Shown here piece after piece: positions 1 to 53,017 of a stretch of 53,017 nucleotides of DNA. The position numbers and the translations under genes are program-made. Source of the DNA: Gluconobacter thailandicus F149-1 = NBRC 100600. Lineage in GTDB: Bacteria; Pseudomonadota; Alphaproteobacteria; Acetobacterales; Acetobacteraceae. The stretch is taken from contig NZ_BANH01000044.1 of NCBI RefSeq assembly GCF_000964465.1, positions 1-53,017 on the forward strand. Reading direction: 5' to 3'. The notes beneath the pieces were generated by a model that ran no database searches, had not been told where the DNA came from, and saw nothing but the letters and a program-made list of their open reading frames with translations. Each line of letters opens with the position of its first letter. The first letter of the stretch is position 1.

Positions 1-27
1 CCGTCGTACTCTCAGAGGAGCCGTCTG

Positions 28-2247
28 ATGCGCCGGCCTTACCTGCTCGCAACAGCCGCAGGGCTCGCCCTTGCCTGTTCGCCGCTCGCTTCTCACGCTC
101 AGTTCGCACCCGCAGGATCGGGCGGTCCGCCTTCCGCGACCATTCCCGGCCCTGGCAATGCAGATGAGCCAAAGGAAAACACACCCCCCAACCCAAGCTA
201 TTTCGCAGGACCGTCGCCCTATGCCCCACAGGCGCCGGGTGTGAATGCGGCCAACCTGCCGGATATTGAGTCAATCGATGCCTCGCAGGTGCCAGCCATG
301 GCTCCGCAGCAAAGCGCAAACCCGGCCCGTGAGGACTGGCCCGCTTATGGACGGGATGACAAGGCCACGCGCTATTCCCCTCTGACGGAACTGAACCCGG
401 AGACAGTAAAGCGCCTTGAACCAGCGTTCGTGTATCATACCGGCAGCTATCCGCGTCCCGGACAGGCCAACAAATGGGCCGCAGAAACCACACCGATCAA
501 GGTGGGAGACGGCCTCTATATGTGCTCGGCGCAGAACGACATCATGAAACTCGATCCTGCGACGGGTAAGGAGATCTGGCGTCGCAACCTTGGCGTCAAA
601 TATGAAGCCATTCCGTACACGGCAGCCTGCAAAGGCGTAACGTATTTCATGTCTTCCGTCGTGCCGGAGGGCGAACCCTGCCATAATCGCATCATCGAAG
701 GCACGCTGGATATGCGCCTCGTCGCCGTCGATGCGGCAACCGGCGAATTCTGTCCGGCTTTCGGCCACAACGGTCAGGTCAACCTGATGCAAGGCCTCGG
801 TGAATCCGTTCCGGGCTTTGTTGCCATGACGGCACCCCCACCAGTTGTGAACGGCGTTGTAGTCGTCAACCACGAAGTGCTGGACGGTCAGCGCCGCTGG
901 GCACCATCAGGCGTGATCCGGGGCTATGATGCGGAAAGCGGGAAGTTCGTCTGGGCCTGGGATGTCGGCAATCCGGACGATCACAGCCAGCCCACGGACA
1001 ACCGTCATTACAGCCGTGGAACGCCAAATTCCTGGGCCGCCATGACAGGCGATAACGAGCAGGGTCTGGTTTACGTCCCGACAGGCAATTCCGGCGGCGA
1101 CTATTTCAGCGGTCTGCGCAGCCCGGCGGAAAATGCAGTTTCAACATCCGTCGTAGCGCTGGACGTCAAAACCGGCTCCCCACGCTGGGTGTATCAGACC
1201 ACCCGCAAGGACGTCTGGGACTATGACATGGGTTCTCAGGTCACGATGATGGATATGCCGGGTTCGGACGGCACACCTACACCAGCCCTAATTGTGCCGA
1301 CCAAACGTGGCCAGACCTTCGTACTGGACCGCCGTACCGGCAAGCCGATCCTGCCGGTTGAGGAACGCCCCGCTCCTGCAGGGAATGTGCCCGGAGACAG
1401 TCGCGCGCCTACGCAGCCCTGGTCCGTTGGAATGCCTGCTCTTCGGATGCCGGAGCTGAAGGAAAAGGACATGTGGGGCATGTCCCCGCTGGATCAGCTT
1501 TACTGCCGCATCAAGTTCCGCAGTGCGCATTATGATGGTGAGTTCACAGCCCCAAGTCTCGACAAGCCATGGATCATGTATCCAGGCAACAATGGCGGCA
1601 GCGATTGGGGGTCCATGTCCTATGATCCGCAATCTGGCATCCTGATTGCGAACTGGAACGCCTCGCCCATGTATGCACAGCTCATCACGCGCAAGAAGGC
1701 GGATTCTCTAGGCCTGATGCCAATCGACGATCCAAACTACAAGCCCGGCGCAGGGGCTGCAGAAGGTAACGGCCCGATGGAAGGCACACCCTATGCCATC
1801 GCCATTGCCCCCTTCTGGGACCCTGTCACCAAAATACTGTGCCATCGTCCGCCCTACGGCATGATTACGGCTATCGACATGAAACATGGCCAGAAGGTGC
1901 TGTGGCAGCATCCGCTAGGCACAGCACGCGCCAACGGCCCATGGGGACTGCCGACGGGTCTGTCATGGGAAATCGGCACTCCGAACAATGGTGGCTCCGT
2001 CGTGACGGCGGGTGGCCTGATTTTCATTGCAGCGGCAACGGACAACATGATCCGCGCCATTGATGAACATACTGGCAAGGTTGTGTGGAGTACGGTGCTG
2101 CCGGGTGGGGGTCAGGCCAACCCGATGACGTATGAAGCCAACGGGCATCAGTACGTTGCCATCATGGCCGGAGGGCACCATTTCATGATGACGCCGATCA
2201 CGGACCAGCTTGTGGTTTACGCACTGCCTGATGCCATCAAGCACTGA
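28..2247 (+). CDS. sldA: PQQ-dependent polyol (glycerol/sorbitol/arabitol) dehydrogenase large subunit SldA
   Basis: This periplasmic quinoprotein oxidises polyols such as sorbitol, glycerol and arabitol to ketoses and passes electrons to ubiquinone. The 739-residue protein has a signal peptide (residues 1-24, cleavage after Ser-His-Ala) and a Pro/Gly-rich linker before a quinoprotein propeller. Family landmarks include MTAPPPV (about 267-273) and the propeller W-motif VWDYDMG (396-402). I recognise the sequence as closely similar to Gluconobacter SldA. An AGAGGAG ribosome site at 13-19 sets the ATG. In Gluconobacter the membrane subunit gene sldB lies just upstream of sldA; here the window begins 27 bases before the start, so sldB cannot be seen. 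A terminator follows directly. Confidence 0.93.
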   Translation: MRRPYLLATAAGLALACSPLASHAQFAPAGSGGPPSATIPGPGNADEPKENTPPNPSYFAGPSPYAPQAPGVNAANLPDIESIDASQVPAMAPQQSANPAREDWPAYGRDDKATRYSPLTELNPETVKRLEPAFVYHTGSYPRPGQANKWAAETTPIKVGDGLYMCSAQNDIMKLDPATGKEIWRRNLGVKYEAIPYTAACKGVTYFMSSVVPEGEPCHNRIIEGTLDMRLVAVDAATGEFCPAFGHNGQVNLMQGLGESVPGFVAMTAPPPVVNGVVVVNHEVLDGQRRWAPSGVIRGYDAESGKFVWAWDVGNPDDHSQPTDNRHYSRGTPNSWAAMTGDNEQGLVYVPTGNSGGDYFSGLRSPAENAVSTSVVALDVKTGSPRWVYQTTRKDVWDYDMGSQVTMMDMPGSDGTPTPALIVPTKRGQTFVLDRRTGKPILPVEERPAPAGNVPGDSRAPTQPWSVGMPALRMPELKEKDMWGMSPLDQLYCRIKFRSAHYDGEFTAPSLDKPWIMYPGNNGGSDWGSMSYDPQSGILIANWNASPMYAQLITRKKADSLGLMPIDDPNYKPGAGAAEGNGPMEGTPYAIAIAPFWDPVTKILCHRPPYGMITAIDMKHGQKVLWQHPLGTARANGPWGLPTGLSWEIGTPNNGGSVVTAGGLIFIAAATDNMIRAIDEHTGKVVWSTVLPGGGQANPMTYEANGHQYVAIMAGGHHFMMTPITDQLVVYALPDAIKH

Positions 2248-2252
2248 AACCG

Positions 2253-2287
2253 AAGGAGGCGTCCCAAAAGGATGCCTCCTTCTTTTT
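2253..2287 (+). terminator. Rho-independent terminator of sldA
   Basis: A 12-bp stem (2253-2264 pairing with 2270-2281, one G-U pair) with a CAAAA loop is followed by CTTTTT. It begins five bases after the sldA stop and ends just before the stop of the converging receptor gene. The reverse direction lacks a good U tract. Confidence 0.85.
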
Positions 2288-2292
2288 GAACC

Positions 2293-5082
2293 TTAGAAAT
2301 CCACTCCGACCTGAGCAAACATATATCGGCCCGGAATAAACCCCGAATACTGCGCAACCGCTGTGTTGGATGCGCCATCCACAACGAAAGGTGGCTGACG
2401 GTTGAACAGATTGTTGACGCCCATATTAACCGTCCATCGCCCCGTTCGATAGCCCAGCGTCACGTCCTGAAGGAAAACACCCGGCGAACGTGTGCGTCCG
2501 GCCGTCTGTGGGGCCAGATCGTTCGTGCCGTCATTCCAGCGCATGCCCCCTATATACTGCACCATGTAGGTCAGGCTGAACGCGCCATGCTGCCAACTGA
2601 CTGTGGTATAACTCCGCTCCCGAGGCATCCCGCTGCCCGACAGATACAGCAGTCGTCCCGTGTAATTCCGCCATGCCCCACCGGGTGTGTACTGCTGAAA
2701 ATAGCCGATCAACTGCTGATAGTTTTCGGACAGAGACAGACTATCCTGCGGCCCCAGACGCATCCGGTATGTCAGGTCGATGTCCAGGCCATTTGTCCGC
2801 AGGCCACCAAGATTCTGCTGAATGGCGGAAATCGCCGTAAGCTGCCCGCTCGTGGACCGTGGGGACACAAGAGAGCACAGCTGTGGTTCCGTACCCGTAT
2901 AGCATCCGTCCAGAATATACTGCGTACCCGGTGCGGAAATCATGTTCTGCAACGTGTAGTGCCAGTATTCGACGGACAATGAGAGATGCGGCACCCAGTG
3001 CGGTGTGACGACTGTTCCAATCGTGTAAGTGCGACCCGTTTCAGGTTTCAGCGCCGTATTCCCGCCTGACAACGTGGGCAACTGCCCCACGAACGCCGAA
3101 CTGAACGTCTCCGGATTAATCCCTTCAGACAGGCACCTTGCCCGAACCGTTCCAGCCCGCGCTCCATAGGCTCCAGCCTGACTGCATGGGTCGGACGCAG
3201 ACGGATAACTCAGCGTGCGGCCACCATAGAGACTGTAAATACTCGGTTGGCGGTAAGACGTTCCCAGTGTGGCGCGAAACGCGATGTCTTGAACAGGTGC
3301 CCAGTGCAGCCCAACCTTCCAGTTCTTCGTCGTTCCAAACGTATTATACGCCGAGACACGCCCCTGAAGATCCACGGTCAGATCCCGGGCCAGAAAGGCA
3401 TTTTCAAAAAGTGGAATTTTCCCCTCGACATACCCTTCCGTCACATGGAAACCGCCGCCCGTATAAGCCGTTGTCGCGCCCGTGGAATCCCCACGCTCCA
3501 CAACGGGATCGGGCTTGTAGCTAAGCTGTTCGCTTCTATGTTCCATCCCGAATGCCAGCCCGATCTGGCCGCCGTGACGGTATGGCAGGCTCAGAACATG
3601 GTTGTTGTGGAAGCGCAGGTTGACGTCCCGCATCTGGTAATCCGCATGATCATGCTGCGTGAAACGGACGTAATTCGCGGCCTGCTCCGAATACGGCGCG
3701 AAAGGATTTTGCAGAACGCATCCTGACGCTGCCACGCAGATATCCGGATTATATCGCACCGCGCTCGACGAACTGGATGGATCAAGCTGTTCCGTTCCGG
3801 TCGTTTCCAGCAGGTGACGATAATTAACCATATTCTGCGTCTGCGCCGTTAACTGACTGACGCCATAGGTCATGGACGCATCATATTGCCAGTCCCCGAC
3901 AATGCGACCCTTCGCCCCTCCCATGACGGTCCAGGTATCAACCGCAAAATCGTTCTGCCGATATCCGACATCTTCCATCCGCTTTGTCACGGCATAATCC
4001 TTACCCCACGGATTATCGGGGCTATCCGCGGGGATAATCCATGAGGACGGCAGGCTCGACGGCGGAATACTGCCCTGAACCGGAGCCGGCGAGAGCTGAC
4101 GGGACGCTGTCGTGTGGCTGTACCGGATATTGGAATAGAGTGTGACGTGTGCGTTCAGATCGTAATGGGCATCACCAGACAGAGCCGCGTTCTGATGATA
4201 GTTCTGAAGCATTGACCCTTCGGCAAAATTGTACAGATCCGAAGACTGGAGCGAGCGAAAACCACCATTTCCATCAGAGACCATTTTCTTTCCCGTTACG
4301 GGATTAAACGCCACGCCGCCTGGAATGATGGAAGAGCCAAAACTCGGAGCCCCTGATGCGGGATTATCATTCTGCGGAAGCGCAGCCCACTGGCGATCCC
4401 GCGAAGAAATCGGCCCGGTCGTATCATACTGGCCGAACAGCGTGACGTTGCCGCGCCCATGATCGAAATTGAACCCTTTATAGCCGGAAATCAGCCCAGA
4501 GCGGCTATCGCCATATTGTGTGATACCGCCCTTGATCGTCAGGTTGCCTCCCGTCAGATCATGTTTCAGCCGGATATTGATGACACCTGAAACAGCATCC
4601 GCTCCGTAAAGCTCAGACCCACCATCCTTCAGGATTTCAATCCGGTCGATCTGCTGCACGGGAATAGCGTTGAGATCCACACATTCCGATCCCGCATTCA
4701 TGGCCGTGCGCTTGCCATCAATCAGAATAAGAACACGCCCCTGCCCCATATTCCGCAAATCCGTGCAGGACACACCACCACCGCCATTCGTACGCGTGTT
4801 CGGGGTTCCTGATGAGCCGACGGAGGGTAATCGTGTCAGATAGTCTCCAAGAGAAATGGCCGAGGTCTTCTGAATATCTTTTGATGAAATGATCTGAACC
4901 GGATTGGCCGTCCTGTTACCTGCCCCACCCAGATATGACCCCGTGACCACAATATCTTCCGCTTTCGAGGACTTCACACTCTCCGTTCGCTCGTCAGCAA
5001 AAAGCGTCGGGCTCCACATCATGCCCCCCACCAGAGCCGGGTAAAACGGGCGAACGGCTTTGTAGAAGAACCGGAGACGCAT
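2293..5082 (-). CDS. TonB-dependent outer-membrane receptor, possibly zinc-regulated
   Basis: This is a 929-residue outer-membrane gated channel that would import a scarce ligand using TonB energy. It has a signal-like N-terminus, a TonB-box-like EDIVVTGS, a plug domain containing RVLILIDGKR, VDLNAIP and the DRIEILKDG / ELYGADAVSGVINI block, and a barrel ending in an aromatic residue (GVDF). The ATG at 5082 is preferred because upstream in-frame codons would bury the signal peptide and run through the palindrome at 5105-5123; its ribosome site is weak. A His/Asp-rich stretch (HDHAD, HNNH, YRHGG) lies near residues 470-500. The ligand is unknown; a Zur-like site upstream suggests zinc, which is inference. 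Confidence 0.88.
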   Translation of the reverse strand: MRLRFFYKAVRPFYPALVGGMMWSPTLFADERTESVKSSKAEDIVVTGSYLGGAGNRTANPVQIISSKDIQKTSAISLGDYLTRLPSVGSSGTPNTRTNGGGGVSCTDLRNMGQGRVLILIDGKRTAMNAGSECVDLNAIPVQQIDRIEILKDGGSELYGADAVSGVINIRLKHDLTGGNLTIKGGITQYGDSRSGLISGYKGFNFDHGRGNVTLFGQYDTTGPISSRDRQWAALPQNDNPASGAPSFGSSIIPGGVAFNPVTGKKMVSDGNGGFRSLQSSDLYNFAEGSMLQNYHQNAALSGDAHYDLNAHVTLYSNIRYSHTTASRQLSPAPVQGSIPPSSLPSSWIIPADSPDNPWGKDYAVTKRMEDVGYRQNDFAVDTWTVMGGAKGRIVGDWQYDASMTYGVSQLTAQTQNMVNYRHLLETTGTEQLDPSSSSSAVRYNPDICVAASGCVLQNPFAPYSEQAANYVRFTQHDHADYQMRDVNLRFHNNHVLSLPYRHGGQIGLAFGMEHRSEQLSYKPDPVVERGDSTGATTAYTGGGFHVTEGYVEGKIPLFENAFLARDLTVDLQGRVSAYNTFGTTKNWKVGLHWAPVQDIAFRATLGTSYRQPSIYSLYGGRTLSYPSASDPCSQAGAYGARAGTVRARCLSEGINPETFSSAFVGQLPTLSGGNTALKPETGRTYTIGTVVTPHWVPHLSLSVEYWHYTLQNMISAPGTQYILDGCYTGTEPQLCSLVSPRSTSGQLTAISAIQQNLGGLRTNGLDIDLTYRMRLGPQDSLSLSENYQQLIGYFQQYTPGGAWRNYTGRLLYLSGSGMPRERSYTTVSWQHGAFSLTYMVQYIGGMRWNDGTNDLAPQTAGRTRSPGVFLQDVTLGYRTGRWTVNMGVNNLFNRQPPFVVDGASNTAVAQYSGFIPGRYMFAQVGVDF

Positions 5083-5104
5083 AAGCGGAAACACACTCAG
5101 ATAA

Positions 5105-5123
5105 TATGTTACGATATAACATA
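5105..5123 (-). promoter_or_regulatory. Zur-like palindromic operator of the TonB-dependent receptor
   Basis: The sequence is a palindrome of TATGTTA, five bases, TAACATA. It closely resembles the ATGTTATA-n-TATAACAT pattern of Zur sites, with two central mismatches (my recollection of the consensus). It lies 22 bases upstream of the receptor ATG and just downstream of a GATAAT -10-like hexamer (minus strand, 5129-5134). A repressor bound here would cover the predicted transcription start. The palindrome is seen; the Zur assignment is inferred. Confidence 0.5.
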
Positions 5124-5275
5124 CCTCTATTATCCAACCTCTCTGGCATTCAAGCGACAAACCATGACCACCACATTGCAACCCACATCTGTACGCCGGG
5201 CGGTCGTGCTTTTGCGGATGTTATGATAGACAATCCCTCCCTTCTTTTCTGACAGTGCAGCAGCAAGACCGATCC

Positions 5276-6526
5276 ATGCCAAAGAGTCCGTTCCTTCTCG
5301 AAGCCCAGGCACGCGGCCTGATCTTCCAGTGCACCGACCTCGATGCCCTCGATGCCGCCATGCAGGCTGGACCGATCACCGCCTATGTCGGCTTCGATCC
5401 AACGGCAGACTCCCTGCATGTCGGCAATGCCATGTCCATCATGGCGCTGCGTCTGCTTCAGAAGCACGGTCATCGCCCGATCGCCCTGATGGGCGGCGGC
5501 ACAGCCAAGATCGGTGATCCGTCCTTCCGTGACGAAGCCCGTTCGCTCATGACGAACGAGACCATCACGCACAACATCGCTGGCATTGAGCAGTCTCTGC
5601 GCCAGTTCATCACCTTCAGCGATGAAGACCCGTCCAGCGGCGCCATTCTTGCCAACAATGCGGAATGGCTGGACAAGCTGTCCTACATCAACCTGTTGCA
5701 GGACGTCGGCGTTCATTTCTCCATCAGCCGCATGCTGTCTTTCGAAAGCGTGAAGCAGCGTCTGGACCGTGAGCAGGGGCTGACTTTTCTGGAGTTCAAC
5801 TACTCCATTCTCCAGTCCTATGATTTCCGTGAACTGAACCGCCGGCATGGTGCCGTGCTTCAGATGGGCGGCTCGGACCAGTGGGGCAACATTGTCGCTG
5901 GCATCGACCTGACGCGTCGGACCGATGGCAAGCAGGTGTTTGGCCTCACCACACCTCTCGTCACCACGTCTTCCGGCGTGAAGATGGGTAAGTCCGCGCA
6001 AGGGGCCACATGGCTACGTGCCGAAAAGCGCTCGGTCTTCGATTACTGGCAGTTCTGGCGCAACACCGAAGACGCCGATGTTGGCCGCTTCCTCAAGCTC
6101 TTCACGGATCTGCCTGTTGAGGAATGCGAGCGTCTGGGTGCGCTTGAAGGGGCAGAAATCAACGAGGCCAAGAAGATCCTTGCCACGGAAGCCACGGCCA
6201 TCTGTCATGGCCGCACAGCAGCAGAAGAAGCAGCTGACACGGCCCGCAAGGTCTTCGAACAGGGCTCCACGACGGCCGCTCTTCCGGAAATCGATCTTCC
6301 CGCCAACATGCTGGCAGAGGGTCTCCCGGCCTTCCGCGTGTTTCAGGAAGCCGGTCTGGCTGCCAGTGGTGGCGAGGCCCGTCGCCTGATCCGTGGTGGC
6401 GGTGGGCGCGTGAACGATGCTGTCGTTTCAGATGAAAACCAGCTCTTCACGCTCAGTGACCTGCGCGACGGCACGCTGAAGGTGTCTTCCGGCAAGAAGA
6501 AACATATTCTTATCCGTCCTGTCTGA
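5276..6526 (+). CDS. tyrS: Tyrosine-tRNA ligase
   Basis: This cytoplasmic class I aminoacyl-tRNA synthetase charges tRNA-Tyr. The 416-residue protein shows the HIGH-type motif HVGN at residues 48-51, the KMSKS-type motif KMGKS at 236-240, the tyrosine-site region MGGSDQWGNI, and a C-terminal S4 RNA-binding domain (about 345-415). A GTG at 5255 is in frame, but the ATG at 5276 gives the usual N-terminus MPKSPFLLEAQARG. A TATGAT -10-like hexamer lies at 5222-5227. The gene is divergent from the TonB-dependent receptor. It is ordinary in length and motifs. Confidence 0.97.
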   Translation: MPKSPFLLEAQARGLIFQCTDLDALDAAMQAGPITAYVGFDPTADSLHVGNAMSIMALRLLQKHGHRPIALMGGGTAKIGDPSFRDEARSLMTNETITHNIAGIEQSLRQFITFSDEDPSSGAILANNAEWLDKLSYINLLQDVGVHFSISRMLSFESVKQRLDREQGLTFLEFNYSILQSYDFRELNRRHGAVLQMGGSDQWGNIVAGIDLTRRTDGKQVFGLTTPLVTTSSGVKMGKSAQGATWLRAEKRSVFDYWQFWRNTEDADVGRFLKLFTDLPVEECERLGALEGAEINEAKKILATEATAICHGRTAAEEAADTARKVFEQGSTTAALPEIDLPANMLAEGLPAFRVFQEAGLAASGGEARRLIRGGGGRVNDAVVSDENQLFTLSDLRDGTLKVSSGKKKHILIRPV

Positions 6527-6584
6527 ATCTGACAGATGTCATGGTGAGGTCATGACCACCTTCACTGTTCCAGATCATGGCGTA

Positions 6585-6593
6585 TGTCATAAT
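6585..6593 (+). promoter_or_regulatory. Possible extended -10 element for the sensor-kinase operon
   Basis: TGTCATAAT resembles an extended -10 (TGn followed by CATAAT), 27 bases upstream of the chosen start at 6621. No convincing -35 is visible. The call rests on this motif alone. Confidence 0.3.
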
Positions 6594-6620
6594 CTTTCCG
6601 GAACAATGGAGTCGCTGGTC

Positions 6621-7166
6621 ATGACACGTCAGAAGAACTGGAAAGCCCTTTTCACCGATGCCGCCGGTCTGGCCTTCGCGGCAATCTGGGCCATGCGCGG
6701 AGCCACAGCAGCCCAGCTTCCAAAACCCGTCATGGTGGCGTTGCTTGCGGTCATCAGCCTGACCGTTCTGGCGGGATTTGCCTATCGTGACCTGATCCAG
6801 TGCAGACCGGAGGGTGTGCAGGATGCCGCCCTGCTACGACGGGTCAAAATCATGCGCATCGTCGCCATCACCGTCATGATCACAGCCGTCCGCTCTGCCC
6901 ATCATGCTGAACTTCTGTACCCGCTCCTCGGCTGCATCATCGGCCTGTCCTACATCCCGATGGGCCGGGCCATGCAGGAGCCGGTCCATATCATCGTGGG
7001 CGGTGTGATCGTTGGTATCTCCGCTCTTTCTTTCCTGCTGCCAGAACCGCTACATCTTGAAGTCGCAGGGTTCGGAACCGCGCTGGCAATCTGGGCCGGC
7101 TCCATCCTGCGTCTGCGCAATTCCGGAACCTTGTCCTTTCAGCCAAGGAACGCCCTCTCCTCATGA
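6621..7166 (+). CDS. Small integral membrane protein encoded with a two-component system
   Basis: I do not recognise the family. The 181-residue product has about five hydrophobic segments (roughly residues 10-27, 36-55, 75-95, 98-115, 125-160) joined by short basic loops, so it should sit in the inner membrane. I chose the ATG at 6621 because GGAG at 6608-6611 gives good spacing; in-frame starts at 6552 and 6606 lack this. Its stop overlaps the kinase start (ATGA at 7163-7166), implying translational coupling. It may sense or transduce the kinase signal, or be a transporter regulated by it. Neither can be decided from sequence. Confidence 0.7.
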   Translation: MTRQKNWKALFTDAAGLAFAAIWAMRGATAAQLPKPVMVALLAVISLTVLAGFAYRDLIQCRPEGVQDAALLRRVKIMRIVAITVMITAVRSAHHAELLYPLLGCIIGLSYIPMGRAMQEPVHIIVGGVIVGISALSFLLPEPLHLEVAGFGTALAIWAGSILRLRNSGTLSFQPRNALSS

Positions 7167-8287
7167 TGGCACAAGAGACCTTCATTCCTCTTCCCGGAAG
7201 CAAGGAAGACAACTGGCCGAGCTTCAACCGGTACCGGGTCTCCTATCTTGTCTATCTGCTGATCTATCCCATCCCCTGGCTGATCCACGGATCAGCCACC
7301 GTGCCCGCCGTCCTGTTTTCCGTAGCAACACTCGGCATCTTCCTGCTGCTCTATTTCGCGCCTTACAGGAATGATCGTTACTACGGCCTCCCCGAAATCA
7401 TTTTCACCGCACTTCTGGGTTTTGCCACATCGTGGACGCAGGCAGACTGGATGGTCTTTAACATCTATGCCACAGCAATGTGCGCGTGCTTCCAACAGCG
7501 ACGGCAAGCGCTCCTGACCATTCTGGGACTTCAGGGGGCCTTGTTCGGTTTTGTCTGGTTGCAGGACAAGTCCATGCTCCATGCCGGTTTCGGGGCATTT
7601 TTCAGCGTCATCACCTATATCGGGACCTGGATGCAGTGGAAGCTGGGCCTTCAAAATCTTCAGCTCCGTAAAGCCCAGCATGAAATCCGCACACTGGCCG
7701 CCACAGCCGAGCGCGAGCGGATTGCGCGGGACATGCACGACCTTCTCGGCCATTCCCTGACCGTGATTTCCGTAAAAGCCGAGCTCGCCACCCGCCTGTT
7801 TGAAACACAGCCCGACCGTGCCCAGCGCGAAGTGCAGGACATCACACAGATTGCCCGAACGTCTTTGAAAGAAGTGCGTGAAGCGGTCACAGGCATGAAT
7901 GGCGCGTCCCTCCAGCATGAACTGGATCGGGCCGGCAAAGCCCTCGAAGCCGCTTCCATCAGCCTGACCGTCCATCATGCTGAACATCTGGCTGACCATC
8001 CACAGAGCAGCGTGCTGGCCATGGCTCTTCGTGAAGCCGTCACGAACGTAATCCGCCACTCCGGCGCACGGAACTGCACCATCAGCTTCGGCTGTGACAC
8101 ACAGGGGCAACCCTGCGCCATCCGGATCGAGGACGATGGCACGTCCCATTCTGGCCGGTCCCCGGCACCGCCCCAGGAAGGCAATGGCCTGCGCGGAATG
8201 AGAACACGACTTGCCGCTGCGGGCGGTTCCCTGATGCTAAGCCACACACCCCGTGGCCTTCGACTGACAGCGAGTATTACCCCATGA
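7163..8287 (+). CDS. Membrane sensor histidine kinase, HisKA_3 (DesK/NarX) type
   Basis: This kinase autophosphorylates on histidine and should phosphorylate the regulator encoded by the next gene. Of 374 residues, about 30-150 form several membrane segments without an obvious periplasmic domain, as in DesK-like sensors of membrane state. The HisKA_3 H-box is ARDMHDLLGHSLT with the phospho-acceptor at His192. The ATPase domain shows the N-box NVIRHSGARN (Asn295) and the G-region NGLRGMRTRL. Start and stop both overlap neighbours by ATGA, so the three genes form one coupled operon. The stimulus is unknown. Confidence 0.9.
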   Translation: MMAQETFIPLPGSKEDNWPSFNRYRVSYLVYLLIYPIPWLIHGSATVPAVLFSVATLGIFLLLYFAPYRNDRYYGLPEIIFTALLGFATSWTQADWMVFNIYATAMCACFQQRRQALLTILGLQGALFGFVWLQDKSMLHAGFGAFFSVITYIGTWMQWKLGLQNLQLRKAQHEIRTLAATAERERIARDMHDLLGHSLTVISVKAELATRLFETQPDRAQREVQDITQIARTSLKEVREAVTGMNGASLQHELDRAGKALEAASISLTVHHAEHLADHPQSSVLAMALREAVTNVIRHSGARNCTISFGCDTQGQPCAIRIEDDGTSHSGRSPAPPQEGNGLRGMRTRLAAAGGSLMLSHTPRGLRLTASITP

Positions 8288-8889
8288 TCCGTCTCATTCT
8301 GGCTGAAGACCAGGCCATGCTGCTGGATGCGTTCGAAGCTCTCCTTGGCCTGGAAGAAGACATTCAGATCGTGGGACGGGCGGCAGACGGGCAACAGGCC
8401 CTGCAACTCGCCGCAACCCTGCGCCCGGATGTCATCATCACCGATATCGAAATGCCACACATGACCGGCATCGAACTGGCCGAACGGGTTCGTGAACAGG
8501 GCCTTCCCAGCCGCGTCATGATCGTGACGACCTTTGGCCGGGCCGGCTATCTGCGTCGTGCGCTTCAGGCGGGTGTGCGCGGTTACATGCTCAAGGACGC
8601 CCCGATTACGCAACTGGCCGATGCGATCCGCAAGGTTGCCGCTGGCGGCCGCGCTATCGCATCCGATCTGGCGGAAGCCGTCTGGGATGCTCTTCCCGAT
8701 CCACTGTCAGACCGGGAACGGTCCATGCTGCGTCTGGCCGAAGCGGGGCGCACCAACAAGGACATTGCCGAGGAGCTTTCCCTTTCGGCTGGAACCGTCC
8801 GCAATTATTTCTCGGAAATTGTACAGAAACTCGATGCCCGGAACAGAATTGAAGCCGGTCGCATTGCAAGGCAGAACGGCTGGCTCTGA
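8284..8889 (+). CDS. Response regulator, receiver plus LuxR-type helix-turn-helix (DesR/NarL family)
   Basis: This is a DNA-binding transcription regulator activated by phosphotransfer from the upstream kinase. Its 201 residues comprise a receiver domain (1-120) with acidic residues Glu8 and Asp9, the phospho-acceptor Asp54 in IITDIEMP, the lysine in YMLKDAP, and a C-terminal LuxR domain with LSDRERSMLRLAEAG and TNKDIAEELSLSAGTVRNY. The ATG overlaps the kinase stop. It converges on the gluconolactonase gene with a 19-base gap. Target genes are not evident nearby. Confidence 0.93.
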   Translation: MIRLILAEDQAMLLDAFEALLGLEEDIQIVGRAADGQQALQLAATLRPDVIITDIEMPHMTGIELAERVREQGLPSRVMIVTTFGRAGYLRRALQAGVRGYMLKDAPITQLADAIRKVAAGGRAIASDLAEAVWDALPDPLSDRERSMLRLAEAGRTNKDIAEELSLSAGTVRNYFSEIVQKLDARNRIEAGRIARQNGWL

Positions 8890-8908
8890 CACCAGCCGCA
8901 ATACCCGT

Positions 8909-10135
8909 TCAGGAGGGCGCAAAGCCCTGCACGCCCACCTGAAGCACGAAGAGTGACCCGGCAGCGCACATGAACAGATGGTCGCGCTTTGGACCACCGA
9001 ATGTCAGGTTCGAGCATCCCTGAGGCAAGCGAAGCCGACCAATCAACTTACCGGCCGGATTGAAAACAAACACCCCGCACAGGCCAAGTGGGCCCGATGC
9101 GCCACACCACAGATTTCCGAACACATCTACGCGGATACCATCCGGGTTAAGCTGCGCTCCATTGAGCTTCATGTCCGCAAAAATACGCCCGTTGGAAAGG
9201 CTGCCACCGTTCACGTCATAGACGTGGATCGCCTGATCGCCTCCCACCTTCTGCCCCGGCCCTTTGGGCGTCGAGACAATATACAGCGTCTTGTAGTCCG
9301 GAGAAAAACACAGGCCGTTCGGATCATGCAGATCCTTTTCCTGAAGGACGGCCTGAAGTGTTCCATCCGGGGAAATGCGAAAGACATGGTCAGTCTGGCG
9401 TTTCGTCCCGCCAATTTCGCCCGTCAGTTCACGGCCGATATTCCAGCGGATTTTTCCGTCCGGATTGGTCGGCCCACCGGGTTCATCCGCATGGCCTTCC
9501 GTGATGTTCGTGCCATAACCGGGATCCGTGAACCACAGGCTACCATCAGGGTGCGGCACCACGTCGTTGGGGGAGTTCAGTCCCTTCCCCTCAAACTTAT
9601 CCGCGAGAACCTTGACACTCCCGTCATGTTCCCATCGCACCACACGTCGGAAAAAATCTTCGCAGACGACAAGCCGACCGTCGAAGTCAAAACAGTTGCC
9701 GTTGGCTGCATATCCATCAGGCCGGAAATCCGTAATTTCTCCGGTTTCCCAGATATAGCGCAGAGCACGTGAACGAATGACATCGCTCAGAACCAGAAAG
9801 CGTCCTTCACTGCTCCAGGCTGGGCCTTCCAGCCAACCACCCTGATCCCAGACCCGTCGGATCGGAGCCGCAAAATACGTCAGATCCCGGAAGGACGGAT
9901 CAATCGCAATGACATCCGGATCCGGAAGGTAGCCAGGCCCCGCTTTCGCCCCCCAGGAACGTGGTGGCTGACTGATCACGCTCGGTGGCTCTATCGTCCC
10001 CGGTATTGCCGCTGCCTTGGCTTTGACCGCGCCCAGACAGGCTAAACCGGCGGCTCCGGACAGCACCTGTCGGCGTGCCAGAGAAATACCAGACCGGCTT
10101 TTTTCTTCAGTCTGAACCTTTGTTCCGTCAGACAT
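8909..10135 (-). CDS. Exported SMP-30/gluconolactonase family lactonase
   Basis: This probably periplasmic hydrolase opens sugar lactones such as glucono-delta-lactone, the product of membrane glucose dehydrogenase. The 408-residue protein starts with a long twin-arginine-type signal (LARRQVLSGAAGLACLGAVKAKA, given here as LARRQVL then the AGLACLG core, residues about 20-42). The SMP-30 beta-propeller follows, with blocks EGPAWSSEGRFLVLSD, GLNSPNDVVPHPDGSLWFTD, LHDPNGLCFSPD and NPDGIRVDVFGNLWCG. These carry the Asn and Asp residues that usually bind the metal. Its presence fits periplasmic sugar oxidation alongside sldA, although the genes are not adjacent. Substrate specificity is inferred from family. 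Confidence 0.85.
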   Translation of the reverse strand: MSDGTKVQTEEKSRSGISLARRQVLSGAAGLACLGAVKAKAAAIPGTIEPPSVISQPPRSWGAKAGPGYLPDPDVIAIDPSFRDLTYFAAPIRRVWDQGGWLEGPAWSSEGRFLVLSDVIRSRALRYIWETGEITDFRPDGYAANGNCFDFDGRLVVCEDFFRRVVRWEHDGSVKVLADKFEGKGLNSPNDVVPHPDGSLWFTDPGYGTNITEGHADEPGGPTNPDGKIRWNIGRELTGEIGGTKRQTDHVFRISPDGTLQAVLQEKDLHDPNGLCFSPDYKTLYIVSTPKGPGQKVGGDQAIHVYDVNGGSLSNGRIFADMKLNGAQLNPDGIRVDVFGNLWCGASGPLGLCGVFVFNPAGKLIGRLRLPQGCSNLTFGGPKRDHLFMCAAGSLFVLQVGVQGFAPS

Positions 10136-10146
10136 TGCCCCTCACT

Positions 10147-10170
10147 CCAGATAGAACACATCTATTCTGG
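10147..10170. repeat. Imperfect inverted repeat upstream of gluconolactonase gene
   Basis: CCAGATAGA, a five-base loop, and TCTATTCTGG form an imperfect dyad (one extra base) beginning 11 bases upstream of the ATG at 10135. It could be an operator or a leader hairpin. No regulator family is suggested by its sequence. Confidence 0.35.
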
Positions 10171-10252
10171 TGCGTTTTCTGAAGAGCGGAAATCAACATT
10201 TCGGAATAACAGGCGAATACCAGAGACTTTTCAAAATGCCCCGTCCAACGCC

Positions 10253-11371
10253 TTATTGTCCCTCAACCTCGATCAGCCGCACAACCCGATCCATGATCCG
10301 CTTTTCGCTATAAGACGCAACAGCCCGCTGACGCCCGCGCTCCCCCATCGTACGGGCTCGTGGCAGATCCTGCGTCAAAGACCTCAGAGCGCGGGATAAT
10401 GGCGCTGACAGGCCCGGCGGCACCAGATACCCGGTCTCTCCGTCCACAACCTGTTCCCGCGGACCACGAACATCCGTGGCGACAACCGGCAGTTCCGTCA
10501 GCATCGCTTCAATGACGGACATAGGCAGACCTTCAAAATGGCTTGGCAACGCAAACACATCCGCCGCAGCCAGCAGGTCCGGAACATCTTCCCGATACCC
10601 CAGCATCCGCAAACGGTCGCCCAAACGGTCTCTGGCTCTTTCAAAAGACGGTCCGAGATCGTCCCCATGATCGGAAAGGAGGCGCTCACCCACAACCCAC
10701 AACTCAGCTCCCGGCACATCTTCCATGGCCCGAAGCAGTTCCGGATGCCCCTTGTGGCGCACCAGCCGGGACACCACGATTACGACAGGCCGATCTTCCG
10801 GAACACCCAACTCCTTGCGGATGCGCGCCCGGACCAACGGGTCAGCGTGATAGCGCTGCGGGTCACGCCCATTTCCGATTGCAAGGGGATGACTGTTTAA
10901 ATGTAGCCGTCTTGCATCCCGCGCTTCTTCTACAGAGACGGTCATGTAAAGCGTGGTGATGCGCCCTGCTGCCCATTCCAGAACAATAGACAGCAGGCGT
11001 CGCGCCAGAGAACCGGGTTGATTGAACAGGAAACCGTGGCAGGTATAGGCAATGACCGGAACGCCACAGAGCCGTGCCGCAAACCGGGCCAGAATCCCGC
11101 TGATTGGCATGTGCCCATGAACGACATCCGGCTTTTCCCGCCGGATCAGTCGAACGAGCGCCACAAACGCCCGAAGCTGCGCCACCGGAGACAGAGACCG
11201 CGCCATCGGAACCGCGTGAACCACAAACCCATCAGCGCGTACCGGAGCCAGATGCGGCCCTTCCGCACACGCCCCCTGAACGTCATGCCCGGCGTCCCGC
11301 AGGGCTTTCATCAACGGAAACAGGAACTGTCTCAGGGAGAAATCAACATTCGTGATTTCAAGGATCTTCAC
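10253..11371 (-). CDS. Glycosyltransferase family 4 protein
   Basis: This GT-B fold enzyme should transfer a sugar from a nucleotide-sugar onto a lipid-linked or polysaccharide acceptor at the cytoplasmic membrane. Over 372 residues it has an N-terminal acceptor domain with VHGHMPISGILAR and a C-terminal donor domain with VSRLVRHKGHPELLRAM, ADVFALPSHFEGLPMSVIEAM and the EX7E-type region ending near GETGYLVPPG. The predicted start is GTG at 11371, ten bases after the heparinase-like gene's stop, so it is probably the last gene of the rpe operon. The product polysaccharide is unknown. Confidence 0.87.
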   Translation of the reverse strand: MKILEITNVDFSLRQFLFPLMKALRDAGHDVQGACAEGPHLAPVRADGFVVHAVPMARSLSPVAQLRAFVALVRLIRREKPDVVHGHMPISGILARFAARLCGVPVIAYTCHGFLFNQPGSLARRLLSIVLEWAAGRITTLYMTVSVEEARDARRLHLNSHPLAIGNGRDPQRYHADPLVRARIRKELGVPEDRPVVIVVSRLVRHKGHPELLRAMEDVPGAELWVVGERLLSDHGDDLGPSFERARDRLGDRLRMLGYREDVPDLLAAADVFALPSHFEGLPMSVIEAMLTELPVVATDVRGPREQVVDGETGYLVPPGLSAPLSRALRSLTQDLPRARTMGERGRQRAVASYSEKRIMDRVVRLIEVEGQ

Positions 11372-11381
11372 AGAACGACCT

Positions 11382-13067
11382 TTATTCCGGGATGCGTTCC
11401 AGCAGCCATGTCACCGTCTGGGAGACAGTCTGCAACGGCTTGGTAGGCGGCGTTTCGGGTTTAGGCGTTTCCGGCTTCACGTCGTCTGGCTTATCCGCAC
11501 TTTCCGTCTCGGGTTTTTCCACGACCGGAACCACCTTCCGAAGCGATGCAATCACGATCTGCTTCGTTGCTTCCCGTCGGCCACGCGCCAGATAGACGTC
11601 ATCTTCCAGCAACAGCATTCCGCCCTTCTGACGGAAGCGCCAGATCATGCCACCGACCTGGAGGATGATATCCTCATCATCGCGGGTGACACGCACATCC
11701 GGATGAATGTGAAAGCGCAGAGCAAAAGGCGTTTCGCGTTCGCCTTCAAGGACCTCCTGCCCGCGCAGGTCTTCACCATCCGCTCCCAGATACAGACGTC
11801 GCGTCCATTTCACGCCTAGTGGTGGGTGATACCCGTCATGGGACAGGTCAAGCCAGTGAGCCTCACCGCTGGTCTGGTGCTCACACGTGACGTGCGCCGG
11901 ACGACGGGTTACATGCCCGTTCAGACCGAAATCCGATGATGAAAGACCGTCCGCAACCAGCACCGTATGAGACGCGCTGGCACGAAGCGCCTGTTCCCAT
12001 GCGCCTGTTTGTGCACTGCCACAGTTGACGAACAGACGATGCCGCTGGTTCGAGAACTCGAAGGACAAAGTACCCGCATGGGCCGTGCGGTCATATCCGG
12101 CAGACGCAGGGGGCCCACTATCCACAAGGAGCAAAGACTTCCCCAGCGCCAGGCGCGTAAATTTACCCTGAGGCATGGCTGGGGCAATCAGCTTCTGGCG
12201 AGATCCCAGCGCAAGAACATCTTCCACCGCCGCGCTGTAGCGCTCTCCAGAACCGTTAAAGACAGCCAAACCACCATCCCCATGCCGCATGGCACGCAGA
12301 ACAGGGCACACTCGATCCAGAGCCATATCGAGAACCGGAGGCACACTGGAATGGGCTGTGCGGAACATGACGGACATTTCCGCCAGTTCACGCGCCGTCT
12401 GGTACTGCGCCTCGGGGGAACGCTCAATCACCACCCCATCCGGCAGGATCAGGCGTTCGATTTCAAACGGCAGATAACGCAGAAACCGTGTCATGAAGCC
12501 AGAATGATCCGGCATGGCCAGAGCTGCCGCCAGAAGACCACGCAGAGCCGTCAGTCCACGCCACCCTTGTGGCTCCAGTGGCAGAAGGGCCGCAATGGTG
12601 CGACCTTCCACCAGCATCCGCTCCATCAGCTTCTGCTGAAGTTTCCGATCAGCAGAGGCAAGACAGAATTCATGATTGGCCAGCCAGGAAGAAAGGCGCC
12701 CTCCGGTAACGCAGGCATCTTTCACCAATGGATCGGTCGGCGGATGCGCCAGCCAGTCCCCGACCAGTGCACGGGCTGTCAGACGGGCATCGTCACTGCC
12801 AAGAGCACGAAGGTCACGCAGCCATGCAAAACTGTGCAGCCACTGTTTCGCAGGTTCCGGCCATGGACCACGCTCCCACTTGCCGCGGGGCAAATCGTAA
12901 TCCTGTCGATCAAACCGAAAACGACCCGCGACAAGGCGGGCGCCCTGCTCGGCATCCCCTTTCCACGGGTCGCGATAAACATACACAGGCCCTTCCAGGG
13001 CGGCACCACCAACAGGCAAACGTGCAAAAGAAAGCTTAGCGTCCTTGATCCAGCGACTAATGGGCAT
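11382..13067 (-). CDS. Heparinase II/III-like family protein
   Basis: The 561-residue protein combines an alpha/alpha-toroid N-terminal half (about 60-300; LPLEPQGWRGLTALRGLLAAAL, RSPEAQYQTARELAEM) with a heparinase II/III-like beta domain (about 310-510; HAGTLSFEFSNQRHRLFVNCG). Family members cleave uronic-acid polysaccharides, but many proteobacterial relatives beside rpe have no proven activity. No signal peptide is visible, which is odd for a polysaccharide lyase. A Pro/Glu/Thr/Lys-rich segment (about residues 515-545) precedes a short conserved tail. Its ATG overlaps the rpe stop by one base (TGATG), so the two are translationally coupled. Function is inferred from family only. Confidence 0.83.
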   Translation of the reverse strand: MPISRWIKDAKLSFARLPVGGAALEGPVYVYRDPWKGDAEQGARLVAGRFRFDRQDYDLPRGKWERGPWPEPAKQWLHSFAWLRDLRALGSDDARLTARALVGDWLAHPPTDPLVKDACVTGGRLSSWLANHEFCLASADRKLQQKLMERMLVEGRTIAALLPLEPQGWRGLTALRGLLAAALAMPDHSGFMTRFLRYLPFEIERLILPDGVVIERSPEAQYQTARELAEMSVMFRTAHSSVPPVLDMALDRVCPVLRAMRHGDGGLAVFNGSGERYSAAVEDVLALGSRQKLIAPAMPQGKFTRLALGKSLLLVDSGPPASAGYDRTAHAGTLSFEFSNQRHRLFVNCGSAQTGAWEQALRASASHTVLVADGLSSSDFGLNGHVTRRPAHVTCEHQTSGEAHWLDLSHDGYHPPLGVKWTRRLYLGADGEDLRGQEVLEGERETPFALRFHIHPDVRVTRDDEDIILQVGGMIWRFRQKGGMLLLEDDVYLARGRREATKQIVIASLRKVVPVVEKPETESADKPDDVKPETPKPETPPTKPLQTVSQTVTWLLERIPE

Positions 13068-13741
13068 CAGGCACTGTCTTCCTTGAATGGACCTTCAAGG
13101 GCGTGAATGGCTGAATCGCGATCCGCTTTTCCAAAAATTGCAGACCCCGCCACCAGCATTCTGGCACCTGCTTCAACCACGCGCGGAGCCGTCGTCGGAT
13201 CAACTCCGCCATCAATTGCCAGAATAATATCCCGGCCGCTGTCCTTGATCATGCGGGCCAGCGTCCGGATCTTCGGAAGCTGACTTTCCAGGAAGCTCTG
13301 ACCACCAAAACCCGGATTCACGGTCATGACCAGAATGATGTCCACCAGATCCAGAACCTGAGACAATGCTTCCGGCGGCGTTGCCGGGCAGATCGCGATT
13401 CCGGGACGGCAACCCAGAGCACGGATGGTCTGGAGCGTCCGATGAACATGCGGTGCATTTTCCACATGAACCGTGATGTGATCCGCACCGGCTTTTGCCG
13501 TGGCTTCCAGATACGGGTCGACCGGATCAATCATCAGATGCACGTCGAACTTCGCGTCCGTGTGCTTTCGCAGCGCAGCGATAACCGGTGGGCCGAAGGA
13601 GATGTTCGGCACGAAATGACCGTCCATCACATCCAGATGCAACCAGGGCGCACGGGAGATGGATGCAATCTCATCTCCAAGACGGGCGAAGTCGGCAGCC
13701 AGCAGGCTGGGGGCGACAATGATCGGTGATCGTTCTGTCAT
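13067..13741 (-). CDS. rpe: Ribulose-phosphate 3-epimerase
   Basis: This cytoplasmic pentose-phosphate enzyme interconverts D-ribulose 5-phosphate and D-xylulose 5-phosphate. The pathway is central in Gluconobacter-type metabolism, which lacks a complete Embden-Meyerhof route. The 224-residue TIM barrel shows the metal and catalytic residues His35 and Asp37 in LHLDVMDGHFVPN, His68 in FDVHLMI, the loop MTVNPGFGGQ, and the Asp of LAIDGGVD. Length is standard. It is the first gene of a three-gene operon with the heparinase-like protein and a glycosyltransferase. It is divergent from the sugar isomerase at 13901. Confidence 0.97.
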   Translation of the reverse strand: MTERSPIIVAPSLLAADFARLGDEIASISRAPWLHLDVMDGHFVPNISFGPPVIAALRKHTDAKFDVHLMIDPVDPYLEATAKAGADHITVHVENAPHVHRTLQTIRALGCRPGIAICPATPPEALSQVLDLVDIILVMTVNPGFGGQSFLESQLPKIRTLARMIKDSGRDIILAIDGGVDPTTAPRVVEAGARMLVAGSAIFGKADRDSAIHALEGPFKEDSA

Positions 13742-13900
13742 GACTTATGTATCGGCAAAGCAAACTCCAGACGCAAGACAGTTCCGCACATGCCCGCGTG
13801 TTCGTGAGCGACACAGCATTCACGCCTCCGGGAACCCGATGGTCTCTGATGCGTCCTCAATGACACTGGCTGATGATTACAAACGCAGTGTGGAGTTTTT

Positions 13901-15160
13901 ATGTCCGACCGCCTTTCTCCAATCCTTTTGAGCCGCGACGCCTGGATCCGTCGTCCATCCCACCGGGCGTGGCTCGAAATGCAGGGGCGCAGGCTGCTGG
14001 ATTTCAGCAAGGAAGGCTGCATTGACGGCGGCTTCGCAGGACTGGATTTGCAGGGCAACCTGCCAGACGGTGCCAAGCCGGAAGCCACCCTTACCGCACG
14101 TTGTGTCCATGCTTATGCCACGGCAGAACTCCAGGGCATTCCGGGCAGCGCGCCTCTTGTTGCACATGGCGTCAATGCGCTTCTGACCTCATTCCGCGAT
14201 CAGGAACATGGCGGGTGGAACCATTTTGCCGATCGTCCCCATGACTCCAAGCAAGCCTATCTCCACGCTTTCGTTGCCTTGGCAGCTTCCTCTGCTGTGC
14301 TGATTGGTGTGGAAGACGCAAACACCCTTCTCAAAGACGCCATTCATCAGATCGAGACGCATTTCTGGTCCGAGGAAGAAGGCGTCATGCGCGAAAGCTT
14401 CGCAGACGACTGGTCAGCCGAGGAGAACTACCGTGGCGCCAACAGCAACATGCACTCCACCGAAGCCTTCATGGCGCTGGCGGACGTTACCGGGGATATA
14501 AAATGGCTGCACCGCGCCCTGCGAATCGTCACAAAGTTCGTTCATGAACTGGCTCCCCAGCAGGGCTTTGCCATGCCGGAACATTTCAGCCGGGACTGGG
14601 ATCTGCTGCGGAACTACCATGAAGACAAGCCCACAGACGATCTTCGCCCCTATGGCATGACACCCGGACATTTCGTGGAATGGTCCCATCTGACCGTGAA
14701 ACTTGAAGCCGCCCTTCTACGCCGCGGTGAAAAAGCCCCCGGCTGGATGCTCCATGATGCACAGGCGCTGTTTGAAACCGGCATGAAAGCCGGCTGGAAC
14801 GTCGATGGCCTGCCGGGCATGGTTTACACGATCGACTGGGAGCACAAACCCCATGTTCGATCCCGCGTTCACTGGGCCCACGCCGAAGCCCTGACAGCCG
14901 CTATCAATTTGTATAAGCGCACGGGCAATCCGAATTACGAGCACTGGTACAGAACGATCTGGGACTACATCGATACGACCCTGATCGATCGCGATTTTGG
15001 AAGCTGGTTCAACGAAGTCAGCCCCGAAGGCGAGCCCACCGAACATATCTACAAAGGCAAAGGCGATCTTTATCACGCCTACCAGTCCACGCTTGCCCCC
15101 ATGATGCCCCTGTCACCGTCCCTCGCCACGGCCATCGAGCAGATTGGCGTTCCTTACTAA
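13901..15160 (+). CDS. AGE-family aldose-ketose isomerase/epimerase (YihS/mannose isomerase-like)
   Basis: This is a cytoplasmic alpha6/alpha6-barrel enzyme of the N-acylglucosamine 2-epimerase superfamily, 419 residues. Histidines occur at 185 (SNMHSTEAFMAL), 257 (MTPGHFVEWSHL) and 392 (GDLYHAYQ). Their spacing matches the catalytic histidines I recall for YihS (176, 248, 383), offset by nine throughout. This favours isomerisation of free sugars such as mannose/fructose/glucose, or sulfoquinovose, over N-acyl epimerisation. GGAG at 13891-13894 supports the ATG. No sulfoquinovose genes are nearby, so a mannose/fructose-type substrate is more likely, but this is unproven. Confidence 0.83.
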   Translation: MSDRLSPILLSRDAWIRRPSHRAWLEMQGRRLLDFSKEGCIDGGFAGLDLQGNLPDGAKPEATLTARCVHAYATAELQGIPGSAPLVAHGVNALLTSFRDQEHGGWNHFADRPHDSKQAYLHAFVALAASSAVLIGVEDANTLLKDAIHQIETHFWSEEEGVMRESFADDWSAEENYRGANSNMHSTEAFMALADVTGDIKWLHRALRIVTKFVHELAPQQGFAMPEHFSRDWDLLRNYHEDKPTDDLRPYGMTPGHFVEWSHLTVKLEAALLRRGEKAPGWMLHDAQALFETGMKAGWNVDGLPGMVYTIDWEHKPHVRSRVHWAHAEALTAAINLYKRTGNPNYEHWYRTIWDYIDTTLIDRDFGSWFNEVSPEGEPTEHIYKGKGDLYHAYQSTLAPMMPLSPSLATAIEQIGVPY

Positions 15161-15747
15161 ACTCCGTCTCTGGAGGGTGGCGTTTTCGTCAGAACATAGA
15201 CTGGCAGCGCCACGGCCTCCCGAAGCAGATACCAGAGTTCCGGGACACGAAACCGTGCTGGATAAGCGCCTGAAACCCGGTTTACGCCTGCATGGCGCAG
15301 CGCCCATTCCGCACGCATGATGTGAAACCATTGTGAGACGACAACCGCGCCATCGGGAGACTCTTCCGCTACATGCAAAGCGGTGAGCCAGGTGTTGTTG
15401 CCCTGTGAGTCGACGATGATGTCTGACGCTGGCACACCATGCGCCTCCAGCCAGTGCGCCATGATTTCCGCTTCATCCTGATGGTTTTCCGTCTCGACGG
15501 CACCGCTGACCATCAGGGTTCGGACATGATGCTCTTTCCAAAGATTCAGGCCGGTTTCCAACCGATCCTGCAAAGCCGGTCTCGGAACTCCCTGATCCGT
15601 TACCGCTGTTCCAAAAATCACAGCCATTTCCGCAGGCTGAACAGAAGATCGCACACCGTACCAGGCGACAGCGCCACACCACGCAGTCAGCAGAAGACCC
15701 AGGACACAAAAGGCCATCAGTCCGGTTTTAAAAAGCGAGCGCCTCAC
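15157..15747 (-). CDS. YdcF/SanA-like (DUF218) membrane-anchored protein
   Basis: The 196-residue protein has one N-terminal membrane segment (about residues 8-30) followed by a DUF218 domain with AVIFGTAVTDQGVPRPAL, RLETGLNLW, VSGAV, EAEIMAHWLEAHGV and QGNNTWLTAL, then VSQWFHIMRAEWAL. Relatives (SanA, YdcF, ElyC) act in envelope integrity or bind nucleotides, and the catalytic role is not settled. The ATG overlaps the MFS gene's stop (ATGA at 15744-15747), so the pair is one transcription unit. The 3' end overlaps the isomerase gene's end by four bases in convergent orientation. Confidence 0.83.
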   Translation of the reverse strand: MRRSLFKTGLMAFCVLGLLLTAWCGAVAWYGVRSSVQPAEMAVIFGTAVTDQGVPRPALQDRLETGLNLWKEHHVRTLMVSGAVETENHQDEAEIMAHWLEAHGVPASDIIVDSQGNNTWLTALHVAEESPDGAVVVSQWFHIMRAEWALRHAGVNRVSGAYPARFRVPELWYLLREAVALPVYVLTKTPPSRDGV

Positions 15748-16973
15748 AAATGCTTCTCACTCTGCTGCTGGCGAACATGGGTAATGTAGAGCAACGCGAC
15801 GACTGCGGCCAGAAACCCTGAAAGCGCACCAACGCCAAGAGACCACCTTGGCCCGAACTGGTTGGCCACCCATCCCACAACCGGCGCTCCAAACGGAGAC
15901 GCCCCGGCAAACACGGCAAATCGGATCGCCAGCACACGCCCGCGCATCGCAGGTTCGCTGGAAAGCTGCATGAAGCTGTTGCTGGTCGCTGTGAACGTCA
16001 GGGACGACATTCCCGTGATGATGAGAGCCAGCGCAAAGATCCAGTAACTGGGTGCCAGCGCCGCAAACAGACAGCCCGCACCAAAAATCACGGAGCCCCT
16101 TAGCAGGACATCAAAATCCGCCTGCATTCGGCGTGCGGCCAAAAACCCGCCCAGCAGCGTCCCGATCGCCATGGCAGAATTCAGAACGCCATAACCATGG
16201 GCACCTACGTGAAAAACACCGACCGCCATGGTCGCAATAAAGATCGGGAAATTCAGCCCGAAGGCGCCTATGATGAACAGCATCACAAGAATGGTCCGCA
16301 GATCTTCCCGCGCCCAGACATAACGCAACCCGCTCGTCAGGGCATTGCGTTCGTCTTTCTTTGCACGTTCAAAACGGAACAGCTTATCTCTCCGGATCAG
16401 CAGAAGAGACGCCGTTACGCCAAAAAACGACAGGCCATTCAGCATAAACGACCAGCCTGACCCGACCTCCGCAATACAGAAACCGGCCACCGCAGGCCCG
16501 ATCATGCGCCCGGCATTATAAGACATCGAGTTGATGCCAACCGCATTCGGGAGATCCTTTTCTCCCACAAGCTCGCCAACAAATGTCTGCCGGATCGGAC
16601 TGTCAAACGCCGCCACGCAACCGCTGAGAAAGGCAAACAGATCCACCTGCCACAGCCGAACCGTACCTGTAACGACCAGAAGCCCCAGACCAACAGCCAG
16701 AGTGCCCAAAGCTGCCTGCGTAAACAGGAGGAATTTATGTTTTTCAACCCGGTCCGCAACAAGGCCGGTCCAGAGGATCAGCAGAAGCGGGGGCGCGAGC
16801 TGAAGGGCCATAACGATGCCAATGGCCATGGCATCATGGTTTGTCAGTTCTGTAAGGACCAGCCAGTCCTGGGTCGTGAGCTGCATCCATGTTCCAATAT
16901 TGGAACACACGGATCCCATGGCCCAGATACGATAATTGGGCCGCCCCAGGGAACGGAAGGTCTCACCGAGCAC
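15744..16973 (-). CDS. MFS transporter, EntS-like (MFS_3) family
   Basis: This inner-membrane proton-coupled exporter has about 12 predicted membrane segments. Of 409 residues, characteristic blocks are SNIGTWMQLTTQDWLVL near the N-terminus, LVADRVEKHKFLL in the loop 2-3 region, FDSPIRQTFVGELV, and RGRVLAIRFAVFAGASPFGAP. The GTG at 16973 is chosen because GAAGGA sits six bases upstream; the longer reading from GTG at 17030 adds 19 residues with no family support. EntS-like carriers export siderophores or drugs, but no siderophore genes are nearby, so the substrate is open. Confidence 0.87.
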   Translation of the reverse strand: MLGETFRSLGRPNYRIWAMGSVCSNIGTWMQLTTQDWLVLTELTNHDAMAIGIVMALQLAPPLLLILWTGLVADRVEKHKFLLFTQAALGTLAVGLGLLVVTGTVRLWQVDLFAFLSGCVAAFDSPIRQTFVGELVGEKDLPNAVGINSMSYNAGRMIGPAVAGFCIAEVGSGWSFMLNGLSFFGVTASLLLIRRDKLFRFERAKKDERNALTSGLRYVWAREDLRTILVMLFIIGAFGLNFPIFIATMAVGVFHVGAHGYGVLNSAMAIGTLLGGFLAARRMQADFDVLLRGSVIFGAGCLFAALAPSYWIFALALIITGMSSLTFTATSNSFMQLSSEPAMRGRVLAIRFAVFAGASPFGAPVVGWVANQFGPRWSLGVGALSGFLAAVVALLYITHVRQQQSEKHL

Positions 16974-17395
16974 AGGCGATCCTTCGGACTGAAATACAAC
17001 AGATGGGCGGACAGACGGGCATCCACCCACTCTCAGGAATCTTCCGTTGGATGTCGAGGGTTATTCCATCACGAAGACTTTGGAACCTGTTTGAAAAATC
17101 AGTGACGTGTTCTGGGTGTGGACACCAGATCAGACGGAACCTGGGGCCAGAAGCACCGGAAAGACGAAACATTATCCGTTTGAGATGCCGAGAGAAGAAC
17201 GGGAGCGCATCACGCCTTTGATGCTGCACCCCCGACGCCATGGAAAGCCGCGCAAAATTAAGTTCTGCGTGGTTTTCCAAACAGGTTGTTATTACTTTGG
17301 GCTCCAAACGCGACTGTCATGCCAGACGATCCCGTTTTACCTGCATTTCAAGTCAATGAGATGATTGAGAAAACCGAAAACAGGATTTTAGATCT
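16974..17395. other. Intergenic region with a probable transposase relic
   Basis: No intact gene is supported in these 422 bases. They hold the upstream region of the MFS gene and, at about 17185-17364, a degenerate transposase N-terminus described separately. Overlapping open frames on both strands look like non-coding shadows. Confidence 0.6.
17185..17364 (+). pseudogene. Degenerate remnant resembling an IS5-type transposase N-terminus
   Basis: The plus-strand reading gives ERERITPLMLHPRRHGKPRK, then FCVVFQTGC, then CQTIPFYLHFKSMR before a stop. This order resembles IS5-group transposases: DAEW-x-x-IxPLLP-RRxGRPRK, a YVLRTGCxW block, then WQTVYYHFRRW. There is no good start codon or ribosome site, no DDE catalytic part, and no terminal repeats were found. 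I read it as an old, truncated insertion-sequence relic bordering the AT-rich polysaccharide genes. The resemblance is short and could be chance. Confidence 0.35.
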
Positions 17396-18727
17396 CTACC
17401 TTGTCTGAAACCTGGACATCCGGCTTTGACTGCCGACTGCCCGCCAAACGGCCCATCCCGATAGTAATAGCCCCAGGAGGGATGAAATCATCGTGCTCCA
17501 CGCAGCGCCCATAGCACCCCAGAAGGGCGCCAGAACAGCAAAAGCGGCAAAGAGCACCAACGTCCTGGCAAGACGAACCTTTAATGCACTTCCAGCATAA
17601 CCTGTTGCAATCAAGGCAGGTTCAAAACTCACACCAATCAGATCAAATGATGCAGAAATTCCCAAAACGACAAGAAGAGGAAACGCATTAAGGTAAGCTG
17701 CACCTGCCAGAATTTTCAGAACCGGCTGACCGGCTACACTGACAATCAGGATAATTGTGACTGTTGCTGCAATCGCCAACCCCGTAGAGCGCTGTAACAG
17801 TTTTTGGATACTTTTGAATTCATTCATAGCATGCGCCCGGGCCAACTCGGGCAAAACTGCACGCGAGAACATTTCTGAAACTCGAGCAAGTGCCTGACTG
17901 AGCTGATACGCCAGCCGGTATTGACCGGCATCCGCCGCACCCGTGTAAATACCTACCAATAAAACAAGCAGATTATTACAGCCCGTACCAATAATCGAAT
18001 TTAGATTTGTAAGCCACGTAAAACGCCAGATCCCAGGGTTTTCCAAAGGAGCCCGCCAGCCCTGCCGCATATTTGAAAGATTTAGATAGTTGGGCATCAC
18101 CCGTATGACACAGACCCAGTACACAATAGCCGTAACGATGTCCGCAATCGCCCATGCAATCAAAAAACCTGTGACTGTGGGGTCTAGCATGACCGCAGTC
18201 ACAGCCCCGAAAAAACGCACCACAGGCGTCACCGCATCTGCCAGTGCCCCCAGGCCGTAACGATCATGCAATCGTAAAAGTCCCACAGCTGTTGAGCGAA
18301 CTGAAAGCAGCATAACAAAGCAGAATGCCAGCGCAGCATGAGATAAGGGCTGCGACCACCCCAGCAAGGGTGCAAGAAGGATTACGCCCCCCCATGCCAA
18401 CAAACAGCCCGCTCCCGCTCCAGCTATATCCAGACCAATACAGAATCCGGCCAAGCGTGAAAGCGGGCCATTATCATCATTCTTCGTGTGGTGCACCCCA
18501 TAGCGGATCACGATCTGCCATGTCTGAAAGCTGACGATTGCCGCAATGGCCTGAGCCGTACCAAAAATAAGTGTGAACTGACCAAATCCCTCACTTTTCA
18601 ATGTTCTGACAGCCAAACCAAGATAGATAAGGCTTAATACGGCCCCCACACCTTTCCCCGCGAGCAGCCACGCAAGATTTGAGAGGGCACGCCCAAGCAA
18701 TCCTTTGTCTTGATTATAGGTACTCAA
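17396..18727 (-). CDS. Polysaccharide flippase-like membrane protein (Wzx/MOP superfamily)
   Basis: The 443-residue protein has about 12 hydrophobic segments and begins LGRALSNLAWLLAGKGVGAVLSLIYL, typical of oligosaccharide flippases that move lipid-linked sugars across the inner membrane (residues about 11-36 as described, quoted in part). Polar loop residues and length also fit. The best start is TTG at 18727; no in-frame ATG or GTG lies between the upstream stop and this codon, and the ribosome site is weak. It is divergent from the glycerophosphotransferase-like gene. Both are AT-richer than the flanks, suggesting acquisition by transfer. Confidence 0.8.
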   Translation of the reverse strand: MSTYNQDKGLLGRALSNLAWLLAGKGVGAVLSLIYLGLAVRTLKSEGFGQFTLIFGTAQAIAAIVSFQTWQIVIRYGVHHTKNDDNGPLSRLAGFCIGLDIAGAGAGCLLAWGGVILLAPLLGWSQPLSHAALAFCFVMLLSVRSTAVGLLRLHDRYGLGALADAVTPVVRFFGAVTAVMLDPTVTGFLIAWAIADIVTAIVYWVCVIRVMPNYLNLSNMRQGWRAPLENPGIWRFTWLTNLNSIIGTGCNNLLVLLVGIYTGAADAGQYRLAYQLSQALARVSEMFSRAVLPELARAHAMNEFKSIQKLLQRSTGLAIAATVTIILIVSVAGQPVLKILAGAAYLNAFPLLVVLGISASFDLIGVSFEPALIATGYAGSALKVRLARTLVLFAAFAVLAPFWGAMGAAWSTMISSLLGLLLSGWAVWRAVGSQSRMSRFQTR

Positions 18728-18769
18728 TGAGACTTGCTCACTATCCGTAATAAAAACATATACTGGGAT

Positions 18770-19888
18770 ATGACGAACATTGCTTTCCTGTACATTGCTG
18801 AATCATATCAGTGCTACCACGCTGCGGCAATTGCACTGGAACTGGCCAAATATGACAGCGTAAATATTACAAATTTTTACAATGACCCCGAGACGCCTTA
18901 TCATCTTGAGCGCGTACGTAAGGCGCTGGATGCTCCCCCGATGGAATATCACCCTCTCCGGCGCTCATTCCCTACGGCATTCATGCAATCAATTCGTCTC
19001 CTTGGAATGTTCAAGGATATGGTCCTTCGCGATAACGCCACTGAACTTAACAAATACGATGCAATTGTAACGGTTGAGGATACCGTGTCTTCAGCCAGAC
19101 GTCTTGGGATATCGCGGCCGCGACTGATTTACAGTCCACATGGTTGCGGAGATCGCGCGCGCGGATTTACGGATGATGTCAAATCCTTCGATCATGTTTT
19201 ACTTCCCGGAGAAAAATCAGCTCAGAGGATGCTGGATAATGGTCTTATCAATCCCGATAATTATACCATCATTGGGTCTGTAAAACTTGAAACCTGTACT
19301 GTTCTTCCACGTACCAATGGACCACTTTTTGGAAACAGTCATCCCATCGTTCTTTACAATTCCCACAAGGCGCGCGGTCTATCGTCCTGGGGGCACTTTA
19401 TCGAGCCGATGCTGGAGCAGTTCTCACATCAGTCAGATTTCAACCTTATCGTAGCTCCTCATACGAAAATGTTCCGACGTCGCAAACAATCGACGCGAGA
19501 TCGCTGGAATGCCAGAAGCACCCCCAGGATTATTGTCGACACTGGCTCTGATCAATGCGTTGATATGACATATACTACAGCAGCCGATATTTATGTTGGA
19601 GATGCCAGTAGCCAGGTCTACGAATTTCTTGAAGTTCCTCGTCCATGCGTCTTCTTAAACCCGCACAACCTTGCCTGGCGAGAAAACCCCAGCTTTGCCC
19701 ATTGGCATCTTGGAGATGTCATCAATGACCCGCGCGACCTTCTTCCAGCAATTCACGCAGCATCTGCACGGCACGCCTTATACATAGACCGTCAGAAAGA
19801 ATGGGCCAGAAAATCACTCGGGCCTACAGCAAAAGGTGCAGCAAATCGTGGAGCGGATGCTATTTGGAATACCGTCCTGTCAAAATAG
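18770..19888 (+). CDS. CDP-glycerol glycerophosphotransferase-like enzyme
   Basis: This 372-residue protein is probably a GT-B fold transferase acting on a cell-surface polymer. It contains YSPHGCGDRARGF (about 132-144), followed by FDHVLLPGEKSAQRM, a central VLYNSHKARG, FNLIVAPHTKMF, and a C-terminal DIYVGDASSQVYEFLEV with PCVFLNPH. These correspond in order to HG, D-x-x-L-x-PG, PHP/H and TDxSSxxxD/EF elements of CDP-glycerol glycerophosphotransferases. The ATG at 18770 is preferred to TTG at 18734. Teichoic-acid-like decoration is inferred from family and from the neighbouring flippase. The substrate is not known. Confidence 0.6.
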   Translation: MTNIAFLYIAESYQCYHAAAIALELAKYDSVNITNFYNDPETPYHLERVRKALDAPPMEYHPLRRSFPTAFMQSIRLLGMFKDMVLRDNATELNKYDAIVTVEDTVSSARRLGISRPRLIYSPHGCGDRARGFTDDVKSFDHVLLPGEKSAQRMLDNGLINPDNYTIIGSVKLETCTVLPRTNGPLFGNSHPIVLYNSHKARGLSSWGHFIEPMLEQFSHQSDFNLIVAPHTKMFRRRKQSTRDRWNARSTPRIIVDTGSDQCVDMTYTTAADIYVGDASSQVYEFLEVPRPCVFLNPHNLAWRENPSFAHWHLGDVINDPRDLLPAIHAASARHALYIDRQKEWARKSLGPTAKGAANRGADAIWNTVLSK

Positions 19889-20258
19889 CGTTGTGAAAAT
19901 CCGGATTTGTATCCAGCGTATAAAGACTGAGACACAACAGACGTCTGAAGACCTTTCGTGTCCAAGACTTTTTTAGCCCTTAAAGTTCTTACCATATATG
20001 GAATGGCGCACCACCATAACCCGATCCGAGAAAACTGCACCTTGATTTCTGGCTATTGCGTACATTGCTCCCGTAACCGCCTGGATCAGGTTCTGACTGC
20101 CAAAAATGAGTTTCAGTCCTCCAAAATCGTTGTCGATTTAATGCAGGAGGCACCATTATTTCGTTCGTGAAATTGATTCTGCTTCAGTCATATTTTTGAT
20201 GAGTTCATCAGCAAAGAAATTATTGACATTGCCCCACCTCCCATGGATGGAGTGCGTC
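19889..20258. other. Intergenic region upstream of the TPP riboswitch
   Basis: No gene is supported in these 370 bases. A 10-bp palindrome (CAGACGTCTG) lies at 19938-19947. A TTGACA hexamer at 20223-20228 could be a -35 element for the riboswitch transcript, but no good -10 follows at normal spacing, so the promoter is unresolved. Confidence 0.4.
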
Positions 20259-20379
20259 TTCACCTTGGGGTGCCCTGCCAAAGGGCTGAGAGACTGCTGA
20301 AGGTCCGTTCCGTCGCGGGACAGGCCGGCGCAGTGACCCATCGAACCTGATCCAGTTCATGCTGGCGGAGGGATGGTGG
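20259..20379 (+). promoter_or_regulatory. TPP riboswitch (THI element)
   Basis: This aptamer binds thiamine pyrophosphate and switches off the downstream genes. All conserved parts occur in order: TTGGGGTGCCC (20265-20275), GGGCTGAGAGA (20283-20293), a variable P3a arm, ACCC (20337-20340), GAACCTGATC (20343-20352) and the closing GCTGGCGGAGGGA (20361-20373). CACC at 20261-20264 pairs with GGTG at 20375-20378 to form P1. The start of the TonB receptor is 94 bases downstream, leaving room for an expression platform. The match to the consensus is strong enough that I regard the call as nearly certain. Confidence 0.94.
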
Positions 20380-20421
20380 CTGCTGACAGATCCATATGCT
20401 GGATTTTCGGTGTCTCTCGTC

Positions 20422-20464
20422 GTCCCGCCCTGCATGGGTGGGATCGCAGTCTTGCAGGCGGGAC
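20422..20464 (+). promoter_or_regulatory. Expression-platform hairpin sequestering the receptor's ribosome site
   Basis: GTCCCGCC-C-TGCA (20422-20434) pairs with TGCAGGCGGGAC (20453-20464) in a 12-bp stem with one bulged base. The 3' arm contains the only purine-rich ribosome-site candidate (GGCGGGA), nine bases before the ATG at 20474. No U tract follows, so control of translation initiation fits better than termination. The pairing is seen; its switching role is inferred. Confidence 0.6.
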
Positions 20465-20473
20465 ACGACGTTC

Positions 20474-22849
20474 ATGAGCAACCGATTTTCATACAGGCCG
20501 CGTCCCGTCCCCGCCGTTCTGCTCGGCCTGACCGTCTGTGCCGGCCCGGTGCGGGCGGCTGATACTACAGCCCTCACCCCACCTGTCCCTGCTGCCCCAA
20601 AAACCGAGCACATTACCGTTCACCGCGTCTCTGACAGCGCACCCGGTCACCAGCCCGGCGGTGGCCTGATCCACCCTGAAAACAGCGTGCGCTCCGTCAG
20701 TACGGTCAGCCGTGATTACATGGACAAACAGCTCCCAATGGCGACGGCCTATCAGTTGGCCTCCATGCTGCCCGGCGCCAATGTCGCCACATCCGACCCG
20801 TTCGGCTTTTCGCCCAACACCAACCTGACCGTTCGCGGACTGAACAATGACGCCATCGGCTATGTGCTGGAAGGCACGCCGCTGAACGATGTCGCCTATT
20901 ATTCAGGCTATCCAAGCCAGTTCGCCGATAGCGAGAATTACAGTCAGGTCGCCCTCGCCCAAGGCTCGGCCGATCTGGACAGTCCTGTCCTGAACGCCGC
21001 CGGCGGCCTGATGAGCCTGTCCTTTCTTGATCCGTCCCAGAAAGCCGGAGGTTTCGCCAGCGTCTCCTATGGCTCCTTCGACACCAACCGCGAATTCATT
21101 CGTCTTGAAACGGGAAACATTGGCAATTCCGGCATTCGTGGCTTCGTGTCCTATTCCCACAGCGCCAGCGACAACTGGCGCGGACCGGGGCGTGACAAAC
21201 GCCAGCATGTCGATTTCAAGTTCCTGAAGGAATGGGGCCAAGGCAACCGCGCCAGCCTCATTGGCTCCTTCAACACCACCGTCACCAGCTATTATCCGCA
21301 AGTTACGATGGAAAGCTGGAAAGCCGATGGTATTCATGGCGCAAACAATCTCGCTGGCCATTATGACGCGTCCAACGCAGACAATGCCGTCAATTACTGG
21401 CGTCTGTGGCGCGCACCGGAACGCACTTTCTATGCAGGCGCCCCCATCCATCTGCATCTGACGCATAAACTGTCGCTGGACGTCACCCCTTACGCACAGT
21501 TCGCTTATGGCAATGTCCCGGGTGGCTCTACCCTGACAGAAACGGGTCTCTATAACGGTACGCAACCCCTGAGTGACACACTCACACTGCCCAATGCACA
21601 GGACGGAACCGCTGTCGTGCGCGCCAATTACACCCAGCGCAGCTATCGCTCAGGCTTTAACTCCGCCCTGCATTACAAAACCGACTGGAATGATTTCGTG
21701 CTCGGTTACTGGTACGATTATGGAGACGACAACGAGCAGCAGCCCTTCACAACCGTTTCCGCCACCGGCGCCTCAGGCGACATCTGGGCGGAAAACAGCA
21801 GCAACCTGATCCATCTTGCGAACGGGCAGAAACTGCTGGGCGGCAGCTTCCACACCATTTCCCAGACCAACGCGCTATATGTGGGCGATCACATCTCGCT
21901 CCTGCATGATCGCCTGACGATCGAAGCCGGTTTCAAAGCCGTCATGATGAGCCGCGCTGGCACGAACAATGTTCCTGGTCCTCAGTATCGTGTAGCCTCC
22001 AACAGCATGGAACCTCTGCCGCGTCTTGGCGTCCGCTGGCGCATTGATGAGCAGAACCAGATCTTCCTCAACGCCACGACCAATTTCCGTGCCCCTGACC
22101 AGACGGCCCTTTACAACACTTACGACCCGACATCCGGCGCACTCGCCACAACAGGCAGTGCGGACGTCCGCAACGAATATTCCATTTCCGAAGAACTGGG
22201 ATATCGCCGCACAGGACAATGGATCATCGGCAGCCTGACGCTGTTCAACTACAACTTCACCAACCGTCAGATCTCAACGCTGGCCTCCCAGAACGGCTCC
22301 ATCATCCAGACGACCATGAACGCTGGAGGCCAGACGTCCCGCGGCGTGGATGTGGAAATCGGTCTGCGCCCCTGGCATCATTTCAGCCCCTATGTCTCCG
22401 GCGAATACCTGCACGCCACCATTGATAACAACATTGCCTCAGGTGGCGATCTTCTGCCCACCAAGGGCAAGATTGCCGTTCGCAGCCCGACACTTCAGGC
22501 CGCTGCTGGCATCAGTTACGATGACGGGCATATCTTCGGCGTGGCCACCCTGCATTACACCGGGCACCAATACGCAACGTTCATGAATGATGAGCGGATG
22601 TCAGACCGAACGACCGGCGATATTTCCGTCGGTTATCGCTTCGGTGATCTGTCTCGCCTGCACAAGCCAACCCTGCGCCTGAACTTCATCAACATCACCA
22701 ATGAACGGTCCCTGTCCGGTGTCGCCAGCCCGACCCTGAACGCAAAGGACACGACCGGCATTTACGGCAGCACGATCAGTGGGAGCGCCCCGAGTTATTA
22801 TATTGGCGGCGGTTTCGCGGCCCTGTTCACAGCGTCCACAGGTTTTTGA
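20474..22849 (+). CDS. TonB-dependent receptor for thiamine or a thiamine precursor
   Basis: The 791-residue outer-membrane receptor has a signal peptide (about residues 1-28, ending VRAA), a TonB-box-like EHITVHRV, and a plug with PMATAYQLASMLPGANV, NTNLTVRGLNNDAIGYVLEG and a periplasmic DSPVLNAAGG segment. A long barrel follows, ending YIGGGFAALF...STGF. The ATG at 20474 starts directly at the signal peptide; an upstream in-frame ATG at 20396 would read through the riboswitch hairpin. The ligand is inferred from the TPP riboswitch upstream and the PnuT-like transporter downstream. It is a different subfamily from the receptor at 2293-5082. Confidence 0.88.
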   Translation: MSNRFSYRPRPVPAVLLGLTVCAGPVRAADTTALTPPVPAAPKTEHITVHRVSDSAPGHQPGGGLIHPENSVRSVSTVSRDYMDKQLPMATAYQLASMLPGANVATSDPFGFSPNTNLTVRGLNNDAIGYVLEGTPLNDVAYYSGYPSQFADSENYSQVALAQGSADLDSPVLNAAGGLMSLSFLDPSQKAGGFASVSYGSFDTNREFIRLETGNIGNSGIRGFVSYSHSASDNWRGPGRDKRQHVDFKFLKEWGQGNRASLIGSFNTTVTSYYPQVTMESWKADGIHGANNLAGHYDASNADNAVNYWRLWRAPERTFYAGAPIHLHLTHKLSLDVTPYAQFAYGNVPGGSTLTETGLYNGTQPLSDTLTLPNAQDGTAVVRANYTQRSYRSGFNSALHYKTDWNDFVLGYWYDYGDDNEQQPFTTVSATGASGDIWAENSSNLIHLANGQKLLGGSFHTISQTNALYVGDHISLLHDRLTIEAGFKAVMMSRAGTNNVPGPQYRVASNSMEPLPRLGVRWRIDEQNQIFLNATTNFRAPDQTALYNTYDPTSGALATTGSADVRNEYSISEELGYRRTGQWIIGSLTLFNYNFTNRQISTLASQNGSIIQTTMNAGGQTSRGVDVEIGLRPWHHFSPYVSGEYLHATIDNNIASGGDLLPTKGKIAVRSPTLQAAAGISYDDGHIFGVATLHYTGHQYATFMNDERMSDRTTGDISVGYRFGDLSRLHKPTLRLNFINITNERSLSGVASPTLNAKDTTGIYGSTISGSAPSYYIGGGFAALFTASTGF

Positions 22850-22853
22850 AGCC

Positions 22854-23999
22854 ATGGCGGCTCCCGGACAGTTTGGCGTCAACGGTGTGCAAACTGAACG
22901 ACACTGGCCGCTGCTGACGCTGGATGAGGCTGGATATGTTCTGGAACGGTTTACCCTGCCCTCCGTCCCGGATACGCTTTTATGGCATGGCCAGCGCCCC
23001 TTCTCCGCAACAGCCCTCGTAAAGCTAACAAACGGAGCCGTGCTCTTCCTAAAGCGGCATGATCCGCGCCTTCGCGATCAGTCTGCCCTCATGGAAGAAC
23101 ATGCATTCATGACGCATCTTGCTGCACAGGGTCTGCCGGTACAGGTCCCACTGAAAGATCGCGCAGGAAGCTCGGTAGTGGAAGAGAACGGATGGACTTA
23201 CGAAGTCTTCCGCCCGCTTCCGGGTTTGGATCTGTATCGGGACGTTCAATCCTGGGAACCATTTTTCTGCGTCGAGCAGGCCCACACGGCGGGCCGGACG
23301 CTCGCGCATCTCCATCTCGCAGCAAAAAAATACGCGGCCCCTGCCCGCCCGAATAACCGCCTGCTGCTCTCCAGTTTCCAGGCCATTACCCATCCAGATC
23401 TTGAAACGGGCCTTGCACGCTGGGGCAATTCCCAACCGGGTCTCAATACCGTCTTCGCAACCCCCTCATGGAAACAGCAACTCAAAAGCCTGCTGCCGTT
23501 CCATAACCGTCTCAAACCTCTTCTGCCCGACATTGAACCGCTTTGGGGGCATGGAGACTGGCACCCCTCGAACCAGTTCTGGACCTCCCGTGAGCCCTCA
23601 GCTGAAATCTGCGGGATTTTCGATTTCGGGATATCAGACCAGACCTGCGCGGCCTATGACCTCGCTGTCGCCATCGAGCGCACTGCCATTACGTGGCTTG
23701 CTCCAAATTACATGGTGGCATGGGATCAACTGACAGCCCTTCTCACCGGGTATCAATCCATCAACTCGCTCTCACCGACCGATCGCAAACTGGTCGTGGC
23801 GTTTCTGCCCTTGGTGCATGTCGAATTCGCACTCTCGGAAGTCTCGTATTACCGCACCCTCGTGCACGACGAAGCCTCCGCAACCGTGGCCTATTCGGAC
23901 TATCTGCTCGGTCATGCCCACTGGTTCGCAGGGCCAGATGGTCAGGCACTTCTGCAGTGGCTTGAAAACACTCTGGAACAGATCACCCCATGTCCCTGA
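22854..23999 (+). CDS. APH-fold phosphotransferase, candidate thiamine kinase
   Basis: This 381-residue cytoplasmic enzyme belongs to the aminoglycoside phosphotransferase/choline kinase fold. It shows the Brenner-type loop HGDWHPSN at 233-240 (catalytic Asp235, metal-binding Asn240) and the metal aspartate in FDFG at 257-259, with an N-lobe ATP-binding sheet before residue 130. It starts four bases after the receptor stop and overlaps the transporter gene by ten bases. Lying between a riboswitch-controlled receptor and a PnuT-like carrier, it most likely phosphorylates imported thiamine and so traps it, like ThiK. That role is inferred from context, and length exceeds E. coli ThiK by about 100 residues. 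Confidence 0.8.
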   Translation: MAAPGQFGVNGVQTERHWPLLTLDEAGYVLERFTLPSVPDTLLWHGQRPFSATALVKLTNGAVLFLKRHDPRLRDQSALMEEHAFMTHLAAQGLPVQVPLKDRAGSSVVEENGWTYEVFRPLPGLDLYRDVQSWEPFFCVEQAHTAGRTLAHLHLAAKKYAAPARPNNRLLLSSFQAITHPDLETGLARWGNSQPGLNTVFATPSWKQQLKSLLPFHNRLKPLLPDIEPLWGHGDWHPSNQFWTSREPSAEICGIFDFGISDQTCAAYDLAVAIERTAITWLAPNYMVAWDQLTALLTGYQSINSLSPTDRKLVVAFLPLVHVEFALSEVSYYRTLVHDEASATVAYSDYLLGHAHWFAGPDGQALLQWLENTLEQITPCP

Positions 24000-24565
24000 C
24001 CGAGCTTCTCGCCGCTCTCCTCAGCGCCGCAGGGGTATGGCTGACAGCAAAACGCCAGTTGGCCTGCTGGCCAGTCTCACTGGTCGCCGCCCTTCTCTAT
24101 GGCTGGGTTTTCTTCACAGCACGGCTTTATGCTGATGCTGCCCTCCAAGCCATTTTCTGCGGCTGTCTGCTTTACGGCTGGTGGCAGTGGAAGACAGATG
24201 CCACACAGGGAGACGCCACGCTCCATATCCGGTCCCTTTCAACCTATAATGCCTGTGCCGGTTTGTTGGCGGGCCTTGTCGGCGGCGGACTCTGGACGTT
24301 CTGCCTCGCCCGGTTTACGGACGATCCCACACCCCTGGCCGATGCCATGCTCAGCAGTTACAGCATCGTGGCGCAGCTCTGGGCCGGCCGCCGCCACACT
24401 GCAAGCTGGCTGATGTGGATCGTGATCGACACAGCTTACGTGCTACTCTTTCTCACGCGCGACCTTTATCCAACTGCCGTGCTGTATGCGTTTTTCATCG
24501 GGCTCGCCTTCCAAGGCCTGATGCGCTGGCGAGCCGCAGAAAAAACGGATCAGCGTCTGGCCTGA
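23990..24565 (+). CDS. pnuT: PnuC/PnuT-family vitamin transporter, probably for thiamine
   Basis: The 191-residue inner-membrane protein has about seven hydrophobic segments and the family hallmarks WPVSLVAALLYGWVF, YADAALQAIFCGCLLYGWWQW and WIVIDTAYVLLFLTRDLYPTAVLY (in the last, the Trp/Asp/Tyr positions stand out). PnuC proteins move unphosphorylated nicotinamide riboside by facilitated diffusion; the PnuT branch moves thiamine and is often under TPP riboswitches, as here. A diffusion carrier needs a kinase to trap substrate, which the overlapping upstream gene can supply. The 3' end overlaps the converging aminotransferase gene by 16 bases. The gene symbol rests on riboswitch context. Confidence 0.83.
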   Translation: MSLTELLAALLSAAGVWLTAKRQLACWPVSLVAALLYGWVFFTARLYADAALQAIFCGCLLYGWWQWKTDATQGDATLHIRSLSTYNACAGLLAGLVGGGLWTFCLARFTDDPTPLADAMLSSYSIVAQLWAGRRHTASWLMWIVIDTAYVLLFLTRDLYPTAVLYAFFIGLAFQGLMRWRAAEKTDQRLA

Positions 24566-25689
24566 GCCCTGAACCATGGCACCATACGCCGCACAGCCTT
24601 TTCAATTCGGTCCGTGGACACCGCGAAACTGAAGCGCATGAAGCGGCTCCCATTCACTGGATCAAAATCGACACCCGGCGCGGTGGCAACGCCTGTCTCC
24701 AGCAACAGCCTACGGCAAAACTCCAAGCTATCATCCGTAAGGTGACTGATATCCGCGTAGATATAAAATGCCCCATCGGGCGGTGCGATATGCATCAACC
24801 CCATCTGCGGCATGGCCTCCAGCAACAAATCGCGGTTACAACGATAGGTGTCGAGATGCCCTTCCAACTCATCCACGCAGTCAAACGCCACAAGACCGGC
24901 ATGCTGGCTTAGGGCAGAAGGCGTCAGGAACAGATTGCCCATCCGCGCGCGGGCCGCATCAATCCGATCCGCGGGAACCACCAGCCACCCAAGACGCCAC
25001 GGCGCCATGCTGAAATATTTAGAGAAACTGTTCACCACCATGGCAGACGGCTCATATTCCAGAACAGAATGAGCAGGGTCGCCATAGCTCAGACCGTGAT
25101 AGATCTCGTCTGACACCACGCGGATACCACGATCGCGGCAGACCTCCAGGATAGCCCTGAGTTCTTCATCCCCAAGAATGGTACCCGTCGGATTAGCTGG
25201 GCTGGCAATAATGAGGCCATCTGGCGCGGGCTCAATCGCAGCCACAGCAGCAGCCGTAAGCTGGAAACGCTCAGCCTCTCCGCACTCGATCTCGATGGCT
25301 TCCATGTGCAGCGCCCGCAGAGTGTTACGATACGCCACATATCCCGGCCGGGCGAGCGCCACCCTCTGGCCGGGTACAAAACTGCTTGTCAGCGCCAGAA
25401 CCAGAGCGGGCGAGGCCCCACACGTCAGGATGACCTGATCGGCCTGAACCCGCGCGCCATACATGTCCTGATAGTGCCGCGCGATGCGTTCCTTCAGAAG
25501 CTGACTTTCCCAATACCCCATCGGATCAGTCGCCAGAACATGCTGTGCACGCTCGATAGCCTTTTGCGGCGCCCCTGTCGAAGGCTGACCGAACTCCATG
25601 TGAATGATGCTGCGCCCCTCAGCCGCCAGTTTGTGCGCAAGGCTGCTGATGGCAATGGCATGAAACTGGTCAATGTCAGGAACGGTCAT
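24550..25689 (-). CDS. Class I/II pyridoxal-phosphate aminotransferase
   Basis: This 379-residue fold-type I enzyme is cytoplasmic. It shows the cofactor-binding start TCGASPALVLAL, the ASPANPTGTIL and VVSDEIYHGLSYG blocks, the Schiff-base lysine in NSFSKYFSMAPWRLGW, and the substrate-carboxylate arginine near SRFMRFSFA. It resembles aspartate or aromatic/alanine aminotransferases of the AspC-I gamma type. Substrate cannot be fixed from motifs. The gene stands alone, converging with and slightly overlapping pnuT, so it is probably not part of the thiamine unit. Confidence 0.9.
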   Translation of the reverse strand: MTVPDIDQFHAIAISSLAHKLAAEGRSIIHMEFGQPSTGAPQKAIERAQHVLATDPMGYWESQLLKERIARHYQDMYGARVQADQVILTCGASPALVLALTSSFVPGQRVALARPGYVAYRNTLRALHMEAIEIECGEAERFQLTAAAVAAIEPAPDGLIIASPANPTGTILGDEELRAILEVCRDRGIRVVSDEIYHGLSYGDPAHSVLEYEPSAMVVNSFSKYFSMAPWRLGWLVVPADRIDAARARMGNLFLTPSALSQHAGLVAFDCVDELEGHLDTYRCNRDLLLEAMPQMGLMHIAPPDGAFYIYADISHLTDDSLEFCRRLLLETGVATAPGVDFDPVNGSRFMRFSFAVSTDRIEKAVRRMVPWFRAQARR

Positions 25690-25856
25690 TGGAAACCCGG
25701 GGGAAATGCCAGCTTTGCCAGCAGGAAAAGGAGAAGGCGCATGATGGCCTGAACGCTGTACGCAGGCAAACCCGCCACAAACACAAACGGCGGGAAACAG
25801 GCTTTATGCCCACCTCCCGCCGCCTGCCCGATCTGGGCGAAACGAGCTGTCCTGCC

Positions 25857-26198
25857 TCAGTTGGAGGCTGTGTCGTCTTCCGGCAGAGGCTGGACATGCG
25901 TGACCTTGCCGTAGCGATCATAGTAGATCACCGCATTGCCACGGCGTTCCGCATACCCATCTGGCTGTCCATCACGCGTGCGGAACAGCAGACGGAACGC
26001 ATCGGGCTGCTCGATCACCTTGTCCCCGGGAGGACGGTACGTAAACCGGCTGAAGTCGGCGTGGCTCTTCGGCAATGAAGAGCTTCGATACAGCTCGTGC
26101 ATGTCCGGCTTCTTCGGGCCGTCCCCATCCGCATCCTGCGCGACGGCGGCGCCCGTCAGGGCGAAAACCGCCAGGGTGGAAGTCAGGATCCTGCGCAT
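25857..26198 (-). CDS. Small secreted protein of the RND efflux operon
   Basis: I do not recognise this 113-residue product. It has a clean signal peptide (residues 1-20, ending AVA before QDADG), then a charged mature part with PLPKS-like and YRPPGDKVIEQPDAFRLLF stretches and a RRGNAVIYYDRYGKVTHVQPLP segment. It lacks cysteines in the mature part, so it should be a soluble periplasmic protein. It follows the outer-membrane efflux gene by 12 bases on the same strand, making it the fourth cistron of the efflux operon. A role linked to efflux is suggested only by position. Confidence 0.72.
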   Translation of the reverse strand: MRRILTSTLAVFALTGAAVAQDADGDGPKKPDMHELYRSSSLPKSHADFSRFTYRPPGDKVIEQPDAFRLLFRTRDGQPDGYAERRGNAVIYYDRYGKVTHVQPLPEDDTASN

Positions 26199-26210
26199 GA
26201 TGCTCTCCGG

Positions 26211-27665
26211 TCAGTGCGTTGCGGCAGGCACTGTAGGCGAAACCGTCTTCTGGCTCCAGCCACCGCCCAGCGCGCGATACAATGTGACAAGGTTCTGGAA
26301 ACGTGCGGCCTGAATCAGAATGGCATTCTGCTGAGCCTGATAGAGCGTACGCTGCTGCTCAAGCGTGGTCAGATAGCTGTCGATTCCGGCGTCATAACGC
26401 ATCTTGGCCAGATCATAAGCTTTCTGGGACTGACCGACGAGTTCCCGCATATGCCGGTCCTGCGCCGTGTACGTCTCACGCGCCGTCAGCGCATCAGACA
26501 CTTCCCGGAAGGCCGTCTGTACGGTCTTTTCATACTGCGCAGCATACTGGAGCTTCTGCCCCTTCGCCATCCGTAGATTTCCCTCACTCTGCCCCCAGGT
26601 AAAGATTGGCAGACTGATGGATGGAGAGACCGTCCAGGTCTCTGCGCCCGGTGTAAACAGCTTGCGGAACTGAAGCGAACTTGTGCCCTCGGACGCCGTC
26701 AGTGTCACCTTCGGGAAGAACGCAGCCCGGGCCGCGCCGATATTCGCATTGGCACCAATCAGAGTGTGCTCAGCCGCTACGATATCAGGGCGCTGGGCAA
26801 GAAGGTCTGACGGCAGCCCCTCAGGCAGATCGCTGATCATCGTCTGGGCGCCAAACGGCGCTGGCGGCGGCAGATCAGCTGGCAACGGCACGCCAACCAG
26901 CACCTGAAGAGCATGCTCGTCATCCGCCACGGCACGCATGTACTGCGCTTCGTAAGCCGAAGCCTGTTCAACCTGCGTCTTGACCTGAGCCAGCGTCAGG
27001 GCATCCGTCTCGCCATTATCATACGAGAGCTGTGTCAGGCGCAGCGTATCCCGCTGGGACTTCAGCGTGTCACGCGTGACACGAAGCTGTTCCCGATCCG
27101 CAAGCCACTGAATATAGGTCGTGCCGATCTGCGAGACCGTCGTAATCAGAACGTTCCGCGCACCCTCGACACTGTTCAGAACCGTCTCGGCCTGCTGCTT
27201 CGTCAAGTTACGAATACGGCCCCAGAGATCAACCTCGTAAGACGAGAAACCGATGGACGTCTGATACAGACGCAGGGTCGAAACGCCGGTTCCAAGCCCC
27301 GGAGCGAAAGAAAAACCTGCTGTGCTGGAGGGCGCCATAAACATGCCCTGCCCCCCGGCCGTGATGATCGGGAACAGGGAGGCATTCTGAATTTCATACT
27401 GCCCACGCGCCACCGTAATGGCCGCAGCCTGAGCCGCAAGATCCCGGTTATTTCTCAGACCCAGCTGGACCAGAGCTTTCAGACGCGGATCCGTAAAGAA
27501 ATCTTCCCACCCCAGATTGTAGACCTTCGCCGCCGAGGAGACGTTTTTGGAGCCTGTATCCTGCGGATAAGCATTCTGCACAGGCTGGGTGGGCTGATGA
27601 TAGACAGGTGCCATATTGCACCCTGACAACATCAGCAGTGCGGCAAATCCAAGACGGGCCTTCAT
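26211..27665 (-). CDS. RND efflux outer-membrane lipoprotein, OprM/NodT family
   Basis: This TolC-fold outer-membrane channel completes the tripartite pump. The 484-residue precursor has a lipoprotein signal with the lipobox LSGC (Cys16). Two repeated OEP domains follow, with FFTDPRLKALVQLGLRNNRD, LWGRIRNLTKQQAETVL, a DLLAQRPDIVAAEHTL block and FTWGQSEGNL. Its ATG overlaps the stop of the pump gene (ATGA at 27662-27665), ensuring coupled translation. Length and motifs are normal for the family. Drug specificity cannot be told. Confidence 0.93.
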   Translation of the reverse strand: MKARLGFAALLMLSGCNMAPVYHQPTQPVQNAYPQDTGSKNVSSAAKVYNLGWEDFFTDPRLKALVQLGLRNNRDLAAQAAAITVARGQYEIQNASLFPIITAGGQGMFMAPSSTAGFSFAPGLGTGVSTLRLYQTSIGFSSYEVDLWGRIRNLTKQQAETVLNSVEGARNVLITTVSQIGTTYIQWLADREQLRVTRDTLKSQRDTLRLTQLSYDNGETDALTLAQVKTQVEQASAYEAQYMRAVADDEHALQVLVGVPLPADLPPPAPFGAQTMISDLPEGLPSDLLAQRPDIVAAEHTLIGANANIGAARAAFFPKVTLTASEGTSSLQFRKLFTPGAETWTVSPSISLPIFTWGQSEGNLRMAKGQKLQYAAQYEKTVQTAFREVSDALTARETYTAQDRHMRELVGQSQKAYDLAKMRYDAGIDSYLTTLEQQRTLYQAQQNAILIQAARFQNLVTLYRALGGGWSQKTVSPTVPAATH

Positions 27666-30600
27666 GCGCCCTTCTCCCCTTCGATGGCGGGTGTCGCAGT
27701 ATTGTCCAGGTGATCGTACGGGTTCTTGCGATCACGGATCCGAACAACACGGAAGAGGCGCAGAACAACCACAAAAAACACTGGCACGAAGTAAATGGCC
27801 AGCAAGGTTGCCGACACCATGCCACCCACCACGCAGGTTCCAATCGCCACACGTGCAGCAGATCCGGCCCCCGTCGCAATCGCAAGCGGGAACACACCGC
27901 ATACGAAGGCGATAGACGTCATGAGAATGGGGCGCAGACGCTCCCTGCCGGCTTCCAGAACAGCCTCTTCAAGAGACCGCCCCTCCTCAAAGAAGGCCTT
28001 TGCGAATTCCACGATCAGGATCGCGTTCTTCACCGAGAGACCAACCGTCGTCAGCAGACCAACCTGGAAATAGACATCATTGGAAAGACCACGACCCAGC
28101 GTTGCCGCAATCGCGCCCAGCACACCCAGCGGCAGCACCATCAGCACTGCAAACGGGATAGCCCAGCTTTCATACAGCGCAGCAAGACAGAACAGGATCA
28201 CAACGGCCGCCAGAGCATAAAGCGGCCCGGTAGACCCGCTGGAAGCGAGCTGCTCGTAAGACAGTCCGGTCCATTCGTAGCTAATGCCACGCGGCAGCTT
28301 GGCGAGGATTTTCTCCATTTCCGTCATGGCCTGACCAGAGCTCGACCCCACAGCCGGCTGACCCTGGATTTCGTAGGAGTTCATGCCGTTGTAGTCTTCG
28401 ACCTTCTGCGGCCCGCTCTCCCACGTTCCGGACGCAAACGCATTGAACGGAACCATCGTGCCGGTCGTATTGCGAACATACCAGCGGTTCAGATCCTCAG
28501 GCGTCATGCGAGCCCAGGGTTCCCCCTGGATATAGACCTGCTTCACACGGTCATCACGCATGAACTGGTTGACGTAAATGGAGCCCAGAGCGCCTTCCAG
28601 CGTCGTGTTGATGTCCGCATTCGTCAGACCAAGTGCATTCGCACGTTCACGGTTGATGTCCAGCTTGAACTGCGGAGCATCTTCCATACCGAGCGGACGA
28701 ACAGCCTGTAGAAGCGGGTTTTTGGCAGCTTCCATCAGAACCTGATTACGCGCAGCCAGCAGGGCTGCATGTCCAAGATGGCCCGTGTCTTCCAGCTCCA
28801 GATCGAAACCCGTTGCGTTACCCAGTTCCATCACGGCAGGCGGGTTCACGGCAAAGATCTGTGCATCCGGATCCATCCAGAAATGCATCATGATCTCGCG
28901 GGAAACCGTCATCGTCGTATGAGCCGACCCCGGACGCTGATCCCACGGCTTCATACGGATGAAGAATGCACCCGCCGTCTGCCCCTGTCCGGCGAAACTG
29001 AAGCCTGTCATGGTAAAGACCGACTGAACGTAATTGCCATACGTTTTCAGCACATAGTCCGTGATCTTCTTGTTGACGGCTGCGGTCTGCTCCTGCGTGG
29101 CATTGTTGCGCATTGTGACCTGGCCAAAAATGATGCCCTGGTCTTCATCTGGCAGGAACCCGCCCGGAACGCGGCTGAACAGGAATACCACACCAGCAGT
29201 CACCACCACGAACACGAGCATGCTCACAACCGGCACCCGGATCATGCGCTTCACACCACCCAGATAACCGTTGGTTACCTTGTCAAAGGTGCGGTTGAAC
29301 CACGCAGCCGGGCCACGATCATGCCCTTTGTGCGTCGGCTTGAGCATTGAACCGCAAAGGGCAGGTGTCATGACCATCGCCACAACGACAGAGAGCCACA
29401 TCGCAGCAACGATCGTGATGGAGAACTGACGATAAATCACGCCAGTGGATCCACCAAACGCGGCCATCGGCAGGAACACGGCCGTCAGCACCAGAACGAT
29501 ACCGATCAGTGCGCCCGAGATTTCATCCATGGACACTCGCGCTGCTTCCTTCGGAGACAGGCCTTTGTCCGTCATGACGCGCTCGACGTTCTCAACCACG
29601 ACGATCGCATCATCCACCAGCAGACCAACAGCCAGCACCATGGCCAGCATGGTCAGGGTGTTGATGCTGTAACCCATCACTGACAGCAGGCCGAACGTCC
29701 CCAGAAGCACAACCGGCACGGCAATCGTCGGGATCAGCGTTGCCCGAAAGTTCTGCAGGAAGATCAGCATCACGAGGAAGACCAGCACGATCGCTTCCGC
29801 GAGCGTCTCGATGACTTCCTTGATGGAGAGCGTGATAAAGGGCTCGGTATCAAGCGGGTAGACCAACTTCAGACCGGCCGGGAAATAACGCTGGAGTTCA
29901 CCCATTCGGGCACGGACAGCAGCTTCCGTGTTCAGCTGATTGGCGCCCGGCGCCAGCTTCAGAGCCATAGCAGCAGCAGGATGCCCGTTATAAACCGAGC
30001 CCAGCGCGTAGCTCTGCGCGCCGAGTTCGACCCGTGCAACATCGCTCAGGCGAACCTGGCTGCCATCCTGCTGAACCTTCAGAAGAATTTTCTGGAACTC
30101 TTCAGGAGAACTGAGCCGCGTCGGACCAATGACCGTTGCGTCAATTCCAATCCCTTTTTTGGCAGGAAGACCACCAAACTCACCAGAAGAAACCTGAATG
30201 TTCTGCGCCTGAATGGCCGCCTCTACATCACCGACGGTCAGGCCGTAATTGTAGAGCCTTGAAGGGTCCAGCCAGATACGCATCGCATATTCGGAACCGA
30301 ACAGCGTGTGATCGCCCACACCCGAAACACGCGACAGCGGATCGGAAATGTTGGAGGCCACATAGTCCGCAATGTCCTGACCGGACATGCTGCCGTCTTC
30401 GGAAATGAAGGCCAGAACCATCATGAAGTTCTTGGTTGCCTTCGTGACACTCAGACCCTGAGCCGTCACTTCAGACGGAAGTCGCGGTTGTGCAAGCTGA
30501 AGCTTGTTCTGCACCTGAACCTGAGCAATGTCAGGGTTGGTGCCCTGCTCGAAGGTCAGATCGATTTCCATCTGACCACTCGCATACGAGGAGGCCGACA

Positions 30601-30838
30601 GATATTCGAGATGATCCAGACCATACATCTGCTGCAGAATCGGGCGTACAACCGTGTTGTTCACCGTCTCGGCAGAGGCACCGGGATACATGACGGAAAT
30701 AGCGATCTGCGGGGGCGCAATGCTCGGATACTGCGCGATCGGCATGCGGGTGATGGCCACCGCACCGACCAGCATAATGATCAGCCCAATGACCCAGGCA
30801 AAGATCGGCCGATCAATGAAAAAGCGTGAGAGCGTCAT
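27662..30838 (-). CDS. RND multidrug efflux pump, AcrB/MexB (HAE-1) family
   Basis: This 1058-residue inner-membrane proton antiporter forms trimers and expels hydrophobic or amphiphilic compounds. It begins with the typical MTLSRFFIDRPIFAWVIGL and has 12 predicted membrane helices with two large periplasmic loops. The proton-relay aspartate pair lies in VGLLVDDAIVVVENVERV, and GFLPDEDQG and the C-terminal EEGRSLEEAVLEA-type loop are present. It starts six bases after the fusion-protein gene and overlaps the channel gene. Regulation is presumably by the divergent TetR protein. Confidence 0.96.
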   Translation of the reverse strand: MTLSRFFIDRPIFAWVIGLIIMLVGAVAITRMPIAQYPSIAPPQIAISVMYPGASAETVNNTVVRPILQQMYGLDHLEYLSASSYASGQMEIDLTFEQGTNPDIAQVQVQNKLQLAQPRLPSEVTAQGLSVTKATKNFMMVLAFISEDGSMSGQDIADYVASNISDPLSRVSGVGDHTLFGSEYAMRIWLDPSRLYNYGLTVGDVEAAIQAQNIQVSSGEFGGLPAKKGIGIDATVIGPTRLSSPEEFQKILLKVQQDGSQVRLSDVARVELGAQSYALGSVYNGHPAAAMALKLAPGANQLNTEAAVRARMGELQRYFPAGLKLVYPLDTEPFITLSIKEVIETLAEAIVLVFLVMLIFLQNFRATLIPTIAVPVVLLGTFGLLSVMGYSINTLTMLAMVLAVGLLVDDAIVVVENVERVMTDKGLSPKEAARVSMDEISGALIGIVLVLTAVFLPMAAFGGSTGVIYRQFSITIVAAMWLSVVVAMVMTPALCGSMLKPTHKGHDRGPAAWFNRTFDKVTNGYLGGVKRMIRVPVVSMLVFVVVTAGVVFLFSRVPGGFLPDEDQGIIFGQVTMRNNATQEQTAAVNKKITDYVLKTYGNYVQSVFTMTGFSFAGQGQTAGAFFIRMKPWDQRPGSAHTTMTVSREIMMHFWMDPDAQIFAVNPPAVMELGNATGFDLELEDTGHLGHAALLAARNQVLMEAAKNPLLQAVRPLGMEDAPQFKLDINRERANALGLTNADINTTLEGALGSIYVNQFMRDDRVKQVYIQGEPWARMTPEDLNRWYVRNTTGTMVPFNAFASGTWESGPQKVEDYNGMNSYEIQGQPAVGSSSGQAMTEMEKILAKLPRGISYEWTGLSYEQLASSGSTGPLYALAAVVILFCLAALYESWAIPFAVLMVLPLGVLGAIAATLGRGLSNDVYFQVGLLTTVGLSVKNAILIVEFAKAFFEEGRSLEEAVLEAGRERLRPILMTSIAFVCGVFPLAIATGAGSAARVAIGTCVVGGMVSATLLAIYFVPVFFVVVLRLFRVVRIRDRKNPYDHLDNTATPAIEGEKGA

Positions 30839-30844
30839 GTGTGG

Positions 30845-32059
30845 TTACCCGGCCTTTCCAGCAGGAGCAGGCGCTTCCTGAGGCGCGACAGTGGCTCCCG
30901 GCTGAATCTTCTGAAGACCGTTGACGATCACCTTGTCGCCTGCCTTGACGCCATCCGTGACAAGCCAGTCGGTTCCTATTGTGCGGCTCGTCTGTATGCT
31001 GTGCTGCTGCACCTTGTTGTCAGCATCAACAGTCATGACATACGGATTGCCCTTGGGATCCCGCTGGACGGCAACCTGCGGCACCAGAAGTCCGTTCGGA
31101 TCAATGCCTTCGCGAACATGCGCATGTACGAACATTCCCGGTAGCAGGAGATGATCCGGATTAGGGAAGACAGCACGCATGACAAGAGTACCGGTAGCCG
31201 GATCAACCGTGACTTCCGACAGCTGAAGCTTACCACGCTGCGGATACTCGGAATCATCTTCAAGCTTCAGGCCGACAGCAGCTGCGTCATCCCCCTTGCG
31301 CTCGACCTGCCCGATCGCAAGCTCATGCTTCAGACGCAGCATATCCGCTGCAGCCAGATTGACGTCCACGTAAATCGGATCAAGCCGTGTTACGACAGCG
31401 ATCGGCTGCGTCTGGCCTGCCGTCAGCAGAGCGCCCGGTGTATAAAGCGTACGGCCAATACGCCCGTCAATTGGCGCACGAACATGCGTATAATTCAGAT
31501 TAACGGCGGCCGCTTCAACATTGGCTTTCGCCTGCGCAACCTGTGCCTCGGCTTCACGAGCCGTAGCCAGCGTGTTGTCATAATCCTGTGAACTGACAGC
31601 ATGCGCTTTTACGAGAGGGCCATAACGCCGCAGTTGCCCCGACGCACGGCTTGCTGCTGCCTGAGCGTTCAAAAGCTGGGCCTTGGCCTGATCGTAAGCC
31701 GCCTGATATGGGGCAATGTAGACCTGAAAAAGCTGCTGACCGGCTTTGACGTCCGCACCCTGCTCAAAATCACGCGAAACAATCACACCGTTAACCTGCG
31801 GCCGGATCTGAGCCTGTTCATAGGCTTCCGTACGACCCGGAAGGGATGTTTCCAGCGTGACAGGCTGGGTTTGCAACGTGATAACGCCAACAGACTGGGG
31901 CGGCATATGGGGCGCTGTCTGCTTTTTTTGACAGCCCGCGAGCACAAGCGGAGCCACAAGCAGTGGCAACAGCAGGCCAGGCAACAGCCGTCGATGATGA
32001 TCGTTCCCCGAGACGGCAGCTGCTGAGGACATCAAGAATGTTTTCTGAAAAGAAGGCAT
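30845..32059 (-). CDS. RND efflux membrane-fusion lipoprotein, AcrA/MexA family
   Basis: This periplasmic adaptor joins the pump to the outer-membrane channel. The 404-residue precursor has a lipobox LAGC (Cys43). Next come a biotinyl-lipoyl half (TEAYEQAQIRPQVNGVI), a coiled-coil hairpin (about 110-190), the second half (NLNYTHVRAPIDGRIG), a beta barrel, and a short Ala/Pro tail. I use the ATG at 32059; a GTG-type start at 32092 would lie inside the operator dyad. First gene of the four-gene efflux operon. Confidence 0.92.
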   Translation of the reverse strand: MPSFQKTFLMSSAAAVSGNDHHRRLLPGLLLPLLVAPLVLAGCQKKQTAPHMPPQSVGVITLQTQPVTLETSLPGRTEAYEQAQIRPQVNGVIVSRDFEQGADVKAGQQLFQVYIAPYQAAYDQAKAQLLNAQAAASRASGQLRRYGPLVKAHAVSSQDYDNTLATAREAEAQVAQAKANVEAAAVNLNYTHVRAPIDGRIGRTLYTPGALLTAGQTQPIAVVTRLDPIYVDVNLAAADMLRLKHELAIGQVERKGDDAAAVGLKLEDDSEYPQRGKLQLSEVTVDPATGTLVMRAVFPNPDHLLLPGMFVHAHVREGIDPNGLLVPQVAVQRDPKGNPYVMTVDADNKVQQHSIQTSRTIGTDWLVTDGVKAGDKVIVNGLQKIQPGATVAPQEAPAPAGKAG

Positions 32060-32083
32060 GATACAGCCGCTATCCTGTGATAC

Positions 32084-32127
32084 AGAAACCACGCAGTTTC
32101 CAGTTGGCTGGAAACTAGCCGGTTTCT
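32084..32127. promoter_or_regulatory. 44-bp nested dyad operator between efflux operon and TetR gene
   Basis: GTTTCCAG-TTGG-CTGGAAAC at 32096-32115 is a perfect palindrome extending one further base pair each way. AGAAACC (32084-32090) and GGTTTCT (32121-32127) form a second, outer inverted repeat with exactly the same centre (32105.5). The dyad lies between the divergent start codons. It is the expected place for a TetR-family operator, and its length suggests two cooperating dimers. Binding by the adjacent regulator is inferred. Confidence 0.7.
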
Positions 32128-32174
32128 TTGATGATCGTCAATTCGGTTTGAACGAATAATCCCCGGAGTTGATC

Positions 32175-32834
32175 TTGAGCAGTTCTGCCGCCCTGTCCGA
32201 CGCCCGAAAGCTTCGCTGCTGCGACCATAACGGTACGCTGGACGATGTGGAACGCAGAACGCGTATCCTGAACGCTGCGAGCTCAATGCTGACAACCCAC
32301 GGGTATCATGCAGCATCCATGGACAGCATTGCGTCATGCTCTGGCATGTCTAAAAAGACGCTCTACCAATTTTTTGAGTCAAAAAAGTCTCTTTTCGAAA
32401 CACTTATCATCGAGCGGCTTTTTGCTCCCATTCCCTACACACCTGTAGAAACAGACCCGTTACACAAACAGTTGCAGTTGATGATGCTTTTGATTGCTGA
32501 ACAGCTTCTTAATGAGGAGCGACTTGGCCTGCTCAAGTCCATCATTACTGAAACCACGCGCAATCCAGCTGTGCGTCAAATTGTGGCAGACCTGTTCCAT
32601 TTGTCCGGACGCGCCCTTCCCGTCCAGCAATGGCTTTCAAAGCACGTCGATTCAGGTGACCTTCAGATCAGCGATGTAGAAGAAGCGGCAGACCTTCTTT
32701 TCAGCATGACACTTGGGGGACCTCTTCTGGCGCATCTGACACATTGCAAGCCTCCCAAAGAAGGCGAAAATCTTACGCACTTCATTGAATACGGGGTCAA
32801 CACGTTCCTGAAGGCCCATAGCAGCCAAAAGTAA
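32175..32834 (+). CDS. TetR/AcrR-family transcription repressor of the efflux operon
   Basis: The 219-residue protein has a TetR DNA-binding domain at about residues 28-75: RRTRILNAASSMLTTHGYHA, then MDSIASCSGMSKKTLYQFF as the helix-turn-helix. An all-helical ligand-binding domain follows, with LIAEQLLNEERLGLLKSII. No ATG or strong alternative occurs; the TTG at 32175 has GGAG six bases upstream (32165-32168) and is preferred to TTG at 32169. It is divergent from the RND operon across a 44-bp nested dyad, the usual arrangement for a self-regulated efflux repressor. The inducer is unknown. Confidence 0.87.
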   Translation: MSSSAALSDARKLRCCDHNGTLDDVERRTRILNAASSMLTTHGYHAASMDSIASCSGMSKKTLYQFFESKKSLFETLIIERLFAPIPYTPVETDPLHKQLQLMMLLIAEQLLNEERLGLLKSIITETTRNPAVRQIVADLFHLSGRALPVQQWLSKHVDSGDLQISDVEEAADLLFSMTLGGPLLAHLTHCKPPKEGENLTHFIEYGVNTFLKAHSSQK

Positions 32835-32842
32835 ATTAGGCC

Positions 32843-35305
32843 TCACCCTCCTGCGGGAAGTGAAGATAGCTTCCCCCCTGTTAACAACTGGAACATCGCA
32901 GCTGAAGGCTGGCCACTCATCCTGGCAGCAAACTGCTTGCCCAGAGCAGCGAGTGTTGCATCATCGTGCGCCCGGGATGCATCCGCTCCAATTCTCAACA
33001 CAAGATCACTCTCTGTCGATGTCAAAGGGCTGCTCTGTGCGACATTCTGGCCCGATAACAATGGCTGAAGCAGATTTTTCAGAACCGCAACGGCGCCGTC
33101 CCAATTTTTCTGCTGTTCCAGAATATCAGCCTGCATCTGCAGAGCTTCTGGCTCCGCACGACTTTGCAAATATCCCAGCGCCTTTTGCGGATTATGCTGA
33201 GCCAGCGCAATTTTCGCACGGATAAGGGCGACCTCAGAAGATTCTGAATGCCCTCCGGGCAATGCGCTAATCCCTGCTGGCGCCTCAGGAGGAAGGGCGC
33301 GAAGGGCGGCATCCAAGTTTCCGGTTTTCAAATTCAGGCGCGCAATCTGAAGATTTGTCTTCTCCGCCTCGTCGCCCTGCTGAAATTGCCAAAGTGCCTG
33401 AAGCGCCTCACATTGTGCTGTGGGCAAACCCAAAACCGCATAACGACTGGCAAGAGCCTTCAAAAGATTGAGCTGAATGCCACTATCTCCAGTGGCGGCA
33501 AGGACCGCTTTCTTCAAAAGATCAGCTTCAGCCAGCGCGCCATCTGCCTTGTCAGGAGAGTAAGAGGCGATCCCTTCAGCAACAACAGAGAACCGCTCCC
33601 GACCAGGAAAGGTGGTTGCCCCGTAAAGTTGCTGACCATCCTGTATCGCCTGAAGCGCCTTCCGCCATTCTCCCGCTTTTACAAATGCATCTACAGACAG
33701 CAACCTTGCCTCTTGCTCCCGGCCGGCCATCCGAAATGCCGGCATCAGCGCATCCAGACGTTCACCAATAGTTTTCGGCGGCATCTGACCTGTCTCAAGA
33801 GCCAGACGCAACGCAGCTTCCCGGGCCACTGGCCAAACCATCGGAGAAGCACTTCGAGACAGCGTTTCCAGTCTTTCTCCAGCATCAGAAGCGTGGTCAT
33901 GGGCAGCAAGCAATGCGCGTGCCAAAGCTGTTTCTGAGTTCTCTGGCATACTCCGAAAAGCCGCACGATCTCCGTCATCTCCGTACCGAACAACCCATTC
34001 AGCCGCAGGGGACAAAAGACGATGGCGTAAGGGTTGTGCGTATGACACGACGGAGGGCAGCCCTGCTGCAATGAGCTTCGCAGCCTTTGCACGTTCCTGA
34101 TCCGACACCGCCCCCTCCCTGCCTGAGAGGACTGTTCGCACCATCCCGCGCCAGAACTGATCTTCAGGCGCTGAACCCTCTTCTGCGTTTTGTAGATCCT
34201 CCGCAGAACGCGCATTCAGAACAGCAGCAATCTGCTGCAACCGTTTTACGTCGGGTCGTGCAATGCCTTCAGGCTGATCTTCCAGCGCCGTCTGAAGAAT
34301 CTGGGCAAGCTCGAGTCCATTCCCCAAACGTGCCATCTCCTGTGCCAGACGAATTCTGGCATCAAACCGCTGCCCTGCAGTGGACGTGGCAGCCGCTATC
34401 CATGCATGATATGCCGCTGACTGAAGCGCTTCTGGAGACGTTTCTCCCAACCGGACTCCCACCATGGAGGCTCCATAGGCCGCCATCTTTCCCTGCGAGA
34501 GAAGAGGCATGCTTCCGGGCCCTATCCGATCCAGAAAGAATTTTCCCGAAGCCTGACGTAATTCCAGCGCGTCAGAATCCGCTGCGATGACAACCCCTAC
34601 CAGGCTGGAACGGATCTCAAACCCGTCCCCCCTTCGAGCCATTGCATCAGACACTGAACCAGCCTGCGCCAATCCCAGCAAAAGACGCCGGCCCGAGTCA
34701 GGGTCCTGAAACGTGAGAACCTGCATGGCGTCACTGACCTGCGGCGGTGTGAAGGTAAGCGCCTGCCCTTCCTGGCCAAGCTGCATTGTGCCGCTTCCCC
34801 CGGATGGCTCCAAAGACACCGTCCACCCCCCCGCGACAGGCTTGAGTGTAAGAGCCGCATCGATCGGACAACTGATCCGCACCAATGTTGCGGTGCCCAC
34901 AATCTGGCTCTGCACCGCCCCAAAAGGAGCTATCCCGGCCAGCGCCGCAGTATCGAGAGGATGGCGCCCCCCTGCGACAAGAACGAGCCGCGTCCCTTTC
35001 CGAAAAGCCGCAATGGGAGTTCGTTCCCCCAGAGGCAGCCACAAACCGGTCGCGTCCTGACGGGTTGACGAAGACAGTGGAAGAGCAATTTTGGCAACGC
35101 CTGCGCCCTTTTCACCTGCGTCTTTCGAAACCTGATCATTTCCTTTCGACACTCTGGAAGACAGAAGCGGAGAAGGATCATTCAAAAATGACCACCCCTG
35201 TGGAAGAGCGAGCTCTTTCGCAGACGATACCGATGGACCTGCAAGTGCAGTTTCTGCGAAGGTCATTAGCAGCAGCGCCAAGGCAGAAATCCGCCGAACG
35301 TTCAT
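32843..35305 (-). CDS. Large exported protein of the flagellar operon, repeat-rich, unknown function
   Basis: The 820-residue protein has a signal peptide (residues 1-22, ending ALAG), then a beta-rich part to about 230 and a long helical part to the end. The latter resembles tetratricopeptide-type pairs, for example ARLNLKTGNLDAALRALPP, RAKIALAQHNPQKALGYLQ and QADILEQQKNWDGAVAVLKN. Helical repeats of this kind bind other proteins. Its ATG overlaps the MotE-like stop (ATGA at 35302-35305), so it is the last gene of the fliL-fliM unit. A role in motor assembly or stator support in the periplasm is inferred from position alone. Confidence 0.78.
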   Translation of the reverse strand: MNVRRISALALLLMTFAETALAGPSVSSAKELALPQGWSFLNDPSPLLSSRVSKGNDQVSKDAGEKGAGVAKIALPLSSSTRQDATGLWLPLGERTPIAAFRKGTRLVLVAGGRHPLDTAALAGIAPFGAVQSQIVGTATLVRISCPIDAALTLKPVAGGWTVSLEPSGGSGTMQLGQEGQALTFTPPQVSDAMQVLTFQDPDSGRRLLLGLAQAGSVSDAMARRGDGFEIRSSLVGVVIAADSDALELRQASGKFFLDRIGPGSMPLLSQGKMAAYGASMVGVRLGETSPEALQSAAYHAWIAAATSTAGQRFDARIRLAQEMARLGNGLELAQILQTALEDQPEGIARPDVKRLQQIAAVLNARSAEDLQNAEEGSAPEDQFWRGMVRTVLSGREGAVSDQERAKAAKLIAAGLPSVVSYAQPLRHRLLSPAAEWVVRYGDDGDRAAFRSMPENSETALARALLAAHDHASDAGERLETLSRSASPMVWPVAREAALRLALETGQMPPKTIGERLDALMPAFRMAGREQEARLLSVDAFVKAGEWRKALQAIQDGQQLYGATTFPGRERFSVVAEGIASYSPDKADGALAEADLLKKAVLAATGDSGIQLNLLKALASRYAVLGLPTAQCEALQALWQFQQGDEAEKTNLQIARLNLKTGNLDAALRALPPEAPAGISALPGGHSESSEVALIRAKIALAQHNPQKALGYLQSRAEPEALQMQADILEQQKNWDGAVAVLKNLLQPLLSGQNVAQSSPLTSTESDLVLRIGADASRAHDDATLAALGKQFAARMSGQPSAAMFQLLTGGKLSSLPAGG

Positions 35306-36030
35306 CCGTTGATACCACGCGGGCCGACATGGGCGTGAATGTTGGCAAGAAGCTGTGTCGCAAGAATAGCTCGCTGTGGGGACATTGCTTCCATGATTGC
35401 AGAAGCCTTGCGGGAGCTCATGCGATTCAGAAGACCCACACCCACCCGGAGATCCAGAATATTGAAAATTACGGCGGCATCAGCAGGCTTCATGGCTTCG
35501 TAGATTTTTACAAGCCGGTCCGTATCCTGATTCAGAAGCTCATCAGAGTGCCGCTCACTTTCTTCAATCTGTGACCGTGACGTCTGCAAGGCCGTCATCC
35601 GGCGTTGAAGCTCTTCCTCACCTGCATCAACAAGACGCTGTCTCTCATCAAGAGCCTCAGCCTTTCGATCCAGTTCCTGCTGGCGGGCATTCAGTTCCGC
35701 TTTCAAAGCAGGATCGACGGTCTCTGCCGCCACGCCTTGGGGAAGCTGAGGCGTGCCCTGACACCCTCCTGCCTTACACAGATCTGCTGTCGCAGGCACT
35801 GGAACCGCAACAGCCACAGGCTTTTTCTCAACTGAACGAGGCGCTTCCACTTTCTGAGTAGGCCCGTCAGTGGAAACATCAGGTGCCGCTGACGGCTGGG
35901 CTACTGCCGATGCAACCAGAGACGATCCCGTCGGGTTCTCTGCACCAACATACTCCACCAGGTCGTAAACTTTGACGCCCAGCAGAACGATCATCAGGCC
36001 ACAGGTGATATGGAGCAGGCGAAAAAACAT
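35302..36030 (-). CDS. MotE-like flagellar chaperone (MgtE_N-like domain)
   Basis: This 242-residue protein has one N-terminal membrane helix (about 5-27), a Pro/Ala/Val-rich linker, a coiled coil (about 110-170, LNARQQELDRKAEALDERQR and following), and a C-terminal four-helix domain with KIYEAMKPADAAVIFNILD and NRMSSRKASAIMEAMSP. This layout is that of alphaproteobacterial MotE, a periplasmic helper of the flagellar stator protein MotC, and of related MgtE intracellular-domain-like proteins. It begins six bases after the DUF6468-like gene and overlaps the downstream gene. Confidence 0.82.
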   Translation of the reverse strand: MFFRLLHITCGLMIVLLGVKVYDLVEYVGAENPTGSSLVASAVAQPSAAPDVSTDGPTQKVEAPRSVEKKPVAVAVPVPATADLCKAGGCQGTPQLPQGVAAETVDPALKAELNARQQELDRKAEALDERQRLVDAGEEELQRRMTALQTSRSQIEESERHSDELLNQDTDRLVKIYEAMKPADAAVIFNILDLRVGVGLLNRMSSRKASAIMEAMSPQRAILATQLLANIHAHVGPRGING

Positions 36031-36035
36031 TTTGC

Positions 36036-36545
36036 TTACCCCTGTTTCTGACGAAGGGCGCGCAGAAGTTCGCGCTCAGCTGCACTTTTACCAACCGGGT
36101 TTTTGGTTGTTCCAATACTCCCCAACCGTCCTTCATCCACTCGGGGCCGAAGAGAGGGACGCGGAACAACAATATCCCCGTCATCCGCACGAACCATGGA
36201 TGCATGGCCCTGCGCACGTTGTGGCTGTGTAGGACCACCCCCTTCAAGAACCTGCGCAGCAGCTTCGGAGCGTTCGCACAGTGCCGTCAGTTCCTGCTTG
36301 AGAACCTTTCCGGATTCCACGGTCTTCCCAAGCGCACGCCCCACCATCTCCGTTGTCTGACGAAGATGATCGATACCCGACTGCGCCTGCGCGCTGCTGC
36401 TTTCGAGGCTCATGATCAGCGCATCAAGCTGCCCACGATCCCGCCGGATCACAGCCAGTGCACGACCAAGATAGAGGCTGTAGAAAATCGTCACCAGCAG
36501 CAGCACTGACAGGGCGATTTCAAGCCCAAGCTGGAACCTGTCCAT
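36036..36545 (-). CDS. DUF6468-like flagellar-operon membrane protein
   Basis: The 169-residue product has one N-terminal membrane helix (about residues 9-27, LEIALSVLLLVTIFYSLYL in part) followed by a helical segment, SLESSSAQAQSGIDHLRQTT through TVESGKVLKQELTALCERSE, and a polar C-terminal tail. This architecture matches the small DUF6468 protein that commonly follows fliM in Rhodospirillales. No enzyme motif is visible. It lies 17 bases after fliM on the same strand. A structural or motor-associated role is likely but unproven. Confidence 0.72.
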   Translation of the reverse strand: MDRFQLGLEIALSVLLLVTIFYSLYLGRALAVIRRDRGQLDALIMSLESSSAQAQSGIDHLRQTTEMVGRALGKTVESGKVLKQELTALCERSEAAAQVLEGGGPTQPQRAQGHASMVRADDGDIVVPRPSLRPRVDEGRLGSIGTTKNPVGKSAAERELLRALRQKQG

Positions 36546-36562
36546 GAAAATGCTCCGTCTTT

Positions 36563-37672
36563 TCAGCTATAGGCGGAGGGCCGTTCAGCAGCCGCTCCTC
36601 CAATCAGATTTTCTTCGATACGGACAGCCACATGTCCCTGCTTTTTTCCGACGCGCCCTCGGAAAACCGTCTTATCGCCACATCGCATCTGCACGAGTGA
36701 AGTTGGATCACGACGCAACACCAGCCGATCGCCTGGAGAAAGACTCAGAATATCCTGAAGGTTCATGGTCTGCTCTTCCAGAACAGCGTCCAGGGTTACA
36801 TCCGTGTTCCAGAGTTCCTGTGCAAGATGACTTTCCCAGATCCCGTCATGCCCAAATTTCTCACCCATGAACTGCTGGAGAAGGATCTCACGAACAGGCT
36901 CAAGCGTCGCATGAGGCAGGATCAGATCCACGTCACCACCCCGGCCGTCCATGTCGATCCCGAACCGGGCCATGACCACACCATTCGTGGCGCGTGAGAT
37001 GGTCGCAAAGCGGGAATTCAGCTCCAGACGATCCAGCCGGAAATTCACGGCACAAAGAGGGCTAAAACTCATGGAGAGATCACTCAGGATCACGCGGATC
37101 AGCGGCTCGATCAGGGCGCGTTCAATCGCTGTGTGATGCCGGCCTTCGGGCCGTCCCTCGCTATTCACGGAAGAGCGCACGCGTTCATGACCGCCAAGCA
37201 GCGCATCGATAATACTATAGACCAAAGACGAGCTGAGAATGAGAATGCCATAATTATCCCACTCTTCCGCCTTGAAGACCGCAAACATCGACTGCCCGGA
37301 GACGTTCTCCAGATAATCCCCAAAACGCAGGGAATTCAGGCGGTCCATCGAAACTTCAACATTGTCGCTGGTAAAATTCCGCAGACTTGTCGTCAGGATG
37401 CGGACGAGACGGTCAAAGACCACCTCCAGCATGGGCAGACGCTCATAAGAGACGGAAGACGTCGTGATCAGTCTTTCCAGACCACTCCCGTCACCACCCC
37501 CCTTCAGCGGAGTGTCACTTCCGAACAGACTATCGATTTCAGCCTGGTTAAGAATGCGGCCCGTACCGTCATCCTCCTCCGGGAATCCAAGGTCGTCCAT
37601 GGAGAGAGCAAATTTGGGAGTCGGCATATCGCCGTCCTCTTCCGAAACCTGACCTGGCTGCCTGCCATCCAT
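36563..37672 (-). CDS. fliM: Flagellar motor switch protein FliM
   Basis: FliM forms the C-ring of the flagellar motor and binds phospho-CheY to switch rotation. The 369-residue protein has the N-terminal CheY-binding-like segment ILNQAEIDSLFG (about 39-50), a middle domain with YERLPMLEVVFDRLVRILTTSLRN and GDYLENVSGQSMFAVFKAEEW (each a family hallmark, abridged), and a C-terminal SpoA domain with LQDILSLSPGDRLVLRRDP. I chose the ATG at 37672, where GGAGG lies eight bases upstream. A GTG at 37693 overlapping the fliL stop and an ATG at 37627 with its own purine-rich site are alternatives. Confidence 0.93.
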   Translation of the reverse strand: MDGRQPGQVSEEDGDMPTPKFALSMDDLGFPEEDDGTGRILNQAEIDSLFGSDTPLKGGGDGSGLERLITTSSVSYERLPMLEVVFDRLVRILTTSLRNFTSDNVEVSMDRLNSLRFGDYLENVSGQSMFAVFKAEEWDNYGILILSSSLVYSIIDALLGGHERVRSSVNSEGRPEGRHHTAIERALIEPLIRVILSDLSMSFSPLCAVNFRLDRLELNSRFATISRATNGVVMARFGIDMDGRGGDVDLILPHATLEPVREILLQQFMGEKFGHDGIWESHLAQELWNTDVTLDAVLEEQTMNLQDILSLSPGDRLVLRRDPTSLVQMRCGDKTVFRGRVGKKQGHVAVRIEENLIGGAAAERPSAYS

Positions 37673-37689
37673 GTTTGCCGCCTCCGCAG

Positions 37690-38163
37690 TCACTGCACCA
37701 GCAACTCTACAAAGAAGAGATCCCGGACCGGCAAAGGCGCAAGAATGTTGGAAACCTGTGCTAAAAGCGTCTCCCTGAGGCGGTAGATACCTGCGCCCGA
37801 CAGCTCTTCAGGGCGCATACCATGAAGGCAGGTCTGAAAAGCGTCCTGGATCTGGGGCATCAGCGGCCCGATTTTTGCCGTATCTTTGCTGTCTTCAACC
37901 TGAAGGCGCGCGCTGATCCGAATATACCGCGCCCTGCCCTCACCGGTATCCAGATTGGACACCATCGTGGGAATGGTAATGATCGTTAGCTTTTCGGGTT
38001 GTGAGGCAGGTTTTTCAGGATGAGACGCAGGGTGATGGAAGTGCTGCCAGGCGAATGCGCCTCCTCCGGCCAGCAGGACGCAGAGGATCGCTGCAATCAT
38101 GATGATCCTGCGCTTCCCGCCCCCTTTTACAGGGGTTTCAAGTTCCGGAGTCTCCGTCGTCAC
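37690..38163 (-). CDS. fliL: Flagellar basal body-associated protein FliL
   Basis: FliL is an inner-membrane protein that forms rings round the stator units and supports torque. The 157-residue protein has a short basic cytoplasmic N-terminus (KGGGKRR), one membrane helix (about residues 20-39), a His/Pro-rich linker, and a periplasmic domain with IPTMVSNLDTGEGRARYIRI, and ending LPVRDLFFVELLVQ, typical of FliL. The start appears to be GTG at 38163 with AGAAGG upstream. It is the first gene of the flagellar group and divergent from a lytic transglycosylase. Confidence 0.92.
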   Translation of the reverse strand: MTTETPELETPVKGGGKRRIIMIAAILCVLLAGGGAFAWQHFHHPASHPEKPASQPEKLTIITIPTMVSNLDTGEGRARYIRISARLQVEDSKDTAKIGPLMPQIQDAFQTCLHGMRPEELSGAGIYRLRETLLAQVSNILAPLPVRDLFFVELLVQ

Positions 38164-38226
38164 CGTGTATCTGCCTTCTCTTTCGGACAGATCCCATCAT
38201 CAGCTCAAAAGATTAACGTTGGGTTT

Positions 38227-39468
38227 ATGACGCCCCGAAAAAGGCACCTTTTCCTCTATGCCGGAACCCTTTGCCTGACCGGATTTCTCCTTTCCGGATG
38301 TGCCTCCCAGACCTCGCCTTACAACCGGTATTACGCCGCAAACGGGGCCTACAAGGCCCCCGGAACAGCCAGTGACCCATGGGGGCCATACATTCAGCAG
38401 GCTGCCAATCGCTTCTCGATTCCCGAAGCGTGGATTCGCGCTGTGATCCATCAGGAATCGGGCGGCCACCAGTATCTCAACGGACAGCCCATCACCTCCA
38501 GCGCCGGCGCCATGGGGCTGATGCAACTGATGCCCCAGACCTACGCGGAAATGCAGAGTCGCTTCGGGCTGGGATCTGATCCCTACGAACCTCACGACAA
38601 TATCATGGCAGGCACGGGCTACATTCAGATCCTGTCCCGCAAATATGGCGCACCTGCTTTTCTGGCCGCCTACAATGCCGGGCCACAGCGCCTTGAAGAT
38701 TACCTCTATGAAGGACGATCCCTTCCTAACGAGACCGTTAATTATGTCGCGAGCATTACCCCGCATCTGGGGACGCAGGTGGCAATGACCGGCCCTCTCG
38801 CAGCCTACGCATCAACCACTCAGCTCAACGCGTCTCCAATGGAGGTGGCAGAAGCTCCTGATACCTCCACCCAGTTAGCCATGAACCAGACGTCAAGCAG
38901 CTACGCTCCTCCACAACAGAGTGTTCAGCAAGCCTGGGCGGGTCGACGCATCACATCTGTTCCGTCTGATACAATGCCGCCAGATCTAACGCCTGCAGTC
39001 CCCTGCGACCCGAACAGTGCCTATGATCCGGACACCACCTGCATTCAGACACCGGCTCCATCCGGCCAGCTTGCCCCGCCATCAGCGACACCCGAGCCAC
39101 AGTACACGTCCAGCAGTTCTCTACCGCCTCCACCGGTCATTCCCACTCCTCCCAGAACATCGGGGGCTTCATCTGGCCTGAACCCCGTGAGCGTGAGTTA
39201 TCGCACCCCTGGAAGTTATGGAGACTGGGGTATTCAGGTTGGCGCCTTTGCGAATCCCGGACAGGCCCGTTTCGCAGCCACGGTGGCCAGACAGAGCGCA
39301 TTCTCTCCGCTTCAGGCTTCCCGCCTCGAGATCCAGCCGACCGTCGCACACGGAACGCGCTTCTGGCGGGCAAGACTGGCAGGAATCAGCCGTTCAGGTG
39401 CCGCTCAGGCCTGCAATACTTTGTCAGGGCAGGGTATGGCGTGCATGGCCGTCCCTCCTGGGCATTAA
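38227..39468 (+). CDS. Lytic transglycosylase lipoprotein with C-terminal SPOR domain
   Basis: This envelope enzyme cleaves peptidoglycan glycan strands to anhydromuropeptides. The 413-residue precursor has a lipobox LSGC (Cys25). A family-1 SLT domain (about residues 53-165) carries the catalytic glutamate Glu77 in IHQESGG, then GAMGLMQLMPQTY, GTGYIQIL and AYNAGP. A Pro/Ser/Thr-rich linker (about 190-325) leads to a SPOR domain (about 335-410; GDWGIQVGAFANPGQARFAA), which binds denuded septal glycan. Position beside flagellar genes could mean it opens the wall for the flagellum, but SPOR points equally to division. The ATG at 38227 fits the signal peptide. Confidence 0.92.
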   Translation: MTPRKRHLFLYAGTLCLTGFLLSGCASQTSPYNRYYAANGAYKAPGTASDPWGPYIQQAANRFSIPEAWIRAVIHQESGGHQYLNGQPITSSAGAMGLMQLMPQTYAEMQSRFGLGSDPYEPHDNIMAGTGYIQILSRKYGAPAFLAAYNAGPQRLEDYLYEGRSLPNETVNYVASITPHLGTQVAMTGPLAAYASTTQLNASPMEVAEAPDTSTQLAMNQTSSSYAPPQQSVQQAWAGRRITSVPSDTMPPDLTPAVPCDPNSAYDPDTTCIQTPAPSGQLAPPSATPEPQYTSSSSLPPPPVIPTPPRTSGASSGLNPVSVSYRTPGSYGDWGIQVGAFANPGQARFAATVARQSAFSPLQASRLEIQPTVAHGTRFWRARLAGISRSGAAQACNTLSGQGMACMAVPPGH

Positions 39469-39511
39469 GTTACTCATAAACCGGGATTTTCGTAAGAAAA
39501 CTCAATGCGCG

Positions 39512-39540
39512 TTGGCAACAGGCGTGGTTTGCCCTATGTT
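39512..39540 (+). promoter_or_regulatory. Predicted sigma-70 promoter of the amino acid permease
   Basis: TTGGCA (39512-39517) and TATGTT (39535-39540) are separated by 17 bases, ideal sigma-70 spacing with a 5/6 -35 and a 4/6 or better -10 match. The permease ATG lies 99 bases beyond the -10. No other open frame intervenes. Confidence 0.5.
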
Positions 39541-39638
39541 CCCATGCAGATTGGACATACCTGCCACGCACGAAGTGTAGGTGATCCACGCCAAGACATT
39601 GTTTTCACCACGCCGATCCCGGCTCTCAGGATGCGCAG

Positions 39639-41054
39639 ATGACGACCAGCCCTGCTCACGATTACACTCCCCCATCGGAAGATGTCATCAGCGAGGAAGG
39701 GTATCATAAGGATCTCGGTCGTCGACATATCCAGATGATCGCCATCGGTGGCGCCATCGGCACGGGTCTGTTCCTTGGTGCGGGTTCGCGCCTTCAGGTC
39801 GCCGGACCTTCCCTCGCGCTGATCTATACCGTTTGCGGTATCTTTTCCTTCCTGATCCTCCGCGCCCTCGGCGAACTGGTCATGTACCGCCCGACCAGCG
39901 GTAGTTTCGTGACTTATGCCCGCGAATTCCTGGGCGAGAAAGCTGCGTATGCGGCTGGCTGGCTTTCGTTTCTGAACTGGGCGATGACGGGTATCGTCGA
40001 TATCACGGCCGTGGCCCTTTACATGCATTACTGGGCCGTTTTCGTGGATGTGCCACAATGGGTGTTTGCGCTGGGTGCACTGGCTATCGTTGGCACCATG
40101 AACATGATTGGCGTCCGTTATTTCGGCGAGATGGAATTCTGGTTTTCGCTCATCAAGGTCGTGGCACTCGCAGCCTTCCTCATCGCAGGAACGCTGATCC
40201 TCGGTAGCCGCGTACCCGTTGGTGGCCACACAACAGGCCTTCACCTCATCACAGAAAATGGCGGCCTGTTCCCGCACGGGATTATCCCGGCGTTTCTGCT
40301 GCTTCAGGGTGTTGTTTTTGCCTATTCAGGCATCGAACTGATTGGAACCGCAGCGGGTGAATGCCATGATGCCCGCGAAGTTCTGCCCCGCGCCATCAAC
40401 AGCGTCATCTGGCGTATCGCGCTATTCTATGTCGGTTCCGTTGTGCTTCTGGTGTGTCTCCTGCCTTGGACGTCCTACCATGCCGGGGTCAGCCCGTTTG
40501 TGACGTTCTTTCAGACGTTGGGCATTCCCGGTGTCGGCACGATCATGAACATTGTGGTTCTGACAGCGGCTCTCTCCAGTCTGAACTCAGGCCTTTATTC
40601 CACTGGCCGCGTGCTGCGCGCCCTGTCACTCGGCGGCTCCGGGCCAAAGATGCTGTCCAGGATGAACCGAAGCTCAGTCCCTTACATGGGTATTCTGACA
40701 ACGCTGGCGGTCTATCTTGTTGGCGTCGGACTAAACTATCTGATCCCGGCCCGCGTCTTTGAAATCGTTCTGAATTTCTCTGCCGTTGGCATCATCAGCA
40801 CCTGGGCATTTATTCTGCTCTGTCAACAACGCCTGCGTGCAGCCATTAACCGTGGAGACATTGCACCAACCAGCTTTGCCATGCCCGGCGCACCGTTCAC
40901 CAACTGGATCACGCTGGGTTTTCTGGCATTCGTACTGCTTATGATTGCGTTCGATTATCCGGATGGGACCATTACAATGGGTGCCACCCCGCTGATCGGG
41001 CTCGTGCTTGTGGGCGGATGGGTTCTTCTGGGCAAAACCCGCAAGACAACCTGA
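39639..41054 (+). CDS. Amino acid permease, APC superfamily (AAT family)
   Basis: The 471-residue inner-membrane symporter has 12 predicted helices and imports amino acids with protons. Hallmarks are DLGRRHIQMIAIGGAIGTGL at the first helix (with the unwound GGAIGTG), GELVMYRPTSGSFVTYA, YSGIELIGTAAGEC and AALSSLNSGLYSTGRVL. These are typical of the AAT group (LysP, GabP, ProY, CycA). Which amino acid is carried cannot be told. It has its own promoter and a strong terminator, so it is monocistronic. Confidence 0.93.
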   Translation: MTTSPAHDYTPPSEDVISEEGYHKDLGRRHIQMIAIGGAIGTGLFLGAGSRLQVAGPSLALIYTVCGIFSFLILRALGELVMYRPTSGSFVTYAREFLGEKAAYAAGWLSFLNWAMTGIVDITAVALYMHYWAVFVDVPQWVFALGALAIVGTMNMIGVRYFGEMEFWFSLIKVVALAAFLIAGTLILGSRVPVGGHTTGLHLITENGGLFPHGIIPAFLLLQGVVFAYSGIELIGTAAGECHDAREVLPRAINSVIWRIALFYVGSVVLLVCLLPWTSYHAGVSPFVTFFQTLGIPGVGTIMNIVVLTAALSSLNSGLYSTGRVLRALSLGGSGPKMLSRMNRSSVPYMGILTTLAVYLVGVGLNYLIPARVFEIVLNFSAVGIISTWAFILLCQQRLRAAINRGDIAPTSFAMPGAPFTNWITLGFLAFVLLMIAFDYPDGTITMGATPLIGLVLVGGWVLLGKTRKTT

Positions 41055-41073
41055 TAGCCGGTTGATCCAAAAG

Positions 41074-41097
41074 CGCTCCTTCGGGAGCGTTTTTTTT
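41074..41097 (+). terminator. Rho-independent terminator of the permease gene
   Basis: CGCTCC (41074-41079), a TTCG tetraloop and GGAGCG (41084-41089) form a stable hairpin followed by eight T residues. It lies 20 bases after the permease stop and before the converging phoR end. Confidence 0.93.
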
Positions 41098-41125
41098 GCC
41101 TGATGTCAGGATCAGACCAAAACCA

Positions 41126-42385
41126 TCATACCGTCTCGGACTGAACAACGCTCACCGGCGGAAGCCAGACAAGACATGTCGTCCCACGCCCCGGCGCACT
41201 CGCCACGCGTAGCCGGCCTCCATGACGATCCAGAATATGCCGGACGATGGACAGGCCAAGACCCGTGCCCTGTTGGGAAGGCTCCACCTTGTCCACGACA
41301 CGATAAAAGCGTTCGGTCAGGCGCGGAAGGTGATGCGCTTCCATGCCTCGGCCATTGTCCTCCACCCCCAAAAGAACGCCACCGTCTTCCGGCCAGCGAT
41401 CATCCCGTGCCGGCGCCCTGCGGGCAAAAAGTGTCACAGCAAAAGGCTGATCCCGTTCCCGACCATATTTCAGGGCATTTTCGATCAGGTTCAGAAGCAC
41501 CTGCACCATCTCGTCTTCATCCGCCCGGATTGTCAGATCATCCTCAATGGCGAGATTGAGCGTGCACCCGTCCTCATCGAACCGCGGGGCGACTTCTCCG
41601 AGAACAATCGCCATCAGATCCGCGACATCCACAACATCACGCGGTCGTTGATGCTCGTGAGCCTGAACACGGGACAGGTAGAGAAGCCGATCAATCAGCC
41701 GTTTCAGACGTGATGACTGCTGGCCCATGATATCCAGAAACTGTTGGCGCGTTCCCTCATCCATACTGGTGCCTCCCGCCCGGAGCGCATCAATAAAACC
41801 GCTCAGGGATGCAAGGGGCGTACGAAGCTCATGGCTGGCATGAGCAACGAAATCCATCCGCATCCTGTCGAGAACCTGCGCCTCGCTACGGTCCGACATC
41901 ACAACCAGAACACGCTTATGACGGTCCTGCGCCCCTGGGAGCCCTCTCAACGAGAGATGCAATGTCCGTGGGACGGGAACATCCAGCGTGAAGGTTGTGG
42001 AACATACAGGCGGGAGGCCATCCGCTCCCTCAGGCTCAGCCCGTAAGGCGGCGGAAAGCGCAGAACGCGCAGCAGGGTGCCGCAAAATCGCACCGACACT
42101 GTCTCCGAACTGCGTCAGGGCTTCTTCATTGGCCTGAAGCACAGCCCCGAGCCTGTCCAGCAGAAGCACACTGCCCGGAAAAAGCTCGATCGGGAGCGGA
42201 GCATCCGGCAGCGGAAGCGATAGCCCCAATGCGGGATATTCAGGAATGACAGGCTGTGGGATTGCACGACGACGAAACGCGAGAATCGCCGCCCCCCATC
42301 CGACAACGACACCGCCTACCAGGGCAAGGCCAGCCCACAGAGGCAGCCCATCATAGGGAATGGCTGCCAGACTGTCGGCCCTCAC
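41126..42385 (-). CDS. phoR: Phosphate-regulon sensor histidine kinase PhoR
   Basis: PhoR phosphorylates PhoB when phosphate is low. The 419-residue protein has a single N-terminal hydrophobic segment (about 14-37), a PAS-like domain (about 70-165), and a HisKA domain with His185 in FVAHASHELRTPLASL. The ATPase domain includes NLIENALKYG, GVEDNGRGM and GTGLGLSIVRHIL. Start is GTG at 42385, three bases after the phoB stop. It is the last gene of the pst-pho operon, which differs from E. coli, where phoBR is separate. Confidence 0.93.
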   Translation of the reverse strand: MRADSLAAIPYDGLPLWAGLALVGGVVVGWGAAILAFRRRAIPQPVIPEYPALGLSLPLPDAPLPIELFPGSVLLLDRLGAVLQANEEALTQFGDSVGAILRHPAARSALSAALRAEPEGADGLPPVCSTTFTLDVPVPRTLHLSLRGLPGAQDRHKRVLVVMSDRSEAQVLDRMRMDFVAHASHELRTPLASLSGFIDALRAGGTSMDEGTRQQFLDIMGQQSSRLKRLIDRLLYLSRVQAHEHQRPRDVVDVADLMAIVLGEVAPRFDEDGCTLNLAIEDDLTIRADEDEMVQVLLNLIENALKYGRERDQPFAVTLFARRAPARDDRWPEDGGVLLGVEDNGRGMEAHHLPRLTERFYRVVDKVEPSQQGTGLGLSIVRHILDRHGGRLRVASAPGRGTTCLVWLPPVSVVQSETV

Positions 42386-42388
42386 CCG

Positions 42389-43111
42389 TTAAAGCCCGTC
42401 CGTAACCGGACCATCATCCAGAGCATAGCCCGCAGCCCGAACCGTACGGACCAGGTCCGGCTCGTTCGGGCCGTTGATGGCCTTGCGGAGGCGGCGGATA
42501 TGAACGTCAATCGTGCGGATTTCCACATGAATGTTCTGCCCCCAGATCCGGCGCAGCAGGTCTTCTCGCGAGAAGACCTTGCGCGGATTGCGGATCAGAA
42601 GGTCCAGCAGGCGATATTCGGTTGGCCCCAGAGAGAGCAGACGTCCCGCACGTTCCACACGATGCGTTTCAGGATCGAGCGTGATGTCAGCAAACGACAA
42701 CACATCGTAAGACGATTGATGACGTCGCAACAAAGCACGCAGACGCGCATCCAGCGTATCCACGCTACAGGGCTTGACCAGATAGTCGTCTGCGCCTGTA
42801 TCGAGCCCGCGGATAGCGTCCTGCTCACCGGAACGGGCCGTAAGCAGAAGAACAGGCAGGTCCCGCAGCGCCGGATTACTCCGGATACGACGGCAGAGAT
42901 CCAGACCGGAAAGACCCGGCAGCATCCAGTCCAGCACGGCAGCATCCGGACGAGCCGTTTCCAGAAACTGAAGAGCCGTCTCCGCATCGGGGGCGGATTC
43001 AACGCGATATCCTCGCTGTTCGAGGTTGTATCGCATCATGAGCAACAGGGCCGGATCATCCTCAACGACGAGGATGAGGCCCTTTGCTCTAACCTGCGTC
43101 GTGCCGCTCAC
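42389..43111 (-). CDS. phoB: Phosphate-regulon response regulator PhoB
   Basis: PhoB binds Pho boxes and activates phosphate-starvation genes. The 240-residue protein has a receiver domain with acidic residues 17-19, phospho-acceptor Asp61 (VLDWMLPG) and the lysine in YLVKP. A winged-helix OmpR-type domain follows, with SLGPTEYRLLDLLIRNPRKV and VHIRRLRKAIN. Its ATG overlaps the phoU stop (ATGA). A Pho box upstream of pstC would let PhoB amplify its own operon. Confidence 0.95.
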   Translation of the reverse strand: MSGTTQVRAKGLILVVEDDPALLLMMRYNLEQRGYRVESAPDAETALQFLETARPDAAVLDWMLPGLSGLDLCRRIRSNPALRDLPVLLLTARSGEQDAIRGLDTGADDYLVKPCSVDTLDARLRALLRRHQSSYDVLSFADITLDPETHRVERAGRLLSLGPTEYRLLDLLIRNPRKVFSREDLLRRIWGQNIHVEIRTIDVHIRRLRKAINGPNEPDLVRTVRAAGYALDDGPVTDGL

Positions 43112-43830
43112 CGGTCGTCTGGCTCGGCGGTAGTATCAATGGATGTCGGGCCACCGCGGGGACGAACTGCCGGAAGATTGTCACCCGTTACGGCATAGAA
43201 AACCCGCTCGGCGATATTGGTAGCGTGGTCGCCTATCCGCTCAAGGTTCTTGGCAATGAACAGAAGCTCCGTACAGGCCCGGATATTGCGGGGATCTTCC
43301 ATCATGTATGTCACGAGTTCACGGAACAGTGCCGTGTAGTACTCGTCCACGGCACGATCCGCATGCCAGACTTCCATGGCCCGGTTGGAATCCTGCTGCG
43401 TGATGGCATCAATGGAACGGCGCAGATTGTCCTGTACCAGACGCCCCATGCTGCGCAGACCCGAAAGCGAAATCTGACCGTCGGAACCACGGATCCGCAA
43501 GGAACGGCGCGCAATGGACGATGCATAATCGCCAATCCGCTCCAGATCGCCCGTGATCTTCAGAGCCGCGACAATTTCGCGAAGATCGCTGGCCATCGGG
43601 CTGCGCAGGGCCAGAAGACGGATAGCGAGGCTTTCAACGTCACGTTCGAGCCCATCCACATCGGGATCCTGACGGGCGGCCGCATCGGCGGCCTCCTCGT
43701 TCCGGTCCGCGATAGCCGAAAGCGCGAGAGCCACCTGGTTTTCCACGATGCCACCCATCTGGGACATCATGGACCGGAGCTGACCCAGCTCCTGCTCGTA
43801 GCTTTTGACGATATGAGATCTGTCAGCCAT
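43108..43830 (-). CDS. phoU: Phosphate-signalling accessory protein PhoU
   Basis: PhoU is a cytoplasmic all-helical protein that links the Pst transporter to PhoR and represses the regulon when phosphate is plentiful. The 240-residue protein contains two PhoU repeats with ExxxD metal-binding motifs: DLERIGDYASSIARR and NLERIGDHATNIAERVFY. Its ATG lies six bases after the pstB stop and its stop overlaps the phoB start. Length and motifs are normal. Confidence 0.96.
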   Translation of the reverse strand: MADRSHIVKSYEQELGQLRSMMSQMGGIVENQVALALSAIADRNEEAADAAARQDPDVDGLERDVESLAIRLLALRSPMASDLREIVAALKITGDLERIGDYASSIARRSLRIRGSDGQISLSGLRSMGRLVQDNLRRSIDAITQQDSNRAMEVWHADRAVDEYYTALFRELVTYMMEDPRNIRACTELLFIAKNLERIGDHATNIAERVFYAVTGDNLPAVRPRGGPTSIDTTAEPDDR

Positions 43831-43836
43831 GGCGGA

Positions 43837-44607
43837 TTATCCAAATCTTCCGGTGATGTAGTCCTGGGTCTGCTGCTGGCGCGGGTTCGTGAAGATACGA
43901 TCCGCAGTATCCACTTCAATCAGACGGCCCATATAGAAAAATGCAACCTGATCCGCACACCGTGCAGCCTGCTGCATGTTGTGCGTAACGATCGCGATCG
44001 TGAACTCTTCCTTGAGTTCGTCCAGCAATTCCTCGATACGCGCCGTCGAAATCGGATCCAGAGCGGAAGTCGGTTCGTCGAGCAGAAGAACCTCAGGACG
44101 TGTCGCGATGGAACGCGCAATACACAGGCGCTGCTGCTGGCCACCGGACAGGCCGGCTGCCGGAGCATTCAACCGATCCCGCACTTCGTTCCACAGGGCC
44201 ACGCGCGTCAGAACGTCCTGCACACGGGCGTCCATGTCAGCCTTGTTCAGGCGCTCATGCAAACGCACGCCGAAGGCGATGTTGTCGTAGATCGACATGG
44301 GAAACGGTGTTGGTTTCTGAAAAACCATACCGATCCGGGCCCTGAGGATATTCAGATCAAGGCCGGTCTCAAGGATGTTCCGTCCGTCGAACAGGACTTC
44401 TCCGGTCGCCCGCTGCCCTGGGTAAAGGTCGTACATGCGGTTGAAGATCCGCAGCAGTGTGGACTTGCCACATCCGCTGGGTCCAATCATCGCCGTAACC
44501 TTCCGGGCAGGAAAATCGATGCTGATGTCGTGCAGGGCGTGATTCTGTCCGTAGTAGAAATTAAGGTTGCGAACAGCGAGGGCCACCTGCGGCCTGGTCT
44601 CGGTCAT
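43837..44607 (-). CDS. pstB: Phosphate ABC transporter ATP-binding protein PstB
   Basis: PstB powers high-affinity phosphate uptake. The 256-residue protein has Walker [10 protein letters not shown] (42-50), the signature LSGGQQQRL, Walker [13 protein letters not shown], and the switch histidine in [10 protein letters not shown] use the ATG at 44607 with AGGA seven bases upstream. An ATG at 44628 overlaps the pstA stop but has a poorer site, and the longer readings are unsupported. It stands third in the pst-pho operon. Confidence 0.96.
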
Positions 44608-44624
44608 GTTGAAATCCTGTAAAA

Positions 44625-45497
44625 TCATCCGCGACGGGCCGAAAGACGGACGGCAATATTGATGGCCAGAACACCCATGGTCACAAGCAGTGCGCCTGCC
44701 CATGCGAGCTGAACCCAGTCTTCGTAAGACGCACCTGCATACTGATAGATCGTCACGGGCAGGCTGGCCATCGGGCGGTTCAGGCTAAAGGACCAGTTCT
44801 GATTGCCCAGAGACGTAAAGAGCAGCGGTGCCGTTTCACCACTGACGCGGGCCAGCGCCAGAAGAATACCAGTCAGAACACCCGTCTTGGCAGAGCGCAG
44901 ACACAGAAACAGCGTCACCCGCCAGCGTGTCGCCCCAAGAGCGGCACCGGCTTCCCGCATGGCAATCGGCACAAGCCGAAGCATGTCTTCTGTCGTGCGA
45001 ACAATGATGGGGACGGCAAGAATTGCGAGCGCAACCGACCCGGCAAAGGCCGAGAAGTGCCCAAACGGCGCTACGAGAATCTGATAGACGAACAGACCGA
45101 CGAGAATGGAAGGAACAGACATCAGGACGTCCGACACGAAGCGGACGCAGGACGCGAACCGGTTCTGGCGGTTTCCATATTCCGAGAGGTAGATGCCACA
45201 ACCCAGCCCAAGAGGCGTTGCAATCAGAAGAGCCAGAAAGGTTTGGATCAGACTACCGAGAATGGCATTTGCCAGACCGCCACCAGAGCCCGGAGGCCCC
45301 ATCGGCTTCATGATTGCAGCCGCGGAAAGACCACTTATCCCGCGGGACAGCAACGTCCAAAGAATGGACGTCAGAACAAGCACCAGAATGCCAGCCGCAA
45401 CCATTCCAAGCAGTGTTGCCAGTTTATCCATTCGACGGCGACGCGCGCCGTTGGCGTTTGGAGCCCAGCCGCTGGAGGACGTCGTCATGTCGCTCAT
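44625..45497 (-). CDS. pstA: Phosphate ABC transporter permease PstA
   Basis: PstA is one of two membrane subunits forming the phosphate channel with PstC. The 290-residue protein has six predicted helices and the cytoplasmic EAA-type loop [19 protein letters not shown] that contacts PstB. The ATG overlaps the pstC stop (ATGA at 45494-45497), and a second ATG nine bases later is possible. N-terminal Ser/Arg-rich residues precede the first helix. Length is typical. Confidence 0.94.
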
Positions 45498-46462
45498 TTC
45501 CCGTCCTTCCGCAGCATACGGGCCAGAGACAGGCTGGCAAAAGACAGCAGCATGAGAATGAACCCAAGAGCCAGAAGGGAAGACAGTCTCAGGGACCCGG
45601 CCGGACTTTCCGGAAACTGAAGCGCAATCAGGGACGCAACAGTGCTTCGTGGAGCAAACAACGACCAGCCAACAGACGTTACGTTACCGATCACGAACGT
45701 AACCGCCATGGTCTCGCCCAGTGCACGCCCCATTCCCAGAACGGTCGCACCGATCATTCCTGTCCGCGACCAGGGGACCACGACTTTCCACATGACGTCC
45801 CAGCGTGTTGCACCCAGTCCGTAGGCACTTTCACGCAGCATTCCAGGCATGGCCCCAAAAACGTCCCGCATCACGGCGGTCATGAAGGGAGCGATCATCA
45901 TGGCGAGGACGATGCCTGCGGTCATGAGACCTGTACCGAATGGTGCGCCGTGGATCAGCAGACTGATCCCCGGCACATGCCGGAAGTGGTGCATCATAAA
46001 GGGCTGAACATGCCGCGCCATGAAGGGCACGATTGTGAAAAAGCCCCACATGCCAAAAATGATGGATGGCACGGCAGCAAGAAGCTGAACCGCTGTTCCC
46101 ACAACAGCCGCGACCTTGGGCGGTGCGATTGCGGTGAGCCAGAAGGCCGTTCCGAAGGCGAGAGGCATCGCAATCAGCACACCGATCAGTGTGCTGATAA
46201 TCGTGCCAAAAAGAGGTGCCCATGCCCCATAATCGTTCGTAACCGGGTTCCACACATCGCGAAACGTAAAGCCAAGCCCAAAAGTCCTGAATGCTTCCTG
46301 GCCACCAACCCCCATCAGAACAACCAGACCGCCGAGAGCGATGAGCACGATAAGTGAGCATCCTCCGACGATGGCCTGAAATGCGGTATCCGCGCTGCTC
46401 CGCTTTTCCTTGGACTCAGGAGCGGAGACTTTGTCGGGCTGCCTGGCTGGGGCAAGTGTCAT
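45494..46462 (-). CDS. pstC: Phosphate ABC transporter permease PstC
   Basis: PstC pairs with PstA in the inner membrane. The 322-residue protein has six predicted helices and the EAA-type loop ESAYGLGATRWDVMWKVV. It is the first gene of pstC-pstA-pstB-phoU-phoB-phoR. A Pho box lies 111 bases upstream (46573-46590). No pstS precedes it: the next gene is a divergent glycosyltransferase. The phosphate-binding protein must therefore be encoded elsewhere. Confidence 0.94.
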   Translation of the reverse strand: MTLAPARQPDKVSAPESKEKRSSADTAFQAIVGGCSLIVLIALGGLVVLMGVGGQEAFRTFGLGFTFRDVWNPVTNDYGAWAPLFGTIISTLIGVLIAMPLAFGTAFWLTAIAPPKVAAVVGTAVQLLAAVPSIIFGMWGFFTIVPFMARHVQPFMMHHFRHVPGISLLIHGAPFGTGLMTAGIVLAMMIAPFMTAVMRDVFGAMPGMLRESAYGLGATRWDVMWKVVVPWSRTGMIGATVLGMGRALGETMAVTFVIGNVTSVGWSLFAPRSTVASLIALQFPESPAGSLRLSSLLALGFILMLLSFASLSLARMLRKDGK

Positions 46463-46572
46463 GCGTCAAAGGCTCTGGCTGTGATAACGGTGCAGGCTGA
46501 CGGCACACGCCGCCACTTCCGTGCATTAGCCTTCCGGAACAGGAAGAACAACCGGTGCGTGCGATAGGGGCT

Positions 46573-46590
46573 GTGAAAGATTTATGTCAG
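46573..46590 (-). promoter_or_regulatory. Pho box upstream of the pst-pho operon
   Basis: Read on the minus strand, CTGACATAAATCTTTCAC matches 16 of 18 positions of the E. coli Pho box as I recall it (two CTGTCAT-type repeats separated by four AT-rich bases). A TATCGC -10-like hexamer follows at 46561-46566 at usual spacing. It lies between pstC and the divergent glycosyltransferase, so could affect both. Confidence 0.8.
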
Positions 46591-46721
46591 TCACGATATA
46601 ATTTTTTTTACTCCTCTCTCCTGACGCCCCCAAGACAGGTTGAAATAACTGATTTAAGGTTATTGAAAATCTTTGCGCCAGTCATGAAACTGAAACAGGC
46701 GCGGCTCGGGAGATAGAGTAA

Positions 46722-49253
46722 ATGACGACAGCCCCAACACCTCCTTCTCCACCTGCTTCCGCGAGCCTTTTCATTGGCCACTTTGACCAGTTCATTGATG
46801 GGCAGGCCCGGGGCTGGGTTATTGATACGAGAGGAATTGGTCCGGCACGTCTGCACGTTCTGATAGATCAGCAGGAGGTCATGCAGATCATCTGCGAGCA
46901 AGACCGCCCCGATGTTCAGGCTGCTCTGGGACTGCCCATTCCAAATGTTGGGTTTGAATTTGCCATCCCTGAGAAATTCATCGACGGCAAACCGCATGAA
47001 CTGTCCATTCGCCTCCCAGACCGCTCGGTACTGCCGCTGACCAATCCGGCAGATCCAGACGCCACTCCCCTTCCGGTTGTCAGATTTACCCACAAATTCC
47101 AGCCTCAGTATCAGAGCTTTGTGGATGGCGTGAAGCAGGGAGCGTTGAGAGGCTGGCTTCTGAAGGCAGAGCGCCCGGGCGCGGAGATGCATGGCGGTTG
47201 CATGATCTCCGTCATGGTTGACGGCGTGCGGATTGCCCAGGCCCGTGCTGACCGTTATCGGGGAGACGTCGCTGCTGTCCTCGGCTGTGACCCCAACTGC
47301 GGCTTCGAAATTCCCATTCCGCAGCATCTTCGCGGCAGTACGCCACGTCAGTTCAAGATCGTCACCCTGCCGGACAGCACTGAACTCAACGGCAGTCCGT
47401 TTGTCACGTCTCTTGCAGATGATGCCCTTGAAACACGCCTGGTCGATCTGCTTGGCGTGATTGACGGACTGCATCGTCAGCTCTCAGCCCTTCGGCAGGA
47501 AGTGCGTGATCTGGTTCCGCGTCGCGGCTACAATCTGGGAGATTACAACCGCTGGGCTCAGAAGTATTATCCCCTTCTGCGCGAACGGACTGCCCGTCAG
47601 CGGCAGCTTGAGGATGGTAAGGGTCTTGAAGAACCTCTGGTCTCCATCCTTTGCCCGACCTATCGCCCTCTGAAGAGCGATTTTGAGGCTGCCATCAACT
47701 CTGTCCTGTCCCAGACGTATCAGAACTGGGAACTGATCATCGTCGACGATGCAGGGAAATGCGCACAGACAACGGCCATTATCGAGCAGTTCTGCAAGGC
47801 AGATAAGCGCATCCGCGCAGTGCCTCTAAAGAAAAATGCCGGCATCTCTGGCGCTACCAATGCGGGCATGGATGCCGCTCGCGGAAAATACGTGGTCTTC
47901 TTCGATCATGATGATCTTCTCGTGGATGTCTCTGTTGAAGTCATGGTCCGCGCGGCACGTGAAACCGGAGCGCGCCTGCTTTATTCCGATGAAGACAAGA
48001 TTGATCAGGCCGGTTACTTCCTGGAGCCAAACCTCAAGCCGGACTTCAATTATCGCTATCTGCTCGGCTGCAACTATGTCTGCCACCTGACCATGGTGGA
48101 AGCCGAAACCATGCGCGCCATCGGGCATCTGAAATCCGATTACGACGGTGCCCAGGATCACGACTTCATCCTGCGGGCAACGGAAATCCTGAAGCCTTCA
48201 GAAATCTACCATGTGCCGGAAATTCTTTACCACTGGCGCAAGACCCCGAACTCCACGGCAGTAAATGTCGCAAACAAGACCTATGCCATCGAAGCGGGCG
48301 TCCGTTGCGTTCATGACCATCTCAAGCGGCGTGGGGTCAAAGCAAAAGTCTCGTCCATCCGTGGCCTCACACTCTATGGCGTCAAGTGGCTGACACGGAA
48401 AACGCCGAAGGTCACAATCATCATTCCGTTCAAGGATCAGGTGGACACGACGCGCCAGTGCGTCGAAGCCCTTCTGACCAAGACAGCCTACAAGGCTTTC
48501 GACATCATTCTCGTCAACAACTGGTCCGTGGAAGACGAGACGGCTGCCTTCATTGAAGAGATGCAGGCCCATCCAAAGGTCTCCGTTCTCACGGTCGAGG
48601 AGCCTTTCAACTACTCGCGCCTCAACAATCTGGCTGTTGAGCAGACCCATGCCGACTACCTGATGTTCATGAACAACGATGTGTTCGTGGAACACGATGA
48701 CTGGCTGCACATCGCCATCGGAGAAGCTCTGTCAGCTCCGGATGTCGGGGCTGTAGGGGCAAAGCTGCTGTATCCGAACGATACCATCCAGCATGCGGGC
48801 GTGATCGTTGGACCCGCCGGCATTGGCGCACACGTCCATCGTGGCGATCCGGTTTCCGAATATGGCTTTATCGGGCGGACCATGCTGTCCCATGAAGTCA
48901 CAGCTGTCACGGCCGCCGCCATGCTTGTCCGTGCGGATGTCTTCCGGGAAATCGGTGGCTTCGATGAAAAGGAACTGACCGTCGCCTATAACGACGTCGA
49001 TCTGTGCCTGAAAATTCGTGATGCCGGTTACCGGATCATTTTCTGCGCAGAAATCGTGGCTTACCACCATGAGAGCCTGTCCCGCGGCAGCGACGACCGG
49101 CCAGAACATGAAGCCCGCTTCTTTCATGAAACCCAGACGATGCTGGCTCGTTGGAGCAGCAACCCACTTTTCGAACGTGACCCGGCTTACCCCCGCTATT
49201 TCACAGTGGACCACCAGCCGTTCTTCGATCTCGTGGATCCGGAAACACTATGA
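46722..49253 (+). CDS. Two-domain GT2 glycosyltransferase with duplicated N-terminal module
   Basis: This 843-residue, apparently soluble or peripheral protein should build a surface polysaccharide. Two GT2 domains are visible: the first from about residue 307 (VSILCPTYRP, IIVDDAGK, FFDHDDLL, and QDHDFILRATEI) and the second from about 564 (VTIIIPFKDQ, FMNNDVFVEHDDWL, AYNDVDLCLKIRDAGYR). Ahead of them lie two related modules at about 17-105 and 128-222, sharing VDG/IDG, RGW, R-x-DV-x-AALG/VLG, GFE-x-x-IP and LPD. The ATG has GGGAG nine bases upstream. Tandem GT2 domains typically add alternating sugars or rhamnan-like units; the product is not known. Confidence 0.88.
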   Translation: MTTAPTPPSPPASASLFIGHFDQFIDGQARGWVIDTRGIGPARLHVLIDQQEVMQIICEQDRPDVQAALGLPIPNVGFEFAIPEKFIDGKPHELSIRLPDRSVLPLTNPADPDATPLPVVRFTHKFQPQYQSFVDGVKQGALRGWLLKAERPGAEMHGGCMISVMVDGVRIAQARADRYRGDVAAVLGCDPNCGFEIPIPQHLRGSTPRQFKIVTLPDSTELNGSPFVTSLADDALETRLVDLLGVIDGLHRQLSALRQEVRDLVPRRGYNLGDYNRWAQKYYPLLRERTARQRQLEDGKGLEEPLVSILCPTYRPLKSDFEAAINSVLSQTYQNWELIIVDDAGKCAQTTAIIEQFCKADKRIRAVPLKKNAGISGATNAGMDAARGKYVVFFDHDDLLVDVSVEVMVRAARETGARLLYSDEDKIDQAGYFLEPNLKPDFNYRYLLGCNYVCHLTMVEAETMRAIGHLKSDYDGAQDHDFILRATEILKPSEIYHVPEILYHWRKTPNSTAVNVANKTYAIEAGVRCVHDHLKRRGVKAKVSSIRGLTLYGVKWLTRKTPKVTIIIPFKDQVDTTRQCVEALLTKTAYKAFDIILVNNWSVEDETAAFIEEMQAHPKVSVLTVEEPFNYSRLNNLAVEQTHADYLMFMNNDVFVEHDDWLHIAIGEALSAPDVGAVGAKLLYPNDTIQHAGVIVGPAGIGAHVHRGDPVSEYGFIGRTMLSHEVTAVTAAAMLVRADVFREIGGFDEKELTVAYNDVDLCLKIRDAGYRIIFCAEIVAYHHESLSRGSDDRPEHEARFFHETQTMLARWSSNPLFERDPAYPRYFTVDHQPFFDLVDPETL

Positions 49254-49310
49254 AACCCATTTGGGAATTTGGCGTTTCTGGATAACGAACCTTGTTTCAG
49301 GAGACTTATT

Positions 49311-49850
49311 GTGGCTACCAAGTCCAACCGTCATGTCACCCAGAACAACACGGCCGACAACACCAAGAGCGTCTCGATCGAGACGCTTAACGCCCGTCTG
49401 GCCGACCTTATTGATCTCGCCCTGATCACCAAACAGGCTCACTGGAATCTCAAGGGGCCGCAGTTCATCGGCGTACACGAAATGCTGGATGGTTTCCGTA
49501 CCAGCATTGACGATTTCGTTGATACGACCGCTGAGCGCGCTACACAGCTCGGTGGAACAGCTTACGGAACGGTGCAGGCTGTAGCAAAAAGCAGCAGCTG
49601 CACGCCTTATCCAACCGACATCTACCGCGTTGCAGACCACATCGCCGCCCTGATTGACCGGTACGCGACTGTTGCGAACAACGTTCGCGAGGCCATCAAA
49701 ATTACGGATGAAGCTGGCGACGACGACACAGCTGATCTGTTTACAGAAGTATCCCGTGGCCTCGACAAGCATCTCTGGTTCCTTGAAGCCCATGTGCAGG
49801 AGCCAACAGGTCAGATGCGTGATGGCGATCATGACGGCAAGCGTAGCTGA
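49311..49850 (+). CDS. dps: Dps-family DNA-protection ferritin
   Basis: Dps dodecamers bind DNA and store iron by oxidising Fe(II) with peroxide, protecting starved or stressed cells. The 179-residue protein has the ferroxidase residues of the family: His44 in KQAHWNLKGP and the acidic pair region HEMLDGFRTSIDDFVDTTAERA (abridged to HEMLDGF and DDFVDTTAERA). The Lys/Arg/Asn-rich N-terminus would bind DNA. Start is GTG at 49311, with AGGAG at 49299-49303 seven bases upstream. A terminator follows. Promoter elements are not clear because the gene lies 57 bases after the glycosyltransferase stop. Confidence 0.93.
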   Translation: MATKSNRHVTQNNTADNTKSVSIETLNARLADLIDLALITKQAHWNLKGPQFIGVHEMLDGFRTSIDDFVDTTAERATQLGGTAYGTVQAVAKSSSCTPYPTDIYRVADHIAALIDRYATVANNVREAIKITDEAGDDDTADLFTEVSRGLDKHLWFLEAHVQEPTGQMRDGDHDGKRS

Positions 49851-49874
49851 TTAGCGATTGCCTCCAAGAACTCT

Positions 49875-49908
49875 AAAAAAAACGGGGCAGCATGCTGCCC
49901 CGTTTTTT
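49875..49908. terminator. Bidirectional Rho-independent terminator after dps
   Basis: A perfect GC-rich palindrome (GGGGCAGCATGCTGCCCC, 49884-49901) is flanked by A runs on the left and T runs on the right. It can therefore stop dps transcripts (plus) and those of the converging small gene at 49942-50361 (minus). Confidence 0.93.
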
Positions 49909-49941
49909 TACCTCCATTTCAGAGAAGAATTTTTTGCTGTA

Positions 49942-50361
49942 TCAGAGGCAGCGCGCCAGATGTTCTCTGGCAAACCGAAATGCATCCACATCCAATGCTT
50001 CAGCTTCCGGACGTGTCTCAAGTATGGTCTCAGAAATATCCTGAGACTCGAGCGGAATCCTGACGGGCGTCAAGAATCCCTCCAGCGCCAGTTTTATAAA
50101 ACTCCGAAATTCTTCTGTCGTGAGGGAAAACGGTATCTGGCCTCTTTCACGCTGCACAATCCACGAAGACGTCAGTTCCTGAAGACTGCCCCATTCTAAG
50201 GTTAGATCTCCAAGAGCACGCTGTTTCAGCGTTTCAATGCTTGCTTTTGCAAGAGCATTGATATCCTCTTCGGTCAAACGCTGAGGCATCAGGGAAGTAT
50301 CTTTCTTCACCACCCAGCGATGTACGATGTCATGCAAGCCAGGAAGCATTTCGAAAGACAT
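49942..50361 (-). CDS. Small cytoplasmic protein of unknown function
   Basis: I do not recognise the family. The 139-residue product is mainly helical and acidic, without signal peptide, membrane segment or cysteine cluster apart from one C-terminal Cys. The parts LTEEDINALAKASIETLKQRALG and LTTEEFRSFIKLALEGF (abridged) look like two similar helical units, each opening with LT-x-E-(E/D). This hints at an internal repeat of about 50 residues. It converges with dps on a shared terminator. Coding is supported by good frame length, ATG and terminator placement. Confidence 0.66.
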   Translation of the reverse strand: MSFEMLPGLHDIVHRWVVKKDTSLMPQRLTEEDINALAKASIETLKQRALGDLTLEWGSLQELTSSWIVQRERGQIPFSLTTEEFRSFIKLALEGFLTPVRIPLESQDISETILETRPEAEALDVDAFRFAREHLARCL

Positions 50362-50678
50362 TCTAGACCACTCCTGTCACATCTGCTTACCCGCCGCAGA
50401 CATATCTGTAATTCTCTATGATAAAGACGTTACCATACCTGCCAGAGCCATGGAATGTCGGCTTTATTTCCGATCACCCGCTACATTTGCGACGTCTCGT
50501 TAACCTGTGCTTTCAGTGAATTTTCCATAGCTTCCAATTCTATAATCAAACTGAAATTATCAAAATTGGTAAAATATTTCAGGGATTATTTTCAATATAA
50601 AGTATAATCCCTGAAAATAAAAAATTCCATCCTAAGTAGATCGAAAAATCTTTCGAATACCTTTATTGGCAGCTACCA
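50362..50678. other. AT-rich intergenic region with one long hairpin
   Basis: No gene is supported in these 317 bases. The left part should hold the promoter of the small gene at 49942-50361. The right part holds the hairpin at 50577-50616 downstream of the glycosyltransferase. Composition is markedly more AT-rich than the flanks. Confidence 0.5.
50577..50616 (-). terminator. Long AT-rich hairpin downstream of glycosyltransferase gene
   Basis: TTTCAGGGATTAT (50577-50589) pairs perfectly with ATAATCCCTGAAA (50604-50616) across a 14-base loop. It starts 62 bases after the stop of the minus-strand glycosyltransferase and is followed on that strand by ATATTTTACC. It is probably a weak terminator or a transcript-stabilising hairpin. 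Confidence 0.45.
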
Positions 50679-51914
50679 TTAAAATTCGTATTTACTGACA
50701 ACATCCTTTACCAAGACATCATAGCGCTGCAGATAGTCCTGAAGAGACAGTTCGGCCTCTGCATATCCCCGTGCGCCCTGCCCAAGACGGCGAGCCTGCT
50801 TTCGGTCTTCCAGCAGTTCAAGAACCACATCGGCAATCCGGTCTGGCTCCAGGAATGGAACCAAGCGCCCTGTAACGCCATCGGTAATAAATTCACTTAC
50901 TGGGGCAGTATCACTTCCGATGATCGGACACCCCGTCGCCATGGCCTCTCGCAAGGACCAGGACGCAACAAAAGGATAGGTCAGATACAAATGCGCGTCT
51001 GATCGCTTGAGCAGGCTGCGAAAATCGTCGTAGGCAACTTTCCCAACAAAATGCACGCGACTGAGATCAAGCTTCCCCTCCAGTTCCTTAAGCATGGTGT
51101 CTTTCCAGCTTCTACGATCCGGGGGCGGAGCGCCGTAACTGACCTGATCCCCTCCGACCAGAATGATCTGTGCATCCTTACGTTCGGTCAGAATGCGTGG
51201 AAGAGCACGCATGACACTATGGAAACCACGGTAAGGTTCAAGGTTACGCGCGACATAAGTCACCAGTGCATCCCGCGGGGAAATCTTCACACCGTTGATG
51301 ACCAGATTACGCCGACGCGCCTGCGCATCAGGCTGGCATAGCTCAAGATTTACGCCCTCCCGCAACAGGGAAATCCTGTCCTGCGCCCAGCCGGGATATG
51401 TAGATTTCTGGAACTGCGTTGGCGTTTGACCATAGCCATTTGGCAAGGAAAGCGCCTGAAGATTTATGGCATTCTTCACCCGTACGGCAGCTGCCAGATC
51501 CGGGCTGGGCGGAAACTCGGGATCAAAACCCACATCGTTTCGATCTGTGTGATAGAAGAATTCGAAGTAGCCCAGAATGGGGCAACCCGGAAAAATATCG
51601 ACCAGATTCAGCAGTTCGCCCCATCCATGATGGCCGATGATGATATCTGGCACATACCCAAGACCCTTGAGCGTCTTGGCAGCCGTTGCCACTGCTTCAG
51701 CCCGCAAGAGCCCGTATTCGAATTCCCGCAGGTGTGGATGCGTCGCGGACGACGGCAGTCGCGGCACGCGATAGATAGCGCGCCTTACTCCAGGAATTTC
51801 TCCAGCGTTTGCTTCGGAAATAAAGACAATTTCGTGCCCCCCCTGTTCGTGGAGGTGACGCACAAAATGCAGAAACTGACCGGGAAAATTCTGATGAACA
51901 AAGAGATACCGCAC
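50679..51914 (-). CDS. Glycosyltransferase family 4 protein
   Basis: The 411-residue GT-B enzyme probably adds a sugar in surface-polysaccharide synthesis. The N-terminal domain shows FVHQNFPGQFLHFVRHL and DIIIGHHGWGELLNL. The donor domain shows VTYVARNLEPYRGFHSVMRAL, HFVGKVAYDDFRSLLKRSDAHLYLTYPF (abridged) and EAMATGCPIIGSDTAPVSEFI. The conserved ARNLEPYRGFH region is shared with a subgroup of GT4 enzymes acting on cell-envelope glycans. Start is GTG at 51914. It is 124 bases after the neighbouring gene at 52039-52950, with a hairpin between, so it may be a separate transcript. Confidence 0.87.
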   Translation of the reverse strand: MRYLFVHQNFPGQFLHFVRHLHEQGGHEIVFISEANAGEIPGVRRAIYRVPRLPSSATHPHLREFEYGLLRAEAVATAAKTLKGLGYVPDIIIGHHGWGELLNLVDIFPGCPILGYFEFFYHTDRNDVGFDPEFPPSPDLAAAVRVKNAINLQALSLPNGYGQTPTQFQKSTYPGWAQDRISLLREGVNLELCQPDAQARRRNLVINGVKISPRDALVTYVARNLEPYRGFHSVMRALPRILTERKDAQIILVGGDQVSYGAPPPDRRSWKDTMLKELEGKLDLSRVHFVGKVAYDDFRSLLKRSDAHLYLTYPFVASWSLREAMATGCPIIGSDTAPVSEFITDGVTGRLVPFLEPDRIADVVLELLEDRKQARRLGQGARGYAEAELSLQDYLQRYDVLVKDVVSKYEF

Positions 51915-51998
51915 ACCAAATTCCGGTCGTTAAAGAGGGTCTGGATTCAGGGCTGGAAAAGCAGAGGCTTCTCTTTCCCCTGTTTTTGAACGTCAGAG

Positions 51999-52030
51999 AA
52001 AACTGGCTCCCCATTCAGGCAGCCAGTTTT
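51999..52030 (-). terminator. Probable terminator after the hydrophobic-W-like gene
   Basis: AAAACTGGCT (51999-52008) pairs with AGCCAGTTTT (52021-52030) across a 12-base loop. On the minus strand the stem ends in TTTTCTCTG, a modest U tract. It begins nine bases after the stop at 52039. Confidence 0.55.
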
Positions 52031-52038
52031 CGTCACGA

Positions 52039-52950
52039 TCAGTCTGCGGAGGCAGACTTGCGCTTTGCGGGCGCTTTTGTCGACTTGGCGCGGGGAGCCT
52101 TTTCGCTTTTGGCGGCGGGAACTGCAGCGGCATCGTTCGGAATGATTTCAAGCAGGAAGGCTTCGAGCGGAGCAAGGCTCTCTGCTTCCAGTGCATCCGT
52201 TCCGTCGAGCGGGCCAAGACGTGACCCATCTGTAAAGGTGGAAGACAGGCGAATGTGATGCGTTTCTGCCGAGGCGCCCTTCAGACGGACACGCAGACCG
52301 AGAATGGGCAGCGCCATGCCGCGGGAACCGCAATACTGTCCTCCCTCAGACCAGGGCGACAGCCAGCCTTTACCCAGAACAGCCTGATATTCGATATCAG
52401 ACGCAGGAATGCTGTTTTTTGGAGCAATGGCAAAGCCTTCGATCCAGGACTGGCTTCCCGGCGTTCCCATCCATTCACCGATTGGCGCTGCGACATCGCC
52501 AACACGCTGGACATGAGCAGAAATCTCGGCAGGACCTGTCGGCAGATCAGCAGATTTCTGCGCCGGCTGTGCAACGGCGACAGAAGCAGGACTAACCGAT
52601 GTCGGACCAGCAAGCTGTGCCACCTGAAGCTTGGGAGCATCGTGCTGGCTGCCCGGCTCCTGATACGTGGTCACCAGGACAGCAGCAGGCCCACGGGTAA
52701 TACGCACCAGAGCTGCGCCATTGGCGCCCCCAATCCATCCATCTTCCTCGAATGTGCTGACGGTAACGATTCCGGGGGGGGTGCCTGGAGCCCGGGAAAT
52801 CCGGACGCCTGGAAGGCCAGCAGGTCCTGGATCTGGCTGTCCTGCGGCATGAAAGATGCAGAAAACTCCCGCATCGAGAACCATCATGTGAGCGCCAGAC
52901 TTCAGGTCAATCACCCGGTTCTGCGTTGGTGCTTCAGCCGTCTTTGACAT
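52039..52950 (-). CDS. Protein with hydrophobic-W-like (ChW-like) repeats and a basic tail, unknown function
   Basis: The 303-residue product has no signal peptide. An N-terminal beta-rich part (to about 110) leads, through an Ala/Ser/Pro linker, to a domain (about 140-255) with HVQRVGDVAAPIGEW, IEGFAIAP, IEYQAVLGKGWLSPWSEGG and LPILGLRVRL. The pattern of a phrase ending in GW followed by a Trp and then a GL-x-I/V-x-L strand recalls ChW repeats. The last 30 residues are Lys/Ala/Pro-rich, typical of nucleic-acid or surface binding. It sits in front of a GT4 gene. I cannot assign a function. Confidence 0.6.
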   Translation of the reverse strand: MSKTAEAPTQNRVIDLKSGAHMMVLDAGVFCIFHAAGQPDPGPAGLPGVRISRAPGTPPGIVTVSTFEEDGWIGGANGAALVRITRGPAAVLVTTYQEPGSQHDAPKLQVAQLAGPTSVSPASVAVAQPAQKSADLPTGPAEISAHVQRVGDVAAPIGEWMGTPGSQSWIEGFAIAPKNSIPASDIEYQAVLGKGWLSPWSEGGQYCGSRGMALPILGLRVRLKGASAETHHIRLSSTFTDGSRLGPLDGTDALEAESLAPLEAFLLEIIPNDAAAVPAAKSEKAPRAKSTKAPAKRKSASAD

Positions 52951-53017
52951 TCCCTACTCCACTTATTCCCGCATTAGGCTCAGGACTCATAGCCAGAAGA
53001 TGACGGTTGCGGCGAGG

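Follow-up and report, generated by a model that had tools for sequence, protein, structure and literature searches.

A probable thiamine capture operon of Gluconobacter and related acetic acid bacteria: TPP riboswitch, TonB-dependent receptor, APH-fold kinase and PnuT-like carrier

Known thiamine salvage systems and the Gluconobacter locus

Gut Bacteroidetes commonly possess TPP-riboswitch operons of the OMthi-pnuT-tnr3 type, according to the accessible part of the study of Costliow and Degnan (2017, PMC5613172). There, mutants of the receptor or of the carrier need approximately 10 times more thiamine once synthesis is removed, and in Bacteroides the OMthi and pnuT transcripts beside TPP riboswitches changed little with thiamine (PMC5613172). 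As far as that part of the source describes them, these operons share with the locus discussed here, which lies in a 53,017-nucleotide contig of Gluconobacter thailandicus F149-1 = NBRC 100600 (the whole stretch of DNA analysed, hereafter the window), a TPP riboswitch, a TonB-dependent receptor, a PnuT-type carrier and a thiamine-phosphorylating enzyme, which in the window is a proposed one. The enzyme is, however, Tnr3 (‘thiamine pyrophosphorylase’, PMC5613172) in Bacteroidetes and an APH-fold kinase in the window, where the kinase gene precedes that of the carrier; unlike Tnr3, this kinase presumably stops at thiamine monophosphate (TMP) and needs ThiL. The original prediction had considered the pairing of the kinase with a dedicated receptor as unusual, which does not hold in view of the Bacteroidetes operons (PMC5613172, as far as accessible). 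The unusual and new element is the kinase family, and the layout is a variant of the known Bacteroidetes operons.

With ThiK (YcfN) of E. coli, which belongs to an APH-type family, the kinase shares the proposed reaction from thiamine to TMP, but it differs from ThiK by its length (381 residues vs the 256 positions of the TIGR02721 model), by not matching this model and by adjoining transport genes. A TPP-controlled operon with a receptor and a thiamine permease is also known from Variovorax (PMC10409787) but, unlike that in the window, it sits with biosynthetic genes and no kinase partner is named in the accessible text (PMC10409787). No description of the operon in acetic acid bacteria was found among the literature matches listed, a result that, with subscription papers mostly outside the scope of the search, is no proof.

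Layout of the operon

Riboswitch, receptor, kinase and carrier are packed as one operon between positions 20256 and 24565 (table 1), with 4 nt from the end of the receptor gene to the start of the kinase gene and a 10 nt overlap of the kinase and carrier genes. Order, tight packing and overlaps thus correspond to what had been described from the sequence. The span initially given, 20259–24565, is right at its 3′ end, while its start falls 3 nt inside the aptamer. Translational coupling of the three genes is likely because of their spacing. The closest named relatives found are G. frateurii and G. japonicus, with kinases 83% identical to that of the window. None of 292 matching plasmid records holds 80% of the operon, and among the matches listed (20 of 292) its pieces cover at most 12%.

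Table 1. Features of the operon in the window, and receptor-kinase loci of other genomes in which no riboswitch was detected.
Feature	Position	Strand	Basis
TPP riboswitch aptamer (RF00059)	20256..20390	+	cmscan, 68.9 bits vs gathering score 54.3
Predicted hairpin, possible expression platform	20417..20468	+	predicted fold; pairs G-rich 20457-20464 before receptor ATG
TonB-dependent outer-membrane receptor, 791 aa	20474..22849	+	Pfam PF07715 and PF00593 over cut-off
APH-fold kinase, 381 aa, proposed thiamine kinase	22854..23999	+	Pfam PF01636, 81.4 bits; invariant catalytic residues
PnuC/PnuT-family inner-membrane carrier, 191 aa, proposed thiamine carrier	23990..24565	+	PF04973, TIGR01528
Receptor-kinase loci without riboswitch	L037, L038, L039, L042, L046, L049, L052
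Receptor-kinase loci without riboswitch (rest)	L054, L055, L057, L059, L061, L062, L064

The assignment of the first gene to the TonB-dependent receptors, already made in the original prediction, is borne out by the Plug (36 bits) and TonB barrel (92.4 bits) domains; no solved structure matched the receptor at E 0.001. Its open frame reaches upstream to 20396, and the start was set at the ATG that is common to four named Gluconobacter relatives. The carrier, as anticipated, is of the PnuC/PnuT type, matching PF04973 (NMN_transporter, PnuC family) with 155 bits over positions 1–174 of the 175 of the profile, i.e. near full length, and, weakly, the solved PnuC structure 4qtn (E 3.3e-4). It also exceeds the cut-off of the PnuC model TIGR01528 (86.5 vs 42.45 bits), as would be expected if the operon salvaged nicotinamide riboside or another vitamin through a PnuC-type system and carried its riboswitch by chance. 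Such a function is, however, highly improbable with a TPP aptamer that heads the operon and is kept before it in genomes with apparent loss of thiamine synthesis, and with a PnuC-family gene found directly behind a further TPP riboswitch in another genome (G029). A thiamine-specific PnuT with putative transport activity is proposed instead, which fits the context of TPP riboswitch and thiamine-type neighbours.

Riboswitch and leader

The RF00059 match (E 1.5e-11) covers the model completely (positions 1–105 of 105), and no other match in the 53 kb window exceeds a gathering score. The four named Gluconobacter relatives, which all carry the full gene set, also have a TPP riboswitch over the gathering score at the corresponding place, so that a chance match was ruled out by score, length and recurrence. 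By its fit to the model, the aptamer heading the operon is of the TPP class, in line with the original prediction; TPP binding and control of expression are predicted properties. A second TPP riboswitch match in the genome of the window strain lies just upstream of thiC and is under the cut-off (44 bits).

The leader between 20391 and 20490 folds with −42.8 kcal/mol (z −3.61; 1 of 200 shuffled sequences as low). In the predicted fold the stem of the hairpin pairs the G-rich GGCGGGAC (20457–20464), which precedes the receptor ATG by approximately 10 nt and is wholly or partly paired also in the predicted folds of the four Gluconobacter relatives, with helices that differ. The modelled hairpin would fit a translational mode of control, with termination as an alternative. 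Termination has been suggested from RNA-seq of G. oxydans for its thiC riboswitch (PMC5756330, accessible part). Promoter and terminator scans returned no promoter and one terminator-like site, on the other strand. Five Gluconobacter leaders share, unchanged, a TTGACA hexamer that lies at 20223–20228, 27 nt upstream of the aptamer, although no promoter was called by the scan.

The kinase and the gap in the thiamine pathway

The catalytic HGDWHPSN and DFG motifs from which an APH-fold kinase had been predicted are both there, and PF01636 (APH) is matched well over its cut-off of 23.2 bits. Across 25 aligned kinase homologues (of 37 kinase sequences or pieces extracted) K67, E82, H233, D235, H237, N240 and D257 are invariant, and the Gly residues of HGD and DFG nearly so. 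With the catalytic Lys and Glu, HGDxHxxN and DFG all in place, the protein is, as judged from its sequence, a member of the APH kinase superfamily. It is not among the matches of the thiamine pyrophosphokinase model TIGR01378 nor of the ThiK model TIGR02721, the curated cut-off of which (299.45 bits) rules out its being a ThiK. A profile built from the 25 kinases and run against 289 alphaproteobacterial genomes (at most six candidates scored per listed genome) found nothing at E 1e-10 outside Acetobacteraceae; the two genomes found at this level are both Acetobacteraceae, a number that says little on the frequency within the family, with four Acetobacteraceae, that of the window included, among the genomes listed.

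That the kinase is homoserine-kinase-like, or acts on some other small molecule and merely shares the operon while thiamine is trapped by something else, is quite unlikely. This reading draws on the best curated matches, to models of a homoserine kinase (56 bits) and of a serine/threonine kinase (39 bits), and on the solved chains closest to the kinase profile, amicoumacin kinase, YihE and homoserine kinase, all matched only weakly. The curated scores are, however, far under the respective cut-offs of 271 and 194 bits, and the kinase adjoins transport genes even where the carrier is a different one. Moreover, stronger Pfam scores are reached in the genomes searched by other APH-type proteins, mostly approximately 320 residues long, which are probably ThrB. 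Identity of the kinase itself with ThrB was ruled out by the scores against TIGR00938 (37.6 vs 255.9 bits) and NF003558 (56 vs 271 bits).

A role for a thiamine kinase is suggested by the rest of the pathway. Of 200 Acetobacteraceae genomes, 185 have a ThiL that exceeds its cut-off, and 199 have a match at E 0.001. Thiamine pyrophosphokinase (TIGR01378) occurs in one (G040) and ThiK over its cut-off in none of the 200. Weak matches to the ThiK profile are found in 99, the best with 54.5 vs the required 299.45 bits; that in the genome of the window strain is at another place than the kinase. In a control set, 6 of 14 genomes matched the ThiK model, E. coli among them, and one was over the cut-off. 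With ThiL present and both ThiK and thiamine pyrophosphokinase nearly absent, imported thiamine would have no recognised enzyme through which to reach ThiL. The kinase thus qualifies well as a candidate for a thiamine kinase family that has gone unrecognised, its putative activity being proposed from these pathway gaps.

Distribution in Acetobacteraceae

A protein search with the kinase matched 82 of the 200 genomes at E 0.001, 30 of them strongly (E 1.2e-50 or better) and 52 weakly (E 1.1e-8 or worse). Gene neighbourhoods were then compared across Acetobacteraceae, as had been suggested with the original prediction, by tblastn maps: receptor, kinase and carrier stay together in 24 of the 30 kinase-bearing genomes, the window included, a count that includes the loci of G030 (truncated at a contig edge), G180 (divided between two contigs) and G126 (broken). 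Two genomes, G037 and G117, have kinase and carrier but no receptor within the region retrieved, three have kinase and receptor without PnuT (G049, G080 and G128, the last on two contigs) and one has the kinase alone, with an ABC ATPase gene upstream (G001). PnuC-family matches, beside the kinase, were obtained in 26 of the 30 kinase-bearing genomes and, among 28 other genomes tested, in G029 and G116 only.

Some loci appear to be damaged or duplicated. L064 (G126, with thiC present) has broken reading frames for both receptor and kinase. In L045 (G136, lacking thiC) the receptor is in three pieces, possibly through decay or sequencing error. In L043 (G169) the kinase occurs a second time, accompanied by a truncated piece of the carrier, and the region retrieved there contains no receptor.

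Control by TPP is not a constant feature of the loci, since 14 of the 27 with receptor and kinase adjoining are without a detectable riboswitch (table 1), including those of G054, G131 and G180 of the same genus as the window strain. These 14 contain no pair of exact core motifs, and the Rfam TPP model found nothing at E≤5 (five loci) or E≤1 (nine loci). The single TPP riboswitch, before thiC, in an RNA-seq table for G. oxydans (PMC5756330, accessible part) agrees with the riboswitch-less loci of this genus. Twelve of the 27 genomes have a TPP element before the receptor, nine over the gathering score and three under it (43.0–51.1 bits; G080, G128, G049) with exact core motifs; the remaining genome (G030) could not be judged. 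Riboswitch presence is clustered on the receptor and kinase trees, and thiC is present in all 14 genomes of the riboswitch-less loci and lost in 6 of the 12 with riboswitch, a pattern part of which may be explained by shared descent.

Exchange of partners

The inner-membrane carrier can be swapped, PnuT or ABC genes taking the position. In G049, G080 and G128, where no PnuC-family match was found, kinase and receptor are kept, the weak TPP element precedes the receptor, and the kinase gene is directly preceded by one for an ABC permease, which overlaps it by 4 nt in G049. In G128 an ABC ATPase gene (by Pfam) precedes that of the permease, and downstream of the receptor G049 and G080 encode an NMT1/THI5-like binding protein. 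These partners are presumably comparable to the permease, ATPase and binding protein of ThiXYZ-type ABC importers, from which the window differs by its PnuC-family carrier and by having no ABC importer. Two further genomes, G029 and G116, contain no kinase of this family: in G029 (L074, 4566–8590) a TPP riboswitch and a receptor 43% identical to that of the window are followed by two TenA genes, and in G116 (L073, 4105–7357) a TPP riboswitch and a receptor 41% identical are followed by one. The further TPP riboswitch of G029 has two tandem PnuC-family genes directly behind it (L071, 4107–5315), with no kinase match in the genome. Found with three sets of thiamine-type partners, the receptor appears to be tied to thiamine or its relatives, whatever the carrier.

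Which of these compounds is taken up has to be considered, as NMT1/THI5-type binding proteins bind pyrimidine precursors, so that pyrimidine could be carried in G049 and G080. Accordingly, the operon might salvage a precursor or breakdown product, HMP or an aminopyrimidine, with receptor and carrier importing the pyrimidine and the kinase forming HMP phosphate; the ABC permease before the kinase and the TenA genes after the receptor would suit such a route as well. It is, nevertheless, unlikely from the biosynthetic genes that accompany the operon or its absence. In three operon-bearing genomes (G032, G070, G136) without convincing thiE and thiG pyrimidine alone would be of little use, with yjbQ, a possible stand-in for thiE, outside the search, and the 27 thiC-less genomes tested that lack the kinase keep thiE and, with one exception, thiG.

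Genomes with apparent loss of thiamine synthesis

No thiC match was obtained in 55 of the 200 genomes (35 of these being named by subtraction from the listed positives), seven of which bear the kinase (G001, G032, G049, G070, G080, G128, G136). The search for thiE and thiG covered 57 genomes, i.e. the 30 kinase-bearing ones and 27 of the 48 that lack both thiC and kinase, hand-picked among those listed as 96–100% complete with some equally complete ones left out. thiE is retained in all 27 (at least 153 bits) and thiG in 26, that of G031 as a fragment of 151 bits, G116 being without. thiG of usual strength is thus missing in 6 of 7 thiC-less genomes with the kinase vs 1 of these 27 hand-picked from 48 without it (Fisher p 3.5e-5, uncorrected for kinship or choice of genomes).

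Among the seven, G001 keeps thiE and thiG. G049 and G080 have thiG matches of approximately 34 bits, about 11 over the Pfam cut-off, and G128 none; for thiE the scores are 148.5 (G049), 142.1 (G128) and 42.5 bits (G080) against a cut-off of 145.1. In G070 and G136 there is no thiE match and in G032 only a 19.7-bit scrap, all three genomes being listed as 99–100% complete. Their thiG matches are partial (best 21.8–25.0 bits over approximately 80–105 of 247 profile positions), those of G032 (23.2) and G136 (25.0) passing the Pfam cut-off of 23 bits by 0.2 and 2 bits, and were taken to be another protein, a second match of this kind being common in genomes whose thiG is full (at least 270 bits). 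By this reading of weak scores, G032, G070 and G136 apparently lack thiC, thiE and thiG.

ThiL is kept in the same three genomes (282–290 bits), and nothing in them matches ThiK even at E 0.001. In each, the one TPP riboswitch found is that before the operon, in a genome-wide search with stricter filters that lose weak matches. G032 contains two APH-type proteins, the operon kinase and one of 318 residues that is probably ThrB; G070 and G136 contain three each. With no ThiE, ThiL would depend for its TMP, within the set of genes searched, on the action of the kinase on imported thiamine alone; this set excluded thiD, thiM, yjbQ, ThiBPQ and other thiamine transporters. In these genomes the operon should therefore import intact thiamine, and the kinase should produce TMP. 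They are few, three in as many genera. In two of the genera a same-genus genome keeps thiC; G118 and G170, of the genus of G032, retain thiC, thiG and a thiE of 136–138 bits, all lost in G032. The window strain has thiC, thiE and thiG, so that the operon is probably not essential to it.

Probable recombination within the operon

Between the window and G. cerinus (L036) the dS values are 0.46 for the receptor, 1.9 for the kinase and 3.4 for the carrier, the last two near saturation, and 0.66 and 1.1 for two neighbouring genes. This sharp change between receptor and kinase/carrier suggests, at the level of sequence, recombination inside the operon. G054, G131 and G180 group near the window in the receptor tree (support 87/90) and in another group in the kinase tree (100/100). 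The trees left out rows shorter than 70% of the window protein and the G136 receptor, and label G030, which could not be judged, and the kinase piece of G128 as without riboswitch. From these few loci, kinase and carrier were probably exchanged as a block with the receptor kept.

Proposed function and significance

The operon is, very probably, one for the capture of thiamine (vitamin B1), with substrate, transport, kinase activity and switch mode proposed on the basis of the comparisons above. When TPP is scarce, the leader RNA would leave the ribosome-binding region free and the three genes would be expressed. The receptor would then bring thiamine across the outer membrane in a TonB-driven step, and the PnuT-type carrier would let it move down its gradient across the inner membrane. 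The kinase would trap it as TMP, to be converted by ThiL into TPP which, once plentiful, would bind the aptamer so that the hairpin before the receptor start shuts the operon. Thiamine as the common substrate, the central proposal of the original prediction, stays an inference, which is now backed by three operon-bearing genomes that have apparently lost thiC, thiE and thiG, by the presence of ThiL where neither a thiamine kinase nor a pyrophosphokinase is recognised, and by loci near TPP elements in which the receptor or the kinase has other partners of thiamine type.

Taken as a whole, it seems rather probable that a separate thiamine kinase family, found here only in Acetobacteraceae and covered by neither the ThiK nor the thiamine pyrophosphokinase model, is the usual partner of the TonB-dependent thiamine receptor, with PnuT or an ABC importer as interchangeable carrier, and that this module allowed the de novo pathway to be lost, apparently three times in three genera. 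The kinase is a candidate for a missing step in the family, most sampled Acetobacteraceae having ThiL and almost none a recognised enzyme for the conversion of thiamine into TMP. Genomes in which the operon is kept and synthesis is lost offer a natural comparison for testing the substrate and, if the proposal is true, annotation of these genes could help to separate acetic acid bacteria that are auxotrophic for thiamine from prototrophic ones.
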